A stretch of DNA of 64,000 nucleotides from an uncultured Planctomycetota bacterium (GTDB lineage: Bacteria; Planctomycetota; Phycisphaerae; SM23-33). Both the position numbers and the translations under genes were made by a program. Each line of letters begins with the position of its first letter. The first letter of the stretch is position 1. Below, piece after piece: positions 1-64,000 of this stretch. Location of the stretch: positions 1 through 64,000 of the forward strand of contig CAITIS010000079.1 in NCBI GenBank assembly GCA_903892515.1. The letters are read 5' to 3'. Below the pieces are notes generated by a model, which searched no databases, was not told the DNA's origin, and saw only the letters and a program-made list of their open reading frames with translations.

Positions 1-6
1 ATTGCT

Positions 7-20
7 GGTGAGGCCTCACC
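7..20. repeat. 14-bp perfect palindrome
   Basis: GGTGAGGCCTCACC equals its own reverse complement. It lies downstream of the small secreted protein at 121-591. It could be the end of a hairpin repeat or a regulator site. Nothing else is recognisable in positions 1-120. Confidence 0.4.
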
Positions 21-120
21 GTTCCGTTGGCCTCAGGCTACCCGCGCGCAAGACCTGGCGCAAGCATGTTATTCGGTATATATGACAGATTCGACGGCAG
101 GGAAACGCTCAGCAGAAAAA

Positions 121-591
121 TTAAGATGCAATTGCCCTGGCGTCCGACGCCGAATCAGCGAAGGAATCCTGTGGTGTGCCCAGATTGGTGTCGTTCAGGT
201 TCGTCCACCCGCCATTTGAGGAGTAGCTAAACGCCAGCTGGCGTACACCATCATGGACTATGCCTACGGCAAGGTAACTGCCCCCGGATATTTGGGTCTC
301 GCAAGCAGTGCTAACTGGAACCCACTCACGCTCGCCAACTGCGGGGAAGACGCTGGGCGATGGCGGAACTCCGTGAAGCTGCTTCCCCTCTCCCGCGGGC
401 GGGGCGTACTCATGGTAGAATGTTGCCAATTGCCTGCTGCCCGCAGTGTCGTCCAGCCCGACAACGCGCGAGTCGTTGCCGATGCAGCCTGATGACACGC
501 CCGTCGAGTAGCTATAGAAGGGACGTGAATCGCAATGGGCGATGCACGGTGCTGCAACGACAAGGAACACAAACGTTAGGAACCGATTCAT
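121..591 (-). CDS. Small secreted protein of unknown function
   Basis: 156 residues starting MNRFLTFVFLVVAAPC. The start at 591 has AAGGAG about 6 bases upstream; the open frame continues further upstream but without a ribosome site. Residues 1-20 form a basic start and hydrophobic stretch typical of a Sec signal peptide, probably cut near AHC-DS. The rest is Ser/Gly/Thr-rich, with pairs of Cys that could form disulfides outside the cytoplasm. I recognise no family. It sits downstream of two pseudopilin genes on the same strand but behind their terminator, so it is probably a separate unit. Confidence 0.6.
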   Translation of the reverse strand: MNRFLTFVFLVVAAPCIAHCDSRPFYSYSTGVSSGCIGNDSRVVGLDDTAGSRQLATFYHEYAPPAGEGKQLHGVPPSPSVFPAVGEREWVPVSTACETQISGGSYLAVGIVHDGVRQLAFSYSSNGGWTNLNDTNLGTPQDSFADSASDARAIAS

Positions 592-613
592 GAGTTTCTC
601 CTTCTTGTGAGCA

Positions 614-643
614 CGTATAAGCTTGCAGGCGGCCCCGTGTCGC
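614..643 (-). promoter_or_regulatory. Possible promoter for the 121-591 gene
   Basis: On the minus strand GCGACA (638-643) and TATACG (614-619) are separated by 18 bases, about 25 bases before the start codon. Both boxes match the sigma-70 consensus only partly, so this is weak. Confidence 0.3.
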
Positions 644-747
644 CTGCCATATCTCGGGTTTGGGCACGCTGGATGCAGAGGGGGCTTGGCCAAAGAGTGA
701 GCGCGAAACTCGACTATCGAGAACCAAGCCTGGGGTGGCGAACAGAC

Positions 748-766
748 AAAAAACGCCCCGTTTTTT
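748..766. other. A/T-armed hairpin in a gene-free stretch
   Basis: AAAAAACG and CGTTTTTT flank a CCC loop. This is the only clear structure in the 351-base gap 592-942. It could act as a weak terminator or be a leftover of a repeat; no ribosome site or coding frame in the gap is convincing. Confidence 0.35.
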
Positions 767-942
767 TCAGCCCCAGCCAGCCAGTAAAGCCAGCATGCCA
801 AGAGGAGAGTACCGCTGCCCCGCTAGCCGGTCAACAGAATTCGCCGTTAAGATTCCCCCATCCGAGAAGCGCAAGAGCGATATGCGGCTTCGCCCCAGCC
901 TCCGGCGGCGGTTGCTTGTCCGGGATTACGGTCCCTCAGGCG

Positions 943-975
943 CAAACAAGAGCGGCGGCTTATCAGGCCGCCGCT
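943..975 (-). terminator. Intrinsic terminator of the first pseudopilin gene
   Basis: Arms AGCGGCGGC (951-959) and GCCGCCGCT (967-975) with a 7-base loop lie 33 bases past the stop at 1008. On the minus strand the stem is followed by CTTGTTTGCGC instead of a pure T run. The same stem and tail recur after the second pseudopilin gene. Confidence 0.75.
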
Positions 976-1007
976 GAGAGAACCGCTGGTTTGCCTGGTG
1001 GCTCGGA

Positions 1008-2090
1008 CTATTCGTACAGCCTGAAGGCGGGTTTTCCTGGGATGGCTCCGCCATTGGGGTACTGGAAGGCCGGTGGTGGGATGTAGTGAACGCCATTCTT
1101 GTCGGAGTGGGCCTTGCCGGCGCAGCCATCGTCGCCGATGGTCTGAACCATGAAAGAGCAATGAGGCAGACCGCCGCCGGCGGGCGGCTTGGCATCTTTG
1201 GCATCATAGACTTCGCTCTTGGTAAAGGACTTTCCATGGCCATCGACGGCGCAACACATAACTCTATTGCCGTGGCGCTCGAAGCCAAGGGCCTCGACCG
1301 CTTCACCCCAATGGGGAATGAAATCCCACAATCCCTTGTTGGGCGAGTCATACGCAATACTGCCGGGGAGGCCATTCTCGATGACATTGTTCGTATCACC
1401 CGTTAAGTAGGTCCCCTCTGGGTTCCTGATCGTTTCGGCCATGGGGTAATAGAAGGCCCGCCAGCAGCCATAGGTCTGGTCGTCATTGGGGCATATCACG
1501 TGCCAGGCGGCGCCGGCGTCCTCACTACCCGGAGGATTGGCCATATTAGCACCGGCCAACTTGTTAGGATCCTTGTCGCTGAAGCCGCGATTGGAGCGGA
1601 TCGCCGGGCTGGCCCAGTACGAAACGTGATACCAGGTGTTGTAGTTGGGATCTTTTGAATCAGTCGAATAGAGCGCCTGCTTGTCGGCGCTAGGACAGAC
1701 ATACGCCTTGGGGAACCCCTTGAAGTCGCGTACGGATGTAAGATCGCTTTCCCGGACCACGTTGGGGGTGACGGTGTTGTCCACTCTCCCGGCCGGGCCG
1801 CCGACATACTTGGATAGCGCGTCCAGGCAGTACCTGTCCGGGTATTGTGCCGCATACCCACTGACCACACGGTAGTTCATCGGGTACATGGCCCACTCGG
1901 TGGAGTACTGGAGCAGGCCCTTGGCGATGGCGGATTGGTTGTTCAGGCAGTAGATGGCCCTGGCCTGATCCTTGGCCTTGCTCAGGGTCGGCAGCAGCAT
2001 GCTGACCAGCAAGGCGATGATGGCCACCACCACCAGTAGCTCGATGAGCGTAAAGGCGGATGGGGCGCGAAGGAGGGGGCGGTGTTTCAT
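1008..2090 (-). CDS. H-X9-DG type pseudopilin (copy 1)
   Basis: 360 residues. The N-terminus has a type III prepilin signal: short basic leader, then [20 protein letters not shown], cut before the F by prepilin peptidase. Near residue 280 the pattern [12 protein letters not shown] is the H-X9-DG motif of the large planctomycete/verrucomicrobial pseudopilin family. These are inner-membrane anchored and presumably assembled by a type II secretion or type IV pilus-like machine; one is encoded at 6.5-18.6 kb. The start at 2090 has AAGGAAG 6 bases upstream. It is a close tandem paralogue of the gene at 2338-3432. Its exact role is not known. Confidence 0.88.
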
Positions 2091-2224
2091 GTCGCTTCCT
2101 TTCCAATATGATAGATGTGTTGGCTCGAGGTGACCGGCCCGATCGCGACTGACACGGCCGCCGGGCAGAAGAGCCCGGCAGAACGAAGGGGACTCGCCAC
2201 GCTCACGACACGCGAACCTACCCT

Positions 2225-2253
2225 ATAATACCGACCTTATGCCGGATGGCCAA
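2225..2253 (-). promoter_or_regulatory. Possible promoter for pseudopilin copy 1
   Basis: On the minus strand TTGGCC (2248-2253), 17 bases, then TATTAT (2225-2230). It lies between the terminator of copy 2 and the start of copy 1, leaving a leader of about 130 bases. The -35 box is poor. Confidence 0.35.
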
Positions 2254-2271
2254 CAGAAAACACGCGTCCGC

Positions 2272-2305
2272 GCAAACAAGAGCGGCGGCTTGTTAGGCCG
2301 CCGCT
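2272..2305 (-). terminator. Intrinsic terminator of the second pseudopilin gene
   Basis: Arms AGCGGCGGC (2281-2289) and GCCGCCGCT (2297-2305), 7-base loop, followed on the minus strand by CTTGTTTGCGC. It is nearly identical to the terminator at 943-975, so the tandem duplication included the terminator. Confidence 0.75.
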
Positions 2306-2337
2306 GAAAGAACGTTCGTGCTATTGCTGCTCCGACC

Positions 2338-3432
2338 TCATTCCGGCCAGGACAATTTCGGATACTTCGTGGTGGCTCCGCCGTTGGGGTACTGGAAGGC
2401 CGCCGGCGGGAGGTAATGGGCTGTCTTAGCGTCATTGGGGAGTGACATTCCGTTACAGCCATCATCGCCGATAGTTTGGACCATGAAATCGCACTGGGGC
2501 TGATTGCCAGCGGCCTCTTTGGATGACTTGGCGTACCAGACTTCGTCGTGGGTAATGGACTTGCCGTGGCCGTCGACGGCACAGATCATGACGCGGCCGC
2601 CGTGTCGCTCGAAGCCCTGGGCATCGATAGCTTCACCCCAGCCCGGCAGGAAGTCCCACATCCCCTTGTTGGCCGCAGTGTTTGGCGGGCCACCCGGCGT
2701 CAGCGGCTCCAGAACGTTATTGGTGTCCCCTGTGAAGTATGTTCCCTCAGGGTTCTTGATCGCCTCGGGCATGGGGTAATAGAACGCACGCCAGTGAGCC
2801 AGGTTATAATTGGGGCAGTACTGGAACCAGCGGACCGTGGAACCATTGTTCGGACCCACCACAGTAGGGCTCGCTAATGCGGTGGCGGCCAAGTCATCAT
2901 TTCTGCCGTGGCCGCGATTGGAGCGGACTGCCGGGTTGGCCCAGTACGAAACGTGATACCAGCTGTTGTAGTTGGGGTCCTTTACATCAGTCGAATACAG
3001 CGCCTGCTTGTCGGCGCTGGGGCAGACATACGCCTTGGGGAACCCCTTGAAGTCGCGTACGTAACGCAAGTCGCTTTCCACGACCACGTTGGGGGTGACG
3101 GTATTGTCCACCCTGCCGGCGGGGCCGCCGACGTACTTGGATAGCGCGTCCAGAGCGTACCTGGGCGGGTAGCCGTAGGTCTCACAGGTGCCGGGAGAGG
3201 TGGAAGAACGGTAGTTCATCGGGTACATGGACCACTCGGTGGTGTACTGGAGCAGGCCCTTGGCGATGGCGGACTGATTGTTCAGGCAGTACACGGCGCG
3301 GGCCTGATCCTTGGCCTTGCTCAGGGTCGGCAGCAACATGCTGACCAGCAAGGCGATGATGGCCACCACCACCAACAGTTCGATGAGCGTAAAGCCCATC
3401 GGGGATCGGGGACAACTCGTTTGCGGCTTCAT
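2338..3432 (-). CDS. H-X9-DG type pseudopilin (copy 2)
   Basis: 364 residues starting [20 protein letters not shown]. The start at 3432 was chosen for AAGGAGA about 6 bases upstream; a longer frame to 3474 lacks such a site. The prepilin signal [20 protein letters not shown] and the motif [12 protein letters not shown] match copy 1. Long blocks are shared with copy 1 over the whole length, including the region with [18 protein letters not shown], and differ mainly in the middle. This points to recent duplication or gene conversion. It is probably a minor or major pseudopilin or a secreted filament subunit. Confidence 0.88.
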
Positions 3433-3480
3433 GGGGTTCTCCTTCTTATGATGGATGTTCCGCACACGCGGCACAAGATC

Positions 3481-3508
3481 ATTATAACTTGTTCGAGTTC
3501 GGATAAAA
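3481..3508 (-). promoter_or_regulatory. Promoter for pseudopilin copy 2
   Basis: A perfect TATAAT lies on the minus strand at 3481-3486, about 50 bases before the start at 3432. TTTTAT at 3503-3508 with 16-base spacing is a poor -35 box. The rest of the gap 3509-3677 shows only a repeat fragment ending GCGCCCATGCTACG near 3645-3663. Confidence 0.5.
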
Positions 3509-3677
3509 GTGGTTTTTGTTCACGATCTGCACGCGGGCCTGCTGGGAGTTCCCATTACGGCTGTTTTCAGGCCCAGGCGGCGTCGTAGCACGAACGTCCC
3601 ACCCGCGGCAAACTCGGGCAAAGACGGTTGAAAGCCCCATGAGTGAGGCGCCCATGCTACGTTCGTCGGAATAGCTT

Positions 3678-4076
3678 CTATTGCTCGGCCTTGGTAATCA
3701 GGCTGTCCACTTCGTCCAGCTTGGGATTAGCCTTGGCGGCGTTGCCTTGTTCTGCCAGCGGGGCGACCTCTTCTCCCAGCATGATGGAGGCCTCTTGAAT
3801 GGCCTTGGTGCGTTCCTCGACGTTCCCCTTGCCGTCGCTATGAATCCACTGCGGCAAGCTGGAAAGTATGCCGCCGGCAGCGTTTACAGCCCTCTGCGTC
3901 GCCCGAGGGTTGCCCTGGGCTATCACCGTCCTGAGGTTGGCGATGGACTCGTGGGCGGCCTTGAAGACGTCACTGGTGGTCGTCGTGTCCTTGGGTGTGT
4001 CGCCTCTGCAACCGGCAAGAAGGATCAGGGAGGTGGCGACGGTGAACGCGGCCAGGAGGCAAACTTTACGCGACAT
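3678..4076 (-). CDS. Small lipoprotein of unknown function
   Basis: 132 residues. The start MSRKVCLLAAFTVATS is followed by the lipobox LLAGC, so Cys23 is likely lipidated. The mature part is mostly helical (AHESIANLRTVIAQGN and later stretches) without a recognisable domain. AAGGAA lies about 6 bases before the start at 4076. It is probably a single-gene unit with no clear link to its neighbours. Confidence 0.65.
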   Translation of the reverse strand: MSRKVCLLAAFTVATSLILLAGCRGDTPKDTTTTSDVFKAAHESIANLRTVIAQGNPRATQRAVNAAGGILSSLPQWIHSDGKGNVEERTKAIQEASIMLGEEVAPLAEQGNAAKANPKLDEVDSLITKAEQ

Positions 4077-4366
4077 GAACGGTTCCTTTATGAAAAACAG
4101 CGTGGTTTAGTGCCTGAGCCATACTATCGCGAGAAGGCCTACGGGTTGTCCAGCGCTTTTTTGATCTTGCGCGGTGCATATGCGCAGATTTTTCGAGCCT
4201 CGTGATGTTGCGCGAATCGGGTGGCACTTCCTGGCCGTGTTGTGCTCAGCCAGCGGCTAGCCATCAGGTGGCTGTGGAGGCCGGGGGCATCCAGAAAGCC
4301 CTGCGGCGGGGCCTACTTGTGTTGCGTGAAATACGGTACACTAAACGCGAAGTAGGAGAAGGCATC

Positions 4367-5479
4367 ATGGACGGTTATTTGCGAGCGGAGATTTCGCTCT
4401 CGGCCATTCAGCACAACATTCATCTGCTGCGTTCGTGCGCGCCGGGCGTGAGGCTGTGCCCGGTCGTCAAGGCCAACGCGTATGGTCACGGCATCCGGCA
4501 GATTCTGGGCGTGGTGGGGCAGTCGGCGGACATGCTGGGCGTGGCCATCTGTTCCGAGGCGGTGGCGCTGCGCGAGTTCGGCTGGCAGAGGCCGGTGGTG
4601 ATGTTCGCCACGGCCGGGACGTCGGAGGTGGACAGCTTAGGCGTGCTGATCGTCCACGACGTGACACTCACACTGACGGCGTTGCAGGAGTTGCCGCTGC
4701 TGCGCGATGCCTCGGCCAAGGCGCACCGGGCGGCTCAGGTGCACATCAAGATCGACAGCGGCATGAGCCGCAGCGGCGTGTTGCCCGAAAAGGCTGTGGA
4801 ACTCTTCCAGGCGGCGCGGGAGTGCGATTTGATTCGCGTAGTTGGCTGCTACACGCACTTTGCCTGCGCCGAAGAGCCCGACAAGAGCGTTACACTGGAA
4901 CAGTTGCGGCGGTTCCTGGCCCCGATAGAGTCCATTGGCGGCCAGCACAGCATGATCCTGCACGCCGCCAACTCGGCTGCGACCATTGACATCCCGCAAA
5001 CGCATCTGGATATGATCCGGCCGGGCATGGCGGTGTACGGCTACCAGCCCGGCGACGAGATGCAGCACAAGCTGCCGCTTCGGCCTTGCCTGCGGCTGGT
5101 GGCGCCGGTCATGCAACTCAAGGACATCCAGGCCGGGGCCGCAGCCGGTTACGGCCTGACGTATCGCTTCGAGAAGGACGCCAAGGTCGCCCTGGTGCCG
5201 ATCGGTTACGCCGATGGGTACTTCCGGGCCCTGTCCAACAAGGCGTCGATGCGCGTCCGTGGCATGGACTGTCCGATTCGTGGACGCATCAGCATGGATC
5301 AGACGATCATCGAAGTGACGGCCGTGCCCGACGTGAAGGTGGGCGACCAGGTGGAGATCATCAGCAGCGACCCGGCCGCGCCGCACAGCGTGGACAATCT
5401 GTCCCGCCTGGCCGGGACGATTCCATACGAGATCGTTCCGCGGTTGGGCGACCGCGTCAGGCGCGTGGTCGTACCGTAG
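4367..5479 (+). CDS. alr: Alanine racemase
   Basis: 370 residues; interconverts L- and D-alanine with pyridoxal phosphate to supply D-alanine for peptidoglycan. The PLP lysine is Lys35 in PVVKANAYGHG. The catalytic tyrosine is in the later AGYGLTYRF segment, followed by VPIGYADGY, the usual C-terminal beta-domain motif. The start at 4367 has AGGAGAAGG five bases upstream; the frame is open earlier but unsupported. Length is normal. It stands alone and faces the cold-shock gene, so it is likely housekeeping. A D-alanine-forming enzyme argues that this planctomycete makes peptidoglycan. Confidence 0.93.
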   Translation: MDGYLRAEISLSAIQHNIHLLRSCAPGVRLCPVVKANAYGHGIRQILGVVGQSADMLGVAICSEAVALREFGWQRPVVMFATAGTSEVDSLGVLIVHDVTLTLTALQELPLLRDASAKAHRAAQVHIKIDSGMSRSGVLPEKAVELFQAARECDLIRVVGCYTHFACAEEPDKSVTLEQLRRFLAPIESIGGQHSMILHAANSAATIDIPQTHLDMIRPGMAVYGYQPGDEMQHKLPLRPCLRLVAPVMQLKDIQAGAAAGYGLTYRFEKDAKVALVPIGYADGYFRALSNKASMRVRGMDCPIRGRISMDQTIIEVTAVPDVKVGDQVEIISSDPAAPHSVDNLSRLAGTIPYEIVPRLGDRVRRVVVP

Positions 5480-5508
5480 AGGCTCAGGCCGGGCAGCCGT
5501 CGCGTGCA

Positions 5509-5542
5509 TCAAAACAAGCAACGGCACGCTGCAAACCGTTGC
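5509..5542 (-). terminator. Terminator of the cold-shock gene
   Basis: Arms GCAACGG (5518-5524) and CCGTTGC (5536-5542). On the minus strand the stem is followed by TTGTTTTG, a tail like those of other terminators in this window. It lies 55 bases past the stop at 5597 and between convergent genes, so it may also serve alr. Confidence 0.6.
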
Positions 5543-5596
5543 CAGCGTTTCTGATGATGTGTCTGGACCCGGAGCGAACGAACCGTCCCCGTCAGG

Positions 5597-5806
5597 TCAG
5601 TTCGTGACTTTCGCTACGTTGTCGGCCTTGGGGCCCTTGGGGCCTTCCACCAACTCAAACTCGACGGCATCGCCCTCGTTGAGGCTGCGAAAGCCTTCGG
5701 ACTTGATGCAGGAATAATGCACGAAAATGTCTTGCGGCACTTCCTGCGAGGTGATGAATCCGAACCCCTTGGCGTTGTTGAACCATTTCACTGTACCGGT
5801 GGCCAT
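5597..5806 (-). CDS. cspA: Cold-shock domain protein
   Basis: 69 residues, a single cold-shock domain that binds single-stranded RNA/DNA and acts as an RNA chaperone. RNP1 is seen as KGFGFI and RNP2 as DIFVHY. Length and order match bacterial Csp proteins. GGGAGG lies 6 bases before the start at 5806. The gene is monocistronic with its own terminator. The upstream 100-150 bases are A/T-richer than surroundings and may form the long leader typical of csp mRNAs, but I could not define a promoter. Confidence 0.93.
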
Positions 5807-6120
5807 AGCAACCTCCCGCGAGACTCAGACATGCAAGCGTGACTATCCGCTCGATACGACCTCGCGACAAAAAAACCAGTGCGACATGACCGCATACATC
5901 TGATGCCGGATGTGATTCCAACAATAATGGTAAGTCTATATTGGATTTTGGCAACAGCGAATGTGGAAAAATCGGCGGGAATTTTCGGCACCGGCGGCTG
6001 GTGTAATTGCCAAAACAGATTTCCGCGTGGCGGTCAGGGCCCCCAAACCCACCAGCCAATTGGAAAGGCTTTTGGCAACGACTCTAAGCCGCTGACGCGG
6101 CTTGGGCGGGTTAAGTTTGC

Positions 6121-6192
6121 GTGTATACACGCTTCGGGTGGCACAGGCTTTCCAGCCTGCGCGGCACAGCCTGAAAGGCTGTGCCGCCTGTA
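6121..6192. repeat. Paired-hairpin repeat GGCACAGGCT/AGCCTGTGCC
   Basis: GTGTATACAC (6121-6130) is a palindrome. Then come two hairpins in series: GGCACAGGCT..AGCCTG and CACAGCCT..AGGCTGTG, which also pair with each other. An inverted copy with the same flanks lies at 52993-53080. It sits in the 666-base gap 5807-6472. Confidence 0.7.
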
Positions 6193-6248
6193 GCCAGGCA
6201 AGCTTAATCTGCTCTGGTCTTGTGGGGGTGGTCCGAGCGTAATTCTGC

Positions 6249-6313
6249 GAGTCCCACCGTTACCCTGGGGCTGGTGGGGCTCGTCGCTTCGCTCCCCGGC
6301 CCACCCTACAGTG
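6249..6313. repeat. Repeat with GTCGCTTCGCTC loop
   Basis: GTCCCACC near the left and GGCCCACCCTACAG at the right surround TCGTCGCTTCGCTC. The reverse complement of the same unit occurs twice in the tandem block at 40631-40886, and the loop is shared with the large hairpin elements. Confidence 0.6.
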
Positions 6314-6373
6314 CAACTGACGAACATGCCTTTCCGTGGGTACACGTAAAGGCATGGCGCCTGGCGTGAACGA

Positions 6374-6470
6374 CCACAGCCGAGGGCGGCTGTGCTACGC
6401 GGAAAAGGCCACAGCCGAGGGCGCTGTGCTACGCGGGAAAGGCCACAGCCGGGGCGGCGGTGCTACGCGG
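6374..6470. repeat. Three tandem copies of a CACAGCCG hairpin
   Basis: CCACAGCCGAGGGCGGCTG and the following TGCTACGCGG recur at about 6374, 6409 and 6443 with 34-35 base spacing. The unit is a hairpin (CACAGCCG/CGGCTGTG). The same unit, in the other orientation, precedes larger elements near 10720, 19957, 23614 and 29911. Confidence 0.7.
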
Positions 6471-6472
6471 CC

Positions 6473-7138
6473 TTAGCCTTTGCTGGGCTCGGTCTCGGCT
6501 GACTTGTGCGGCGTTATGGGCAGCTCGCACGGTTGGCTGGCCGATTCCTTGGGCATGATGGCGAGTTTTTCGCGGGCCCAACTCACCCAGTCGGGCCGCT
6601 GGTCGCGCAGGATGACCTCGCTCAGCAGTTGCCGCGTCCGTTCATCGCACTGGTTGTGGCGCACCCGCAGCCTCGCCAGGTTGGCCATCACCTGCACGTC
6701 TTCGGGTTCGAGTTTCAGGGCCTCTTCGTAGCACTTGGCGGCCTCGTCGGCCTTGCCCACGTTCTCGAAAATCATGCCCAGGTTGTTCCGCGGCTCGGAC
6801 TTGTTGGGCATGAGCTTGGCGGCGTACTGGAACTCCCACGCGGCCGGGTAGTACTTCTTCTGCCGCGAGTACGTGATGCCCAGGTTGTTGTGCGCCGGGC
6901 CGAAGAACACATCCTGCGTCAGGGCGTCCTTAAAGGTCTTCTCGGCCGCGGCCAGGTCGTCCTTCTCCAGGGCCTTGGCACCCTCGGCGTTGAGTTCCCT
7001 GGCCTTCTCGGTGTTGGGTTGCTCCTGGGCCGGCAGGGTCTCGTACCGCGCGAGCTGCTTTTTCGCCGACGACTGGCAACCCGCCAGCAGGCACAGCAGG
7101 CTCGTCAGGCACAGTATGCGTTTCATGGCCGTATTCAT
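6473..7138 (-). CDS. TPR lipoprotein at the end of the type II secretion operon
   Basis: 221 residues. Lipobox LLAGC at about residues 18-22. Residues 50-165 hold about three tetratricopeptide repeats with the usual pattern, e.g. AHNNLGITYSRQKKYYPAAW and PRNNLGMIFENVGKADEAAK. A Pro-rich tail follows. The start overlaps the stop of the preceding gspM-like gene as ATGA, so translation is coupled. By analogy with PilF/PilW-type pilotins it may help assemble the secretin at the outer membrane; this is an inference from position and architecture. Confidence 0.8.
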   Translation of the reverse strand: MNTAMKRILCLTSLLCLLAGCQSSAKKQLARYETLPAQEQPNTEKARELNAEGAKALEKDDLAAAEKTFKDALTQDVFFGPAHNNLGITYSRQKKYYPAAWEFQYAAKLMPNKSEPRNNLGMIFENVGKADEAAKCYEEALKLEPEDVQVMANLARLRVRHNQCDERTRQLLSEVILRDQRPDWVSWAREKLAIMPKESASQPCELPITPHKSAETEPSKG

Positions 7139-7671
7139 TGGCTCTTGGCCTCGTCGTAGATCAGGTAGGTCAGCGTGATCTCAGCCGACCAGTTTGTCGT
7201 ATCATCGGCGTTCATGCAGGAAAGCTGGAGCGATTTGGCGTGCAGGGCCGGTTCGCCGGCGGCCAGGGCGTGCATCAAGCGGACAACCTGTTCGAGCGTG
7301 ACATTCTTAAACTTCAGCACGGTCGGCTTTTCGCGGAAGTTCGTCTCGCCGACGCGCTGGGCCGGTTGGGGCTTGATCTCCATGAACCTGTTATTGTTCG
7401 TGTCGGGCAGGATGCCCGCAGCCGTGGCGGCCTTTTCGATCAGCGCGGTGGTCTGCGTGCCGACCTGCTCCTGCTCGGCGGCCAGCTTGGGCCGCTGGCG
7501 CGCGGCCTCGATACGCTGGGCAAAGCCCTCGATGGCCGTCAGGTCGCGCTGGGCGGCGAGCGCCGAAGAGTGCTGGGTGTCCAGGAAGTCATAGCTCCAG
7601 AACGCCGCGCCACCTAAGGCCAGCAGGATCAGTACCGCCAGCAGAACAGATTTTCGCGTCTTGTCTGTCAT
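7135..7671 (-). CDS. gspM: GspM-like inner-membrane protein
   Basis: 178 residues: short cytoplasmic start, one membrane segment (SVLLAVLILLALGGAAFW, residues 8-25), a helical stretch, and a periplasmic ferredoxin-like half with FKNVTLEQVVRLMHALA. Size, topology and position after gspL fit GspM/PilO, which joins GspL in the inner-membrane platform. Sequence alone would not prove this. Its stop overlaps the TPR lipoprotein start (ATGA). It is separated from gspL by a 287-base gap filled by a hairpin element. Confidence 0.65.
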   Translation of the reverse strand: MTDKTRKSVLLAVLILLALGGAAFWSYDFLDTQHSSALAAQRDLTAIEGFAQRIEAARQRPKLAAEQEQVGTQTTALIEKAATAAGILPDTNNNRFMEIKPQPAQRVGETNFREKPTVLKFKNVTLEQVVRLMHALAAGEPALHAKSLQLSCMNADDTTNWSAEITLTYLIYDEAKSQ

Positions 7672-7686
7672 TCAAAAAAGTCTTCT

Positions 7687-7905
7687 ATGGGTGCCATAGG
7701 TTGAGCCCGCTATGGGTGCATAGGTTGAGCCCGTTATGGGTGCCATAGGTTGAGCCGCGGTTTCTTGCGGCTCTACCTATGCTCAACGCCGGCATAGGTA
7801 GTCCACGCCGTCGCTCCGCTCCGTCGTGCCCAACCTATGGCACCCAGAGCTCGTGGTGCCCAATCTGTGGCGCCCCGAGTCGGATGCCCACCCTGCGGCA
7901 CCCGA
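7687..7905 (+). repeat. Hairpin element, copy a (3 nested ends)
   Basis: Three left ends (TATGGGTGCCATAGGTTGAG and variants near 7687, 7711, 7735), a left hairpin with arms CATAGGT/ACCTATG and GAGCCGC/GCGGCTC, a right hairpin around GTCGCTCCGCTC, then three right ends (near 7829, 7858, 7886) that degrade outward. It fills the gspL-gspM gap. Positions 7911-7946 add a run of TTCCGATT/CCGGCTTCCG units found in other gaps too. Confidence 0.8.
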
Positions 7906-7958
7906 TCCGTTTTTCCGATTTCCGATTCCGGCTTCCGATCTTCAATTCTACCGTGATT

Positions 7959-9311
7959 CTACCGTGCGCTCACGCTTTCTGATGGCGATGCGGCGCACGG
8001 GTCGGGCGGTTTGCCGGTCAGCGTGAAGGTCACGACGCCGGCGGCCGAGTCAGTCTGCGGCGCCTCGACGGTGTATCCCAGGCAGTGCAGGGCCTGCGAG
8101 AGCACCTCCGGGTCGCTGTGCTGGTGGGCCTGGCCCTTGATGGTCAGGGCGGTGGGCCCAAGGAACAGCTCGCTGACTTTCAGCCGCAGGTCTGGCGGCA
8201 TGGCCTGGGCGAGCAGCCGCAGATTCTCCAGCGCGCTGGCCTGCTTGGGCAGGGCCTGGCCGCCGCTGATAGCGTCCAGCCGGGCCACTTCGCTGGCCAG
8301 ATGGCTGCGGATGGATCGCGGCACGGGCACGTCGGGATGCACGGCCGAAAAAGCCTGCGCCTGCTCGTGGCGAAGCTGCTGGGCGAGGCCCTGATACCGC
8401 AGGCCGCGCCAGACGAGTCCGGCCGTCAGGGCGATGAGCACCACCGCCGCCAGCACGGCCGAAGCCTTGAGTAACTTGCCGGTCTCGCCGCTGAGCCCGC
8501 CGGCCAGGCTGCCACGGCAGAATTCCGCCCAGCCGCCGTTCTTGCCGGTCAGGGCAGCGCGGGCGCCATTGGCGGCCAACTCGATGACCGTGCTGGCCGG
8601 AGCGTGCAGCCAGTGCAGCGGCACGTCCTGCTCGATGACGCCGCAGGTCTCTTCATCGCCAGCGCCCAGCAGCAGCGCCTTGAGCGGGCTTGGCCGGGGC
8701 GTCAGCAGCATCTGCGCCTGCACCGCCCGCACGATGTTGGCCGGGTTGGCCGAGGCCGTGTCCCAACTGTGCGGCCCATCGGCCGAGAAGCTCAACACAT
8801 CCCAATCCTGCTCGCCGGCCACGAGGATCATGTCCGCGTCCTGGGCCGTCTGCCGCACCTGCCATGCCGCCAGCAGGGCACTTGAGCGAATCGACCCCAC
8901 GTGCACGCCCGCGGCCGCCAGGGCGGCCACGATCTCGGCCACCCGCTGGGTTTCAACCGCCACGGCCAGGGCCAGGCCCGCATCATTGCTGATGTAGTCG
9001 GCGGTGAGTCGCTCCGAGTCGATGGGCAACTGCTCTTCGAGCTGGTAGTGCATGGCCTGGCGTCGCCCTTTGCGCGGCAACTGCGTGCAGTCGATCGGGG
9101 TGGCGTAGATCATCTGGCTGCTCAGGCCCAGGCAGATCGCCTGGGCGCGCCAGCCCCATTGCCGCAGTGCCTTGACTGACTCCTGTGCCGCGGCGGTCAA
9201 GTCGACCGGCTCAGTCAGGCTGATGGCGACGCTCTGGACTTGGCCGGAATTGCACGAGCAGACGTGCCAGGTGAGGCCGTCCACCGCGATGAAATACGAG
9301 CGGGCGTTCAT
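7959..9311 (-). CDS. gspL: Type II secretion protein L
   Basis: 450 residues. Residues 1-240 look like the actin-like cytoplasmic fold of GspL/PilM, which binds the GspE ATPase (IAVDGLTWHV start, LGLSSQMIYATPID, QAMHYQLEEQLPID). One membrane segment lies near 285-307 (AVLAAVVLIALTAGLVW), followed by a periplasmic ferredoxin-like domain. The start overlaps the stop of the upstream GspC-like gene (ATGA). The order C-L-M after K is typical for compact secretion operons. Confidence 0.82.
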   Translation of the reverse strand: MNARSYFIAVDGLTWHVCSCNSGQVQSVAISLTEPVDLTAAAQESVKALRQWGWRAQAICLGLSSQMIYATPIDCTQLPRKGRRQAMHYQLEEQLPIDSERLTADYISNDAGLALAVAVETQRVAEIVAALAAAGVHVGSIRSSALLAAWQVRQTAQDADMILVAGEQDWDVLSFSADGPHSWDTASANPANIVRAVQAQMLLTPRPSPLKALLLGAGDEETCGVIEQDVPLHWLHAPASTVIELAANGARAALTGKNGGWAEFCRGSLAGGLSGETGKLLKASAVLAAVVLIALTAGLVWRGLRYQGLAQQLRHEQAQAFSAVHPDVPVPRSIRSHLASEVARLDAISGGQALPKQASALENLRLLAQAMPPDLRLKVSELFLGPTALTIKGQAHQHSDPEVLSQALHCLGYTVEAPQTDSAAGVVTFTLTGKPPDPCAASPSESVSAR

Positions 9312-9850
9312 CGCACACCTCCGGCGGCGGGCACGAGCGGACGATTGAGCGGCATGCCAGGTGCATATGGACCGCTGGCCGGCGTGGGCGATTCCTGCCG
9401 CACGGCCTTGCAGGGGATCGTTCGCCCCTGGTACAGCACCGTGGCGCAGCCCTCGCCGATCTCCTTGACGCAGATGCCGTCGCTGGTCTCGCCCAGGGCG
9501 ATGAGCCTCTCGTGGCCGTCGGGCAGGCTGAAGATGGCGTAGGCGAAGCCCGGCTCCTGCACGGTGCCCATCAGCCGGGCCACGAATGGCGGCGGGGCGG
9601 GCGGAGCTACCGGCGGAGGCGGCGGGGCGTCCGCCAGCGGCCGGCTGAAGGGCTTGAGATAGATGACGGTGTAGGCTTGGAGATCCTGGACCTGCGTGGT
9701 CGCTTCGGCCGGTTGCGTGCAGGGACGCGGCGGCGCCTTGACCGCCGGCGTGGACAAGGGCAGCAGCGCCGGCAGCGCAACGGCCGCCACCGCCAGCACG
9801 GCCAGGGCGGCGTTGATCGCCAGCAACTTGCTCTTATTGAGGTGAATCAT
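9308..9850 (-). CDS. GspC/PilP-like periplasmic linker protein
   Basis: 180 residues from MIHLNKSKLLAINAALAVL. The start at 9850 overlaps the gspK stop as ATGA; an ATG 18 bases upstream is less likely. One N-terminal membrane segment (about residues 8-30), a Pro-rich linker (PPPPPVAPPAPPP) near 80-95, then a small beta-domain with VARLMGTVQEPGFAYAIF and GYxxGD-like ALGETSDGI. This matches the homology-region domain of GspC/PilP, which connects the inner-membrane platform to the secretin. I call it GspC-like from architecture and position. Confidence 0.68.
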   Translation of the reverse strand: MIHLNKSKLLAINAALAVLAVAAVALPALLPLSTPAVKAPPRPCTQPAEATTQVQDLQAYTVIYLKPFSRPLADAPPPPPVAPPAPPPFVARLMGTVQEPGFAYAIFSLPDGHERLIALGETSDGICVKEIGEGCATVLYQGRTIPCKAVRQESPTPASGPYAPGMPLNRPLVPAAGGVR

Positions 9851-10995
9851 GGCCACGTAAAACTCCACTCGCTACCGTCGGGCCCGTCCTCGGCGGCCGA
9901 GAACGAATACCATGGTCGCGAACGCCCGTAGGCGATCACCCACACGCTGTGACAGCGCGACCGGTCGGCCACGCGTCCGCTCAGCTTTGCCTGCCGACTC
10001 TGCGGCAACTTCAAGGCCGTGTACACGTCGGCCAAGGTGATACTCTTTTGCTTGGCCCGCAGTGCGAGAATCTTCGCCACGTCGGAATCGTTCAGCACGC
10101 CCTGCAGCGCCACCGCCAGCACGGAGGGCTTGACGCGGGCCAGGTTCACCGCCACGCCGTAGCACGTCAGGTCGGAGGAAATCGATTCGGGCTCCTGCCC
10201 AGCCTGCAGCAACTGGCTGGGGTGCCGCACGGCCAGCACCTGCTCCAAGCTGGAGTATAACCGCCCGCCCTTGGTGGCGTCTGCGTGTGGACTAAGATCG
10301 ACGGCCAGGGCGTCGCGCCGCGTGGCCTGGACCTTCTGCAGGGTCTCCATCAGCACGCCTGAGCCCAGGTCGTTCTGGATGCGGTTGACATCCAGTTTGG
10401 CCTGCTCGTCGGCTATGACCAGATGAAAGCGCAGGCCGCCCAGGTCGGCGTCTCCGGTGACCACCGGCTGAGGTGCGCCGCTGGTTTCCTCCTGCTGGGC
10501 CAGAATCGTCTCGGCCTGGGCCAACGCGGCGGCGCGACAGGACAACGAGCCCCAGCGCAGCTGCAACTGCTCCTGCTCCCCGACCGCCAGCATGGCCAGG
10601 CTGGCGCTGCGGCGCGCCGACGTAACCATGATGCCGCCGGCCAGGGCCAACACCACCAGCACCATTAACAGGATGAAGCCGGATTGCCTCCCGTGGCACA
10701 GCACGGGTCGCTTCTCGTGGCACAGCCGCCCTCGGCTGTGTCCTTTTGTGAGTTCCTCGTGGGTGCCATAGGTTGAGCAATGGGTGCCATAGGTTGAGCC
10801 GCGTCTTCTGGCGGCTCTACCTATGCTGGCCGCGGCGTGTTCACAGGTTACGCATAGGTAGTCCACGCCGTCGCTTCGCTCCGTCGTGGCCAACCTATGG
10901 CACCCAGGCGTGGCCAAGCTTCGCTCCGTCGCGGCCAACCTATGGCGCCCGTGTGCGGGTTGAATGAAGCCGGATTGTCGCTTCGCTCGTCTCAT
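9847..10995 (-). CDS. gspK: Type II secretion minor pseudopilin K, with an in-frame repeat insertion
   Basis: GspK caps the pseudopilus. The C-terminal ~280 residues carry a prepilin signal (GRQSGFILLMVLVVLALAG), ADEQAKLDVN and LTLADVYTAL-like features of GspK. As read from the start at 10995, which overlaps the gspJ stop (ATGA), the frame is 382 codons. About 97 codons right after RQSGFI are encoded by a hairpin element, after which RQSGFI appears again. Without the insert the protein would be about 285 residues. A GTG at 10704, preceded by GAGAAG, could restart translation just before the intact signal. Either the leader is abnormally long or the restart is used. Confidence 0.8.
   Translation of the reverse strand: MRRAKRQSGFIQPAHGRHRLAATERSLATPGCHRLATTERSDGVDYLCVTCEHAAASIGRAARRRGSTYGTHCSTYGTHEELTKGHSRGRLCHEKRPVLCHGRQSGFILLMVLVVLALAGGIMVTSARRSASLAMLAVGEQEQLQLRWGSLSCRAAALAQAETILAQQEETSGAPQPVVTGDADLGGLRFHLVIADEQAKLDVNRIQNDLGSGVLMETLQKVQATRRDALAVDLSPHADATKGGRLYSSLEQVLAVRHPSQLLQAGQEPESISSDLTCYGVAVNLARVKPSVLAVALQGVLNDSDVAKILALRAKQKSITLADVYTALKLPQSRQAKLSGRVADRSRCHSVWVIAYGRSRPWYSFSAAEDGPDGSEWSFTWP
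10673..10977 (+). mobile_element. Hairpin element copy b inserted in gspK, flanked by a 14-bp direct repeat
   Basis: ATGAAGCCGGATTG occurs at 10673-10686 and 10964-10977, bracketing 277 bases. Inside are the CACAGCCG/CGGCTGTG hairpin (10720-10740), two left ends (10759, 10780), the left hairpin, the right hairpin with GTCGCTTCGCTC, and two right ends (10889, 10933). Both flanking copies encode the same gspK residues QSGFI, as expected if one was duplicated on insertion. No transposase gene is present, so it would be non-autonomous. Confidence 0.75.
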
Positions 10996-11525
10996 TTCAC
11001 CGGCACGGTCATCACAAGAGGTTCGGTCGTGTCGTCCAATTCCACCTGTACGGCCAGGCTGCTGCCGACGTCCTGCCACCCCGCCGGGTCGGCCGGTTGG
11101 CTGGTGGGGTCGGGCACATTGTTAGTTACCGTCAGGCCATGCACGCCGTCGCATACGGCCTCGACGCTCTCCTGCCGGTCGTCCAACTGCCGCCGCAACA
11201 GCCAGTGCTCGCCGCCGATGTCCCGCAGGATGTACGTCACTTCCGAGGGCACGTGGCGGAACCGCATGGTCTCGGCGTCCAAGCTCAGCCGCACCTGGAG
11301 CTGAAGTTCCGCATCATGCTGCCGCAGCCGGACGGCGTGGGAGAGGTCCGCCCGAAACAGCTCGCCCAGCTTGGCATCGGCGCTGGCCAGGGCATATTCC
11401 TTCTGGCCCTGATGCTGGGCGCGCGGCAGCCGCGACAGCACGTGCAGCGATGCCGCTGCCACGACCGAGGCGATGGCCAAGGCTGCCACCATTTCAATGA
11501 GCGTCATTGCTCGGGCTTGGCTCAC
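10992..11525 (-). CDS. gspJ: Type II secretion minor pseudopilin J
   Basis: 177 residues. Very short prepilin leader, then AMTLIEMVAALAIASVVAAA with Glu at +5, the type III signal of pseudopilins. Size and place between I and K support GspJ, part of the I-J-K tip complex. The start lies inside the end of gspI (32-base overlap) and its stop overlaps the gspK start (ATGA), so I-J-K are translationally coupled. Confidence 0.82.
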   Translation of the reverse strand: MSQARAMTLIEMVAALAIASVVAAASLHVLSRLPRAQHQGQKEYALASADAKLGELFRADLSHAVRLRQHDAELQLQVRLSLDAETMRFRHVPSEVTYILRDIGGEHWLLRRQLDDRQESVEAVCDGVHGLTVTNNVPDPTSQPADPAGWQDVGSSLAVQVELDDTTEPLVMTVPVK

Positions 11526-11943
11526 TGGGCTGATCCTCTGTCTTTTCTTCAGGCGGCAGGGGCACGAACAGCTCCACCTTCACCGCCACGGTCTTGGTGG
11601 GCGAAGTCACGCACAACTCCACGGCATCGGCGTGCAACACCTGGGCCTGCTGATTGTCGATGCGTCGCGTCTGCCAGGTCCAATCGGGCTGGCTGTCTAC
11701 CTCGCCCGTGCCGTCGCGCGGAAAACTGGTCACGTCCTGCCACCACTGCGCCAGCAGCGCGTCGGCGATGCGCACGGCCTGGAGCTTCTCCTTGGCCCGC
11801 ACCGACTGGCTCACCAGCCGGGACTGGCCCAGTATGATGCTGACCAGCAGCGTGCCCAGGATGAGCGTGCCGGCGAGGGCTTCAACGAGCGTCAGACCCG
11901 CTGAGCGCCGCCAGCACTTGTTGTGCCGCATTCTGGCTTTCAT
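11494..11943 (-). CDS. gspI: Type II secretion minor pseudopilin I
   Basis: 149 residues. Basic leader MKARMRHNKCWRRSAG, then LTLVEALAGTLILGTLLVS, a prepilin signal. The place after gspH and the length fit GspI. The frame overlaps the end of gspH by up to 62 bases; a second ATG at 11931 is possible, but any later start would remove the leader. C-terminus is acidic and Pro-rich. Confidence 0.78.
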   Translation of the reverse strand: MKARMRHNKCWRRSAGLTLVEALAGTLILGTLLVSIILGQSRLVSQSVRAKEKLQAVRIADALLAQWWQDVTSFPRDGTGEVDSQPDWTWQTRRIDNQQAQVLHADAVELCVTSPTKTVAVKVELFVPLPPEEKTEDQPSEPSPSNDAH

Positions 11944-12391
11944 ACACCTTCATCTCTCCGCTCAGGCCGGCAAAGAGCAACCAATGCCGCTGTCGCTGGG
12001 CGTCTTGAACTTCCAAGCAGTACGTGGGCGTGTAGCCCGTGTTTCCGCACACCAGCAGGGCCTTGCCGCCGTGCGCCCGGTCGGTGGCCAGGCTGACGCT
12101 ATTGAAACTACAGCCCTTGGGCAGCTCCAACCCGGCCCCGACGGCCTGGCCTGCAGAGTTGGTCCGCCCGAGTTTGTTGGCGGACATGTCCACCATCACT
12201 TGCAGCGTCTGGTCCTGCTGGCGGGCGTAGGTTCGGGTGATTTCGTCGAAGGCGCGGATGCGGTCGATGACCTCGGCCGTCTGGGATTGCCGCAGCGGGC
12301 CCTGCATGCGCAACGTAACGGCCGCCGCCACGATCGCCATGATCAGCAGCACGGCCATCAGCTCCAGCAGGCTAAAGCCACGCCCACGCAT
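11882..12391 (-). CDS. gspH: Type II secretion minor pseudopilin H
   Basis: 169 residues from MRGRGFSLLELMAVLLIMAI. AAGGAA sits 6-7 bases before the ATG at 12391; the adjacent ATG at 12394 is too close to it. The signal GFSLLELM is a prepilin cleavage site, and the globular part is of GspH size. The preceding gap to gspG (12392-12460) holds a TCTGCG repeat run (12425-12447) of the kind seen in other gaps. Confidence 0.78.
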   Translation of the reverse strand: MRGRGFSLLELMAVLLIMAIVAAAVTLRMQGPLRQSQTAEVIDRIRAFDEITRTYARQQDQTLQVMVDMSANKLGRTNSAGQAVGAGLELPKGCSFNSVSLATDRAHGGKALLVCGNTGYTPTYCLEVQDAQRQRHWLLFAGLSGEMKVYESQNAAQQVLAALSGSDAR

Positions 12392-12460
12392 CATGTTTCC
12401 TTCAGTCCGTCCAAGTACGTTTCCTCTGCGAAATCTGCGTAATCTGCGGACGTTCACGCA

Positions 12461-12880
12461 TCATTTCTCCTTCAAGTCCGTGGAGGAGATGTCGGATTCG
12501 GGGCCCTCGCCGCCTTCCTTGCCGTCGGAGCCGTAGCAGACGATTTCATACGGCGGGTCGGCCGTAGCACCGTTGTACTTGTAGACATAGGCATTGCCCC
12601 ATGGGTCGATGGGCAGCTTATCGATGAGTTTCTCGGGGCACTTGACGCTGGGCTTGGTGAGGATGGTGATGCCCTCGTCGGTGGTCGGATACCGGCCGTT
12701 GGCGGCCTGGAACATCTCCATCGCGTGCATGACGGTGGCGATTTCGTTGCGGGCGGTGCTCTTGCGGGCCTTGTTCAGGTAGCCCCGGACATTCAGCGAC
12801 ACCACGCCGGCCAGCATGCCGATGATCACGATCACGATCATGATCTCGACCAGGGAGAAGGCGCGTGCTCTGGGTGCCAT
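12461..12880 (-). CDS. gspG: Type II secretion major pseudopilin G
   Basis: 139 residues from MAPRARAFSLVEIMIVIVII. GspG builds the pseudopilus. The signal RAFSLVEIMIV, the GVVSLNVRGYLNKARKSTARNEI helix and the C-terminal DPWGNAYVYKYNG with the GSDGKEGGEGPESDI calcium-site loop are diagnostic. The ATG at 12880 lies inside the end of a hairpin element and has no good ribosome site. The frame is open through the element to an ATG at 13036, which does have GGAG 9 bases upstream. Use of that start would add 52 residues before the prepilin signal. Confidence 0.85.
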   Translation of the reverse strand: MAPRARAFSLVEIMIVIVIIGMLAGVVSLNVRGYLNKARKSTARNEIATVMHAMEMFQAANGRYPTTDEGITILTKPSVKCPEKLIDKLPIDPWGNAYVYKYNGATADPPYEIVCYGSDGKEGGEGPESDISSTDLKEK

Positions 12881-13036
12881 AGGTTGAGCCACGCCTTTCG
12901 CGGCTCTACCTATGCCCGACGCGGCCACTGGAAGGTCCGCGTCATCTAAACTGTCGTGCGATGAGCAGGCGTCTGGCTCAGCATAGGTAGTCCACGCCGT
13001 CGCTCCGCTCCGTCGTGGCCAACCTATGGCACCCAT
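12871..13036 (+). repeat. Hairpin element, copy c (single ends)
   Basis: Simplest copy: TGGGTGCCATAGGTTG at 12871-12886 and its exact inverted partner CAACCTATGGCACCCA at 13021-13036. Left hairpin arms are CATAGGT/ACCTATG and GAGCC/GGCTC. Right hairpin arms are CATAGGT/ACCTATG and CCACG/CGTGG around GTCGCTCCGCTC. It separates the gspF stop region from gspG and supplies the gspG start codon. Confidence 0.82.
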
Positions 13037-13079
13037 GTTGTTTCTCCGGCCTCTGGCCTCTGACCTCCGACCTCGTCGT

Positions 13080-14282
13080 CTACAGTACATTTCCAGCCTC
13101 CAGAATAGGCAGAATGGTTGCGAACGCGATGAATCCCACCAGCACCGCCAGCAGTACGATCAACAGCGGCTCCAAGAGCGCCGTCAGCCGGGCGGTGGCC
13201 ACCTGGACCTCCTGGTCCTGCGAGGCGGCCAACTGCTCCAGCATCTCTTCCAGTTGCCCCGACTCCTGCCCGACGGCCAGCATCTGCACGACCATGGGCG
13301 AAAATACCTGGCTCTCCGCCAGCGGCTTGGAGACGTCGCTGCCGGCGGCCACGGCCGATTCGTACCCTTCCAGGCACGATTGAAAGACGCGGTTAGTGAT
13401 GGTTCGCCGTGTGATCTGCAACGCCTGGATGAAGGGCAGGCCGCTGCGGAGCAGGGCCGCCAGCACCACGGCCACGCGGCAGGTGTTTTCCTTGCGGATC
13501 AGGTCGCCCAACACCGGCACCTTGAGCAGTTTGCGGTCGACGAAGACCCGGCCCTTTTCCTTGGCCAGCAGCGTGCGGACGCCCGCAACGGCCAGGCCAA
13601 AGAGAATCAGCAGCAGCCACCACCAGTTCAGGATCAGGTCGCTGCACGCCTTGACGAAGCGCGTGACGGTCGGCAGGGGCTTGCCGGCCTGGATCAGCGT
13701 CGCCAGCAGGTTGGGCACCACGTGCGTCATCAGGAAGATGGACACGCTTACGCCCAGCACCAGCACCACGGTCGGATACACCATGGCGGTGGTGACCTTG
13801 CTCTTGAGCCGGACGGACTTGTCCTTGAAGTCGGCCAGGCGTCTGAGCGCCACTTCGAGCGAGCCGGTGTTCTCGCCCACCTGCACGATGCTGACGCAGA
13901 GTTCGTCGAAGTAGTCGCTCTGCTGTCGCATGGCCTGGGCCAGGCCCTCGCCGGCGGCGATGCGGTCAGAGAGGAATTGCAGCACCAGCGTGAAGCCCGG
14001 GCTGTGCTGGCCTTGGAGCGTCTGCAAGGCCGACAGCAGGGGGATGCCCGCCGTCAGCAGCGTGGCCAGTTCGCGGACGAAGCCCACGACCTCGCTCTGG
14101 GCCTTCATGCCGTGGCCAACGGAAAACCACTTCCGGCCTTGCCATGCCGGCTTGCGAACCTCGGTGATGACCAGCCCGCGCTGACGCAACAGGTCGCGCG
14201 CCTGCCTGGCCGTGTCGGCCACGATCGTGCCGTTCACCGCCGCTGACGAACCGTCCATTGCTTTGTATGCAAATACCGCCAT
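13080..14282 (-). CDS. gspF: Type II secretion inner-membrane protein F
   Basis: 400 residues. GspF is the polytopic platform protein that couples the ATPase to pseudopilin extraction. The N-terminus MAVFAYKAMDGSSAAVNGTI is the typical GspF start. Two T2SSF domains follow, the first with VRELATLLTAGIPLLSAL, the second with LAALLRSGLPFIQAL. Membrane segments lie near 165-195, 215-240 and at the C-terminus (LLIVLLAVLVGFIAFATILP). Length is normal. It follows gspE after a repeat-filled gap. Confidence 0.9.
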   Translation of the reverse strand: MAVFAYKAMDGSSAAVNGTIVADTARQARDLLRQRGLVITEVRKPAWQGRKWFSVGHGMKAQSEVVGFVRELATLLTAGIPLLSALQTLQGQHSPGFTLVLQFLSDRIAAGEGLAQAMRQQSDYFDELCVSIVQVGENTGSLEVALRRLADFKDKSVRLKSKVTTAMVYPTVVLVLGVSVSIFLMTHVVPNLLATLIQAGKPLPTVTRFVKACSDLILNWWWLLLILFGLAVAGVRTLLAKEKGRVFVDRKLLKVPVLGDLIRKENTCRVAVVLAALLRSGLPFIQALQITRRTITNRVFQSCLEGYESAVAAGSDVSKPLAESQVFSPMVVQMLAVGQESGQLEEMLEQLAASQDQEVQVATARLTALLEPLLIVLLAVLVGFIAFATILPILEAGNVL

Positions 14283-14302
14283 TATTGTCGTCCACCCATA
14301 CT

Positions 14303-14631
14303 CACCGCCGAGAACGCAGAGACCGCCGAGAAAGACAACTACCCGGCCACAAAGGTCACGAAGCTGCTCCGTGTGCCATAGGTTGACCCGCTCTGGGTGC
14401 CACAGGTTGAGCCGCTCTGGGTGCCATAGGTTGAGCCGCGTCTTCTTGCGGCTCTACCTATGCCCGACGCAGCTCACCGGCTGGCCGCATAGGTAGTTCA
14501 CGCCGTCGCTCCGCTCCGCCGTGCCCAACCTATGGCACCCATACGCAACCTATGACGCCCACACGCAACTTGTGGCACCCATACGCGATCTCAAACACGT
14601 CTTATCTGCGTCGTCTGCGGTGAAACTCGTC
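14303..14631 (+). repeat. Hairpin element, copy d (3 nested ends) with outer CGCAGAG/CTCTGCG arms
   Basis: Left ends near 14371, 14394 and 14418 repeat every 24 bases; right ends lie near 14524, 14545 and 14565. Between them are the left hairpin (GAGCCGC/GCGGCTC) and right hairpin (GTCGCTCCGCTC loop). Outside, CACCGCCGAGAACGCAGAG (14304-14322) faces TCTGCGGTGAAACTC (14616-14630), forming another inverted pair. The whole gspE-gspF gap is filled. Confidence 0.78.
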
Positions 14632-16314
14632 TTAGAACTCGTGCAGACCCGCCACGCGTAGGATCTCGTCCATGGTGGTCTCGCCGCTGCACGTCTTGCG
14701 CACGCCGTCTTCGCGCAGCGTGATCATGCCGCTTTCGAGCCCCACCGAGGCGATGCTGCTGGCCTTGGCCCGCTGCAGGATCAGCTCGCGAATGTTTTCG
14801 TCGATCGTGAGCAGTTCAAAGATGCCCAACCGGCCACGGAAGCCGGTGTTCATGCACTCGTCACAGCCGGCGCCGCGGAAGAAGGACATCGCCCGCCGCT
14901 CTTTCGCCAGGCCCCAGTGCTCCAGTTCGGCCTGGCTGGGCTCATATGGCCGGCGGCAAAGCGGGCAGACCCGCCGCACCAGCCGCTGCGCCAAGACGCC
15001 CAGCAGACTGCTGGCCAGCAGGTATGGCTCGACGCCCAGGTCGAGCATTCTGGCCACCGCGCCGGCGGCGTCGTTGGTGTGCAGCGTCGAAAAAACCAGG
15101 TGACCGGTCAGGGCCGACTGAATGGCCATGTGGGCCGTCTCGCCGTCGCGAATTTCGCCGACCATGATTACGTCAGGGTCCTGCCGCAGCACGTTCCGCA
15201 GGCCGGTGGCGAAGGTCATGCCCTTCTTCTCGCTGATCTGCGTCTGGCTGATGCCTTCGAGCCGGTACTCGATCGGGTCCTCCAGCGTCAGGATGTTCAT
15301 CTCCTGGCTGTTGATCTCCTGCAAGGCTGCGTACAGCGTCGTGCTCTTGCCGCTGCCGGTGGGACCCGAAACCAGCACGATGCCGTGGTCCTGGTTGATG
15401 AGTTTCTTGTACCCGTCGCGCACCGGTTCGGGCATGCCCAGGTCGTCCAGCCGGTACAGCCGGTTGCTCTTGTCCAGCAGACGAATCACCGCCCGCTCGC
15501 CAAACGTCGTCGGCAGCGTGGCGATGCGCAGGTCGATGACCCGCTGGCCGACCTCGACCGTCGCCCGGCCATCCTGGGGCAGGCGGCGCTCGGCGATGTT
15601 CATTTGGCCCATGATCTTCACGCGGCTGAGGATTTCTTCCTGCAGCGCCTTGGGCGGCGAGAAGACGTCGTACAGCACGCCGTCGATGCGTAGCCGCACG
15701 ACCAGCCGGTCCTCGTATGGTTGGATGTGCACGTCGCTGGCCCGCCGCTTGACGGCCTCAAAGAGCATGAGGTTGACCAGCTTGATGACGGGCGCGCGGC
15801 TATCGACGTCCAGCAGGTCCTCATTGGCCACGTGCTGGAGTTCCTGCATGAGATCCTGGCCGTTGACCTGTTCGATGGCCTGCTGGGCCTGGCCGGTCTG
15901 GTTTTCATAGGCGGTGTTGACGACGCGCAGAATCTCGTCGCGCCGTGCCAGCAGCGGCGAGAGATGCACGCCCAGCACCTTCCGCAGCGTTCGCAGCAAA
16001 GGCCAGTCGCGCAGGTCGCTCATGGCCAGGAACACCTTGGCGTCGGCCCCGCGCAGGGCCATGACCGCGTGCTGGCGCGCGAACGAGATGGGCACGCGCG
16101 CCACGAAGTCGGCGTGGGCCTGCTGCTCATCCAGCACGCTGTGATACTCCAGCCCCAGCGACTCAGCCACCGAGGCCGAGATCGCATCGGCATCCAGCCC
16201 GGCCGTTGCGGCATCGGTCAAGCCCGGGCTCACCGCCGCGGCCATCAGCGCCGACGCCTGCCCGTTGGACCGTTCATCGAGGCTGCTCAGAAATCTTGCA
16301 TGGATACTCTGCAT
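14632..16314 (-). CDS. gspE: Type II secretion ATPase E
   Basis: 560 residues. Cytoplasmic hexameric ATPase driving pseudopilus assembly. The N-terminal domain that binds GspL is at about 30-135. Walker A GPTGSGKST is at residues 317-325, the Asp box is ILTLEDPIEY, Walker B VIMVGEIRDGE, the His box LVFSTLHTND. A four-Cys zinc motif follows, CPLC with CDEC about 35 residues later. These place it in the GspE/PilB family. Start MQSIHARF at 16314, 45 bases after the gspD stop. Confidence 0.92.
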   Translation of the reverse strand: MQSIHARFLSSLDERSNGQASALMAAAVSPGLTDAATAGLDADAISASVAESLGLEYHSVLDEQQAHADFVARVPISFARQHAVMALRGADAKVFLAMSDLRDWPLLRTLRKVLGVHLSPLLARRDEILRVVNTAYENQTGQAQQAIEQVNGQDLMQELQHVANEDLLDVDSRAPVIKLVNLMLFEAVKRRASDVHIQPYEDRLVVRLRIDGVLYDVFSPPKALQEEILSRVKIMGQMNIAERRLPQDGRATVEVGQRVIDLRIATLPTTFGERAVIRLLDKSNRLYRLDDLGMPEPVRDGYKKLINQDHGIVLVSGPTGSGKSTTLYAALQEINSQEMNILTLEDPIEYRLEGISQTQISEKKGMTFATGLRNVLRQDPDVIMVGEIRDGETAHMAIQSALTGHLVFSTLHTNDAAGAVARMLDLGVEPYLLASSLLGVLAQRLVRRVCPLCRRPYEPSQAELEHWGLAKERRAMSFFRGAGCDECMNTGFRGRLGIFELLTIDENIRELILQRAKASSIASVGLESGMITLREDGVRKTCSGETTMDEILRVAGLHEF

Positions 16315-16359
16315 TCACATCACTTTCGGCTTTCAAGCCTACCAAATCGCCCGCTCAAC

Positions 16360-18552
16360 TCAGTGCATGATTTGCATCTGGCTGGCCGGCGCGTTGGCCG
16401 GCAGATTGGCCAGCGCCAACTCGCGGTCGGAGAGGTACTTGAGGTCCTCAAATTGGTCGTCGCGCAGAATCACTGGCCGGATGAACGCGTACAGGGTCTG
16501 GCGGCTCTTGTCGTTGGTGTAGTTGCCGAAGGCGTACTTGATGATCGGGATGTCGCCGATCAGCGGGATCTTGTTCTCGGTCTGCTGGTTGTTTTCCCGG
16601 TTCAGGCCGCCCACGACGACGCAGTACCCGTCCGGCACGGTCACTTCGCTGTTAAGCTGGCTGGTGTTGCGCGGCGGCGGCACGCCCTCGCTACCGGTGC
16701 CGGTGAAGGCGTTGAGCGTGATGTTGTACTGCAGGGCCAAGTGCTCGCCCTCGCTGATGTGCGGCGTCAGCGTAATGGTCGTGCCGGCCGAGGCGTACCC
16801 GGCGAAACTGGTGCTCTGCGACGTGTTGGTGGCGTTGACGCTGGTGTAAGGCTCCTCAGATACCGCCGACAGCGTGGCGGCCGCGTTGTCGTTCACCAGG
16901 ATCTTGGGGGCCGAGACGACGCGGGCACGCGTGTCGTTGGCGATGGTCCGCAGCACTGCGTCGATGATGTTGGGGGCCAGAATGGCCGCCGTCAGGCCGG
17001 CTCCGGGCGTAACGAGCACGTCGCCGGTGTTGGGGTCGAGCTTGCCGATGCCGAAGTTCGACGCCAGCAGCGCCCGATTATTGTCCCACTTGAACAGGTG
17101 CGACATGTCCACGCCCCAGCTCAGGTCGTTGGTCGTATCCAGGACCACCAGCGTGACCTCCACCATCACCTGCGGCCGGCGCTTGTCCAGCACGGTGATG
17201 AGCTGGCGGTACATCGACTGGGTCGCCGGCGGGCCGATCACGATGATGGTGTTGGTGTTGGGGTCGGCCGTGACGATGGCCTTGTCCTTCGAGCCGCCTC
17301 CTCCGCCCAGAGACACTTCGGCGGAGTTGCCGCCCGGGGCCATGGCCGTGCCGCCCGATGGCTGGCTCGTCGGCGCGTGATAGTACGGCGGCGTGGGGAT
17401 GCTCATCGACCCAGGCGCAGCCGGCTGGGCGTTGGGGCCCTGGAAGTTCTCCCCGGCAATGCTGATCGTGGAAACGGCCGCCGGCGAGGCCGACGGAATG
17501 GCCGAGCCCGGCTGGGGTGGCATCTGGGCAAAGCTGCCGCTCCCGCCTTCGAGCGCCCGAATCGTCGCCAGCACGTTCGATGCCACCGCGTTGGTCAGCT
17601 TGTAAAAGCGGATGTTGGTTTCCTGCGGCTCGGGCTCGGCGATATCCAGCGCCTCGATCAAGCTGACGGCCTCGTCGGCCTGGCCGTTGGCGGCGATGAC
17701 CACGATCTGGTTGCCGCGCGGGCTGGCCGTCACAACCAGGTTTGGCGCGGTGGCCTTGCCCGGCGCCGCCACCTTGTCACGCTCCTCCAGCAGCATCGTC
17801 ACCTGCCGGGCCAGTTCGGTTGCGCTGCCGTGCTTGACGGTGATGAACCGCATGCTGGTCTGGGGCTTGGTGGTGTCCAGCAGGCTGATGAGTTCGGCCA
17901 CCTTGCGCAGGTTGAAGGCGTAATCCGAGACGATCAGGATGTTGCGGTCAGCCAGCGACACGCTGCTGCCGCCGGGCTTGGACAGGAAGGGCTTGATGGC
18001 CGCCTCGGCCGTCTGGACCGAACTGTTCTGCAACTGAAAGACCCGCGTGGAAAACTCGCCCACCTCGGCCCCAAGCAGCGGCGGCTGTACGCCCGGCAGG
18101 AAGGATGGCAGCATGTTGGCGGCATCCTGGCTGGGGACGATCTTCTTCCAGCCGGGCTGCTCGGCGTCGATCATCGCCAGGCCGGACATCTTCAGCACGG
18201 TTTGCAGGAAGCCCAGCAGCGAGTCCTTGGGGATCCGCGTGGGCGTGGTCAGCGTTATCCGCCGCTTAGCCAGCGATTCATCCTGAAAAATTATGTTCAG
18301 ACTCAGACGCTTGCTGACGTAGTCGATGAGCGTGCGAACTTCGATGTTCTCGGGGAAGACCAATTGCACCTGCTCGTCGGCAGGGGCGCTGGTGGGGCTT
18401 GATGCCACGATTGCCGGCCGCGGCACGGCCACGTTCCGCAGCAATGGCCGGACGGGCGCGGCCGGGGTGGTTGTCTGTGCTTGGCAGGGCAGGGAGAACA
18501 GCATAATGCCAAGTGCCACGATGCCTAGAGCTAACTTGCGGATGTGCGTCAT
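16360..18552 (-). CDS. gspD: Type II secretion secretin D
   Basis: 730 residues from MTHIRKLALGIVALG. A signal peptide ends near CQAQ. The periplasmic N0 domain (about 50-120) is followed by three N repeats with a Gly/Pro/Ser-rich insertion in the last (around 310-390), then the secretin beta-barrel near 480-690 with VVVGGLNRENNQQTENKIPL and the GDIPIIKYAFG motif. It forms the outer-membrane channel. AAGGA touches the ATG and GGGAGA lies further up; the longer frame to 18759 is not supported. It is the first gene of the operon. Confidence 0.92.
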   Translation of the reverse strand: MTHIRKLALGIVALGIMLFSLPCQAQTTTPAAPVRPLLRNVAVPRPAIVASSPTSAPADEQVQLVFPENIEVRTLIDYVSKRLSLNIIFQDESLAKRRITLTTPTRIPKDSLLGFLQTVLKMSGLAMIDAEQPGWKKIVPSQDAANMLPSFLPGVQPPLLGAEVGEFSTRVFQLQNSSVQTAEAAIKPFLSKPGGSSVSLADRNILIVSDYAFNLRKVAELISLLDTTKPQTSMRFITVKHGSATELARQVTMLLEERDKVAAPGKATAPNLVVTASPRGNQIVVIAANGQADEAVSLIEALDIAEPEPQETNIRFYKLTNAVASNVLATIRALEGGSGSFAQMPPQPGSAIPSASPAAVSTISIAGENFQGPNAQPAAPGSMSIPTPPYYHAPTSQPSGGTAMAPGGNSAEVSLGGGGGSKDKAIVTADPNTNTIIVIGPPATQSMYRQLITVLDKRRPQVMVEVTLVVLDTTNDLSWGVDMSHLFKWDNNRALLASNFGIGKLDPNTGDVLVTPGAGLTAAILAPNIIDAVLRTIANDTRARVVSAPKILVNDNAAATLSAVSEEPYTSVNATNTSQSTSFAGYASAGTTITLTPHISEGEHLALQYNITLNAFTGTGSEGVPPPRNTSQLNSEVTVPDGYCVVVGGLNRENNQQTENKIPLIGDIPIIKYAFGNYTNDKSRQTLYAFIRPVILRDDQFEDLKYLSDRELALANLPANAPASQMQIMH

Positions 18553-19000
18553 TCCTTTTTTCTCCCACATTGCGTAAAGCACATTGCACTCCGTCGGTAT
18601 GCCACGCGCTCCGCTGCGCGACCACGCCCCGGCCCAGATGGCTCCCTTGGGCCGAGTCTCAAGCATGGTCGGTCCAACCGTGTGGTGGCCACGAATCCAT
18701 CTGTGGCGCCGCCGTCGTGGCTTGCAACTCCAGCAGGGCCGGTATCGGTCAATGCCCACAGTTTAGCCGAGAAGTAATCCAGTACCCCATCGGGCCTAAC
18801 CTGATAATGGGGTCAGGTAGTCCACGGCGCGATATCCCTGAGGTAAATCCTAGGCGCGCAACGAGCAGGTTGGCGCGAAGTTGACGAGAAACGGTGGGAT
18901 GCGGAAGTGGGATGCGGAAGGCTGGAATTGAGCGTCGAGCCTTCCCTGACGTTCCGGCCGCATTTTCCGATTCCCGATTCAGGCTTCCCGATTCCTGGCT
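18553..19000. other. Intergenic region upstream of gspD with degenerate repeats
   Basis: It must contain the operon promoter, but I could not pick a convincing pair of boxes. Positions 18895-18925 repeat GGGATGCGGAAG twice, and 18955-18998 hold TTCCGATT/CCCGATTC units shared with gaps at 7.9 and 31.6 kb. No supported gene. Confidence 0.4.
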
Positions 19001-19870
19001 TTACCGAAGCTGGGCGTAGGCGATGAGCTTGTACGCCAGCCGGGCGGCCAGAAATTCTGTCTGGTTCGACGGCGGCAGGGGGCGGACCTCGACGATGTCG
19101 GCTGAGACCACCTGGCGTTCGGCAAACACCCGCCGCAGCAGGTCGCACAGTTCCAGCCAGCGCAGGCCGCCGGGCTCGGGCGTGCCGGTGCCGGGGGCTT
19201 CGGAGGGGTCGAGCCCGTCGATGTCCACGGTGATATAGACCTTTTCGCCCAGCAGGCTCAGCGTGCGCTCGATCCACTTGGGGTCGGAGCGGATGACGCG
19301 CGGGGTGATGAAGTTGGCCACTTGCTGGGGGCAGGCCTCGAACTCCTCCTTGGAGAAGTTGCGGATGCCGACCTGGGCGATCCGCGGTGTGATCTCCAGC
19401 ACGCGGCGCATGATGCAGGCGTGAGAGTGCCGGCTGTCCTTGTACACGTCGCGCAGGTCGGCGTGGGCGTCGATCTGCAGGACGGAAATCTCGCCGTGCG
19501 CCTGGGCAGCGGCCTTGACCAGCGGGTAGCTGATGCTGTGCTCGCCGCCTAAGGTCAGCAGGAACTTGCCGGCCTGGATGATCGGGTCGGCGGCCTTGGC
19601 CAGGCGGCGCATCTCCTCTTCGGGCGTGTCGGCCGGCGGCACCGGCGGCAGTGTGGCCACGCCGCACTGGAAGAATTCGGCCTTCAACTCGTCATCGAAC
19701 AACTCAACTTGCTCGGAGGCGGCGATGATCTGCGAGGGGCCGTCGCCCGTGCCGGTGGCGTAGCTGACCGTGCCCTCGTACGGGGCCGGCAGAATGAAGA
19801 ACCGCGCCGTCCTGGGGTCAGATAGTTCGTCCGGCAGGTTCAGGAAGTTGTTTTCGGGAAAAGGCAGCAT
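19001..19870 (-). CDS. speB: Agmatinase
   Basis: 289 residues; hydrolyses agmatine to putrescine and urea. Ureohydrolase metal ligands are visible in GGEHSISYP, DAHADLRD and DIDGLDPSEAPGTGTPEPGG. The start at 19870 has GAGGAAA about 6 bases upstream; the frame extends further only through a repeat. The arginine decarboxylase that makes its substrate lies just upstream on the same strand, separated by 339 bases of repeats. Together they give arginine to agmatine to putrescine. Confidence 0.92.
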   Translation of the reverse strand: MLPFPENNFLNLPDELSDPRTARFFILPAPYEGTVSYATGTGDGPSQIIAASEQVELFDDELKAEFFQCGVATLPPVPPADTPEEEMRRLAKAADPIIQAGKFLLTLGGEHSISYPLVKAAAQAHGEISVLQIDAHADLRDVYKDSRHSHACIMRRVLEITPRIAQVGIRNFSKEEFEACPQQVANFITPRVIRSDPKWIERTLSLLGEKVYITVDIDGLDPSEAPGTGTPEPGGLRWLELCDLLRRVFAERQVVSADIVEVRPLPPSNQTEFLAARLAYKLIAYAQLR

Positions 19871-19889
19871 GGCGATTTCCTCGCTAGGA

Positions 19890-20110
19890 TCCCGTGACAC
19901 GGGCGTCTCGCCCGTGCGTGTCATGGCCGTCTCGGCCGTGGGCTTGTCTTCGTAGCACAGCCGCCCTCGGCTGTGGTCTTTTCTGGGTGCCATGGCCTGA
20001 CGCTGCGTAGTCTTGCAGCGGCTGGCCATGCATAGCTAGTCCAACTTGTCGCTCCGCTCCGAGTTGGCCAAGCTATGGCACCCACTCATTCAAGCTATGG
20101 CACCCAAGCG
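19890..20110 (+). repeat. Hairpin element, copy e (variant arms)
   Basis: 19899-19943 carries hairpins of the form CACGGGCGTCTCGCCCGTG. 19955-19976 has the CACAGCCG/CGGCTGTG hairpin. The element itself has left arms CATGGCC/GGCCATG and CGCTGC/GCAGCG, right arms CATAGCT/AGCTATG and CCAAC/GTTGG around GTCGCTCCGCTC. The right end is repeated at 20068 and 20090. All stems differ from copies a-d yet still pair. Confidence 0.8.
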
Positions 20111-20209
20111 GCGGGGGTCATCCGCCTCTCGTTTGGGCGGTGACCATGTGCGACATCTGCCAGCATGGCCATCGCGAACAGCGTGCGAGTGACCATGCCA
20201 CCCACATTA

Positions 20210-20770
20210 TTACAGCAGGAAGACGGCGGCGGAGACTACCGTGGTCCACAGGCCGTTCTTGTCGCCTTCAGCCGTCTGGACGGTGGCCTGCGTGCGGACG
20301 ATCTTGCCGGACATTTTGTACACTTCGCGCCGGCTGTCGTAGGCGTCGTCGGGCTCGAAGGGGATGCCCAGCGTGGTGGCCAGCATGGTCGCGGCCATGT
20401 CTTCGACGAAGTCGCTCAGCTTGCTCTGCACCATGCCAAAGCCGTGATGCTCGCTGATGTAGCCGTAGTGCGAGCCGTCGGCGGGCAGGGCCAGACCGAT
20501 GCCCGCGCCCACCAGCCGGGAGGGCTCGTTGGTCGAGGCTTCGGCCAGGACGACGAAGGTGATCTGCCCGGGCTGGAGCTTATCCAGACCCTTGGAGCAG
20601 GAGATGATCTTACAGTTGGGCGGGAAGATGCTGGAGACGCGCACCAGATTGCACTTCTCGATGCCCGCCTGCCGCAGGGCCAATTCAAAGCTCTCCAAGC
20701 GCGTGCGGTGCTTCCCCACGCCTTTGGTAAAAAAGGCCTCGCGTGGCACCATGGGCGGCGTTCGTTCCAT
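20210..20770 (-). CDS. pdaD: Pyruvoyl-dependent arginine decarboxylase
   Basis: 186 residues. The self-processing site is seen in LVRVSSIFPPNC, where the chain is cut between the two serines and the second becomes the pyruvoyl group. Further family landmarks are TFVVLAEASTNEP and the Glu in GYISEHHGFG. It converts arginine to agmatine. AAGGAG lies 7 bases before the start at 20770. Its partner agmatinase follows downstream. This non-PLP enzyme is usual in archaea and scattered bacteria including planctomycetes. Confidence 0.9.
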   Translation of the reverse strand: MERTPPMVPREAFFTKGVGKHRTRLESFELALRQAGIEKCNLVRVSSIFPPNCKIISCSKGLDKLQPGQITFVVLAEASTNEPSRLVGAGIGLALPADGSHYGYISEHHGFGMVQSKLSDFVEDMAATMLATTLGIPFEPDDAYDSRREVYKMSGKIVRTQATVQTAEGDKNGLWTTVVSAAVFLL

Positions 20771-20888
20771 TTCTACTCCTTCCCGTGCTGCACCCAGTGC
20801 AGACGATTGCTGATTTTCTTGAGCGCGGATTATAGGTTTCCACCCCGGCCAGACAACGCCGGAAATTACAAAAACTTTCGCCCGGAGG

Positions 20889-21156
20889 TTGAACCACGGA
20901 GGTCACGGAGATCACGGAGGAAGACAAAGCCAGCGACGAACCACAAAGGGCACAAAGAGCGTTCCACAAAGGGCACCAGGAAAGAACAACAAAGAACTCA
21001 CCAGAAACGGCGTCAGAACAGCCTCACATCGATTGTCTTCGTGTCCTTTGTGGCGTCTTTTCTTTGTGTCTTTGTGGTTCAGTTGTTGTGTCGTTGTTGT
21101 TTCGATTTCTCCTCGCTCCGTGCTCTCCGTGTTCTCCGTGGTTGAAGTCGTTTCCC
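20889..21156. repeat. Nested inverted block of CACGGAG and CACAAAG units
   Basis: From the left: AACCACGGAGGTCACGGAG, then GAACCACAAAGGGCACAAAG, then about 60 unrelated bases, then the inverted partners TTTGTGTCTTTGTGGTTC and CTCCGTGTTCTCCGTGGTT. The open reading frame through it (NHGGHGDHGG..) is a by-product of the repeats, not a gene. It fills the gap between the decarboxylase and argH, so the argH promoter must lie in or beside it. Confidence 0.75.
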
Positions 21157-21167
21157 GGCGTGGTAGC

Positions 21168-22574
21168 ATGTCGGCCATGAACCAGCCAAAATCGTCCAAG
21201 CCCTGGCAGCACCGCCTGTCGGCCGATCCCGACCAGGCCACCAGCCACCTGCTGGCCTCCATCGACGTCGATGTGGCCTTGTACAAGTACGATATCGCCG
21301 GCTCGGTCGCCCACGCCACGATGCTCCAGAAGATCGGCATTCTCACCAAGGCAGAGCTGGACGCCGTCGTGGCCGGGCTCAAGGACGTGGCGGCCGATAT
21401 TGAATCGGGCACGCTCGCCATCGATCCGGCCTTGGAAGACATTCACATGGTCGTCGAGTCGGCCCTGATTCAGCGCATCGGCGAACCTGGCCGGAAGCTC
21501 CACACCGGGCGCAGCCGCAACGACCAGGTCGCCCTCGACCTGCGGCTGTGGGCCCGCGACGCCATCGACGACCTGCTCGAACTGGTGCGGAACCTGCAGC
21601 GCTGCCTGGTCGATCTGGCCGGCGAGCAAGGCCAGATCGTCATGCCCAGCTACACGCACATGCAGCGGGCCCAGCCGATCCTGTCTGGCCACCTGCTGCT
21701 GGCGTACGTCGAGATGCTTGAACGCGACGCTCAGCGGCTCATCGATGGCCGCACGCGCGTGAACATCTGCCCGCTGGGCAGCGGGGCCATCGCCGGCACG
21801 AGCATTCCGCTGGACCGCCTGAGCGTGGCGGCGCAGCTGGGTTTTGCGGACATCAGCCGCAATAGCCTCGACGCCACCAGCGACCGCGACTTCCTCGTCG
21901 AGCTGTGCTTCGACCTGGCCATGATGGCGACGCACCTGTCGCGGTGGGGCGAGGACTGGCTTTTGTTCTCCACCACGGAATTCGGCTTCCTGGAGCTTTC
22001 CGACGCGTACTGCACGTCCAGCTCGATGATGCCGCAGAAGAAGAACGCCGACACGCTGGAACTCATTCGCGGCAAGAGCGCCTCTGCCATCGCAGCTCTG
22101 GTGGGCATGCTCACGCTGGTCAAGTCGCTGCCGTCGGGCTATGGCCGAGATTTGCAGGACGATAAGCGCTTCACGCTGCCGGTCGTGGCGACGATGCGCT
22201 CGGCGCTGGTCGTGGCCGCGGGAATCGTCAGCACGGCCCGGTTCCGACCCGAGCGGATCAGCCAGGGACTCGACCGCGGCTTCCTGGATGCTACCGCCTT
22301 GGCGGAATACCTCGTCAACAAGGGCGTGGCCTTCCGCACTGCCCACCAGGTCGTCGGCGGCCTGGTCGCCCAGGCTGAGTCGCTGGGCAAGAGCCTCTCT
22401 GAATTGTCGCTCGAAACGCTGCGGCAGGCATGCGAGAAGATCGGCCCGGACGTGCAGGACAGCCTGACAGCGGCCAACGTGGTCAAGAACTACGCCCCCT
22501 CCGGCGCCGGCGGCTACCAGCAACTCAAGGAGCAACTGGCGTTCTGGCGTGAGGCGATCAAGTCCTGGGCATGA
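21168..22574 (+). CDS. argH: Argininosuccinate lyase
   Basis: 468 residues (465 if the ATG at 21177 is used). Last step of arginine synthesis: argininosuccinate to arginine and fumarate. Motifs in order: HTGRSRNDQVALDLRLW, YTHMQRAQPILSGH with the catalytic His, and the fumarase-superfamily loop SSSMMPQKKNADTLE. The earlier frame is repeat sequence. The stop overlaps the thiL start (ATGA). Arginine made here could feed the neighbouring decarboxylase. Confidence 0.93.
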   Translation: MSAMNQPKSSKPWQHRLSADPDQATSHLLASIDVDVALYKYDIAGSVAHATMLQKIGILTKAELDAVVAGLKDVAADIESGTLAIDPALEDIHMVVESALIQRIGEPGRKLHTGRSRNDQVALDLRLWARDAIDDLLELVRNLQRCLVDLAGEQGQIVMPSYTHMQRAQPILSGHLLLAYVEMLERDAQRLIDGRTRVNICPLGSGAIAGTSIPLDRLSVAAQLGFADISRNSLDATSDRDFLVELCFDLAMMATHLSRWGEDWLLFSTTEFGFLELSDAYCTSSSMMPQKKNADTLELIRGKSASAIAALVGMLTLVKSLPSGYGRDLQDDKRFTLPVVATMRSALVVAAGIVSTARFRPERISQGLDRGFLDATALAEYLVNKGVAFRTAHQVVGGLVAQAESLGKSLSELSLETLRQACEKIGPDVQDSLTAANVVKNYAPSGAGGYQQLKEQLAFWREAIKSWA

Positions 22575-23593
22575 AGGAATTCGACCTCATCCAGTGGATC
22601 TGCTCGCAGGCCAGCGCCAGCCCAACCGTTGAGGTAGGGCCCGGCGACGACTGCGCCGTGCTGCGCGTCGGCGGCGAGCAATTGCTCATCACCGTCGATC
22701 AGGTGCTCGACGGCGTGCATTTTGTGCTGTCGCGTGACGGGCCGGCCGCCGGTGGTCGCAAGGCTGTGGCCCGGAACCTGTCCGACATTGCGGCCATGGG
22801 CGGCGAACCCTTGGCCATGGTCGCCAGCGTGGCCTTGCCGATGGGCTTTGACGACGCGCAGGCGAAGGAACTCTACGACGGCATGCGGCGGATCGGCGAG
22901 CAACACGCCTGCCCGCTGGTCGGCGGGGACATCTCGGCCTGGAATCGCACGGCCGAGCGGCTGCAAATCTCCGTGACGGTGCTGGGCCTGTGCCGCGGCG
23001 TCGGCCCGGTGCTGCGTTCGACCGCCCGGCCGGGCGACGTCATCTGCGTCACCGGCGCACTGGGTGCGGCATGGCGAACTGCGCGGCACTTGAACTTCAC
23101 GCCGCGGCTGCGCGAAGGGCGGGTCCTGGCCCGCGACTACGCCGTCTCGGCTATGATCGATATCTCTGACGGCTTGGCGGCGGACCTGGGGCACATTGCG
23201 GCCATGAGCGGTGTCGGCGCGGTGCTTGATGCATTAGCGGTGCCGGTTCATCCCGACGCGACGGCGGCGTGTCAGCGGGCTGTGCCGGGTGGGCAACCCG
23301 TGCGGCATGGACAAACCCAGAGTCTCAGCCTGCCGATAGCACTGGAAATGGCCCTCTATGACGGCGAAGACTACGAGTTGTTGTTCACGCTGCCGCCGGA
23401 GCAGGCGGATCGGCTGCTGGCGGATCAGCAAAAAACGCGGGCAGGCCTGCCCGCCCTACAGGGCGTACCCGATCATCCATTCGACGTGCCGGTCAGCCGG
23501 ATCGGCGTGATTCGGTCTGAACCGGGGCTCTTCCTCGACCGCGCCGGCCGGTTGGACGCCATCGAGCCGCGCGGATGGGAGCATTCGACGTGA
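22571..23593 (+). CDS. thiL: Thiamine-monophosphate kinase with internal repeat insertions
   Basis: 340 residues; phosphorylates thiamine monophosphate to thiamine pyrophosphate. Seen: GPGDDCAVLRV near residue 24, DISDGLAADLG near 197, YDGEDYELLF near 260. The start overlaps the argH stop. Between the motifs near residues 222-250 and 285-300 the protein carries unusual segments. The second, KTRAGLPALQG, is encoded by a perfect 18-bp palindrome shared with intergenic repeats. The frame survives, so the enzyme may still work. Confidence 0.9.
   Translation: MKEFDLIQWICSQASASPTVEVGPGDDCAVLRVGGEQLLITVDQVLDGVHFVLSRDGPAAGGRKAVARNLSDIAAMGGEPLAMVASVALPMGFDDAQAKELYDGMRRIGEQHACPLVGGDISAWNRTAERLQISVTVLGLCRGVGPVLRSTARPGDVICVTGALGAAWRTARHLNFTPRLREGRVLARDYAVSAMIDISDGLAADLGHIAAMSGVGAVLDALAVPVHPDATAACQRAVPGGQPVRHGQTQSLSLPIALEMALYDGEDYELLFTLPPEQADRLLADQQKTRAGLPALQGVPDHPFDVPVSRIGVIRSEPGLFLDRAGRLDAIEPRGWEHST
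23437..23463. repeat. GCGGGC palindrome inside thiL
   Basis: GCGGGCAGGCCTGCCCGC (23437-23454) is perfectly self-complementary and is followed by CCTACAGGG. Related hairpins lie between genes near 26590, 39145, 60830 and 63631. Here the unit lies in a coding frame, in a loop region of ThiL. Confidence 0.7.
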
Positions 23594-23612
23594 TCGGTGT
23601 CGCCGCCTCTTT

Positions 23613-23840
23613 CGTGGCACAGCCGCCCTCGGCTGTGGTCGTTATGGCTGCCATAGGTTGAGCAAGGGTGCCAGAGTTGAGCAAGGGTGCCATAGGTTGA
23701 GCCGCGTCTTCTTGCGGCTCTACCTATGCCAGACGCGGCCGGCGCATTCGTCATGCATAGCTAGTCCACGTTGCCTCTTCGCGCCGACGTGTTCAAGCTA
23801 TGGCACCCTCTTGTCGGTAGTATGGGCGCCCTCGGCTGTG
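23613..23840 (+). repeat. Hairpin element, copy f, flanked by a 13-bp direct repeat
   Basis: GCCCTCGGCTGTG lies at 23625-23637 and again at 23828-23840. Left ends occur near 23645, 23665 and 23684; the left hairpin has arms GAGCCGC/GCGGCTC. The right hairpin has CATAGCT/AGCTATG and CACGT/ACGTG arms with a diverged loop. Right ends lie near 23795 and 23820. It separates thiL from tsaE. Confidence 0.78.
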
Positions 23841-23856
23841 AATCTTGGATAATTCA

Positions 23857-24285
23857 ATGACAGAGCAGTTCGTCAGTCACAACGTGGAAGAGACATACGA
23901 GTTCGGGCGGCAGTTCGCCGGGCGGCTCGCGGTCGGCGCTCTTGTGGCCCTGGAGGGCGATCTCGGCGCCGGCAAGACGGCCTTGGTGCGCGGCATCGCC
24001 AAGGGCCTGGGCGTCCAAGACGAGCGGATGGTCTCATCGCCGACCTACGTGCTGGTGCAGGAGTATCCCTGCACGCTGCCGATCTATCACATCGACCTGT
24101 ACCGCATGCGCCACCCCGGGCCCGAACTGGCCGACCTGGGGCTGCACGAAATGCTCGCCCACGGCGTGGTGCTGATCGAATGGGCCGAGCGGGCCGAAAA
24201 GCACCTGCCCCGGCCATTCTGGCGCATCCGGTTAGAACACTCCGGCCTGGAAGAACGCCAACTCACCATCAGCCGGGTCGAATAG
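23857..24285 (+). CDS. tsaE: tRNA threonylcarbamoyladenosine biosynthesis ATPase
   Basis: 142 residues. TsaE is the small P-loop ATPase that works with TsaB/TsaD in forming t6A at position 37 of ANN-decoding tRNAs. Walker A GDLGAGKTALVRG is near residue 34; SSPTYVLVQEYP and LIEWAERAEKHLP are family signatures. ATG at 23857 preferred over an in-frame TTG at 23845; the ribosome site is weak either way. It starts right behind a repeat element. Positions 24286-24379 hold nothing else recognisable. Confidence 0.92.
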   Translation: MTEQFVSHNVEETYEFGRQFAGRLAVGALVALEGDLGAGKTALVRGIAKGLGVQDERMVSSPTYVLVQEYPCTLPIYHIDLYRMRHPGPELADLGLHEMLAHGVVLIEWAERAEKHLPRPFWRIRLEHSGLEERQLTISRVE

Positions 24286-24379
24286 CAGCGCGTAGGGCGT
24301 GCAACTGGTTGCACGCGTTCGTGGCGGAGGGAAGCCGCGCCTCTCTGCTGGTGTCCTGGAAGAATTCCTGAAAGAATGG

Positions 24380-24408
24380 TTGACACCGTGTAGATGTGCC
24401 GATATACT
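24380..24408 (+). promoter_or_regulatory. Sigma-70-type promoter of the GntR-ABC operon
   Basis: TTGACA at 24380-24385, 17-base spacer, TATACT at 24403-24408. This is the best promoter match in the window. It is 35 bases before the start of the repressor gene. Confidence 0.8.
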
Positions 24409-24429
24409 GCATTAGTGAACTAGTGCAGT
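24406..24429 (+). promoter_or_regulatory. Inverted-repeat operator overlapping the -10 box
   Basis: Halves ACTGCATTAGTG and AACTAGTGCAGT form a near-perfect 24-base dyad. It overlaps the -10 box and the transcription start, so a bound repressor would block RNA polymerase. The likely binder is the GntR protein encoded immediately downstream, as in other YtrA-type operons; that link is inferred. Confidence 0.7.
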
Positions 24430-24442
24430 ACGCGGAGACGGC

Positions 24443-24835
24443 ATGAGCATAAATTCCAACAGTCATGTGCCAATCTTCAGGCAGATCGCCGAGCACATTC
24501 GCACGGGGATTTCGGCCGGAATCTATCAGCCCGATGAGATGTTGCCCTCGCTTCGCGCCCTGGCCCTTGAACTGGTAGTGAATCCCAACACGATTCAGCG
24601 GGCATATGAGGAACTTGAGCGCGAAGGGCTGGTGTATTCGCGGCGGGGGCTGGGGCTGTTTGTCGCCAGGCAGGCGGTGCGGTCGGCGCGGTCCCAGTCG
24701 CAGGACGACGTTGAGAAGGCCTTTGCTGACGGCATCCGCCTGGCGCGCTCTGCCGGCTTGCCGGACGATGAGATTCGCCATGTCTTCAGCAAATCTTTGG
24801 CCAGGAAGATGGACAAGACGGGAGGCAAATCATGA
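24443..24835 (+). CDS. GntR-family (YtrA type) transcriptional regulator
   Basis: 130 residues. Residues 8-75 form the GntR winged helix: PIFRQIAEHIRTGISAGIY, LPSLRALALELVVNPNTIQR, YEELEREGLVYSRRGLG. The C-terminal part is only about 50 residues of helix, which is the short effector-less tail of the YtrA subfamily. These regulators usually repress the ABC transporter they are cotranscribed with. The stop overlaps the ATPase start (ATGA). A dyad operator sits on its promoter. Confidence 0.9.
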   Translation: MSINSNSHVPIFRQIAEHIRTGISAGIYQPDEMLPSLRALALELVVNPNTIQRAYEELEREGLVYSRRGLGLFVARQAVRSARSQSQDDVEKAFADGIRLARSAGLPDDEIRHVFSKSLARKMDKTGGKS

Positions 24836-25743
24836 TCGAGCCCACTGCCGAACCAGCCGTTGAGGCGCGCGGATTAACCAAACGTTTCGGATCCAAGCTC
24901 GCTGTCGGGGGCCTGGACTTACGCATCGAGAAGGGCACGGTGTTCGGGTTCATCGGCCCAAACGGGGCCGGCAAGAGCACCACCATCCGCATGCTGATGG
25001 GGTTGCTGCCCATGAATGGCGGCGACGCCACGGTCATGGGCATCGACGTCCGCCAGCGGCCCGAGGCCGTCCGGCGCTGCGTGGGCTACGTGCCTGAGCA
25101 ACATCTCATCTATCGCTGGATGCGGGTCAAAGAGGTCCTGTGGTTCTGCCGGCAGCTGCACGAGGCCTGGAATGAATCGCTCGCCCGCGAACTGTGCCAG
25201 CAATTCGAGCTGAGCGGCCAGACCAAGGTCCGCCACCTCTCCAAGGGCATGCTGGCGAAACTGGCGCTCATCATCGCCCTGGCGCCGGAGCCCGAGTTGC
25301 TGATCCTGGATGAGCCGATGGCCGGACTTGACCCGATTATCCGGGAGGAATTCCTGGAGACGGTCTTGCAGTCGTTTTGTCGCGGCGGCAGGACGATCTT
25401 CTTTTCCACGCACATGCTCGGCGACATTCAGCGGCTGGCGGACTCCGTCGGCATCATCCACGATGGCCGGCTGCTGGTGCATGGCAGCGTGGCCGACCTG
25501 CTTTCGCGGACCAAGCGGGTTCGCCTGGCGCTGGAGCGCGACGAGTTGCCGGCCGAACTACCCCAAGGCGTGATTCGCACCTGGCGGAATCGCCGCGAGT
25601 GCGTGCTGACCATCACCGACTGCGATTCGCAAAAGGTGCAGCACCTGGAAGATGCCGCCCAGGTGCGCGTCGTCGAGGTGCTGGACGTGGGGCTGGAAGA
25701 TATCTTCAAGGACTACATCAAAGGTCAGAGGGAGGCTATATGA
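24832..25743 (+). CDS. ABC transporter ATP-binding protein
   Basis: 303 residues. Walker A GPNGAGKST near residue 44, signature LSKGMLAKLAL (a variant of LSGGQ), Walker B LLILDEPMAGLDP and the switch His in FFSTHMLGD. The C-terminal 80 residues form the extra domain seen in YtrB/CcmA-like exporters. It pairs with the membrane protein that starts within its stop codon. Substrate unknown; YtrA-linked exporters often respond to cell-envelope stress. Confidence 0.9.
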   Translation: MIEPTAEPAVEARGLTKRFGSKLAVGGLDLRIEKGTVFGFIGPNGAGKSTTIRMLMGLLPMNGGDATVMGIDVRQRPEAVRRCVGYVPEQHLIYRWMRVKEVLWFCRQLHEAWNESLARELCQQFELSGQTKVRHLSKGMLAKLALIIALAPEPELLILDEPMAGLDPIIREEFLETVLQSFCRGGRTIFFSTHMLGDIQRLADSVGIIHDGRLLVHGSVADLLSRTKRVRLALERDELPAELPQGVIRTWRNRRECVLTITDCDSQKVQHLEDAAQVRVVEVLDVGLEDIFKDYIKGQREAI

Positions 25744-26444
25744 TCGCCCGGCAACTCAAGGCGCTGATGTGGAAAGACCTGCGGGTCAATCGGCTAATCA
25801 TCGTGTTCTACTTCATTGGTGCAGCGATACTGACAGGTGCGGCTATAATAATACTGTATTGCATCCTGCCTGCCCCCGGCCAGCCAAATGCGCCCTACCG
25901 ATCTACAACGCAGTATTTCGGCGAGACCTTCACGTTGCTGATGGGCCTGACGTGTCTGATGGCAGCGATGCTAGGGGCCAACAGCGCCTCGGCGGAGCGC
26001 GTCGATCGCTCAGATGCATTCTTGGCATACTTGCCACCATCGCGGCGTTTGGTACTGTTCAGCAGGCTCGCCGCGGGATTGGGGTTAACCTTGGGGCTGG
26101 CGGCATTCAACCTGCTCCTGATTGCGCTGACGTACTCTATCGGTGACCAGCACCCTTCCAGATACGAACTTCGGGGTGTCGAGTCCTTTCTCGTTGCCGC
26201 ATGGGTCCTGTTTGCCGTGTCATGGGGAGCCGCTGCATGTATCGGCAGTAGTGTGGCGATTGGCATGGTTATCGGGCTGCTTTTTCCGGGCATGCTGTGG
26301 ATGAGCTTTATGAACACCGGTTGGTTGTGGGGGCTCCACGGGGACTTGGCATACGTCACTTGTGAGGCCGCTGAAGTTGGCCTTGGTTTGGTGGCGCTGG
26401 CGTGCGGATACGTGGTGGCGATGAAACGGCAGAATTCTCTTTGA
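25740..26444 (+). CDS. ABC transporter permease
   Basis: 234 residues with about six membrane segments: LIIVFYFIGAAILTGAAIIIL near 20-40, TLLMGLTCLMAAMLGA near 72, then pairs near 110-135, 155-190 and 205-228. The start overlaps the ATPase stop (ATGA), with GGGAGG upstream. ABC-2 type membrane subunit of a simple exporter. There is only one permease gene, so the transporter is presumably a homodimer of this chain with two ATPases. Confidence 0.82.
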   Translation: MIARQLKALMWKDLRVNRLIIVFYFIGAAILTGAAIIILYCILPAPGQPNAPYRSTTQYFGETFTLLMGLTCLMAAMLGANSASAERVDRSDAFLAYLPPSRRLVLFSRLAAGLGLTLGLAAFNLLLIALTYSIGDQHPSRYELRGVESFLVAAWVLFAVSWGAAACIGSSVAIGMVIGLLFPGMLWMSFMNTGWLWGLHGDLAYVTCEAAEVGLGLVALACGYVVAMKRQNSL

Positions 26445-26465
26445 ACGGAAGCGGGCAACCGCAGA

Positions 26466-26600
26466 TGCGCCCTGAAAGGGCGTGAGAATGTGCCGCCCCT
26501 TCGGGGCTCGAGTTCTCACGGGCTCTGGACCGGGGGCTGACGCCCCCGGCTACAATCGTGCCGGCCCTTCGGGCCTCAGGACAGCGTACAGCGGGTGGCG
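26466..26600. repeat. Cluster of small GC hairpins
   Basis: GTGAGAA (26481-26487) pairs with TTCTCAC (26513-26519) around GCCCCTTCGGGGC. GGGGGCTGACGCCCCC lies at 26532-26547 and GGCCCTTCGGGCC at 26563-26575. The nest lies between convergent genes and may terminate transcription of the ABC operon and nadB, although T runs are missing. Confidence 0.6.
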
Positions 26601-26662
26601 TGGGCAGGCTTGCCCCGCACTCCTGCTCGCTGCCGCTACTTCGTCGCCCATGCTTCGTGCCG

Positions 26663-28291
26663 CTACTTCATAATGAGTTGCGACTCGCTGCGCTGGATCA
26701 CCTGGTGGCGGATCCAGGCCTCGTCGGGGTCGGGGAAGTCTTCGCGGAAGTGGACGCCGCGGGTCTCGGTGCGGTTGAAGGCGCACTCGACGATCAGCAG
26801 CGAGGCCGTCAGCATGTTCTGGATCTCCCACCCGGCCGGGTCGAAGAACTCCTTGTCCATCACGTACCGGCCCCAGAAGTTGAAGATATCCCGCGTCTCC
26901 GCCAGCCGCTCGCCCTTGCGCATGATGCCGACGTTCCGCCACATCAGCGAACGCAGCGAATTGCGAATGTCCGTTAAGTCCAGGCCGGTGCGGTCGCTCT
27001 TGGGCGTGGTTGAAATCAGCAGCCGGGCGGTGAGTTTCGAGTTGCCTTCGGCCGCTGCCTGAGCGGCGCCCAGCCCGCACTCCTTGCCGTACACCAGCGC
27101 CTCCAGCAGCGAGTTGCTGGCCAGGCGATTCGCCCCGTGCAGGCCCGTGCACGAGGCCTCGCCGCAGGCCCACAGGCCGCTCAGCGAGGTGCGTCCTTGC
27201 GAATCCACCTTCACGCCGCCGACCATGTAATGAGCGGCCGGGTGGACCGGGATCAAGTCGGTGGCCACGTCGATGTCGAAGTCCGAGCACAGCTTGCTGA
27301 TCTGCGGGAAGCGTTTGCGGAAGCGTTCTGCCCCGATGGGCCGGACGTCCAGCAGCACGTGCGTGGCGTTGGTCTTGACCATCTGGGCCATGATGGCCCG
27401 GCTGACGAGGTCGCGCGGGGCCAGTTCGCCGGCGGGGCTGTAGTCGGCCATGAAACGGTAGCCGTTGCGGTCGAGCAGGTGGGCGCCCTCGCCGCGCACG
27501 GCCTCGCTGATGAGGGCTCGCGTGGCGCCGGCCACGTACAGCGTGGTCGGATGGAATTGCATCATCTCCATGTCTTCCATGGCGGCCCCGGCGCGGAAGG
27601 CCATGACCAGGGCATCGGCCGTGGCATTGGGCGGGTTGCTGGTCTCGCGCCAGAGCATGCCCGAACCGCCGCCGGCCAGAATCGTCTGCCGCGCCCACAT
27701 CATCTGCAGGCCGTAGCGGGCGTGATACGTCAACGCCCCCAGCACGACGTCGTCTTCCGTCAGCAGGTCCAGCACGAAGCAGTTCTCGTACACCTTGACG
27801 TTGGCGTTGGCCTTGGCGTGCTGGATGAGCGTCAGGGCCAGGTGCTTGCCGGTGGCGTCGCCCTCGGCGTGGATGATGCGATTGGCCGAGTGGCCGCCTT
27901 CGCGCCCCAGCGAGATTTTGCCATTTTCGCGGTCGACCGGCAGGCCCCACTGAATCATCTCCTCGACGGCCGCGGGGGCCTGGCCCACGACGTGGCGAAT
28001 GACCTCTTCATCGCCCAGGCCCGCGCCGCAGGAGATGGTGTCCTGGATGTGGGCCTCGACGCTGTCAGCGGCGTCGACGACGGCGGCGATACCGCCCTGC
28101 GCATCGTACGTGTTGGAATTGGTGATGCTGCCCTTGGTCAGGACCAGCACGTGCATGGTGTCCGCGGCTGCCACGGCGGCGCGCAGCCCGGCCGCTCCGG
28201 CGCCGATCACGAGCACGTCAGTGAAAATGTGCCCAATGCTCCGGCTGTCAAAGCTCAACAGGTAACGTCGCTGGAGAAACTGCTTTTCCAT
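26663..28291 (-). CDS. nadB: L-aspartate oxidase
   Basis: 542 residues. FAD enzyme that oxidises aspartate to iminoaspartate, the first step of de novo NAD synthesis. FAD site VLVIGAGAAGLRAAVAA near residue 26; the covalent-type region SNTYDAQGGIAAV; active-site HPAAHYMVGGV; GLHGANRLASNSLLEALV. C-terminal helical domain as in the fumarate reductase flavoprotein family. Start MEKQFLQRRY at 28291 fits family length; a longer frame to 28360 is unsupported. Confidence 0.92.
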   Translation of the reverse strand: MEKQFLQRRYLLSFDSRSIGHIFTDVLVIGAGAAGLRAAVAAADTMHVLVLTKGSITNSNTYDAQGGIAAVVDAADSVEAHIQDTISCGAGLGDEEVIRHVVGQAPAAVEEMIQWGLPVDRENGKISLGREGGHSANRIIHAEGDATGKHLALTLIQHAKANANVKVYENCFVLDLLTEDDVVLGALTYHARYGLQMMWARQTILAGGGSGMLWRETSNPPNATADALVMAFRAGAAMEDMEMMQFHPTTLYVAGATRALISEAVRGEGAHLLDRNGYRFMADYSPAGELAPRDLVSRAIMAQMVKTNATHVLLDVRPIGAERFRKRFPQISKLCSDFDIDVATDLIPVHPAAHYMVGGVKVDSQGRTSLSGLWACGEASCTGLHGANRLASNSLLEALVYGKECGLGAAQAAAEGNSKLTARLLISTTPKSDRTGLDLTDIRNSLRSLMWRNVGIMRKGERLAETRDIFNFWGRYVMDKEFFDPAGWEIQNMLTASLLIVECAFNRTETRGVHFREDFPDPDEAWIRHQVIQRSESQLIMK

Positions 28292-28382
28292 TCCGTCATT
28301 CTTACTGCGCCGCCATGGGCAAAACAAGGGAATCGACCCGGCATCATTGGCCGCGTGCATCTGGGCGCCAATGCTTGGGCGG

Positions 28383-29843
28383 CTAACTTCGTCCCAGGGC
28401 CTTGCGATAGATGTGCCGCATCATTTCCCGGAATGGCCGGGCGTTGGGGTCCTTCATGTCCTTTAACCAGTACAGCGCGACCCACATGGCCACCTGGGAG
28501 GCCAGGAAGGTCATGTGGTATTTGGTGAGGAGGAACGGGCCGATCTTCAGCGGCAGCCATGTGGCATGACCGGCGTGTTGGGCGATCAGCCCGCCCAGCA
28601 TGCCGCCGGCGAATCCGCCCACGGCCGTGAATACCGCCGCCGCGGCCATGTAACGGCTCCGGCCCGATGTCTCAGAGAAACCAAAGAGCATGTTGGACTG
28701 GGCCTGGAGAATGCCCGTGGAGAAGATTCCGCCGATGCCCGAAGCCAGGAAGCCCATGATATGGGCCGCGATTGGATGACCCGGCGGGGCCAGGAACCAG
28801 TTCATGGGTCCGAACACCACGCCGATGGTGCACAGGATCAGGACCGGCCTTCGGCCCCAGCTGTCGATCAGCCGGCCCCATTTCCGCAGCACCAGCAGCA
28901 GGCAGACGGCCGCGCCGACCACCATGATTACGTTGGCGAACAGCGGGCTGTAATGCAGGGTCTCCAGGGCATTGAGGGCGTAGAACGCACCGCCGATGTT
29001 CAGGGCGAAGGTGATGGTGGCCGCGTACAGGGCGTAGTTGCGAAAGAGCGGATCGCGATACGCGCCGATCATCAGCGTGATCGGTTCAGAGAAGGCGCGC
29101 CGGACAGTCTCACGCAGCCGATGCGGGGAACGTTCCGGCGAGATCAGCGCATCGGTCGCGATCTCCCTGATTCGGAGATACCAAAGGCAGTTGAGCACGC
29201 CCAGAACGCCGCCGATCGCGAAGATTATGCCTATCACCATCGCCAGTTGAGGCTGGGCCTGGGCCGTAAACGGCACGCCGGGGCGGCTCATCCTGTTCAG
29301 GAATATTCCTGCCAGCAGGGGCAAGGCGACGTTGATGGGCGTGGCGAGCCATTGCCGGTTGGCGAAGAATCGCCCACGGATGCGGCGCGGAACCAGGTCG
29401 CCGATCCAGGTCTGCCAGGGCGGGATGGAAAATTGGACCAGCAGATTCATCACGACGAACAGGCCCAGGAATAACATCGCCGATTGGTTGCCCGGGGCCA
29501 TGAACAGGGGAATGGCGCCAAGGATGATCCACATGGCACGCGAGGCTGCCCCGGTGTAGGCGGTGGTGTACTTCCGCACGCCGGTCCGCTCGGTGTAGAT
29601 GGCGGCCGGTAACTGGAAGAGTGTGGCGGCAAATGGAATGGCCGTCAGGACGCCGAAGAGGTAATCGTCCAGCCCGACCATCCTGCCCAGGATGGTCCAC
29701 TGGATGCCGCCCACGCAGGCCGCCCACGCCACGCCGAACATCAGCGCGTACGTGGTGGTCCGCATGGCGCGGCGAAGCTGCCGGCCGCCAATGCGCAGGG
29801 CCGGCAACTCATCGAACGACTTGGCTCGCCACAATGCCATCAA
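28383..29843 (-). CDS. MFS transporter
   Basis: 486 residues, about 12 membrane segments. The family loop between segments 2 and 3 (ATLFQLPAAIYTERTGVRK) and the loop GDLVPRRIRGRFFANRQ are typical of the large MFS clade common in planctomycetes. The central loop with FSEPITLMIGAYRDPLFRN separates the two halves. Substrate cannot be told. It is upstream of nadB on the same strand with a 91-base gap, which may be coincidental. Confidence 0.85.
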   Translation of the reverse strand: MMALWRAKSFDELPALRIGGRQLRRAMRTTTYALMFGVAWAACVGGIQWTILGRMVGLDDYLFGVLTAIPFAATLFQLPAAIYTERTGVRKYTTAYTGAASRAMWIILGAIPLFMAPGNQSAMLFLGLFVVMNLLVQFSIPPWQTWIGDLVPRRIRGRFFANRQWLATPINVALPLLAGIFLNRMSRPGVPFTAQAQPQLAMVIGIIFAIGGVLGVLNCLWYLRIREIATDALISPERSPHRLRETVRRAFSEPITLMIGAYRDPLFRNYALYAATITFALNIGGAFYALNALETLHYSPLFANVIMVVGAAVCLLLVLRKWGRLIDSWGRRPVLILCTIGVVFGPMNWFLAPPGHPIAAHIMGFLASGIGGIFSTGILQAQSNMLFGFSETSGRSRYMAAAAVFTAVGGFAGGMLGGLIAQHAGHATWLPLKIGPFLLTKYHMTFLASQVAMWVALYWLKDMKDPNARPFREMMRHIYRKALGRS

Positions 29844-29910
29844 CGTCCCGGCCGGGGCCGTCAGTCCATTCCGACATGCGCGTCATAACCGGTTTCATAA
29901 CCGGTTTGAC

Positions 29911-30063
29911 CCGTGGCACAGCCGCCCTCGGCTGTGGATGTTGCCGGGTGCCATGGTCAGCCCGTAGTCTGGGCTGGCCATGTTAAGATCGCCCTGGGCA
30001 TGTCATCGCTGCGCCATCGCACATACATGGCCAGGCCTGGTAGCGGCCTGACCATGGCACCCA
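29911..30063 (+). repeat. Hairpin element, copy g (CATGG arms)
   Basis: CACAGCCG/CGGCTGTG hairpin at 29918-29937, left hairpin with CAGCCC/GGGCTG and CATGG/CCATG arms (29952-29982), a diverged middle, and right end CTGACCATGGCACCCA at 30048-30063. Here the conserved terminal word is CCATGGTC instead of CCATAGGT. It fills the MFS-ThuA gap. Confidence 0.75.
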
Positions 30064-30096
30064 ACGCCGCGCCAAAGATACACGATCAACACATTG

Positions 30097-30831
30097 CTAC
30101 TTCTTCGCAAACCAGCCCATGTCCTTGCGGTGGGTGCAGTCGATCACCTGTCGCGGCGTGCTGCCGGCCCAGCGGGCGGCGTTGGCCAATATCTGCTGGA
30201 TGTTCTTGTCGAAGAAGATCGGGTACGTCTCATGGCCGGGGCGGAAGTAGAAGACTTTGCCGGCGCCGCGCGTCCACGTCAGCCCGCTGCGGAAGACCTC
30301 GCCGCCTTCGAAGCTGGAAATGAAGATGGTCGATTCCGGCTCGGGCACGTCGAAGAACTCGCCGTACATTTCCGTGTGCGGCAGAATGATCGGGTCGCTC
30401 AGGCCGGCCGTGATGGGATGGCCCGGCTTGGTGCACCAGATCACTTCGCGTTCGCCGGCCTCGCGCCATTTCAGCGAGCAGCTCGTGCCCATCATCCGCC
30501 GGAAGATCTTGGAGAAATGGGCCGAGTGCAGGCAGATGAGCCCCATGCCCGCCAGCACGTGCTGCTGGACGCGATCTACGATCTTGTCGTCGACTTCGCC
30601 GTGGGCCATGTGCCCCCACCAGAACAGCACGTCGGTCTCCTTGAGCACCTGCTCGGACAGGCCATGCTCGGGCTCATCCAGCGTGGCGGTTTTGGCGGTG
30701 ATGCCGCCGTCCTTGTTGAGGGCCTCGGCGATGACCACGTGCATGCCCGCGGGGTAGACCTTGATGACCTCGGCATGAGTCTTCTCGTGACGAAATTCAT
30801 TCCAGACCGTGGCGCGAATCGTATGGGCCAT
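30097..30831 (-). CDS. ThuA-like domain protein
   Basis: 244 residues, the whole being a ThuA fold (glutamine-amidotransferase-like). Landmarks: [31 protein letters not shown] and [15 protein letters not shown]. ThuA proteins are linked to trehalose or other sugar use, with no proven catalytic role. No sugar genes are adjacent except a lone UgpC ATPase 4 kb away. AGGAAAGGA precedes the start at 30831. Confidence 0.85.
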
Positions 30832-30972
30832 AAAACGAAGTCCTTTCCTGGTAGTGAGGATCGCACCACACTAGCGGGTGTCTGGGGCGCTGGCAAGGCC
30901 GAAAAAGCCGCCCATTTTGGCGGGATTTTGAAGGTTTATCGCGAAAAGTAGCGAATTCGCCGGGAAAAACAC

Positions 30973-31000
30973 TTGACGGGCCGACTTTGCGCAATAAAAC
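30973..31000 (+). promoter_or_regulatory. Probable promoter of the HU gene
   Basis: TTGACG at 30973-30978, 16-base spacer, TAAAAC at 30995-31000. It would leave a leader of about 160 bases before the HU start. The rest of the 337-base gap 30832-31168 shows no gene. Confidence 0.5.
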
Positions 31001-31168
31001 TGGGGCTAAGATGCATCGGCGGCCAGCGATATGAGCGGCCGGCCGGATCGAACGTGACCATCTGGTCGGCGCAGGCATCGGAGCTTGCATCGGCGTAAAG
31101 GAACAAGGGCCCGTCAAGAGGATGGACCCGGCCGAGGTCTCGGATGACCTCAAAAGAAGGAGCTTTAC

Positions 31169-31450
31169 ATGGCCAAGGCAATGACGAAGTCCCAGGTAAT
31201 CAGCGTACTGGCGGAGAAGTCCGACCTGAGCAAGAAGCAGATCAAGGTCGTGCTCGAGGCGATGCTGGCAGTGGCGTACAAGGAAGCCAAGAACGGCTTC
31301 ACGCTGCCGGGCCTGGGCAAACTGGTGCTGATGAATCGCAAGGCCCGCATGGGCCGCAACCCCGCCACGGGCGCCACCATCAAGATCCCGGCCAAGAAGG
31401 TCTTGAAGTTCCGCGTGGCCAAGGCCGCCAAGGACGCCGTCCTGAAATAA
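31169..31450 (+). CDS. hup: HU-family DNA-binding protein
   Basis: 93 residues. Starts MAKAMTKSQVISVLAEKSDL; the body-helix segment is followed by the beta-saddle FTLPGLGKLVLMNRKARMGRN and a DNA-gripping arm with NPATGATIKIPAKKVLKFR. The intercalating Pro is in the GRNPATG arm tip. Acts as a dimeric nucleoid protein. AAGGAG lies 7 bases upstream. Monocistronic. Confidence 0.93.
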   Translation: MAKAMTKSQVISVLAEKSDLSKKQIKVVLEAMLAVAYKEAKNGFTLPGLGKLVLMNRKARMGRNPATGATIKIPAKKVLKFRVAKAAKDAVLK

Positions 31451-31542
31451 GGCGCGCCGGTCGTATGTCCGTCCCCGGGCCGTTCCAGCCGCGGCAGATT
31501 CGCTCTGTCCGACGGCTGGGCCGGCCCGCTGTGTTGAAACAA

Positions 31543-31652
31543 CGGGAATCCGGAATCCGGAATCCGGAAGCGGGAATCGGGAGAAGTTCAGCGTCCCGTG
31601 CTGTTCGTAGTTCCCGATTCCGGCTTCCCGATACCGGATTCCGACTCTAGAA
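31543..31652. repeat. Inverted pair of GGAATCCGGAA units
   Basis: GGGAATCCGGAATCCGGAAT and following GCGGGAATCGGG (31549-31583) face CCCGATTCCGGCTTCCCG and ATACCGGATTCC (31613-31645). They can form one long hairpin with an unrelated loop. The same words appear at 7.9, 18.96 and 56.6-56.8 kb. Confidence 0.65.
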
Positions 31653-31659
31653 TCCTCCC

Positions 31660-32304
31660 ATGCAGCCAGGAAACGTTGAGTACGGTATTCACGCGCTGGT
31701 GACCCTGCTGGCCATCGTTGACCCGCTGGGGAATGTGCCTTTCTTTCTGACGGCCACGCAGCACATGACCAGTGCCCAGCGGCACGCCGTCGCCCTGCGC
31801 TCGTGCGTGGTGGCCTGCCTGGTGCTGATGACCTTTACCGTCGGCGGGGCGGGCATCCTGATGGCCTTCCGCCTGACCATGCCGGCCGTGCTCATCGGCG
31901 GCGGCATCGTGCTGCTGGTCATTGCCCTGCAGATGCTCTCGGGCCGGCAGTTCGACTGGGAGCGCGACCGACCGGCCGTCGATCCCAACCAGCCGCCCGC
32001 CCAGGCCAGCGTGGCGCCATTGGCGATCCCGCTCATGGCCGGGCCGGGCGCAATGTCCAGCATCATCGCCCTGACCGCCCAGCAGCCGGGCACAACCAGC
32101 ATCGCCATCGTCCTGGCCGTCGTCGTGCTAATCTGCGCTATCCAATACGTGTGCTACTTCTACTCCACCGGCCTGATGCGCCGGCTGGGCCGGACGTTCA
32201 TGGTGACGCTGTCGTGCCTGATGGGCCTGATCCTGTCGGCCTTGGCCATTCAGTTCATGCTCGACGGACTTTCCCAGGCGGTGCCCAGCCTGTTTCGCCG
32301 GTAG
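31660..32304 (+). CDS. MarC-family integral membrane protein
   Basis: 214 residues with six membrane segments. The start has HALVTLLAIVDPLGNVPFFL, the family signature; residues 120-135 have PLAIPLMAGPGAMSSII, the inverted repeat of it. MarC/UPF0056 proteins are inner-membrane proteins of unsettled function, sometimes listed as amino-acid or drug exporters. The start lies 8 bases after a repeat block. Confidence 0.88.
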   Translation: MQPGNVEYGIHALVTLLAIVDPLGNVPFFLTATQHMTSAQRHAVALRSCVVACLVLMTFTVGGAGILMAFRLTMPAVLIGGGIVLLVIALQMLSGRQFDWERDRPAVDPNQPPAQASVAPLAIPLMAGPGAMSSIIALTAQQPGTTSIAIVLAVVVLICAIQYVCYFYSTGLMRRLGRTFMVTLSCLMGLILSALAIQFMLDGLSQAVPSLFRR

Positions 32305-32315
32305 AATCATGGGAG

Positions 32316-32430
32316 TCGGGAATTGCGAATTTCGAATTGCGACGTACGGGCTACGAGGTCGAGTTGAACCCGCGTAACCGGTCCGCGGTCCTTTGGCCGG
32401 TAATTCGAAATTCGCAATTCATAATTCGAA
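32316..32430. repeat. Inverted pair of AATTCGAAATT units
   Basis: GCGAATTTCGAATTGCG (32326-32342) faces AATTCGAAATTCGCAATTC (32402-32420), with about 60 bases between. It is A/T-rich against the GC-rich genome. Similar words occur near 33.26, 40.60 and 48.6 kb. Confidence 0.65.
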
Positions 32431-32461
32431 ACCAAGACTCGATAAGGAAAGGATTCTGAAT

Positions 32462-32902
32462 ATGAAAAAGCTTCTTGGCTTGTTAGTGGTGTCTGCGTTG
32501 GTGTCCACGCTGGTCGGGTGTGGCCGGCCGAAGTACATGTCGGCGGGGCTGTACGATCTGTACGGGGCGATCGACTCGCCCATCTACGAACGCTCAACCG
32601 ACAGCGTGACGATTCGCATGTCGCCGCAGGGCATGAGCCAGCCGCGGGATATCGACATTCGGAATGTCCAGGCCCCCGAAAACGCCCGCGTGAGCACGGA
32701 AGGGCCCAAGTGGTTCCACAATCGCTCGCAGTTGCAGGTGATCGTGCAGGGTGTCAGCGTCATGAACCACACCCAGCCGGTGACCTTTGACATCTTCCAG
32801 AACGGCGTGAAACGCCAGACCGTGACCATCACGATCTCAGCCCCGCCCGAAGTGAACGTCAAGGTCGACGGCCAGCCGGTGAACGTCCACGAGCCGGTGT
32901 AG
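32462..32902 (+). CDS. Lipoprotein of unknown function
   Basis: 146 residues. MKKLLGLLVVSALVSTLVGC gives a signal peptide with lipobox ending at Cys20. The mature part is a small beta-rich domain (SVTIRMSPQGM, QLQVIVQGVSVMNH, RQTVTITISAPPEVNVKV). The two conserved-looking phrases HNRSQLQVIVQG and QPVTFDIFQNG suggest an immunoglobulin-like sandwich, but I recognise no family. Excellent ribosome site AGGAAAGGA. Confidence 0.7.
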   Translation: MKKLLGLLVVSALVSTLVGCGRPKYMSAGLYDLYGAIDSPIYERSTDSVTIRMSPQGMSQPRDIDIRNVQAPENARVSTEGPKWFHNRSQLQVIVQGVSVMNHTQPVTFDIFQNGVKRQTVTITISAPPEVNVKVDGQPVNVHEPV

Positions 32903-33304
32903 AGACAGGCCGGAGGTCTGAGGCCAGAGGCCGGAGTGAAAGACGGGTGGGCTGACGGGTGCCATGGTCAGCCCTGTCTTTGGGCTGGCCATGTCAGGCA
33001 CGCTTCGGGTGGCGTGGTCACGCTGTTGGCGTTGTTGGCGTGACCATGTTTGGACGTGCTAGAGAATAGGCGCGGTGGAATCTGATGGCCGTCCCCGGCA
33101 CGTGGTTGCTTCGCTTCGCTGCGCAAACCACGGCACCCAGCGTGGTCAGCCTACCGACCATGAATCCGCAAGATTGCGGTGTCTGGGGAACGTTCACGCA
33201 TGGCGAGGCTCAAACGCCGGCCTGACCATGGCACCCAGCCAACGTGTGGTCTCTTTCGCATCGAAAACCGAACTTCGAAATCGAACTTTGAAAATCGAAA
33301 CTTC
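32903..33304. repeat. Composite repeat region, copy h (CATGGTC arms)
   Basis: GGCCGGAGGTCTGAGGCCAG at 32909; left hairpin CAGCCC/GGGCTG at 32959-32992; CACGCTTCGGGTGGCGTGG at 32999; a right-type hairpin GTGGTT/AACCAC around TTCGCTTCGCT near 33100-33137; right end CTGACCATGGCACCCA at 33222-33237; then TCGAAATCGAACTTTG units to 33304. It looks like at least two elements inserted into each other. No gene. Confidence 0.7.
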
Positions 33305-34681
33305 CTATTCCTCGATCGGCTCGCCGAGTATGGACTTGACCTCTTCGAGCTTGGTCTGAAGCAGTTGCTTGTCGTTGGCTTCGAGGTTCAGTCGCAGCAG
33401 AGGCTCGGTGTTGGATGGCCGGACGTTGAACCACCAGTCCTTGTACTCGATGGTCACGCCGTCGAGCTGGTCGATCTGGGCGTCCTTGTACTTGTCCTGA
33501 AGTTCCTGCATCTTGCCGGCCTTGTCGTGCACCTGGAAGTTCATCTCGCCGCTCTGGACGTACCGCTTGAGCGGGGCGATCAGCTCGCTGAGCGGCGTCT
33601 TGCGCGACGAGATCACCGATGCCGCCACGGCAAAGACGATCGCGCCGCTGTCGGCGTTGTAATTCTCGCGGAAGTAAAAGTGCCCCGACAATTCGCCGCC
33701 GAAGATCGCGTGCGTGTCGGCCATGGTCTTTTTGATGAAGGCGTGACCAACGCGTTCGCGCCGCGGCAGCCCGCGGGCGGCGCGGATCTCCTCGGGCACC
33801 ACGCGGCTGGAGCGCAGGTCGTAGATCACCGTCGAGCCCGGGTGCAGGCCCAGGAAGTGCTTTGCCAGCAGGGCCTCGATGAAGTCGGCGCGGATCGGTT
33901 CGCCGTGCTCGTCGATGAACATGCAGCGGTCGGCGTCGCCGTCGAAGCAGATGCCGAAGTCGCACTTGTTCTCCACAACCGCCTGGCGGACTTCCTTGAG
34001 ATACGCTTCGATCAGCGGGTTGGGCGGATGCTTAAAGCCCTTGCCGATCTCGAAATTCAGCGGCACGAATTCGATGCCGCAGTCGCCGAACACGGAGGGC
34101 AGCATCTTGCCCGCCATGCCGTTGGAGGCGTCCACCGCCACCTTCAGCGGCCGGACCACCTTCAGGAAGCTCAGTACGTGCTTCTTGTAGGCTTCCCACA
34201 GGTCGATGCTCTGCACGCTGGCCGAGGAGGGGCTCTGCGTCCGCCGCACGGTTGCAGCCAGGTGCTTGATCTCTTTGAGCCCGGTGTTCTCGCCCACCGG
34301 CCGGGCCTTCTGGCCGCAGATCTTAAAGCCGTTGTACTGGACCGGGTTGTGCGATGCCGTCACCTGGATGCCGCCGCAGGCGCCCAGATAGTTCACCGCG
34401 AAGTACACCATGGGCGTATCCACCAGGCCGATGTCCACGCAGGACAGGCCGCTGGTGAGCACGCCTTCCATGAGGTGCTTGGCCAGGCTCTCGCTGGATG
34501 GCCTCATGTCCCGGCCAATGACGATTCGGTTGGCGGCGCTCTGGCCGCGGTCGTAGCCGCTCAGGAGGCTGCGCAGGAACTGCCCGGCGCCGTAGCCGAC
34601 CTTCCAGCCCAATTCTTCGTCGATCTCGGTCGGGTAAATGCCGCGGATGTCATAGGCCTTAAAGACCTTCTCTACGCTCAT
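33305..34681 (-). CDS. Phosphomannomutase/phosphoglucomutase
   Basis: 458 residues of the alpha-D-phosphohexomutase family, moving phosphate between C1 and C6 of hexose phosphates for nucleotide-sugar supply. Catalytic Ser in TASHNP, metal loop DGDADRC, sugar loop GGELSGHF, phosphate loop RPSNTEP. FKAYDIRG at the start is typical. The start at 34681 has AAGGAA 7 bases upstream and is preferred to 34708. Pmm or Pgm specificity cannot be fixed from motifs. Confidence 0.9.
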   Translation of the reverse strand: MSVEKVFKAYDIRGIYPTEIDEELGWKVGYGAGQFLRSLLSGYDRGQSAANRIVIGRDMRPSSESLAKHLMEGVLTSGLSCVDIGLVDTPMVYFAVNYLGACGGIQVTASHNPVQYNGFKICGQKARPVGENTGLKEIKHLAATVRRTQSPSSASVQSIDLWEAYKKHVLSFLKVVRPLKVAVDASNGMAGKMLPSVFGDCGIEFVPLNFEIGKGFKHPPNPLIEAYLKEVRQAVVENKCDFGICFDGDADRCMFIDEHGEPIRADFIEALLAKHFLGLHPGSTVIYDLRSSRVVPEEIRAARGLPRRERVGHAFIKKTMADTHAIFGGELSGHFYFRENYNADSGAIVFAVAASVISSRKTPLSELIAPLKRYVQSGEMNFQVHDKAGKMQELQDKYKDAQIDQLDGVTIEYKDWWFNVRPSNTEPLLRLNLEANDKQLLQTKLEEVKSILGEPIEE

Positions 34682-34807
34682 GAACAATTCCTTTCGCTGA
34701 TCGGTCATGAGGGATTATTGGCTGTATTGGCCCGAAATGCAAATGCGTAACGTAAAGGAAAGGCCAAAGCGGAGAATCTGCATTCGTTGCTGCTGCCCCT
34801 GGAGCGA

Positions 34808-35926
34808 CTAAACCGTGGGTTTTTGCAGGGCGATGCGTCGGCCATCGTCGGTGGGTTCAAAGAGCCGGGCCTTGGCCATGTCCAGGTGCAGCTGCACCGG
34901 CTGGCCGGGCCGGATGTCCCGCTGGGCGTCCACGCGGGCCACCACGTGCGAGTGATGCCCGGTGGCCACGTACAGGTCCATCTTTTCGCCCAGGGGCTCA
35001 ACGACGCTGACATGGCAGGGCATGAGGTTGTCCTGGCCGGCGAATCGCCCTTCGCTGCGCAGGCTCATGGCCTCAGGCCGCAAGCCCAGCACGATCTCCT
35101 GGCCCAGCCAGCGCGCCAACTCGCCGGGCGGCAGACGCAGCCGGAACGAGCCTTCGTCGAAGAAGACCGCGCCGTCTTGACCAGCCAGCCGGCCCTGGAG
35201 AAAGTTCATCGGCGGCGTGCCGACGAAGCCGGCCACGAAACGGTTGGCAGGGTTCTCGTACACGTCCAGCGGCTCGCCGCATTGCTGCATCACGCCGTCG
35301 CGCATGACCACGATGCGGTCGCCCAGCGTCATGGCCTCTTCCTGGTCGTGCGTGACGTAGATGGTGGTGGTCTGAATCTGGCGGTGCAGACGTTTGAGTT
35401 CGGCCCGCATCTCCACGCGGAGCTTGGCGTCCAGGTTGGACAGGGGCTCGTCGAACAAGAAGGCCTGCGGCTGGCGGACGATGGCCCGGCCAACGGCCAC
35501 GCGCTGAAGCTGCCCGCCGGACAGGGCTTTGGGCCGGCGTTCCAGCAGGTGTTCAATGCCCAGGATCTTGGCCGCCGCTCGCACGCGCTGGTCGATCTCG
35601 GCCTTGGGAAGCTTGCGCAGAATCAGGCCAAAGGCCATGTTCTTGTACACGCTCATGTGGGGATACAGCGCGTAGTTCTGGAACACCATGGCGATGTCGC
35701 GGTCCTTGGGCGGCACGTCGTTGACGACGCGCTGGCCGATGCGGATCGTGCCGCTGTTGGCGGTCTCCAAGCCGGCGACCATGCGGAGCAGCGTGCTCTT
35801 GCCGCAGCCCGAGGGGCCCACTAGCACCAGGAACTCGCGGTCGTGGATGTGCAGGTTCATCTCCCGGACGGCCTGCACGCCGCCGGGGTAGATCTTTGTG
35901 ACGGTTTCGAGAATGACTTCCGCCAT
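34808..35926 (-). CDS. ugpC: UgpC/MalK-type sugar ABC transporter ATPase
   Basis: 372 residues from MAEVILETVTKIYPGG. Walker A GPSGCGKST, signature LSGGQLQRVAVGRA, Walker B FLFDEPLSNLDAKLR, His switch VTHDQEEAM, and a C-terminal TOBE domain with FVAGFVGTPPMNF and VLGLRPEAM. Energises import of sugars or glycerol phosphate. No permease or binding protein is near, so it likely serves several transporters encoded elsewhere, as MsmK does. AGGAA precedes the start at 35926. Confidence 0.88.
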   Translation of the reverse strand: MAEVILETVTKIYPGGVQAVREMNLHIHDREFLVLVGPSGCGKSTLLRMVAGLETANSGTIRIGQRVVNDVPPKDRDIAMVFQNYALYPHMSVYKNMAFGLILRKLPKAEIDQRVRAAAKILGIEHLLERRPKALSGGQLQRVAVGRAIVRQPQAFLFDEPLSNLDAKLRVEMRAELKRLHRQIQTTTIYVTHDQEEAMTLGDRIVVMRDGVMQQCGEPLDVYENPANRFVAGFVGTPPMNFLQGRLAGQDGAVFFDEGSFRLRLPPGELARWLGQEIVLGLRPEAMSLRSEGRFAGQDNLMPCHVSVVEPLGEKMDLYVATGHHSHVVARVDAQRDIRPGQPVQLHLDMAKARLFEPTDDGRRIALQKPTV

Positions 35927-36123
35927 AGGGATTCCTGAGCGAAAGATACCCGGCGACGTTGTCAGGCACAACAACGCGTTGTTTCGGGGCGTCCGCCGGC
36001 GGCATTATCTCAGCCAACAGTTGCATCTGGCGGCGGCTTTGACTTACTCTGTCAGGAGGCCGGGAGCGAGTAAGCCCCCCTAGGATTTCAAACCGCCCGA
36101 AAGCTCCGGCGGCTGTGTTAGCC

Positions 36124-37227
36124 ATGATTGCTGAGATACCTGACTTCATTCAATGGATGCGCCACAACTGGGCCGCCCTGGCAATCGCCGGGACGTGCCT
36201 GAGCCTCATCGTCTTCGTGATTCTGCTGCTGCACAAGTACGTGACGATCTGCCTGAACATCTTCACCGACACGCCCTTGCCCATGTCGCTGGGGACGTGC
36301 GACTTTCCGATTCTCAAAGGCGAAGAGGTGCGCTTCCGCAGCTTTGACGGCATCAGCTTGCGCGGCCTGTGGCTGCGGAGTCGCCGGGCCGTCCCGTCGC
36401 GATCCAGCGCGCTGTTTGGCGACGCGATGAACGAACCGCCGTACCGGGGCACGATCGTCTTTTGCCACGAGTTTGGCTCGGACATGTACAGTTGCGCCCG
36501 GTACGCCCGGCCGTTGATGGACGCGGGCTTTGACGTCTTCACCTTCGACTTTCGCGGCCATGGCGGCAGCAGCAGCAGCACGCCTAACTACCGCCTGCTG
36601 CAATGGGCCAGCGACAAGGAACTGGAGGACGTGCTGGGCGCGTGCGCGTACGTCGGCGACGTGTTGGAGAGCGAAGGCCGGCCGCGCACGATCGGGCTGT
36701 TCGGCATCAGTCGCGGGGCGTGCGCGGGCTTGCTGGCCGCCTCGTCAGATAACGATATTTCCTGTCTGGTCTGCGATGGGGCGTTCAGCACGCCCGAGAC
36801 GCTGATCTCGCTGATGAAGCGATGGGCGCACATTTTTGCCAAGGTCGCCCTGGTGTACGAAAATCACCCCGAGTTCTTCTGGCAGAGCCTGCTGTGGCTG
36901 GTGATGTGCTTCGCCCAGCGGCGGCTGGGGCGGAAGTTCCTGAGCGTTTCCAAGGCGCTCAAGACCATGTCGGCCCGGCCAATATTCTTCATCCACGGCG
37001 AGAAGGACAGCTATATCCGCAAGGATCATTCGCAGTTGCTGTACGACCTGTGCGGCCAACCGAAGTACTTGTGGGTCGTCCCGACAGCCAAGCATAACCA
37101 ATCAGTCACGGTGGCCAAGGATGAGTACGCGCTGCGAACAGTGGCGTTCTTCCGCAAGTACCTGGCCAACGAAGACGTGAGCCAGTCCGAGCTTTCCGGC
37201 GGCCTGACTCGGGCCGACGTGGCCTAG
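36124..37227 (+). CDS. Membrane-anchored alpha/beta hydrolase
   Basis: 367 residues. One membrane anchor at about 18-38 (ALAIAGTCLSLIVFVILLL), then an alpha/beta hydrolase: GTIVFCHEFGSDMYS oxyanion strand, nucleophile Ser in FGISRGACAG, acid near PIFFIHGEKDSYI and His in PTAKHNQSV. Resembles the prolyl-oligopeptidase/serine-aminopeptidase-like S33 group. The GH3-type gene follows 11 bases later, suggesting one operon. Start uncertain: GTG at 36115 or this ATG; neither has a strong ribosome site. Confidence 0.78.
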   Translation: MIAEIPDFIQWMRHNWAALAIAGTCLSLIVFVILLLHKYVTICLNIFTDTPLPMSLGTCDFPILKGEEVRFRSFDGISLRGLWLRSRRAVPSRSSALFGDAMNEPPYRGTIVFCHEFGSDMYSCARYARPLMDAGFDVFTFDFRGHGGSSSSTPNYRLLQWASDKELEDVLGACAYVGDVLESEGRPRTIGLFGISRGACAGLLAASSDNDISCLVCDGAFSTPETLISLMKRWAHIFAKVALVYENHPEFFWQSLLWLVMCFAQRRLGRKFLSVSKALKTMSARPIFFIHGEKDSYIRKDHSQLLYDLCGQPKYLWVVPTAKHNQSVTVAKDEYALRTVAFFRKYLANEDVSQSELSGGLTRADVA

Positions 37228-37238
37228 CGGGATAGATC

Positions 37239-38870
37239 ATGTCGGTCTTGCAGAGAGTCTTGCGTCCGGTGGCGTTCGTGGCCGGTGCCCATGCCCGGAG
37301 CGAGGCGCGCCGCTTCGTCGAGGCCCAGCGGCATGTGCGCCAGACGCAGGACGAACTTCTGCGCCGGCTCATCGATTCCTCGCGCGGCAGCCAGTTCCAC
37401 GCCGACCACAGTTTGGGCACCGTCCGCACGTACGAGGAGTTTGTCCGGGCCGTGCCGCTGCGCGACTGCGAATCCCTCCGGCCATACATGGACCAGGTCT
37501 ACAACGGCCACCCTGAGGCGCTCTTCGCCCCGGGCACCGCGATTTCCATGTTCGCCATCACCAGCGGCACCACCGGCGAGCCCAAGCACATTCCCGTCAC
37601 GCAGGAATTCATGCGGGCATATCGCCGCGGTTGGAACGTCTGGGGCGTAACGGCGCTGGACGCCCACCGCAAGACCTGGCTGCGCAAGCTGGTGACGCTG
37701 ACGTCGAGCTGCCGTGAATCGCTCAGCCCGACGGGCATTCCCTGCGGCGCCATCAGCGGCATGCTGGCCGAAACGCAGAAATGGGTCGTGAAGAAGATGT
37801 ACCCGGTGCCCGCCGCCACGCGCGAGATCCACGATCCGGTGGCCAAGCTGTACACCGCACTGCGCGCCTCGATCACGCACGACGTGGGCATGCTGACGAC
37901 GGCCAATCCCTCGTCGCTGACGCGTCTGGCCGAGGTTGGCCAGGACCACGCCGAGCGGCTGATTCGCGACGTGCACGACGGCTCGTATTTGCCGCCGGGC
38001 GAAGTGTCGAGTGAGTTGCGGAAGCATTTCCATTTCGTGCCTCACCCGCGCGTGGCCAGGCGGCTCGACGGCCTGCTGAAACAGCACGGGCGACTGCTGC
38101 CGCGGCATTACTGGGACTTGTCGCTCATCGGCAACTGGACGGGCGGCACGCTGGGGTTATACCTGCCGCGCGTCCGCGAGTTCTACGGCGACGTGCCCAC
38201 CCGCGATATCGGCCTGCTGGCCAGCGAAGGCCGGATGTCCGTGCCGATCAGCGATTCCACGCCCGCCGGTGTGGCCGAGACGATCTCGAACTTCCTGGAA
38301 TTCATCCCGTCCGAGCAGATCGAGTCGCCGCGCCCTGCCGTGCTGCGCGTGCACGAGTTGCAGGAGGGGCAAGAGTACTTCATCGTGCTGACGAACTGGG
38401 CCGGATTGTGGCGGTACAGCATCGACGACCGAGTCCGCTGCGTGGGCTTCTTTGAGCAGACGCCGCTGATCGAGTTCCTGTCCAAGGGGCTGCATACGTC
38501 CTCCATTACCGGCGAAAAGGTCACCGAGCACCAGGTCGTTCAGGCGATGCACCTGGTGGCCAAGGAACTGCCATCGCTAGAGACGTTCGAGTTGCAGGGC
38601 TGCTTCGGCAATCCGCCGTTTTACCGACTCAGGGTCGAAGCGATCGAGGGCGTGGACTTTGCCGATCTGGCCCGCCGTCTGGACGAGGCCTTAAAGACGA
38701 TCAACGTTGAGTATGAGTCCAAGCGGTCAACGGGCCGGCTTGGGCGGATCGAGCCCGAAGTGCTGCATCGCGGCGCGTTCTTGGCCCTGGAAGCCCAGAG
38801 GATTTCCGAGCGCCGGGGCCGGGGCGAGCAGTACAAACACAAGTACCTGCTGACCGATCTGGTACAATAG
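37239..38870 (+). CDS. GH3-family acyl-adenylating enzyme
   Basis: 543 residues. Related to plant GH3 acyl-acid amido synthetases, which adenylate a carboxylic acid and join it to an amino acid. ATP/AMP motifs: SGTTGEPKHIP near residue 110, LLASEGRMSVP near 330, and the hinge-region NWAGLWRYSIDDRVR with the tyrosine seen in the family. The C-terminal domain has ITGEKVTEHQV. Natural substrates of bacterial GH3 proteins are unknown. The hydrolase encoded just upstream could act on the same acyl conjugate; that is a guess from position. Confidence 0.85.
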   Translation: MSVLQRVLRPVAFVAGAHARSEARRFVEAQRHVRQTQDELLRRLIDSSRGSQFHADHSLGTVRTYEEFVRAVPLRDCESLRPYMDQVYNGHPEALFAPGTAISMFAITSGTTGEPKHIPVTQEFMRAYRRGWNVWGVTALDAHRKTWLRKLVTLTSSCRESLSPTGIPCGAISGMLAETQKWVVKKMYPVPAATREIHDPVAKLYTALRASITHDVGMLTTANPSSLTRLAEVGQDHAERLIRDVHDGSYLPPGEVSSELRKHFHFVPHPRVARRLDGLLKQHGRLLPRHYWDLSLIGNWTGGTLGLYLPRVREFYGDVPTRDIGLLASEGRMSVPISDSTPAGVAETISNFLEFIPSEQIESPRPAVLRVHELQEGQEYFIVLTNWAGLWRYSIDDRVRCVGFFEQTPLIEFLSKGLHTSSITGEKVTEHQVVQAMHLVAKELPSLETFELQGCFGNPPFYRLRVEAIEGVDFADLARRLDEALKTINVEYESKRSTGRLGRIEPEVLHRGAFLALEAQRISERRGRGEQYKHKYLLTDLVQ

Positions 38871-39168
38871 ATGGGTGCCATACAGAGCAGGCGAGCAGCA
38901 GAACAGGCGAACAGGCGAGAAGACTGACCACTGGCCTGCGGTCTACTGTTCGACTGTTCACCTGCTCCCGACTCCCGGAATCGAGGGTGACGGAGCAGTA
39001 GCTATGCAGGACAAGCCGGCGAGTGGGCGTCAGCATAGGTAGAGCCGCAAGACGACGCGTCTCAGCCTATGGCACCCAAATGACACCTTTGGCGCCCAAA
39101 TGACGCCTGGCACCCAAGGACGAAGAAGCATCAGCCGGAGGCAGGGCGGGCAGGCTTGCCCGCGTTTC
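38871..39168 (-). repeat. Hairpin element, copy i (reverse orientation) and a GCGGGC hairpin
   Basis: Opposite to copies a-h: GCATAGGTAGAGCCGC at 39034-39049, partner CAGCCTATGGCACCC near 39063, then further right ends near 39088 and 39107. TGGGTGCCAT at 38872 marks the other end. GGGCGGGCAGGCTTGCCCGC at 39144-39163 is the intergenic form of the palindrome inside thiL. 38885-38990 has ACAGGCGA/TTCACCTG fragments. No gene. Confidence 0.68.
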
Positions 39169-39187
39169 TCGAAGGGACCGTTTTTCC

Positions 39188-40591
39188 ATGATCGAACTTC
39201 AGTTTCTCGGGGCCGCCCAGGCCACCACCGGCTCCATGCACGTTCTGTCCGATGGCCAGAGTTCCGTCTGTCTGGATTGCGGGCTCTTCCAGGGGCGGCG
39301 GGAAGAATCGCGCGAATCCAACGAGAAGTTCCTCCTGCCCGCGGGCAGCATCGATCGCGTGCTGCTTTCGCATGCCCACATGGATCACGCCGGAAGACTG
39401 CCGCTGCTGATCAAGAAGGGCTTCCACGGCCCAATCTACGCCACGCCGGCCACACGCGACCTGTGCGAGGTGATGCTGCCGGATTCGGGACATATTCAAG
39501 AGGAAGACGCCATCTTCTGGAACACCAAGATCGCCGAAGCGGGCGACAAGAAGATCCAGCCGCTGTACACCGTGGCCGACGCCATGGCCGCCTTGCCGCA
39601 CCTGCGCCCGGTTGAGTATGGCGAGCCGGTGGATGTCTTCCACAACGCCCGGGCCGTGTTCTTCGAGGCCGGCCACATCCTGGGCTCGGCCATGACGATG
39701 ATCGACGTCGACCGCAACGGCGACTCGTACCGCATCCTGTACACCGGCGACGTCGGCCAGTTCGACATGCCGATCATCAACGACCCGACCGAGCCGCTGC
39801 CTCAGTGCGATTACCTCATCACCGAATGCACCTACGCCGACCGCCACCACGGCAGCGCCGCGGACATGAAGGACCGGCTGCGGCGCGTCATTCAGGAGAC
39901 GGCTGCGGCCGGGGGCAAGGTCATCATCCCGTCCTTTTCGGTGGGTCGGACGCAGACGCTGCTGTACCACCTCTTCGAGCTGCGTAAGGAAGGGGCCCTG
40001 GGCAAGATTCCCGTCTTCGTGGACAGCCCGCTGTCGATGGCAGCGACGGCTGTGTTCTCGAATCACCCCGAATGCTACGACCGCGAGGCCATACAACTGC
40101 GCGGGGCCAACGGCGATTTCTTCCATCAGGACGGGCTGGTGCGGCACGTCGAATCGGTGGAGGAGTCCAAGTCGATCAACGACGTTCCCGGCACGTGCGT
40201 CATCATCGCCGCCAGCGGCATGTGCGAGTCGGGCCGCATCCTGCACCACCTCAAGAACAACATCGAAAGCCCCAACAACACCATCGTGGTGGTGGGCTTC
40301 ATGGCCCAGCACACGCTGGGCCGGCGGATCGTGGAGCGGCGCGAAGAGGTGAAGATCTTCGGCAAGATGTACAAGCTGCTGGCCCGCGTGGAAGTGCTCA
40401 ACGGCTTTTCCGCCCACGCCGACGTGGACGGTTTCCGCCGGCTATATGCGGCCATCGCCCCGACGCTGCGCCGGGCCTTCGTGGTCCACGGCGAAGACAC
40501 CCAGCCCGCGGCCATGAAGCAGCTGCTCACCGAACTTGGCTGCAAAGACGTCCTCGTGCCAACGCTGGGGCAGAAGGTGAAGTTGGAGTAG
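39188..40591 (+). CDS. Beta-CASP metallo-beta-lactamase RNA hydrolase
   Basis: 467 residues. Metal motif SHAHMDHAG near residue 60, motif 3 His in FEAGHILGSA, motif 4 Asp in YTGDVGQFD; the beta-CASP part includes IIPSFSVGRTQTLLY, ASGMCESGRILHHL and the C-terminal FSAHADVDGF and VVHGED motifs. This group contains CPSF-like ribonucleases acting on RNA 5' or internal sites. Length normal. Stands alone. Confidence 0.9.
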   Translation: MIELQFLGAAQATTGSMHVLSDGQSSVCLDCGLFQGRREESRESNEKFLLPAGSIDRVLLSHAHMDHAGRLPLLIKKGFHGPIYATPATRDLCEVMLPDSGHIQEEDAIFWNTKIAEAGDKKIQPLYTVADAMAALPHLRPVEYGEPVDVFHNARAVFFEAGHILGSAMTMIDVDRNGDSYRILYTGDVGQFDMPIINDPTEPLPQCDYLITECTYADRHHGSAADMKDRLRRVIQETAAAGGKVIIPSFSVGRTQTLLYHLFELRKEGALGKIPVFVDSPLSMAATAVFSNHPECYDREAIQLRGANGDFFHQDGLVRHVESVEESKSINDVPGTCVIIAASGMCESGRILHHLKNNIESPNNTIVVVGFMAQHTLGRRIVERREEVKIFGKMYKLLARVEVLNGFSAHADVDGFRRLYAAIAPTLRRAFVVHGEDTQPAAMKQLLTELGCKDVLVPTLGQKVKLE

Positions 40592-40966
40592 CAGCAGTTT
40601 CGAATTGCGAAGTTCGAGTTTCGAATCGATGCCAGACCACAAAGTTGTGTAGGGCGGGTCGAGGAATCCTGTAGGGTGGGCCGAGGAGCGAAGCGACGAG
40701 TCCCACCATGTGGCCTGTCGGCGTGGTTGCTCGCTTCACTCGCAGCCCACGGCACCCGGCCAGACCACGAAGTTCTGTAGGGTGGGCCGAGGAATCCTGT
40801 AGGGTGGGTCGAGGAGTGAAGCGACGAGTCCCACCATGTGGCCTGTTGACGTGGTTGCTCGCTTCACTCGCAGCCCACGGCACCAGATGGGATCGTTGCG
40901 TGGGAAGAGCGAAGAGGGGTGCTGAAGAAAGTCTTCTCTGTGCTCTCTGCGTCTCTGCGGCGGAGG
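40592..40966. repeat. 128-bp tandem duplication of a GTAGGGTGGG element
   Basis: Unit 1 (40631-40758) and unit 2 (40759-40886) are nearly identical, both starting GCCAGACCAC, with GAGTCCCACCATGTGGCCTG and ending CAGCCCACGGCACC. Each holds a hairpin around GAAGCGACGAG and one around CTCGCTTCACTCGC. Upstream lies TTTCGAATTGCGAAG (40598); downstream CTCTGCGTCTCTGCGG (40945-40960). No gene. Confidence 0.75.
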
Positions 40967-41033
40967 TGTTCTTCTTCTTCTTCTTCTTCTTCTTCTACTT
41001 CTTCTACTTCTTCTACTTCTTCTACTCTCTGAC
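40967..41033 (-). repeat. Microsatellite at the ketosynthase stop codon
   Basis: On the plus strand TTC repeats from 40969 run into repeated TTCTTCTAC units ending at 41024. On the coding (minus) strand this gives the stop TAG (41024-41022), then AAGAAGTAG three more times, then GAA/AAG repeats. Length change in the tract would not alter the protein unless the first TAG is read through. Confidence 0.8.
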
Positions 41034-42299
41034 CCGCCGCACGATCAGTGAATCGTTCTGGCCGCCGAAGCCAAAGGAGTTCTTCATGCACGTCTCGACC
41101 TTGGCCTTGCGGGCGACCAGCGGGACGTAGTCCAGCGGGCATTCCGGGTCGGGCGTGTTGCGGTTGGCGGTGGGGGGGACGATCTGGTCGCGGATGGCCA
41201 GCACGCAGCTCACCAGTTCGGTGGCGCCGGCGGCGGCGATCAGGTGGCCGACCATGCTCTTGATGGATGAGATCGGAATCTTCATCTCTGGGCCGAAGAC
41301 CGCGATCATACCACGCGTCTCGACCTGGTCGTTCTGCTTGGTGCCGGTGCCGTGAGCGGAGATGTAATCGACTTCGCCCGGCCCAATGCCCGCATCGGCC
41401 AGGGCAGCGTTCATGCCCGAGGCCGCGCCCGCGCCATCGGGGTCCTGGTCGGTAATGCGGAACGCGTCGGCCGACGAGCCGTAGCCGACGATCTCTGCCA
41501 GCATCTTGGCCCCGCGTTTCTTGGCCGATTCAAATTCTTCCAGTATCAGCACGCTCGAACCTTCGCCCAGCACGAAACCGTCGCGCGTCAGGTCGAAAGG
41601 CCGGGACGCTCCGGGAATGTCGTCGTTGTTCCGCGACAGCGCGGTCAGGCGGCTGAAGCCCGTCACGCCGTAGGGGTGGATCATGCTGTGGGCGCCGCCG
41701 GCCATGACCACGTCGGCATCGCCGCGCCGCAGAATCATGGTAGCTTCGCCGATGGCCTGCGTGCTGGCGGCACAGGCCGTCAGGACGTTAAAGGCCGGAC
41801 CGCGAATGCCGAACTCGGCCGCGAGGTGCGCCACGACCATGTTGGCTTCCTGCTCCTGCTCGCGGTGGAGGCTCAGCCGTTCAAAGGCCAGCTTGCCCCA
41901 CTGCGCGGTGTCGAGCTTGCCGTCCTTCCAGGCGTCGATGAGCATGCTGGTGAAATTGTCGAAGTCCAGGTTGCCTTCGCCGCTGCCCATGTAGATGCCG
42001 GTGCGGTCGGGGTTGTAAGCCTTGGACTCGCCCAGCCCGCTCTGCTTCCAGGCCTGCTCGGCCGCACCCAGCGCAAAGGACGTGTGCCTCCCCGCGTGCT
42101 CGTGCCGCTTGGCCAAGTGCTCGGGCATGCGGTAGTTCTTGACCTGGGCCGAAAATGTCGAGGGGAAGGTCGAGGCGTCGAAGATCTCGGTCTTGCTGAT
42201 GCCGCTCTTGCCTTGCAGCAGCGCCTGCCAGAGGGTCTCCACGTCGTGGCCCAGCGGGGTCACGCAGCCCATGCCCGTAATGACGACTCGTCTTCTCAT
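41022..42299 (-). CDS. Beta-ketoacyl-ACP synthase (FabF/KS-alpha type)
   Basis: 425 residues. Condensing enzyme with the full Cys-His-His triad: Cys176 in TACAAST, His316 in SAHGTGTKQND, His352 in GHLIAAAGA. VITGMGCVTPLG at the start and KNSFGFGGQND at the end are standard. The start overlaps the stop of the upstream ketosynthase-like gene (ATGA), and the pair resembles KS-alpha/chain-length-factor gene pairs. Last gene of the cluster. Confidence 0.9.
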   Translation of the reverse strand: MRRRVVITGMGCVTPLGHDVETLWQALLQGKSGISKTEIFDASTFPSTFSAQVKNYRMPEHLAKRHEHAGRHTSFALGAAEQAWKQSGLGESKAYNPDRTGIYMGSGEGNLDFDNFTSMLIDAWKDGKLDTAQWGKLAFERLSLHREQEQEANMVVAHLAAEFGIRGPAFNVLTACAASTQAIGEATMILRRGDADVVMAGGAHSMIHPYGVTGFSRLTALSRNNDDIPGASRPFDLTRDGFVLGEGSSVLILEEFESAKKRGAKMLAEIVGYGSSADAFRITDQDPDGAGAASGMNAALADAGIGPGEVDYISAHGTGTKQNDQVETRGMIAVFGPEMKIPISSIKSMVGHLIAAAGATELVSCVLAIRDQIVPPTANRNTPDPECPLDYVPLVARKAKVETCMKNSFGFGGQNDSLIVRRVRE

Positions 42300-43603
42300 G
42301 CTTGGTGGCGTCTGAGGATCATGGCCGCAGCCTGCCCGCCGACGGCATAGCCGGCGATGAGCACGTTCCGCAGCGGTGTTTGGGTAGTCTGGTTCGGCAC
42401 GTTCAGGCCGCAAGCCGGGTCAACGTCGGAGCAGTTAATGGCCGCCGGAATGACCTGACGCTGTAGCGCCATGGCCCCAACGGCCAGGTTTACCGCGCCG
42501 GCCCCGGCAAAGAGGTTGCCGGTCATGCCCGCCGACGGCAGCACGGGCACCTTCGTGCCACGCTCGCCCAGGGCTTGCTTGAGGCACTGCGCCTCGGCCT
42601 GATCTTCCGCCGGCACGCCTGTGCCCTGCGGAATCAGCAGGTCGATCTCGTCGGGCCGGAGCTTGGCGTCAGCCAATGCCGCGCCAATGGCGTTGATCAG
42701 CCCGCGCGGCGTCGCCATCGGGTACTTGATCCCGTCAGGATCGCAGCCAGCGCCAAAGCCGACGACCTCAGCGTAAATTCTGGCATTTCGCCCCATGGCC
42801 CGATCGCGGTCTTCCACGACCAGCAGGCCGCCGCCTTCGCCGATGACCGTGCCGCAGTGGCCGCGGTCGAACGGACGCATGGCTTCGCCGGCGGCATCGT
42901 TGTTTGTGACCAGCCGGTTCAGCAGGCCTTGGCGGAGCAGGCCCATCGGATTGAGCTTGCTCTCAGCCCCGCCGGCAATCTCGGCGTCGCAGGCCCCGCG
43001 GGCGACGGCCCGGACGGCCTCGCCCACGGCCAGGATGCCCGAGCACTCGCCGCACGTAATGGTGTTACTGGGCCCCTTGGCCAGATGAATGATCGTCACG
43101 TGGCAGGCCAGCATGTTCGGCAGGTACTTCAGCAGCCACAGGGGCGTGAGGTTCTGCATGCCAGCATTGCCCCAGGCGCGGATGTCGAACTTGCCGTCGG
43201 TCGTCGAGGTGTTGACGGCCGCCGCCAGTTCGTCCAGGTCGGCACAGATCAGGCCCGCGCCGATGTTGCAGCCCAGTTGGGCCGGCTCGATGGTGGGTGT
43301 GCCTTCCAGGCCGGGGGTGATGATGCCGCTGTCACGCACCGCCAGGTCGGCGGCGGCCACGGCGATCTCGATGTCGCGGGCCATGACCTTGACGGCCTTG
43401 CGATAGCTCTTGGGAACGTAATCGCGGGCGGAGAAATCATCCAGCTGCCCGCCGATGCGGGTGGCAAAGCCCGAGGCGTCGAACAGGCTGATGGGCTTGA
43501 CGTGCTTTTGCCCGGCCAGCAGGGCGTCGAAGAGTTCCCCGATCCCTCTGCCGCCCGGCGCCACGACGCCCAAGCCGGTAATGACTACGCGGCGCTCGGT
43601 CAT
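42296..43603 (-). CDS. Ketosynthase-like protein lacking catalytic histidines (chain-length-factor-like)
   Basis: 435 residues with a ketosynthase fold (VVITGLGVVAPGG start, VIGEGGGLLVVE). At the two catalytic His positions it has Gln326 (IPQGTGVPAED) and Asn363 (GNLFAGAGA). The nucleophile region reads TITCGECSGILAVGEA; there are Cys on both sides, but alignment from the conserved GEA puts Glu186 at the Cys position. It probably cannot condense alone and forms a heterodimer with the intact synthase encoded immediately downstream. Both of its ends overlap neighbours as ATGA. Confidence 0.85.
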   Translation of the reverse strand: MTERRVVITGLGVVAPGGRGIGELFDALLAGQKHVKPISLFDASGFATRIGGQLDDFSARDYVPKSYRKAVKVMARDIEIAVAAADLAVRDSGIITPGLEGTPTIEPAQLGCNIGAGLICADLDELAAAVNTSTTDGKFDIRAWGNAGMQNLTPLWLLKYLPNMLACHVTIIHLAKGPSNTITCGECSGILAVGEAVRAVARGACDAEIAGGAESKLNPMGLLRQGLLNRLVTNNDAAGEAMRPFDRGHCGTVIGEGGGLLVVEDRDRAMGRNARIYAEVVGFGAGCDPDGIKYPMATPRGLINAIGAALADAKLRPDEIDLLIPQGTGVPAEDQAEAQCLKQALGERGTKVPVLPSAGMTGNLFAGAGAVNLAVGAMALQRQVIPAAINCSDVDPACGLNVPNQTTQTPLRNVLIAGYAVGGQAAAMILRRHQA

Positions 43604-44076
43604 AACACCGGCGTCTCCACGAAGCCCGCCAGCAGACGCAGGAACTGGCCGGTGAATACGAAGTTCTCCTTGGGGAACTTCAGCCCAGCCATGTTCTGGT
43701 CGACGTGCGAGAACATCAAGTCGACCGTGGCGATCTGCTGGCCGTTCTTGAACACCGTGCCGTGCGTGCTGGCGGCCTGCTCGGTGATGGTCTGCAATTC
43801 GGCGTGGTACTTGAGCTGGTCGCCCGGCAGCACGATGTCGGTGAACTCAGCCTTGTTGATCTTGGCCAAAACGACCTTCTCGCGGAAGTTGCGCGCCTGA
43901 CCCACGAGGATGCCCGCGGTCTGGGCCATGCCCTCGATCATCAGGCTCACCGGCTGGATGGGAAAATCTTCCCAATGATCGTGCAGGTGCTCTTCCGCCA
44001 GCGAGACGTTCTTCAACGCCGTGGCGGAGACACCGGGGTGAAACTCCAGAAACTTGTCGATCCAAATCCAGCGCAT
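43600..44076 (-). CDS. Hot-dog fold FabZ-like dehydratase
   Basis: 158 residues. HWEDFPIQPVSLMIEGMAQ aligns without gaps to the FabZ active-site helix, with the catalytic His and Glu both kept, although the usual GHFPGxP wording is lost. VSLAEEHLHDHW precedes it. Likely a 3-hydroxyacyl-ACP dehydratase or related enzyme of this cluster. Its stop overlaps the next gene. Unusual: an extra C-terminal segment KENFVFTGQFLRLLAGFV. Confidence 0.78.
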   Translation of the reverse strand: MRWIWIDKFLEFHPGVSATALKNVSLAEEHLHDHWEDFPIQPVSLMIEGMAQTAGILVGQARNFREKVVLAKINKAEFTDIVLPGDQLKYHAELQTITEQAASTHGTVFKNGQQIATVDLMFSHVDQNMAGLKFPKENFVFTGQFLRLLAGFVETPVL

Positions 44077-44117
44077 TACCGGCGCTTCTCCGCTTTACCT
44101 GGCCATCGGGGCCATGC

Positions 44118-44173
44118 GCGTCATGGGTGTTTGGCCCATGACGCCAAAACATTCACGGCCGGCGTGGCCGTGA
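44118..44173. repeat. Two small hairpins in the carrier-protein gap
   Basis: GCGTCATGGG (44118-44127) pairs with CCCATGACGC (44135-44144); TCACGGCC pairs with GGCCGTGA at about 44153-44173. They are related to the GGGCGTCTCGCCC hairpins at 19.9 and 61.7 kb and interrupt an otherwise tight operon. Confidence 0.6.
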
Positions 44174-44178
44174 CAGGC

Positions 44179-44565
44179 TTACTTGACCTTGGTGCTGACG
44201 TAATTGACGATCGTCTGGACCTTGAACAGCTCGGTCATCTTGTTGACGTCGGGGTCCTTCTCGAACGTCGTGAAATCGACGTGCGGCATCGATTCCTTCA
44301 TGCGCGCCAGGCCACTGGGGGTCAGCTTGCCGGCGGCGACGTACTCGGGGTTGTTCAGGATATTGTCGGGGAACATCTCGCCCGGCGGAATCTTGATATT
44401 GAAGGACTTTTCCAGCCGGAAGACGATGTCCAGGAAGTCGATCGACTCGGCCCCCAGGTCGCCCGTCAGCGTCGCTTCGGGCGTGACTTCGTCTTCGTCC
44501 ACGCTCAGGGCCTCTACCAGCACATCCTTGACTTTCTGGAAGATCTCATCCTTGCTCATCGGCAT
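44179..44565 (-). CDS. Acyl carrier protein with an extended C-terminal half
   Basis: 128 residues from MPMSKDEIFQKVKDVL. AGGAG lies 8 bases before the start. The phosphopantetheine Ser is in GDLGAESIDFLD (about residue 42). After VFRLEKSFNIKIPPGEMFPD the usual ~78-residue carrier protein would soon end; here some 40-50 additional residues (YVAAGKLTPSGLARMKESM onward) intervene before a last helix. It carries the growing chain for the neighbouring enzymes. Confidence 0.85.
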   Translation of the reverse strand: MPMSKDEIFQKVKDVLVEALSVDEDEVTPEATLTGDLGAESIDFLDIVFRLEKSFNIKIPPGEMFPDNILNNPEYVAAGKLTPSGLARMKESMPHVDFTTFEKDPDVNKMTELFKVQTIVNYVSTKVK

Positions 44566-44676
44566 CGAACATTCTCCTGTAGTGGTCTTCGCCTCTGGGC
44601 TGAGCGTGCTGCCACAGCCGCGGCGGATACTACGTATAGAGGAACCGGCGGACAAAGTCAAACCTTTGCCTGCGGC

Positions 44677-45177
44677 TTATCCCTGGCCGGCGGCCTGCAA
44701 TGCTTCGGGCCCACCGACCAACGCAAACTGTCTCTTCATCTCTGCCACAATACGCTCGTCGGCCCCCTTGGCAGCGGGACAAACGTCGGCAACATTCATG
44801 CACTTTATTTCCAGCTTGCCCTGGACGGCCAGTTCGCCGGTTCCCAGGTAGCCGGTGCCCTTGAACTTGGCCAGGTCGCCTTCCATGCCGGTCAGTTCCA
44901 GTTCCATCCGCAGGCTGTTGCCCGGGGCGACGAAACTGGCATACTTGACGTTCCTTGCTGCCGCCAGGACGATCAGGCTCTTGGAAAAGCCCTGGTCGAC
45001 GCGGAGCAGCCAGGCGGCCGTCTGAACCAGCGCTTCGAGCATCATCACGCCCGGCAGCACCGGAAAGGCGGGAAAGTGATCGGCCAGATACTCTTCCGCC
45101 AAGGACAGATTCTTTCTGGCTACGATGCCCTTGCCGGGCTCGATTTTCTCAATGCGGTCTACCAGATTGAACTTCAT
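44677..45177 (-). CDS. 3-hydroxyacyl-ACP dehydratase FabZ-like
   Basis: 166 residues from MKFNLVDRIEKIEPGKG. Canonical active site DHFPAFPVLPGVMMLEALVQ with catalytic His and Glu; LVDRI and SLAEEYLADHF are typical of FabZ. AGGAG lies about 8 bases upstream of 45177. First gene of the five-gene minus-strand cluster. The C-terminus extends about 20 residues beyond usual FabZ. Confidence 0.88.
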   Translation of the reverse strand: MKFNLVDRIEKIEPGKGIVARKNLSLAEEYLADHFPAFPVLPGVMMLEALVQTAAWLLRVDQGFSKSLIVLAAARNVKYASFVAPGNSLRMELELTGMEGDLAKFKGTGYLGTGELAVQGKLEIKCMNVADVCPAAKGADERIVAEMKRQFALVGGPEALQAAGQG

Positions 45178-45401
45178 GTACGCGCCATCTCCTAGAAGAT
45201 GCGGCCTTTTAGCGGAATTTCCCCAGCAAGGCAAGACCTTTTTTAGCCGATAGCCCAAAAGGAATCGCTCCGAACTTCAAACCTGAAGGGCCCCCGGAGC
45301 GTTACTAACTAGACTTGTAACGGGAGTTGTTGTAGAGATGATACATTCGTCTGCAGGGTCCGACGACAAGCCTCTCCTATGTAGGCCCCTCCGAATTGAG
45401 T

Positions 45402-45429
45402 TTCTGACGTAACCCGGATCCGGTATACT
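45402..45429 (+). promoter_or_regulatory. Probable promoter of the export cluster
   Basis: TATACT at 45424-45429; TTCTGA at 45402-45407 is a weak -35 box with 16-base spacing. Transcription would start near 45436, giving a very short leader before the ATG at 45446. The region 45178-45423 lies between divergent clusters and shows no gene. Confidence 0.5.
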
Positions 45430-45445
45430 CTTAGGAATGACTGTA

Positions 45446-46315
45446 ATGATGCGACGCAACTGGATAGGCGCCGTGGCGCTGCTGTTGGCGGTATCAAGCG
45501 TGCAGGCCGGGGTTTCGGCCATTACACGGGCCAGCATGGATCGTACCCTTTCCTTTGTGCATCCCGGCTCGATCGCCCAGGTTTGCGTTCAGGAGGGGCA
45601 GGACGTTAAGCAGGGGCAGCTTCTGATCCGGCAGGATGACCGGGCCGAAAGCCAGCAGCTTGCCCAGCTTAAGGCCGAGGCCGAGAGCGACATCCGCATC
45701 CAGGCTGCCGTGGCCAAGTTGGACCAGTCCAAGGTGGCTCTGGAGAAGATGGAGCACGCCGCCAAGGTCGAGGCCGCCACGATGCTGGAACTTCGCCAAT
45801 CGCAGGTGGAAGCCAAGATCGCCGAGCTGTCGCTCCAGTTGGAGCGGTTCGATCACGAGCAGGCCATGCGGAAGTACCTGGAGATGAAGGGCCAGGTCGA
45901 CCGGATGCAGTTGATCTGCCCGATCGACGGCAAAATCGAGGTAATAAATGTCCGCGAAGGCGAGACGGTCGTCGATGCCGCCAAGGCCGTCATACGCGTG
46001 GTGAAGGTGGACCCGCTCTGGGTCGATGTGCCGGTGCCGATTCAGTTCGCCGCTGCCCTGGAGTGCGGGCAGAAGATGAACGTCACCTTTGTCGAACCGT
46101 ACAACACGATCGAGGTCGGCGAAATCATCAACATCGCCTCGGTGGTTGAGTCCGGCTCCAACACGCGACGCGTTCGCGTGCAATTGGCCAACCCGCAACT
46201 GCGGCCCTCCGGCCTGCACGTGATGGTCGATGTGCCCGCCATGAGCGGAAGCAATGCAAACGTATCAACGACGCAGCCCTCGGGGGCCGCGACGAAACCT
46301 GTGGCTAAGCCGTAA
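45446..46315 (+). CDS. Periplasmic membrane-fusion protein (HlyD-like)
   Basis: 289 residues. Signal peptide ends near VQAG. The biotinyl-lipoyl half-motif HPGSIAQVCVQEGQDVKQGQ is followed by a coiled coil (about 60-140) and the second half CPIDGKIEVINVREGETVV, then a beta-barrel. This is the order of RND/HlyD adaptors. ATG at 45446 preferred because AGGA is 9 bases upstream; the ATG at 45437 touches it. First gene of a plus-strand group of five. Confidence 0.85.
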   Translation: MMRRNWIGAVALLLAVSSVQAGVSAITRASMDRTLSFVHPGSIAQVCVQEGQDVKQGQLLIRQDDRAESQQLAQLKAEAESDIRIQAAVAKLDQSKVALEKMEHAAKVEAATMLELRQSQVEAKIAELSLQLERFDHEQAMRKYLEMKGQVDRMQLICPIDGKIEVINVREGETVVDAAKAVIRVVKVDPLWVDVPVPIQFAAALECGQKMNVTFVEPYNTIEVGEIINIASVVESGSNTRRVRVQLANPQLRPSGLHVMVDVPAMSGSNANVSTTQPSGAATKPVAKP

Positions 46316-46337
46316 CCCTTTGAAAGGAGTCGTTTGA

Positions 46338-46688
46338 ATGTCAGAACAAGACCAGCAGGAACAGCATCTGGATCAGCAGGCTCGCCAGCAGACCGGCGCT
46401 CAGCAAGTGCAATTGCGCGTGGACGAGCGTGAGATGGCCACGCACTACGCCAACGCGTTCCGCACCAACGCCACGGCCGAAGAAGTCATGCTGGACTTCG
46501 GCGTGAATCTGCCCAATCCCAGTGCAGCGCCCGAGTCGCCCGAAATCATTTTCCACGTGACCAACCGCATCGTCCTGAACTACTACTCTGCCAAGCGGCT
46601 GGCCATTACGCTGGGCCAGGTGATCCGTCGCTTCGAAGAGCAGTTCGGCGAGTTGGAATTGAACGTCGCTAATCGCAAGAAGAAATAA
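46338..46688 (+). CDS. DUF3467-like small protein
   Basis: 116 residues. Gln-rich start (EQDQQEQHLDQQARQQTG), then RVDEREMATHYANAFRTNAT, EVMLDFG and RIVLNYYSAKRLAITLGQVIRRFEEQFG. These phrases fit the DUF3467 family, small proteins of unknown function that often have a methionine-to-leucine-like VMLDF core. Probably cytoplasmic. AAAGGAG upstream; 9 bases to the next gene, so cotranscribed. Confidence 0.8.
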   Translation: MSEQDQQEQHLDQQARQQTGAQQVQLRVDEREMATHYANAFRTNATAEEVMLDFGVNLPNPSAAPESPEIIFHVTNRIVLNYYSAKRLAITLGQVIRRFEEQFGELELNVANRKKK

Positions 46689-46697
46689 GTCCACACT

Positions 46698-48569
46698 ATG
46701 CCCGAACAGGTAAAGGCTCGTGAGCAGGTGTTAACGGCGGCCGATCTGGTCGAACGGTTGCTGACGTTCGACGGTCCGCCGCAAGAGTTCCTGCGCTATC
46801 TCCTGGCGGTGCAGTGCCGCCTGGCCGCGGCCGAGAGCGGGGCAATGCTTCGGCCCGGCACGCAAGGGGACGTGCAGGTCCTCACGATGTTTCCGCAGCC
46901 GGAAAAGGAAGGCGAGTTCCCGCCCTGGGTGCAACAGGCCGGGGAAGCCACTGTGCGGGTGTTGGGCACGGGCAAGACGGAGATCTTCCCGCTGCACGAT
47001 GCCAGCGACCTGTACGGCGAAGATGCGCGACGATACCTGATCATGCTGCCGATCAAGTACACCGGAAGGGCCGACGTCCGTGGGGCGTCGGCCTTCCTGG
47101 TGGAAACGCGCGATCCGCGACATCTCCGCGGCGCCCAGGAGCGGCTGGAGCTTTCCCTGCCGCTGCTGAGTCTGTACGAGATGCAGCTCATGCTTACACA
47201 TCGCCAGGCGGACATGCGCCGTCTGCGCGACGCACTGGAAGTTGTCTCGGCCATGAACCGGCACGACCGCTTCACGGCCGCGACGCTCACCGTGTGCAAC
47301 GAATTCGCCGCCCGCTGGGGCGCCAGCCGCGTCAGCCTGGGGTACCTCCAGGGCAAGAGCGTCCGCCTGCGTTCCATCAGCCATACCGAAAACTTCTCCA
47401 AGAAGATGCAACTCGTGCAGGACATCGAGCAGGCGCAGGAAGAGTGCCTCGACCAGGACGTCGAGATTCTGTTTCCCGCCTCGACCGAAGCTACGTATGT
47501 CAGCCGAGCGGCGGGGCGGCTCAGCGAGCGCCATGGCCCATCGGCGATCTGCAGCCTGCCGCTGCGGCACGGCGACGACGTCAAGGCCGTGCTGACAATC
47601 GAACGCCCGCGCGAGAAGGAATTCCAGCCCGAAGAAATCGAGTCCATGCGCCTGGCTGCCGACTTGGCCACCGCCCGGCTGATCAACCTGCACGAGCAGG
47701 ACCGCTGGATCGGCGGCAAGGTCGCCTTCAGCATCCGCAAGGGCGCCGGCCAGTTGGTTGGCCCCAAGCACACGTGGGCCAAGCTCCTGGCCATTGGCAT
47801 CCTGTTTCTCGGGATCTTCCTGATCTTCGCCAAGGGCGATTACACGGTCGAGTCGCCCTTCGTGCTGGAAGACAAGGCAGAGTATCGCGTCCCGGCGCCA
47901 TTTGAAGGGCAGTTGGAAGAGGTCATGGTCGAGCCGCCCGATGTGGTGAAGGCCGGTCAGCCGCTGGCTCGCCTGGCGACGGACGAACTCCAGGACCAGT
48001 TGGACAGCGCCGAGGCTGAACTGGTCACCAAGGAAAAGGCCAAAGCCCAGTCTCAGTCTGAGGGCAAGCTCGCCGAGGCGCAGATTGCCGAGGCCCAGGC
48101 CGCCCAGGCACGCGCCAAGATCGATTTGTACAAGGGCCGGCTCGAGCGAGCCGTGCTGCGGTCGCCCATCGACGGAGTGGTCATCGCCGGCGATTGGAAG
48201 CGTCAGAATCGTCCGCCGGTGAAGCTGGGCGACCCGGTCTTCGAGATCGGCTCGACCGGGAAACTCCGGGCTGAACTGGCCGTCGACGAGAAGGACATTC
48301 ACGAGTTGCACGTGAATCAGGAAGGCAAGCTTGCCACTGTCGGTCGGCCGGAAGAAAAAGTGGGCTTCAAGGTCGAGACCATCGCCGGAGCGGCCGAGAG
48401 CAGCAACGGCAAGAATATCTTCAAGGTCCGTGTCGATCTGGACAAGGCCCCCGCGGGCATGCGGCCTGGCATGGCGGGCGTGGCCCACGTGTCCGTGGAA
48501 CGCCGCCGCTACGCCTGGATCTGGACGCACAAGGCCATCGATTGGGTCCGGCTGAAGCTCTGGATCTAG
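46698..48569 (+). CDS. GAF-like sensor fused to HlyD membrane-fusion module
   Basis: 623 residues. Residues 25-150 and 180-330 look like two GAF-type folds (second: DRFTAATLTVCNEFAARWG, then AICSLPLRHGDDVKAVLTIE). One membrane segment near 360-377 (LLAIGILFLGIFLIFA). Then a HlyD part: VPAPFEGQLEEVMVEPPDVV, a coiled coil with many Gln/Ala (about 430-480), LRSPIDGVVIAGDW and a beta-barrel to the end. So a cytoplasmic sensor is joined to a periplasmic adaptor. I infer that it couples a signal to export by the neighbouring proteins. Confidence 0.82.
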   Translation: MPEQVKAREQVLTAADLVERLLTFDGPPQEFLRYLLAVQCRLAAAESGAMLRPGTQGDVQVLTMFPQPEKEGEFPPWVQQAGEATVRVLGTGKTEIFPLHDASDLYGEDARRYLIMLPIKYTGRADVRGASAFLVETRDPRHLRGAQERLELSLPLLSLYEMQLMLTHRQADMRRLRDALEVVSAMNRHDRFTAATLTVCNEFAARWGASRVSLGYLQGKSVRLRSISHTENFSKKMQLVQDIEQAQEECLDQDVEILFPASTEATYVSRAAGRLSERHGPSAICSLPLRHGDDVKAVLTIERPREKEFQPEEIESMRLAADLATARLINLHEQDRWIGGKVAFSIRKGAGQLVGPKHTWAKLLAIGILFLGIFLIFAKGDYTVESPFVLEDKAEYRVPAPFEGQLEEVMVEPPDVVKAGQPLARLATDELQDQLDSAEAELVTKEKAKAQSQSEGKLAEAQIAEAQAAQARAKIDLYKGRLERAVLRSPIDGVVIAGDWKRQNRPPVKLGDPVFEIGSTGKLRAELAVDEKDIHELHVNQEGKLATVGRPEEKVGFKVETIAGAAESSNGKNIFKVRVDLDKAPAGMRPGMAGVAHVSVERRRYAWIWTHKAIDWVRLKLWI

Positions 48570-48599
48570 CCTACAACAGATTACCGCAGAGGACGAGGA

Positions 48600-48707
48600 A
48601 CGATATTCGATATTGGATATTTGATATTCGGAAAGACGTCGGTCAGTTGAGCGGCGCCAGCGATTGCCGCGTGCGTGTCTTCCCAATATCAAATATCGAA
48701 TCCCGCT
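48600..48707. repeat. Inverted pair of GATATTCGATATT units
   Basis: GATATTCGATATTGGATATT (48602-48621) faces CCCAATATCAAATATCGAAT (48683-48702). A/T-rich, in the gap before the M50 fusion gene. Transcribed within the operon, it would fold into a strong hairpin between two cistrons. Confidence 0.65.
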
Positions 48708-48763
48708 GTCGCTCCGCCCTGTGAGTTGCTTCCGAACGCGGTGATCCGATTTTTCGGGTATTT

Positions 48764-50980
48764 ATGCCAGTAGATCGTCCGACATTCAGTGAGTCCTGGT
48801 ACCGGATCGTGGAGTTGCGTCCGCGGCTGCGGAATGCCGTGCACATTCACCGGCAGCACTACCGCAACAACATCTGGTACATCATCCAGGACCCGGCCAA
48901 TAACCAGTATTACCGGCTCAACCCGGCCGCTTATCACTTCGTGGGCATGCTAGACGGCCAGCGGACCGTTGCCCAAGTCTGGAAGGCCTGCAACGAAGAA
49001 CTGGGCGACGATGCCCCGACACAAGGCGAGGCCATTCAATTACTGGGCCAGCTGTACGGGGCCAATCTGATCCAGGCCGAACTGCCGCCTGACGCCGAGA
49101 GCATGTTCCGGCGCTTCCAGCAGCGGCGGACGCGCGAGGTCCAGGGCTACTTGATGAACCTGCTGTTCCTCAAGCTGCCGCTGTTCGACCCCGACGCGTT
49201 CCTGAATCGCTGGGTAAGCGTCTTTGGCCGGTGCTTCACGTGGATGGGCGGCGTGATCTGGGCCATTTTTGTGCTGACAGGGCTGTACTTTATCGCCGGC
49301 CGGTTCGACGCCCTGTGGGCCGAGGGCAAGGCCGCGTCGATGTTCGCGCCGGAAAACCTGCCCTGGCTGTACGCCTCGACGGCCATCATCAAGGGCTTGC
49401 ACGAATTCGGGCACGCCTTCGCCTGTAAACGCTTCGGCGTCAAAAACGGCAGCGGTGGCGAAGTTCACGTCATGGGCATCATGTTCCTGATCTTCACGCC
49501 CTTGCCGTACGTGGACGCGTCTAGTTCGTGGGCCTTTGCCAGCAAGTGGCAACGCGCGGTCGTGGGCATGGGCGGCATGCTCATCGAGCTGTTCCTGGCG
49601 GCCATCGCGGCCATTGTCTGGGCGCAGACGGCTGAAGGCACGCTGACGCACACCATCGCCTACAACATCATCTTCGCCTCGGGCGTTTCGACGCTGCTGT
49701 TCAACGCCAATCCGCTGCTGCGGTACGACGGCTATTACATTCTCTCGGACTTGCTGGAGATCCCCAACCTCTGGCAGCGCAGCCGGGAGTACATGTACTA
49801 CCTGGTCAAGAAGTACGTCTGGGGCGTCAAGCGCGTGCGCAACCCCGCCCAGACCGAGGGCGAGAAGGTCTGGATGATGATCCACGGCTTCGCCAGCCTG
49901 ATCTACCGCACCTTCGTGGTGGCGGCGATTCTGATGTACGTGGCCTCGGCCTTGCCGGTGGTGGGCCTGACGTTGGCGGCGGTGGCGGTGGCGGCCTGGG
50001 TGTGCGTGCCGGTGGGCAAGTTCCTGCACTACCTGCTGGTGAATCAGGAATTGATGCGCTGCCGCTCGCGCGCGATGGTGACGACGGGCGGCTTCGCGCT
50101 GGCCGTGGGCATCCTGATCGGCAGCATTCAGATGCCCGAGCACGTCAAGACCGTGGGCGAAGTCAAGCAGAAGTCCGGCCAGACGTTGTATCGCGCCGAG
50201 ACCGACGGCTTCCTGGTGTCCTACTTGCCCACCGGCAGCGTCATCGAACCGGATAAGGCCGGCGAGGTGCTGGTGCGGATGGAAAACCCCGAACTGCTCA
50301 GCCAGCGTCAGTCGGCTGACTATGAGATCGTTCGCCTGGAGGCCAGCATCCGCGACGCCCAGGACAAGGGCGAATTTTCCGCGGCCGACGGCTTGCAGGA
50401 ACAACTCGCCGCCGCCAAGAAGCAGATCGCCACACTGGACCAGGAACTGGGCCGGTTGGTGCTCAAGGCTGGCCACGAGGGGCAATGGCTGGCGCATCCG
50501 CTGGACAAGATGGTCAACGGCTTTCTGCATCGCGGCGACGTAGTGGGCATGCTGGTGGGGCAGAAGGATCCGCAGATCCAGGTGAAGATCACGCAGGAGG
50601 ACGCATCGCTGGTGCTGTGCGAGGCCTGCACGAGCGTGGAACTCCGTTTGCCGGGCGATCCGGCCAAGACCTTCCACGGCGATATCAGCGCGGTCGTTCC
50701 GGCCGGACAGAAGCCCCAGCGTGACAAGGAGGGCCAGGGCCAAGGCCAGGATGCGGCCACCGCCAACCGGACGCGCTACGGTGCGCCCCGTGGCGGCGGG
50801 CAGCAGGGCCAGGAGGAAGAAGACCCGTTCTTCCAGGTCTTCATCCATCCCGGCGCTGATGCTCCGACGCTGTATGCCGGCCAGGCGGTGGCGGTGCGGT
50901 TCGACTTGCCCCACCGGACGTTGGCGTCGCAGTGGTATCACCAACTCTTGCAGCTTCTCCAGAAGCGGTTCAAGTACTAA
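48764..50980 (+). CDS. PqqD-like / M50 metalloprotease / HlyD fusion protein
   Basis: 738 residues. Residues 45-107 resemble a PqqD-type peptide-binding winged helix (NPAAYHFVGMLDGQRTVAQV). Residues 155-460 are polytopic with the zinc motif HEFGH at 213-217 and the second site NANPLLRYDGYY (Asp322), typical of site-2-protease relatives. From about 475 a HlyD lipoyl/barrel module follows (LYRAETDGFLVSYLPTG). Such peptide zinc metalloproteases are linked to processing or export of peptides. No ribosome site is obvious; a repeat precedes it. GTG of the next gene follows after 4 bases. Confidence 0.87.
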   Translation: MPVDRPTFSESWYRIVELRPRLRNAVHIHRQHYRNNIWYIIQDPANNQYYRLNPAAYHFVGMLDGQRTVAQVWKACNEELGDDAPTQGEAIQLLGQLYGANLIQAELPPDAESMFRRFQQRRTREVQGYLMNLLFLKLPLFDPDAFLNRWVSVFGRCFTWMGGVIWAIFVLTGLYFIAGRFDALWAEGKAASMFAPENLPWLYASTAIIKGLHEFGHAFACKRFGVKNGSGGEVHVMGIMFLIFTPLPYVDASSSWAFASKWQRAVVGMGGMLIELFLAAIAAIVWAQTAEGTLTHTIAYNIIFASGVSTLLFNANPLLRYDGYYILSDLLEIPNLWQRSREYMYYLVKKYVWGVKRVRNPAQTEGEKVWMMIHGFASLIYRTFVVAAILMYVASALPVVGLTLAAVAVAAWVCVPVGKFLHYLLVNQELMRCRSRAMVTTGGFALAVGILIGSIQMPEHVKTVGEVKQKSGQTLYRAETDGFLVSYLPTGSVIEPDKAGEVLVRMENPELLSQRQSADYEIVRLEASIRDAQDKGEFSAADGLQEQLAAAKKQIATLDQELGRLVLKAGHEGQWLAHPLDKMVNGFLHRGDVVGMLVGQKDPQIQVKITQEDASLVLCEACTSVELRLPGDPAKTFHGDISAVVPAGQKPQRDKEGQGQGQDAATANRTRYGAPRGGGQQGQEEEDPFFQVFIHPGADAPTLYAGQAVAVRFDLPHRTLASQWYHQLLQLLQKRFKY

Positions 50981-50984
50981 CGAC

Positions 50985-52976
50985 GTGAGCCAGGTCACCT
51001 CCACAATCTGGCGGGCATTGGCCTACGGCGGGCGCGGCGAACCGTTGCCCAAGGGGCTCGACGCGGTTTGGGACTGGCTGGTCGGCATGACCGGGAGAAT
51101 CGTTCCACGCCGGCGCTGGCTGCTGAAGCAGGCCCTCCTGATCGATGCACGTTCCAAGACGTACAGCGACATGAGCGACGCGCACCTGCGCGAGCGGGCG
51201 GCTGAGTTGCGGGCGATGTTTCGGTGCGGACGGCAGAAGCATAACGACGTCATCGAGGCCTTCGCGGTCGTGCGGGAAATCTGTGTTCGCACCACCGGCA
51301 TGAAGCCGTTCCTGGTGCAGTTGGCCGGCGGCTTGGCCATCTATCTGGGCTATATCACCGAGATGGCCACCGGCGAGGGCAAGACGCTGACGGCGACGTT
51401 GCCGGCCTCGATTCGCGGCTGGGTGGGCAAGGGTTGCCACGTCCTGACGGTCAATGACTACCTGGCCCAGCGTGACGCCGAGACGATGAAGCCGATCTAC
51501 GAATTCTCCGGCCTGCACGTCAGCTACATCACCGGCCAGATGCATCCGCCGGAGCGCCGGGCCGCCTATGCCGCCGACATCACGTACTGCACGAACAAGG
51601 AAGTATGCGCCGACTACCTGCGCGACCAGCTTTCCATGGGCCGGCTGCGCGGCTCGGGTTCGGCGTCGAGCATCCTATCCAACATCGTCGAGGGCGGCGC
51701 CGGCACGGACCGGCTGGTCATGCGTGGCCTGGAGTTTGCCATCGTCGACGAGGCCGACTCCATCCTGATCGACGAGGCCGTCACACCGCTGATCATCTCC
51801 GGCGACGTGCCCAACACCGAGCAGGTCGAGGCCTTCCAGCAGGCCGTCGACATTGCTGCCCGGTTGATTCCCGACGAGCATTTCAGCGTGAATCACAAGT
51901 ACCGCGAGGTGGACTTCACTGACGCGGGCAAGGACTTCATCGAGGAGGCAGCCGAGCCGCTGGGAGGCATCTGGGCGGGGGCGCGGCGGCGCGAGGAACT
52001 GGTCAACCAGGCGCTGGTGGCACGCGAGCTGTACACGCTGAACAAGCAGTACGTTATCCAGGAAGGCAAGATCGTCATTGTCGACGAGTTCACGGGCCGG
52101 CTCATGCCCGACCGAACGTGGCGCGACGGGCTTCACCAAGCCGTCGAGGCCAAGGAGACCCTGACGGTCAATCCGCCCAAGGAGACGTTCGCCCGCATCA
52201 GCTTCCAGCGATTCTTCCGGATGTACCGGCAGCTGTCGGGCATGACCGGCACGGCTACCGAGTCGGTGGCCGAGATGTGGCAGATCTATCACCGGCCCGT
52301 GGTGGTGATTCCGACCAACCGGCCGTGCGTGCGGAAGACGTATCGCGACCGCATTTACGCCACCGAGGAAGCCAAGTTTGCCGCCGTCGCCGACAAGATC
52401 CAGGAACTTCACAAGACCGGCCAGCCCGTGCTGGTCGGCACGCGCAGCGTCCGTGCCAGCGAACACCTCAGCGACCTGCTGGGCGAGAAGGGCCTGATGC
52501 ACGAGGTGCTCAACGCGGTGCGGCACAAGGAAGAGGCGCAAATCGTCTCCCGTGCGGGCCAACCCGGCGCCATTACCGTAGCCACCAACATGGCTGGCCG
52601 CGGCACTGACATCAAGTTGGGCAAGGGCGTGCAAGACCTGGGCGGCTTATTCGTGCTGGCGACCGAACGCCACGAGGCCGGTCGAGTCGACCGACAGCTT
52701 TTCGGCCGGTGCGCCCGGCAGGGCGACCCGGGCCACGCCCAGGCCTTCGTGAGCCTGGAAGACGAACTCGTGCTGCGCCACGCGGCCATGGGTTCCACTC
52801 AGACTAAACGCATGGTCGGCAACACCACGCGGGACATCTCCAATTCCCTGACGCGGTCGCTCTTTGCCTTCGCCCAGAAGAAGGCGGAGATCATGGCGCT
52901 GCGGCAACGCAAGTCGGTGCTCAAGACCGACAATTGGCTGGACGAATTCCTGGGCTTCGCCGGGAAAGAAACGTAG
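50985..52976 (+). CDS. Divergent, shortened SecA-like ATPase
   Basis: 663 residues from a GTG. SecA motor motifs: Walker A EMATGEGKTLTATLPA at 126-141, TVNDYLAQRDAE, DEAD-type VDEADSILIDEA at 254-265, TNMAGRGTDIKLG and GRCARQGDPGHAQAF. It is over 200 residues shorter than ordinary SecA. It lacks the C-terminal zinc tail that binds SecB. The helical wing/scaffold part is also short. Likely an accessory translocation motor working with the M50/HlyD proteins encoded just upstream. The GTG start has no strong ribosome site and is 4 bases after the previous stop. Confidence 0.88.
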   Translation: MSQVTSTIWRALAYGGRGEPLPKGLDAVWDWLVGMTGRIVPRRRWLLKQALLIDARSKTYSDMSDAHLRERAAELRAMFRCGRQKHNDVIEAFAVVREICVRTTGMKPFLVQLAGGLAIYLGYITEMATGEGKTLTATLPASIRGWVGKGCHVLTVNDYLAQRDAETMKPIYEFSGLHVSYITGQMHPPERRAAYAADITYCTNKEVCADYLRDQLSMGRLRGSGSASSILSNIVEGGAGTDRLVMRGLEFAIVDEADSILIDEAVTPLIISGDVPNTEQVEAFQQAVDIAARLIPDEHFSVNHKYREVDFTDAGKDFIEEAAEPLGGIWAGARRREELVNQALVARELYTLNKQYVIQEGKIVIVDEFTGRLMPDRTWRDGLHQAVEAKETLTVNPPKETFARISFQRFFRMYRQLSGMTGTATESVAEMWQIYHRPVVVIPTNRPCVRKTYRDRIYATEEAKFAAVADKIQELHKTGQPVLVGTRSVRASEHLSDLLGEKGLMHEVLNAVRHKEEAQIVSRAGQPGAITVATNMAGRGTDIKLGKGVQDLGGLFVLATERHEAGRVDRQLFGRCARQGDPGHAQAFVSLEDELVLRHAAMGSTQTKRMVGNTTRDISNSLTRSLFAFAQKKAEIMALRQRKSVLKTDNWLDEFLGFAGKET

Positions 52977-52992
52977 CAGCCTTCGCAATCCA

Positions 52993-53080
52993 GGTGGCAC
53001 AGGCTTTCCAGCCTGTGCCGCACAGCCTGAAAGGCTGTGCCACCCCAAGCGTGCCATCAAGCAAACTTAAACCGGCTTGC
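52993..53080 (-). repeat. Paired-hairpin repeat, inverted copy
   Basis: GGTGGCACAGGCTTTCCAG and GGCTGTGCCACC enclose the internal turn; each half is itself a hairpin. The right flank CCCAAGCGTG..CAAACTTAA is the reverse complement of the left flank of the copy at 6110-6192, so the element extends beyond the hairpins. Confidence 0.75.
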
Positions 53081-53089
53081 GACGATTTC

Positions 53090-53130
53090 GTGCGCAAACA
53101 AAAGGCCCCGTCGGTATCGACGGGGCCTTT
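53090..53130 (-). terminator. Strong intrinsic terminator
   Basis: Perfect 12-base arms AAAGGCCCCGTC (53101-53112) and GACGGGGCCTTT (53119-53130). On the minus strand the stem runs into TTTTGTTTGCGC, ending the gene at 53163-54965; the plus side also has a short T run and may stop the SecA-like operon. Confidence 0.85.
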
Positions 53131-53162
53131 ATCGTTGGCCAACTCGAACTCGAAACTTGCGA

Positions 53163-54965
53163 TTACGGCTGGCTCGGCGTTTCGGGCGGAGTTTGCTCAG
53201 TAGCCGTGGTGGTCTCCGTGCCCGTGGTCTGGCCCTCGGTGGTCGCGGCCTGGGCCGTCGCGGCTGTTTCCGGGCCGGCGGGGGCAGGGGCATGATCGTC
53301 TTCATCGACGTACACGTCGTCCAAGTCCGTCGCGTCCACTTTCCGACGCAGCAGGAAATAGATGTTGGTGGCAGCGGAGAAGAAGAAGCACAGCAGGAAC
53401 GACAGCACGACCCACGCCACCAGGCCAATCCATATGCCCAGCACGTGCGAGGCCATCCGCTCCGAGCCGGTCATTGCTTCAGCTTGAATGGGGCCGCGGA
53501 AGCTGTCGAAGGTCGGGCTGGCCCACATGACGTCCAGCTTGCCGGCGCCGCTGGCGTAGGTGTCTCGGCTGGCCAGGCAGTTCATCCACAGGCCCACGAA
53601 GGCATGCGTGGCGGCCAGGGCGGCCAGGGCGAAGAGCCGGACGAACACGTAGCAGGCAGTGCCGTACAGGCTCGCCACCACCAGGTACAGGCCATAGCGG
53701 AAGGGCCTCTGGTAGATGTAGCTGTAGGATCGGCTGATGGCGTCGAAGCTGTCGGAACCCTCGATCGCGATGGTCGGCCACATCAGCGGCCAGCCGGCGG
53801 CCAGGCCTACCAGCAGGAACGCGATGATGGTGCCGAAGATCAGCGGCAGGAAGAAGAACAGCGCCACCAGCCACTCGCCGGCGCCGGGGATCGCGCCAAC
53901 GAGCCCGCTGATGGAGATCAGCAGACCCAGCACCAGGATGACGATGATCGGCAGCAGCGGGGCCGTCAGGAAGCTGAAGAACTTGCCCAGGCTGAACTTG
54001 ACGGCAGCGCTCATGGAAATCTTCTCTTCGCGGGCGGCATGCAGGGCCGCCATGCGGCAGATGGCGCCGCCGAAGACCGCCCAGATCGCCAGGGCCACGA
54101 TGACCCAGATGATGCCGTACACCGGGTACACGCTCAGCAGCCAGACCAGCCCCCAACCCAGCAGGATCACCCAACCCAGCAGGCCCACGCCTTCGGGGTT
54201 GTTGGTGCCGGCGTCAAAGTCGGCGGCATTGCTCAGCATGCTGGCGCGGTAGGGTGGCGGCACCATGCTGCCCTTGGCCGCCATCAGGCTCGACACGCCG
54301 GGGAGGATGTTGCCGCGGCGGGCGGCCGCGATGCCATTGGAAATGCAGAACTGGCCCCAATCCGCCAGGCTGCAAGCGACGCCCCGGCCATTGAGTTCAT
54401 CCAACGCCTGCCGGTCGGCGATATATCGCCCCAGCAGGGCCGACTCTTCCTGGCGGCGGTCACGCTCGATCTGCTCCAGGGCTTCGCGCCGCTCTTTGCC
54501 TTCATGTGGGGCCTGGGCCTTGAGGCGATCGAACTTCTCCGCCGTCTTGGCCAAGCCGGCCTGGTACTCGCTGGCGAGCTTGGAGGAGAGCTTGGCGGCG
54601 CAGGAGGAGAAGCCATCGGCGCGAATCATCGCCCCGGCGTCGCGAAATTCGCTGTAGCCCGACATCATGGATTGCAGCTTGGCGGGGCGGTCCCGTTCCA
54701 GCCAGGTGGCCTTGCGCTCTTTGAAGGCGTCTGCGCTGGGGGCCTGCCAAAGCATCCAGGCCTCGTTCTTGTACGCCCGGCCGTTGGAGGAGACGGACCA
54801 GAGCGTGTCCATCACCATGCCCAGCAAGAAGGTCAGCAAGATGGCTGCCACGCCCAGCACGAGCTTGCCCGGGTTGATGGCCATCTTAAAGCTCTTGAAA
54901 ATCGGGCTGAAGGTAAAGACCTCGCTCCAACTGATACGCCGAACGGTCTGTTGATCATCCGCCAT
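53163..54965 (-). CDS. Large polytopic membrane protein of unknown function
   Basis: 600 residues. Membrane segment near 34-52, then a 190-residue periplasmic or cytoplasmic helical part (KERREALEQIERDRRQEESA), then about six membrane segments between 265 and 545, and a low-complexity acidic Thr/Glu/Ala-rich tail. No enzymatic motif seen. The membrane half (APLLPIIVILVLGLLISISG, GWPLMWPTIAIEGSDSFDAI) resembles membrane proteins often seen in planctomycetes. Convergent with the SecA-like gene, with its own terminator. Confidence 0.75.
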   Translation of the reverse strand: MADDQQTVRRISWSEVFTFSPIFKSFKMAINPGKLVLGVAAILLTFLLGMVMDTLWSVSSNGRAYKNEAWMLWQAPSADAFKERKATWLERDRPAKLQSMMSGYSEFRDAGAMIRADGFSSCAAKLSSKLASEYQAGLAKTAEKFDRLKAQAPHEGKERREALEQIERDRRQEESALLGRYIADRQALDELNGRGVACSLADWGQFCISNGIAAARRGNILPGVSSLMAAKGSMVPPPYRASMLSNAADFDAGTNNPEGVGLLGWVILLGWGLVWLLSVYPVYGIIWVIVALAIWAVFGGAICRMAALHAAREEKISMSAAVKFSLGKFFSFLTAPLLPIIVILVLGLLISISGLVGAIPGAGEWLVALFFFLPLIFGTIIAFLLVGLAAGWPLMWPTIAIEGSDSFDAISRSYSYIYQRPFRYGLYLVVASLYGTACYVFVRLFALAALAATHAFVGLWMNCLASRDTYASGAGKLDVMWASPTFDSFRGPIQAEAMTGSERMASHVLGIWIGLVAWVVLSFLLCFFFSAATNIYFLLRRKVDATDLDDVYVDEDDHAPAPAGPETAATAQAATTEGQTTGTETTTATEQTPPETPSQP

Positions 54966-55112
54966 GACAAATCCTTTCTAGCAGGCCGGGCCGGGACTTC
55001 CGTGAACGGCGCGCGGCCAGCGACAAGCAGGATGTGCTTGTCAAGACGCGGATTATATCCAGCGCTGGCCGCTCGCAACAGAGGCAGTATTGACGGGAAA
55101 AAACTTGTCTGT

Positions 55113-55141
55113 TTGCATCGAGTTGGTAAGATAGATATAGG
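55113..55141 (+). promoter_or_regulatory. Possible promoter of the zinc-ribbon gene
   Basis: TTGCAT at 55113-55118, 17-base spacer, TATAGG at 55136-55141. Leader of about 140 bases. The remaining 54966-55285 interval, between divergent genes, shows no supported gene. Confidence 0.42.
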
Positions 55142-55285
55142 GTTCTCGAGCGCTGTACATGTGGCTCGGGTTCTTGGGCGTGCTTTTGGCGGCCAAGGCG
55201 GATGCACCGAACATTTCTTTGAGATCATCTCACTGCCGCGGCCGAGGAACGCTGACCATATCGTCAAGCGGAATCGAGGTGTGCC

Positions 55286-56605
55286 ATGGAACCGATGCGC
55301 ATTTCATGCCCGTCGTGCAAGGCCACTTTGAAGGTCTCGCTGGCCTTTGCCGGCAAGAAGGGGCGATGCAAGCAGTGCGGGGCGATCTTCCGGCTGCTGG
55401 CCGCTCATGCCGCGGTTGCGGCCCGGCCATCGTGCCCGCCGCCGACTCGCTCGCTGCAATCGCTGCTGCATGCCCAGGAGGCTGCGGGCCAAGCCAAGCT
55501 CGAATCAACCATCGTCGACCTGGCCGCCGCCAGTCATATGGGGCTGCCGCAGGCGGACGACATGCCGATGATGTCGGCCGGTCCACCGCTCCGGCCTGGC
55601 CACGTCGGCGAGACGGAGATCATGGACTGGCTGGGCAACTCGCCCGGCGACCAAGCGGCGGAGACGGACGAGGGCGTGTCCAAGGTCCGCGAGACCATGG
55701 TGCCGCCGCCACGGAAATCGGCTAGCTTCCCTGTTCGGCTGGGGCATGTGGACAGCATGGGGGCGTTCTTTCTGTTTTCTCCGTCATTGTTGCTGGATGA
55801 GCGTTTCCGGCTGAGTTTCCCTCAGAAGTGCGCCGTATGCGGCACACAGGCCTCGCTGCAAGTGCACCTGGTCTTCTGGCCGGCGATGCTGCCCCACAGC
55901 GCCGACGTGGGCTTCCGCACCCAGAAGGAGCCGCCTAGAACGGGCGGAAAGGTGGTCGAACTCAGAAGCTTGGCCGGCAAGAGCGCCTCAGCATTCCTCG
56001 ATGCCTTGGGGCGGATCAACGTTTTGCCCGAGCCATACTGCCTGCCATTCCCTTATTACATCTGCCGGCTGTGCAGCCCGGCCGGTGCGGTCGTCACCGA
56101 TGTCCGCACGATTAACCAGGTTGGGCAACAGGAGTGCGAGTTGGGCATCTGCTCGTTGCCGCGGGCCGAGGAGTTCGCCACGGCCGTGTGCGGGCCCGAC
56201 TGCCCGGACGCCCTGACGATCCGCCATGCCTTCCGACAGCGCGGGGGCGATCCGTGGCAGATGACCCCGCTGGCGGTGCAGACGCGAATTCGCAAGTGGT
56301 ACCGGCCTGACAAGAATGAGCGGTTCCTGGCGTTCATCCCCGACGCCGACTTCGCCCGCACGGAAGACGGCTCGGCTGGGCTGGTTTTGACCGATGGCCG
56401 AATCCTGTATTACCGGCAGGGCAACCTGGTGGACATCCCGCTTGGCCAGACGCTGACCATCGCCCGCGTGAACGATGGTCCCAAGCTTTCCCTGCATATC
56501 CTTTCATCCGAAGGGCGGCACGCGAACATGGTGACCACGGCCGCCAGCGCCGAAAAGCTCCGCCACTGCCTGGTGCAGCAAGGCATCAAGGCGAAGTGGA
56601 CGTAG
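55286..56605 (+). CDS. Zinc-ribbon protein of unknown function
   Basis: 439 residues. Residues 7-36 form a zinc ribbon, CPSCKATLKV and CKQCGAIF. Residues 40-150 are low-complexity. The rest has further Cys pairs (FPQKCAVCGTQ, YICRLCSP) and a C-terminal region with LAFIPDADFARTEDG and GLVLTDGRILYYRQG, which looks like a small beta-sheet domain. Probably cytoplasmic. I recognise no named family; the N-terminal ribbon of this kind (MJ0042-type) is common in planctomycetes. Confidence 0.7.
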   Translation: MEPMRISCPSCKATLKVSLAFAGKKGRCKQCGAIFRLLAAHAAVAARPSCPPPTRSLQSLLHAQEAAGQAKLESTIVDLAAASHMGLPQADDMPMMSAGPPLRPGHVGETEIMDWLGNSPGDQAAETDEGVSKVRETMVPPPRKSASFPVRLGHVDSMGAFFLFSPSLLLDERFRLSFPQKCAVCGTQASLQVHLVFWPAMLPHSADVGFRTQKEPPRTGGKVVELRSLAGKSASAFLDALGRINVLPEPYCLPFPYYICRLCSPAGAVVTDVRTINQVGQQECELGICSLPRAEEFATAVCGPDCPDALTIRHAFRQRGGDPWQMTPLAVQTRIRKWYRPDKNERFLAFIPDADFARTEDGSAGLVLTDGRILYYRQGNLVDIPLGQTLTIARVNDGPKLSLHILSSEGRHANMVTTAASAEKLRHCLVQQGIKAKWT

Positions 56606-56868
56606 GGGTGCTGGGGAACTGCGGAACTGCGGGAATCGGGAAGCGGGATTAGGGATTCGGGGTGCGCGGTTTCGGGTGCGTGATTGGGTGGCATGGTCAC
56701 GCTGTTGGCGTGACCATGTTGGGACTCGATATCGCGTCCAGACATGGTCGTTTCAACAACAGTGACCGTGCCACTCACCAACAAGTTCGGGCGAACCGTC
56801 CGGATTCCCGCTTCCCAATGTCCAGCAAGCTATTGTCATGGCAGTGCTTGCGGGTAAGATTCCTAGCT
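56606..56868. repeat. Repeat-rich gap with GTGGCATGGTCACG hairpin
   Basis: GGGAATCGGGAAGCGGGATT (56630-56649); GCATGGTCACGC and GCGTGACCATG around TGTTG (56691-56719); AACAGTGACCGTGCCACTCA (56757-56776); TCCCGCTTCCCAA (56806-56818), the inverted partner of the first. It is a nested arrangement like those at 7.7 and 31.6 kb. Confidence 0.6.
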
Positions 56869-57699
56869 ATGGATAACTGGTATTGCCACGTGGGCGGGCA
56901 GCGATACGGGCCGTTGCGGTTTGAGGATATGCAAGCCTGGTGCCGGGAAGGCCGGATCAAGCCCGAAGACCTTGTCTGGAACGAGGGCATGACAGACTGG
57001 GCCAAGGCCGGCGGCGTCCCGGGGCTGTTCATGCCGCCCGCCTCACCGTCCCCTGAGCCGCCCAGGCCCGCGGGTACGGATGGCCACACTTGCAACGCCG
57101 AACTGACCGCGTGGGCTCGCGAGCAGTTGCGTGGCCGATGGTGGCCGCCCATCGCGGTCGGGCTCATCTTGGCGGCCATTCAAACAGGTTCCGGGTTTCT
57201 GCCCTACGCTGGCGGCTTGATCCAATTGGCGATCACCGGCCCGCTGGAACTCGGCGTGGCCATTTACTTTCTGGCCTTCGCTCGACGCGGCAACCCGGAC
57301 ATCGGCGTGATGTTCAACGGTTTTCAGAGGTTCGGCAGCGCGCTGGGGGCGTATCTGTTGATGACGCTCTTTATTCTGCTCTGGTCGCTGCTGCTCATCA
57401 TTCCCGGCATCATTGCGGCCTTAGCCTACTCTCAGACATATTTTGTTATGATTGACCATCCCGAGCTTGGCCCGCTGGAGGCCATCACGCGCAGCAAGGA
57501 GATGATGCGCGGATATAAAGAGAAGCTGTTCTGGCTGGGACTGCGATTCTTCGGCTGGTCGCTGCTATGCATTTTGACGCTGGGCATCGGCTTCATCTGG
57601 CTGACACCGTACATGCGAGTTACATACGCCCGCTTCTATGACGATCTCCAGCCGCCCGTTCCGGAGCAGGCCGGCACGCCCGCTCCGCCGGTTTTGTAG
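56869..57699 (+). CDS. GYF-like domain membrane protein
   Basis: 276 residues. Residues 1-55 are a GYF_2-type domain (NWYCHVGGQRYGPLRFEDM, VWNEGMTDW). A Pro-rich linker follows, then four or five membrane segments between 98 and 250 (PIAVGLILAAIQTGSGFL, LLMTLFILLWSLLLIIPGII). The membrane part matches DUF975-like proteins (NPDIGVMFNGFQRFGS). The function is not known. The start at 56869 begins exactly at the GYF domain; the longer frame is repeat sequence. Confidence 0.8.
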   Translation: MDNWYCHVGGQRYGPLRFEDMQAWCREGRIKPEDLVWNEGMTDWAKAGGVPGLFMPPASPSPEPPRPAGTDGHTCNAELTAWAREQLRGRWWPPIAVGLILAAIQTGSGFLPYAGGLIQLAITGPLELGVAIYFLAFARRGNPDIGVMFNGFQRFGSALGAYLLMTLFILLWSLLLIIPGIIAALAYSQTYFVMIDHPELGPLEAITRSKEMMRGYKEKLFWLGLRFFGWSLLCILTLGIGFIWLTPYMRVTYARFYDDLQPPVPEQAGTPAPPVL

Positions 57700-57704
57700 G
57701 ATCG

Positions 57705-57930
57705 CCTTTGCCGACGCCACAAAGGCACGAAAGGGAGCGCCACAAAGGGCACGAAGACTAGGAGCGAAGAGTGCCTCGTGCCCTTCGTGTTCTGGGTGCT
57801 CTTTGCGGTTCGGTCCTTCAATCTCGAAAGCTGATTCACCGCGGAGACCGCAAAGCTCGCGAAGCTGAAGTATTTCAAAGAGGCTTCTCTCTGCGTTCTT
57901 GGCGGCCTCTGCGGTGAATTCCGAGATGGT
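57705..57930. repeat. Nested inverted block of CACAAAGG and ACCGCGGAG units
   Basis: CGCCACAAAGGCACGAAAGG and CCACAAAGGGCACGAAG face CGTGCCCTTCGTG and GTGCTCTTTGCGG; then ATTCACCGCGGAGACCGC faces GGCGGCCTCTGCGGTGAAT. Same architecture as the block at 20889-21156. It precedes the pyrophosphatase gene. Confidence 0.7.
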
Positions 57931-58084
57931 TTTTCGTAGCCCTGAACCGGCCGCGAAGGATCTTCGCAAAATCAGGGAAAGCAGTTCTTGAAAATGGCTC
58001 GGGAGGGCTCTAGACTCTGCGGGACTTTTTTCCCGGGTGCCGCTTGAGCGGTATCCAGTCAGACTCTTAACCTCTGGAGTTAGC

Positions 58085-60775
<2,691 letters not shown>

Positions 60776-60866
60776 CAGACGCACGGTGGCATGCCTCTAC
60801 GCGTACTCGCGAAGAGCATGGGCCATGTGAGGCGGGCAGCTGGCCCGCGTATAGAAGTTGATGTAA

Positions 60867-60904
60867 ATCGCGGCGGACCTTCGGGTCCGCCGCGTTTGTT
60901 TACG
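60867..60904 (+). terminator. Intrinsic terminator of hppA
   Basis: CGCGGCGGACC and GGTCCGCCGCG pair around a TTCG tetraloop (60869-60894), followed by TTTGTTTACG. An upstream small hairpin GGCGGGCAGCTGGCCCGC lies at 60831-60848. Confidence 0.82.
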
Positions 60905-60982
60905 CGTGCACCGCAAGAATCGCGCGTAGTATCAGTGCTGGCATTGTCAGCGCTACCGGCAGCGCGGTAGATTGACGCCATC

Positions 60983-61705
60983 ATGAACAAGCAGATCATT
61001 AAGCAGGTCGCGTGGGTGGGCGATGAGTACGTGAGCGGTGCGATTTCCGGCGTGGTGCTGAACTTCCATGGCCTGGGACATACGGGCATGCGGACCACGC
61101 CGACGACCGAGGAACTGGCTTGGGCGGACAAGGGCGGCCTGTGCGTGTTTCCATACTATGGGCCATGGTCGTGGATGAATCGCCAGGCCCGGGCGTTCGT
61201 TGATGAGTTGGTGGATTCGATCTATGCCTGCTACCAGTTGCCGGCGCACACGCCGCTGGTCACCGTGGGCGGGTCGATGGGCGGGTGCAGCAGCCTGCTG
61301 TATGCCCGGTACGCCCGCCGGCCAGTGCGTGGCTGCGTGGCGAATTGCCCCGTCTGCGACATGAAGTATCACTTCTCGGAACGCCCCGAGCTTCCCACCA
61401 GCATGCGTCAGGCCTTTGCGTGCTATGACGAAGACATGGAGAGCGTTTTTCGCGAGCAATCCCCGCTGGCGCAGGTGGCGCAGATGCCGGACATTCCGTA
61501 TCTGCTCATCCACGGCGGGCAGGACCCGGCCGTTGCCAAGTCGCACCACTCCGACCCGATGGTCGCGGCCATGCGGGCGCAAGGACTCAACGTTCGCTAC
61601 CTCGAGGTGCCGCGGATGCAACACTGCGGCCCGCTGCCGCTGGAAGTGCTGACGGAGCAGGTCGAGTTCGTCTCACGTTTGCTTGATCATTCTGTCGGCA
61701 CGTAA
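60983..61705 (+). CDS. Alpha/beta hydrolase
   Basis: 240 residues. VVLNFHGLGHTG oxyanion strand, nucleophile Ser in VTVGGSMGGCSS, acid in LLIHGGQDPAV and His in VPRMQHCGPLP. The Gly-rich GGSMGG elbow and short size suggest an esterase or peptidase of the prolyl-oligopeptidase type. No signal peptide. Upstream of a repeat and convergent to the Gfo/Idh/MocA gene. Confidence 0.8.
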   Translation: MNKQIIKQVAWVGDEYVSGAISGVVLNFHGLGHTGMRTTPTTEELAWADKGGLCVFPYYGPWSWMNRQARAFVDELVDSIYACYQLPAHTPLVTVGGSMGGCSSLLYARYARRPVRGCVANCPVCDMKYHFSERPELPTSMRQAFACYDEDMESVFREQSPLAQVAQMPDIPYLLIHGGQDPAVAKSHHSDPMVAAMRAQGLNVRYLEVPRMQHCGPLPLEVLTEQVEFVSRLLDHSVGT

Positions 61706-61775
61706 CACGGGCGTCTCGCCCGTGGCCCAAGAACTCGATCACTGCCGGAATAATCATGCGCGAGACGCCCATGCT
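61704..61775. repeat. GGGCGTCTCGCCC hairpin repeat
   Basis: ACACGGGCGTCTCGCCCGTG at 61703-61722, then GCGAGACGCCCATGCTAC at 61757-61774. The first is also found near 19.9 kb, the second near 3.64 kb. They partly pair with each other. Confidence 0.65.
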
Positions 61776-61805
61776 ACAACGACGGACGCATCGTCATGGG
61801 CGGCG

Positions 61806-62828
61806 TTACTGAATCCACTTCCCGCCCGAGGCCAGCGACCGCTCGGCCTTGGCGACCCATTCCATGCTGATCAGGGCGTCGGAGGCAGGGAATTGCAGCG
61901 GCTTGCCGGCGCGGACGCGTTCGAGGAAGTCGCCGTTCTGGCTGGCCACGTCGTAGCATGAGACGCCGAAGCGCGTGGCCGGGATGCGTTCGATGAGTTC
62001 ACTTTTGCAGTCCTTGCGGTGGTTGAAACGTACGACGCTTAGCGTGTCCGTCCAGGCACAGTAGGTCACCGAGCCCTTCGTGCACGTCACGCCCATCTCG
62101 TAGTAGTGGCCGCGGTCGCCGTGGTCGTCCGTGCCGCCGATCTGGGCCGCCCGCGTGGACATGAACGTGATCTTGCCCATCCGGCCATCGGGGAAGACCA
62201 TGCAACTCAGCACGTTGTCCTCGATGCCGTAATGTTTGATCGCGTTGGGCGCGGCCACGGCCATCACTCGCTGCGGCTCGCCCAGCCAGTAGCGGAAGAA
62301 GTCCACCTGGTGGCAGAGTTTCTCCCAGAAGATGCCGCCGGTACGCTCGCGCGTCATGTACCCCTTGCGGTGCGCTCCGCAGACCTGCACGAGATCGACG
62401 TGCAGCGGCTTGCCGATCAGCCCCGAATCGACGACCTGCCGCATGCCGCGCGTCAGGCCGCAGTACCGCAGCTCGAAGCCGACCTGGAAGGGCGTCTTGT
62501 TTCGCTTGGCCAGCGCGACCATGCGTCGGCAATCCCCGATGGTGGTGGCCAGCGGCTTTTCCGTGAGCACGGGGATGCCGGCCTTGAGTGCCGGCTCGAT
62601 GACGGCCACGTGCGTGCTGGGCTGGGTGACGACGAAGATCGCATCGGGCTTCCACGCCAGCAGCGGCGGCTCCTTTGCCACCGAGTCGATGCCGAAGTCC
62701 TTCTTGGCTGCCGCCCGGGCGGCGGCCGACATATCGCAACCAAGGATCTCGCGGACGTACGGGAACTTGCGAATCTCCTGCACGTGCAGACGTCCCATCG
62801 CGCCTAAGCCAATTACGCCGATTTTCAT
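61806..62828 (-). CDS. Gfo/Idh/MocA family oxidoreductase
   Basis: 340 residues. NAD(P) Rossmann motif KIGVIGLGAMGRLH at the start; catalytic-lysine motif LTEKPLATT near residue 95; C-terminal alpha/beta sheet with RTGGIFWEKLCHQVDFF where the His is expected. Family members oxidise or reduce sugars and cyclitols. GGAG lies 7 bases before the start at 62828. Substrate unknown. Confidence 0.88.
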   Translation of the reverse strand: MKIGVIGLGAMGRLHVQEIRKFPYVREILGCDMSAAARAAAKKDFGIDSVAKEPPLLAWKPDAIFVVTQPSTHVAVIEPALKAGIPVLTEKPLATTIGDCRRMVALAKRNKTPFQVGFELRYCGLTRGMRQVVDSGLIGKPLHVDLVQVCGAHRKGYMTRERTGGIFWEKLCHQVDFFRYWLGEPQRVMAVAAPNAIKHYGIEDNVLSCMVFPDGRMGKITFMSTRAAQIGGTDDHGDRGHYYEMGVTCTKGSVTYCAWTDTLSVVRFNHRKDCKSELIERIPATRFGVSCYDVASQNGDFLERVRAGKPLQFPASDALISMEWVAKAERSLASGGKWIQ

Positions 62829-62888
62829 AAGATGCTCCATTTCGGGTGCCGGCCGAGCCTCTCGACCAGCCGGTGTTCGTGAATGTGT

Positions 62889-63614
62889 CTACGGCTGGGG
62901 AGCCTTGGGGCCACTCTTGCCGGGCCAACGCCAGCACGGCCGCTCGCCCTTGATCCAGCAGATCGCCACCAGCAGGACGACCATTACGGCCACAAACACC
63001 AGGAAGAATACGTGGGCGTTCGGGGAACTCGAGCGCGTCATCCAGAAGACGCCGCCCAGCGTCGCGGCCATCCACACGCCCATGACAACCCAGCCTTGCC
63101 AGCGGACCGGCGGCCCCCAGCCCCAGCCGAAGGTCTTGGCCGGGAACCAGATGTTCGGGGGCAGTTTCGACTTGGCCGCCTTGCCTGATGCGATGTCTGT
63201 CTTGATGGCCGGGCTGAGGACGCAGAATGTCGCGATGAGGTCAGACACGACCAGCGGCAGCACGATTGCGGGCATGGGGAAGGCCGCGCCGCAGCTCCAG
63301 AGCAGCATCGCTACGTGCAGGCAGAGGAACAGGCAGGCCTGGACAAGCAGCAGCCGCACCAGCAGGCGTGCGTTCATTTCTCCCGCCTGCCCGGCGCGGC
63401 GCATCAGTGGCGGGGCGATCAGCCCTGCCAGTGCTACGATGGCCAACAAGCCGGGAAAGATGAAAACTCCCTCGCTCTTGTCGGTCGAGTTGATGGGCCT
63501 GCCCGCGAAGTCAAACCGCGTCGCCATTCGCTGCGGCACGTGACTGTACGCCAGTGCCGAGGCTAAGACCGCCACGGCAAGGATCACCAGCAGCATGACT
63601 CGAATCGCGTTCAT
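62889..63614 (-). CDS. DUF1648-like membrane protein
   Basis: 241 residues, about six membrane segments. SHVPQRMATRFDFAGRPINS near residues 25-44 is the DUF1648 signature, found in SdpI-like immunity/signal proteins and permease-like membrane proteins. Further segments near 50-70, 85-105, 110-130, 173-193 and 200-220. Function unknown. Gap of 60 bases to the oxidoreductase, same strand. Confidence 0.75.
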   Translation of the reverse strand: MNAIRVMLLVILAVAVLASALAYSHVPQRMATRFDFAGRPINSTDKSEGVFIFPGLLAIVALAGLIAPPLMRRAGQAGEMNARLLVRLLLVQACLFLCLHVAMLLWSCGAAFPMPAIVLPLVVSDLIATFCVLSPAIKTDIASGKAAKSKLPPNIWFPAKTFGWGWGPPVRWQGWVVMGVWMAATLGGVFWMTRSSSPNAHVFFLVFVAVMVVLLVAICWIKGERPCWRWPGKSGPKAPQP

Positions 63615-63683
63615 GTTCTATTCTCGATGAGACGGTAGGGCGGGCACTGCCCGCCGCATCGCCGTGTTATCGCGAGCAGGGCC

Positions 63684-64000
63684 TCAGATCAATCCCTTTT
63701 CCCGCCGGCGGTCGATGACGCGTTTGGCCTTGCCCACGAAGCGTTCGATCGACTGGGGATCGACCAGTTCCACACTCATGCGCAGGCCGGTCACGGAGTG
63801 AATTTCGCGGTCGATGCGGTCATGCAGGGCCTGCATCTCGCTCATGGAGTCCGAGAAGAATTTCGGCGTCATCTCGACCCGGACGGTGACGGTGTCCAGC
63901 GTGCCGGGGCGGTCGACCTCGATCATGTAATGCGGGGCCGTGCCGTCCACGCGCAGCAGAGCCTCTTCGATCTGGCTGGGGAAGACGTTCACGCCGCGGA
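63684..64000 (-). CDS. Phenylacetate-CoA ligase-like enzyme, C-terminal part
   Basis: At least 105 residues; the frame runs off the window end, so the N-terminal three quarters are missing. GVNVFPSQIEEALL is the hinge motif that starts the C-terminal domain of phenylacetate-CoA ligases (adenylate-forming enzymes), and the end KAKRVIDRRRE has the catalytic lysine region. The gap before it (63615-63683) holds a GGGCGGGCACTGCCCGCC hairpin at 63633-63650. Confidence 0.85.
   Translation of the reverse strand, partial: RGVNVFPSQIEEALLRVDGTAPHYMIEVDRPGTLDTVTVRVEMTPKFFSDSMSEMQALHDRIDREIHSVTGLRMSVELVDPQSIERFVGKAKRVIDRRREKGLI

Follow-up and report, generated by a model that had tools for sequence, protein, structure and literature searches.

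In the 64,000-nucleotide stretch of DNA that was analysed (the window, 64 kb), gspJ and the type II secretion gene gspK overlap on the gene strand: gspJ ends in ...VPVK TGA, and the overlapping ATG starts gspK, which reads MRRAKRQSGFI. An exact 14-mer, ATGAAGCCGGATTG, occurs at 10673-10686 and again at 10964-10977. These are its sole matches in the window, with no others even at up to 2 mismatches, where 0.69 would be expected by chance, and no similarity continues outside the two copies. The copies are spaced 291 bases apart, or 97 codons, with 277 bases between them. Only one of the six frames of the 277-base insert is stop-free, namely that of gspK, which is open throughout; after base shuffling of the insert, a given frame was open in 8% of trials. 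The earlier note on this DNA had described this exact repeat and a stop-free distance of 97 codons, and both are confirmed, the latter by the six-frame check. Its description of a gspK that starts MRRAKRQSGFI and is coupled to gspJ by ATGA also holds, but the 14-mer itself encodes QSGFI only and not, as had been claimed, the MRRAK before it. In the gene direction, the second copy is followed by LLMVLVVLALAGG, a transmembrane helix.

Features of the gspK insertion and of the related gspG gene (window coordinates)
Feature	Position	Strand	Remarks
gspK, native ATG to stop, insert included	9847..10995	-	
ATGA overlap: gspJ stop TGA (10992-10994) and native gspK ATG (10993-10995)	10992..10995	-	Shine-Dalgarno pairing -7.6 kcal/mol
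14-bp target duplication, first copy in gene direction, CAATCCGGCTTCAT, codons QSGFI	10964..10977	-	exact match
14-bp target duplication, second copy, followed directly by the gspK transmembrane segment	10673..10686	-	exact match
277-bp insert, REP/REPIN mosaic	10687..10963	.	stop-free only in gspK frame; fold z -7.4 for 10673-10977
Unit B, full REPIN of two inverted REPs, GGGTGCCATAGGTTGAGC ... CAACCTATGGCACCC	10782..10905	+	258 genome matches to 18-mer; 39 full units in 1.264 Mb; aligned and folded
Left arm of unit B, duplicated	10760..10778	+	repeat family D7
Right arm of unit B, duplicated	10918..10950	+	repeat family D1
Unit A, REP hairpin GTGGCACAGCCGCCCTCGGCTGTG, second REP family	10717..10740	+	same palindrome borders RAYT L095
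Hairpin CCCGTGGCACAGCACGGG at left insert end, degenerate unit A	10690..10707	+	holds candidate GTG start on minus strand
Candidate alternative GTG start; leader would be MLCHGRQSG	10702..10704	-	in frame; weak Shine-Dalgarno pairing, -3.2 kcal/mol
gspG with second in-frame REPIN (motifs 12871-13035) between native start MYCRRRG and FSLVEIM	12461..13090	-	

Between the 14-mers, REP palindromes form a mosaic, most of it a single REPIN (an inverted REP pair). Together with the 14-mers it has a fold far more stable than those of shuffled sequences. The insert termini, CCTCCCGTGG... and ...GTGCGGGTTGA, do not form an inverted-repeat pair. An Rfam search of the window found one RNA only, unrelated to the insert; an Acido-Lenti-1 sRNA match lies at 26530-26576, above the Rfam gathering score.

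An 18-mer from unit B has 258 matches at up to 2 mismatches in the 4.89-Mb genome, compared with 0 for a reversed-pattern control. Of 39 relatives, three have one 2-mismatch match each, and it is absent from the rest. In 1.264 Mb of this genome there are 39 full unit B REPINs, mostly 108-113 nt long, and 152 unit B hairpins with GTAG at the foot, in the pattern GGTAGAGCCG...CGGCTCAACC. The family thus has the hallmarks of REPs and REPINs: a high-copy, dispersed short palindrome, inverted pairs of defined length, a GTAG-footed hairpin and a cognate RAYT flanked by the same palindromes. Covariation gives little support (double changes at 4 of 32 pairs of the consensus fold of aligned unit B copies), so the structural case for the REPIN fold rests on stability and palindromy. 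With 14 Y1_Tnp matches (L085-L098), the host is a rich multi-REPtron genome. One RAYT gene, L093, is bordered by unit B palindromes and another, L095, by those of unit A; both encode open RAYT-like proteins with an HxH motif. Four more (L090, L092, L094 and L098) are bordered by other palindrome families, and in several of the Y1_Tnp genes whose flanks were read the bordering palindromes are in inverted orientation. RAYTs have been described in this arrangement, the REPtron (PMC2817692, PMC3733652).

Genome-wide, the closest relatives of the whole insert sit in the same gene cluster, at 7713, 12981, 14394 and 23612, which suggests local copying; the composite of units A and B recurs at 23612. 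Copies of a unit B subfamily whose second hairpin is CCACGCCGTCGCTCCGCTCCGTCGTGG-like are likewise concentrated in and near the gsp cluster (7689-7847, 14371-14545 and 23612-23838), which suggests local spread or conversion. Elsewhere, the open frame at 19001-20029 has a REP-derived N-terminus (MAPRKDHSRGRLCYEDKP...) upstream of its likely real start. Short tandem arrays made of a family A hairpin plus about 10-20 bp of flanking DNA occur at L046:18366, L047:19687, L073:9494 and L083:5391.

What did the site look like before the insertion? We compared gspK homologues from five genomes belonging to this bacterium's family, order or class, along with further records. Their leaders are about 9-13 residues long, end in G before F or Y and contain no insert (MRQRNNNSG^F, MKHGSRNTG^F, KSKVRQSG^F, MRTCKQQRG^F, MTARTADNSG^F and others). 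The relatives that were searched include no listed genome of the same genus, and the homologues are 32-37% identical, so this is an empty site at the protein level rather than the nucleotide level. When the two copies are collapsed, the sequence becomes GTGAAATGAGACGAGCGAAGCGA-CAATCCGGCTTCAT-CCTGTTAATG, which translates to MRRAKRQSGFILLMVL; the joined flanks read MRRAKRQSG^FILLMVL, an ancestral-type start that marks the insertion as derived. Judging from the short leaders of the homologues together with this clean joined site, the insertion is the derived state. The earlier note's proposal of an insertion with target duplication, or of a templated duplication, is supported by the same two observations. 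Two findings that would speak against it, a long leader in relatives lacking the element and an empty site lacking a single copy of the 14-mer, were looked for at the protein level; the first was not seen, and the second look left the proposal standing.

We also asked whether direct repeats of unique host sequence lie on both sides of repeat clusters across the genome. A scan of 864 kb gave 8 bracketing repeats of at least 13 bp, compared with 0.91 expected from shifted masks (maximum of 4 in 200 trials). In a data set that overlaps this one, 1.264 Mb of stretches picked partly for holding unit B copies, 9 of the 694 clusters have left and right flanks that align locally with a score of at least 14; swapped flanks predict 0.35 such cases and repeat-free intervals 0.69. 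Six of these nine cases are clean by eye; the others (L055, L060 and L050) resemble coding or low-complexity repeats. The duplications differ in length by site (12, 13, 14, 15, 16, 18 and 21 bp), and include an 18-bp repeat tightly around a single REP (L132) as well as repeats of 21 bp (L061), 16 bp (L058) and 14 bp (L079, and gspK itself). The left copy at L061 and L079 is located where a long open frame ends, and the one at L058 includes a stop codon in reverse complement; REPs are known to favour gene ends (PMC3733652), and these positions agree with that. Only one or two in a hundred repeat clusters carry a duplication. An initial flank test, whose k-mer mask was loose, gave no clear excess, being swamped by coding k-mers, and a stricter test with narrow windows (6 of 451, control 19 of 2295) was not clearly above its control; these were replaced by the shifted-mask, flank-swap and enlarged tests, in which the enrichment depends on allowing degenerate repeat ends. 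Flanking repeats at L045, L047, L052 and L073 were dropped as tandem arrays or other repeat families. We also rejected an in-frame length as a property of the element: insert lengths at ten duplicated sites cover all three phases. Since lengths elsewhere are not in general multiples of three, that gspK stayed in frame may be luck.

We consider it probable that a REP/REPIN mosaic inserted at the gspJ/gspK junction, with 14 bp copied and a cleaved leader tolerating the addition, and that it is non-autonomous DNA served by the host's RAYT (Y1 HUH) transposases. The 14 bp would have been copied because the target had been cut with staggered ends when the element entered, or because entry took place while a single-strand gap was being filled; this copy would have rebuilt QSG^FI beside the transmembrane helix. 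For IS200/IS605 transposases, no larger target duplications are known (PMC2817692), which makes one less expected here. The 14-bp length also brought casposon-like integration into consideration as a candidate. It is quite possible, if not the likeliest course, that repair supplied the duplication: a staggered break or stalled fork would have been filled by template switching with REP DNA from a nearby copy in the gsp cluster, the 14 bp arising from end filling and RAYT having no direct part. The location of the best insert relatives, in the same gene cluster and with the A and B composite at 23612, agrees with such an event, as do the variable duplication lengths (12-21 bp) and the tandem arrays of other repeats with flanking DNA. 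However, repair alone leaves unexplained why the inserted DNA is of REP type, and RAYT genes with matching palindromes are present.

Tandem arrays among other flanking repeats could also hint that there was no insertion duplication at all, and that chance, or a tandem duplication beside a REP inserted without one, produced the 14-bp repeat. This is improbable: the exact 14-mer is otherwise absent from the window, similarity stops at the copies, the joined flanks form a clean ancestral-type start, and flanking duplications exceed their controls. Misassembly of the metagenome contig at a repeat is more improbable still. The assembly is fragmented (159 contigs) and the insert is repeat DNA, but each junction is in unique host sequence, and neither the frame nor the gene order is disrupted. 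Beyond the insertion at gspK that we prefer, we tentatively entertain the idea that REP/REPIN insertion in this planctomycete lineage makes variable target duplications of 12-21 bp by RAYT-linked staggered cleavage or gap filling, with prepilin leaders and other dispensable stretches as in-frame landing sites.

The insert might effectively be extragenic, if GspK starts at the candidate GTG and the frame upstream is unused. The leader MLCHGRQSG^F would then have 9 residues, equal in length to the ancestral MRRAKRQSG, and according to a published survey many N-terminal REPs are probably extragenic (PMC3733652). Against this, pairing at the GTG is weak (-3.2 vs -7.6 kcal/mol for the native ATG), the start codon is held within a predicted CCCGUG/CACGGG hairpin, and the gspK frame is the only stop-free frame of the insert. 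We regard a GTG start as rather unlikely. Because the native ATG pairs better and the GTG sits in a hairpin, we favour translation from the native ATG through the insert. Ribosomes starting there would make a GspK with a 106-residue leader, which is unusual. The 97 added amino acids lie within the segment of GspK that is normally removed. Prepilin leaders, which terminate in Gly or Ala, differ in length and are sometimes very long (PMC10191384). The mature pseudopilin may therefore be the same as without the insert, with prepilin peptidase putatively removing the whole leader. Such removal would also explain why pseudopilin leaders appear to tolerate inserts.

The same operon offers a second case. 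The REPIN in gspG is related to the gspK insert, and one of its arms (12981-13035) is 98% identical to the gspK arm over 55 nt. Shine-Dalgarno pairing at the native gspG ATG (13090) is strong (-10.2 kcal/mol), and the frame is open through the REPIN to a leader that ends ...RARA^FSLVE, with Ala before the cleavage site. By comparison, gspG in two relatives (G022 and G005) begins MYS...G^FSLVE, as MYS...RRG^F or MYS...RVG^F. A duplication comparable to that of gspK was looked for by eye in gspG, and none was seen. If a cleaved leader is a tolerant landing site, this would also explain the in-frame REPIN in the gspG leader.

Among known systems, the closest is that of REPINs/BIMEs with RAYT (TnpA-REP) in the GTAG-tagged REP superfamily (PMC2817692, PMC3116915, PMC3733652), which shares the high-copy short palindromes, inverted pairs, mosaics, the GTAG at the foot of the unit B hairpin and a cognate RAYT bordered by the same palindromes. 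It differs in the 14-bp target duplication here and the 12-21 bp duplications at a minority of other clusters; in searches of open-licence papers we found no report of REPIN target duplications. IS200/IS605 single-strand transposons are alike in having Y1 HUH transposase relatives and palindromic ends, but they lack larger target duplications, in contrast to the 14 bp at gspK and the excess at other clusters. DDE-type MITEs (Correia/NEMIS, RUP, ERIC) are likewise small, non-autonomous and folded, with target duplication; here, however, the 14-mers do not adjoin terminal inverted repeats, and duplications differ in length from site to site. Rickettsia palindromic elements (RPE) are also palindromic repeats that lie in frame in genes and are translated, though in a different host phylum, and the likeness is by concept only. 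Intragenic and N-terminal REPs have already been published (PMC3733652), so the gspK case is of a known kind. What sets it apart is the 14-bp duplication together with the double hit on cleaved leaders.

REP DNA has also entered the ValRS gene. The genome's only strong ValRS copy (L150:99-3854, G000:C98:~107698-111453) is a single open frame of 1252 aa, into which REPs, a RAYT (Y1_Tnp) and inverted REPs intrude where the editing domain begins. At the same site, six related genomes (G002, G007, G022, G031, G043 and G046; L143-L147, L149) have an in-frame RAYT-like block, Pfam-confirmed in 4 of them, and another (G040, L148) has a short REP-like relic only. A literature search for a RAYT block in ValRS found no report. 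In this lineage, REP DNA can thus remain an open coding sequence even in a gene that should be essential.

The means by which REPs disseminate has been described as unresolved (PMC8266576). Where unique host sequence is duplicated on either side of a repeat, it records the insertion step, and several such footprints can be compared in this genome. If the tentative generalization to this lineage is true, RAYT-linked elements would insert by staggered cleavage or gap filling, which the single-strand, IS200-like model does not predict. Altogether, gspK and gspG suggest how a gene may absorb a palindrome in a cleaved leader while, given putative processing, its mature protein would be unaltered. 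The prepilin leader may thus be a tolerant landing site.
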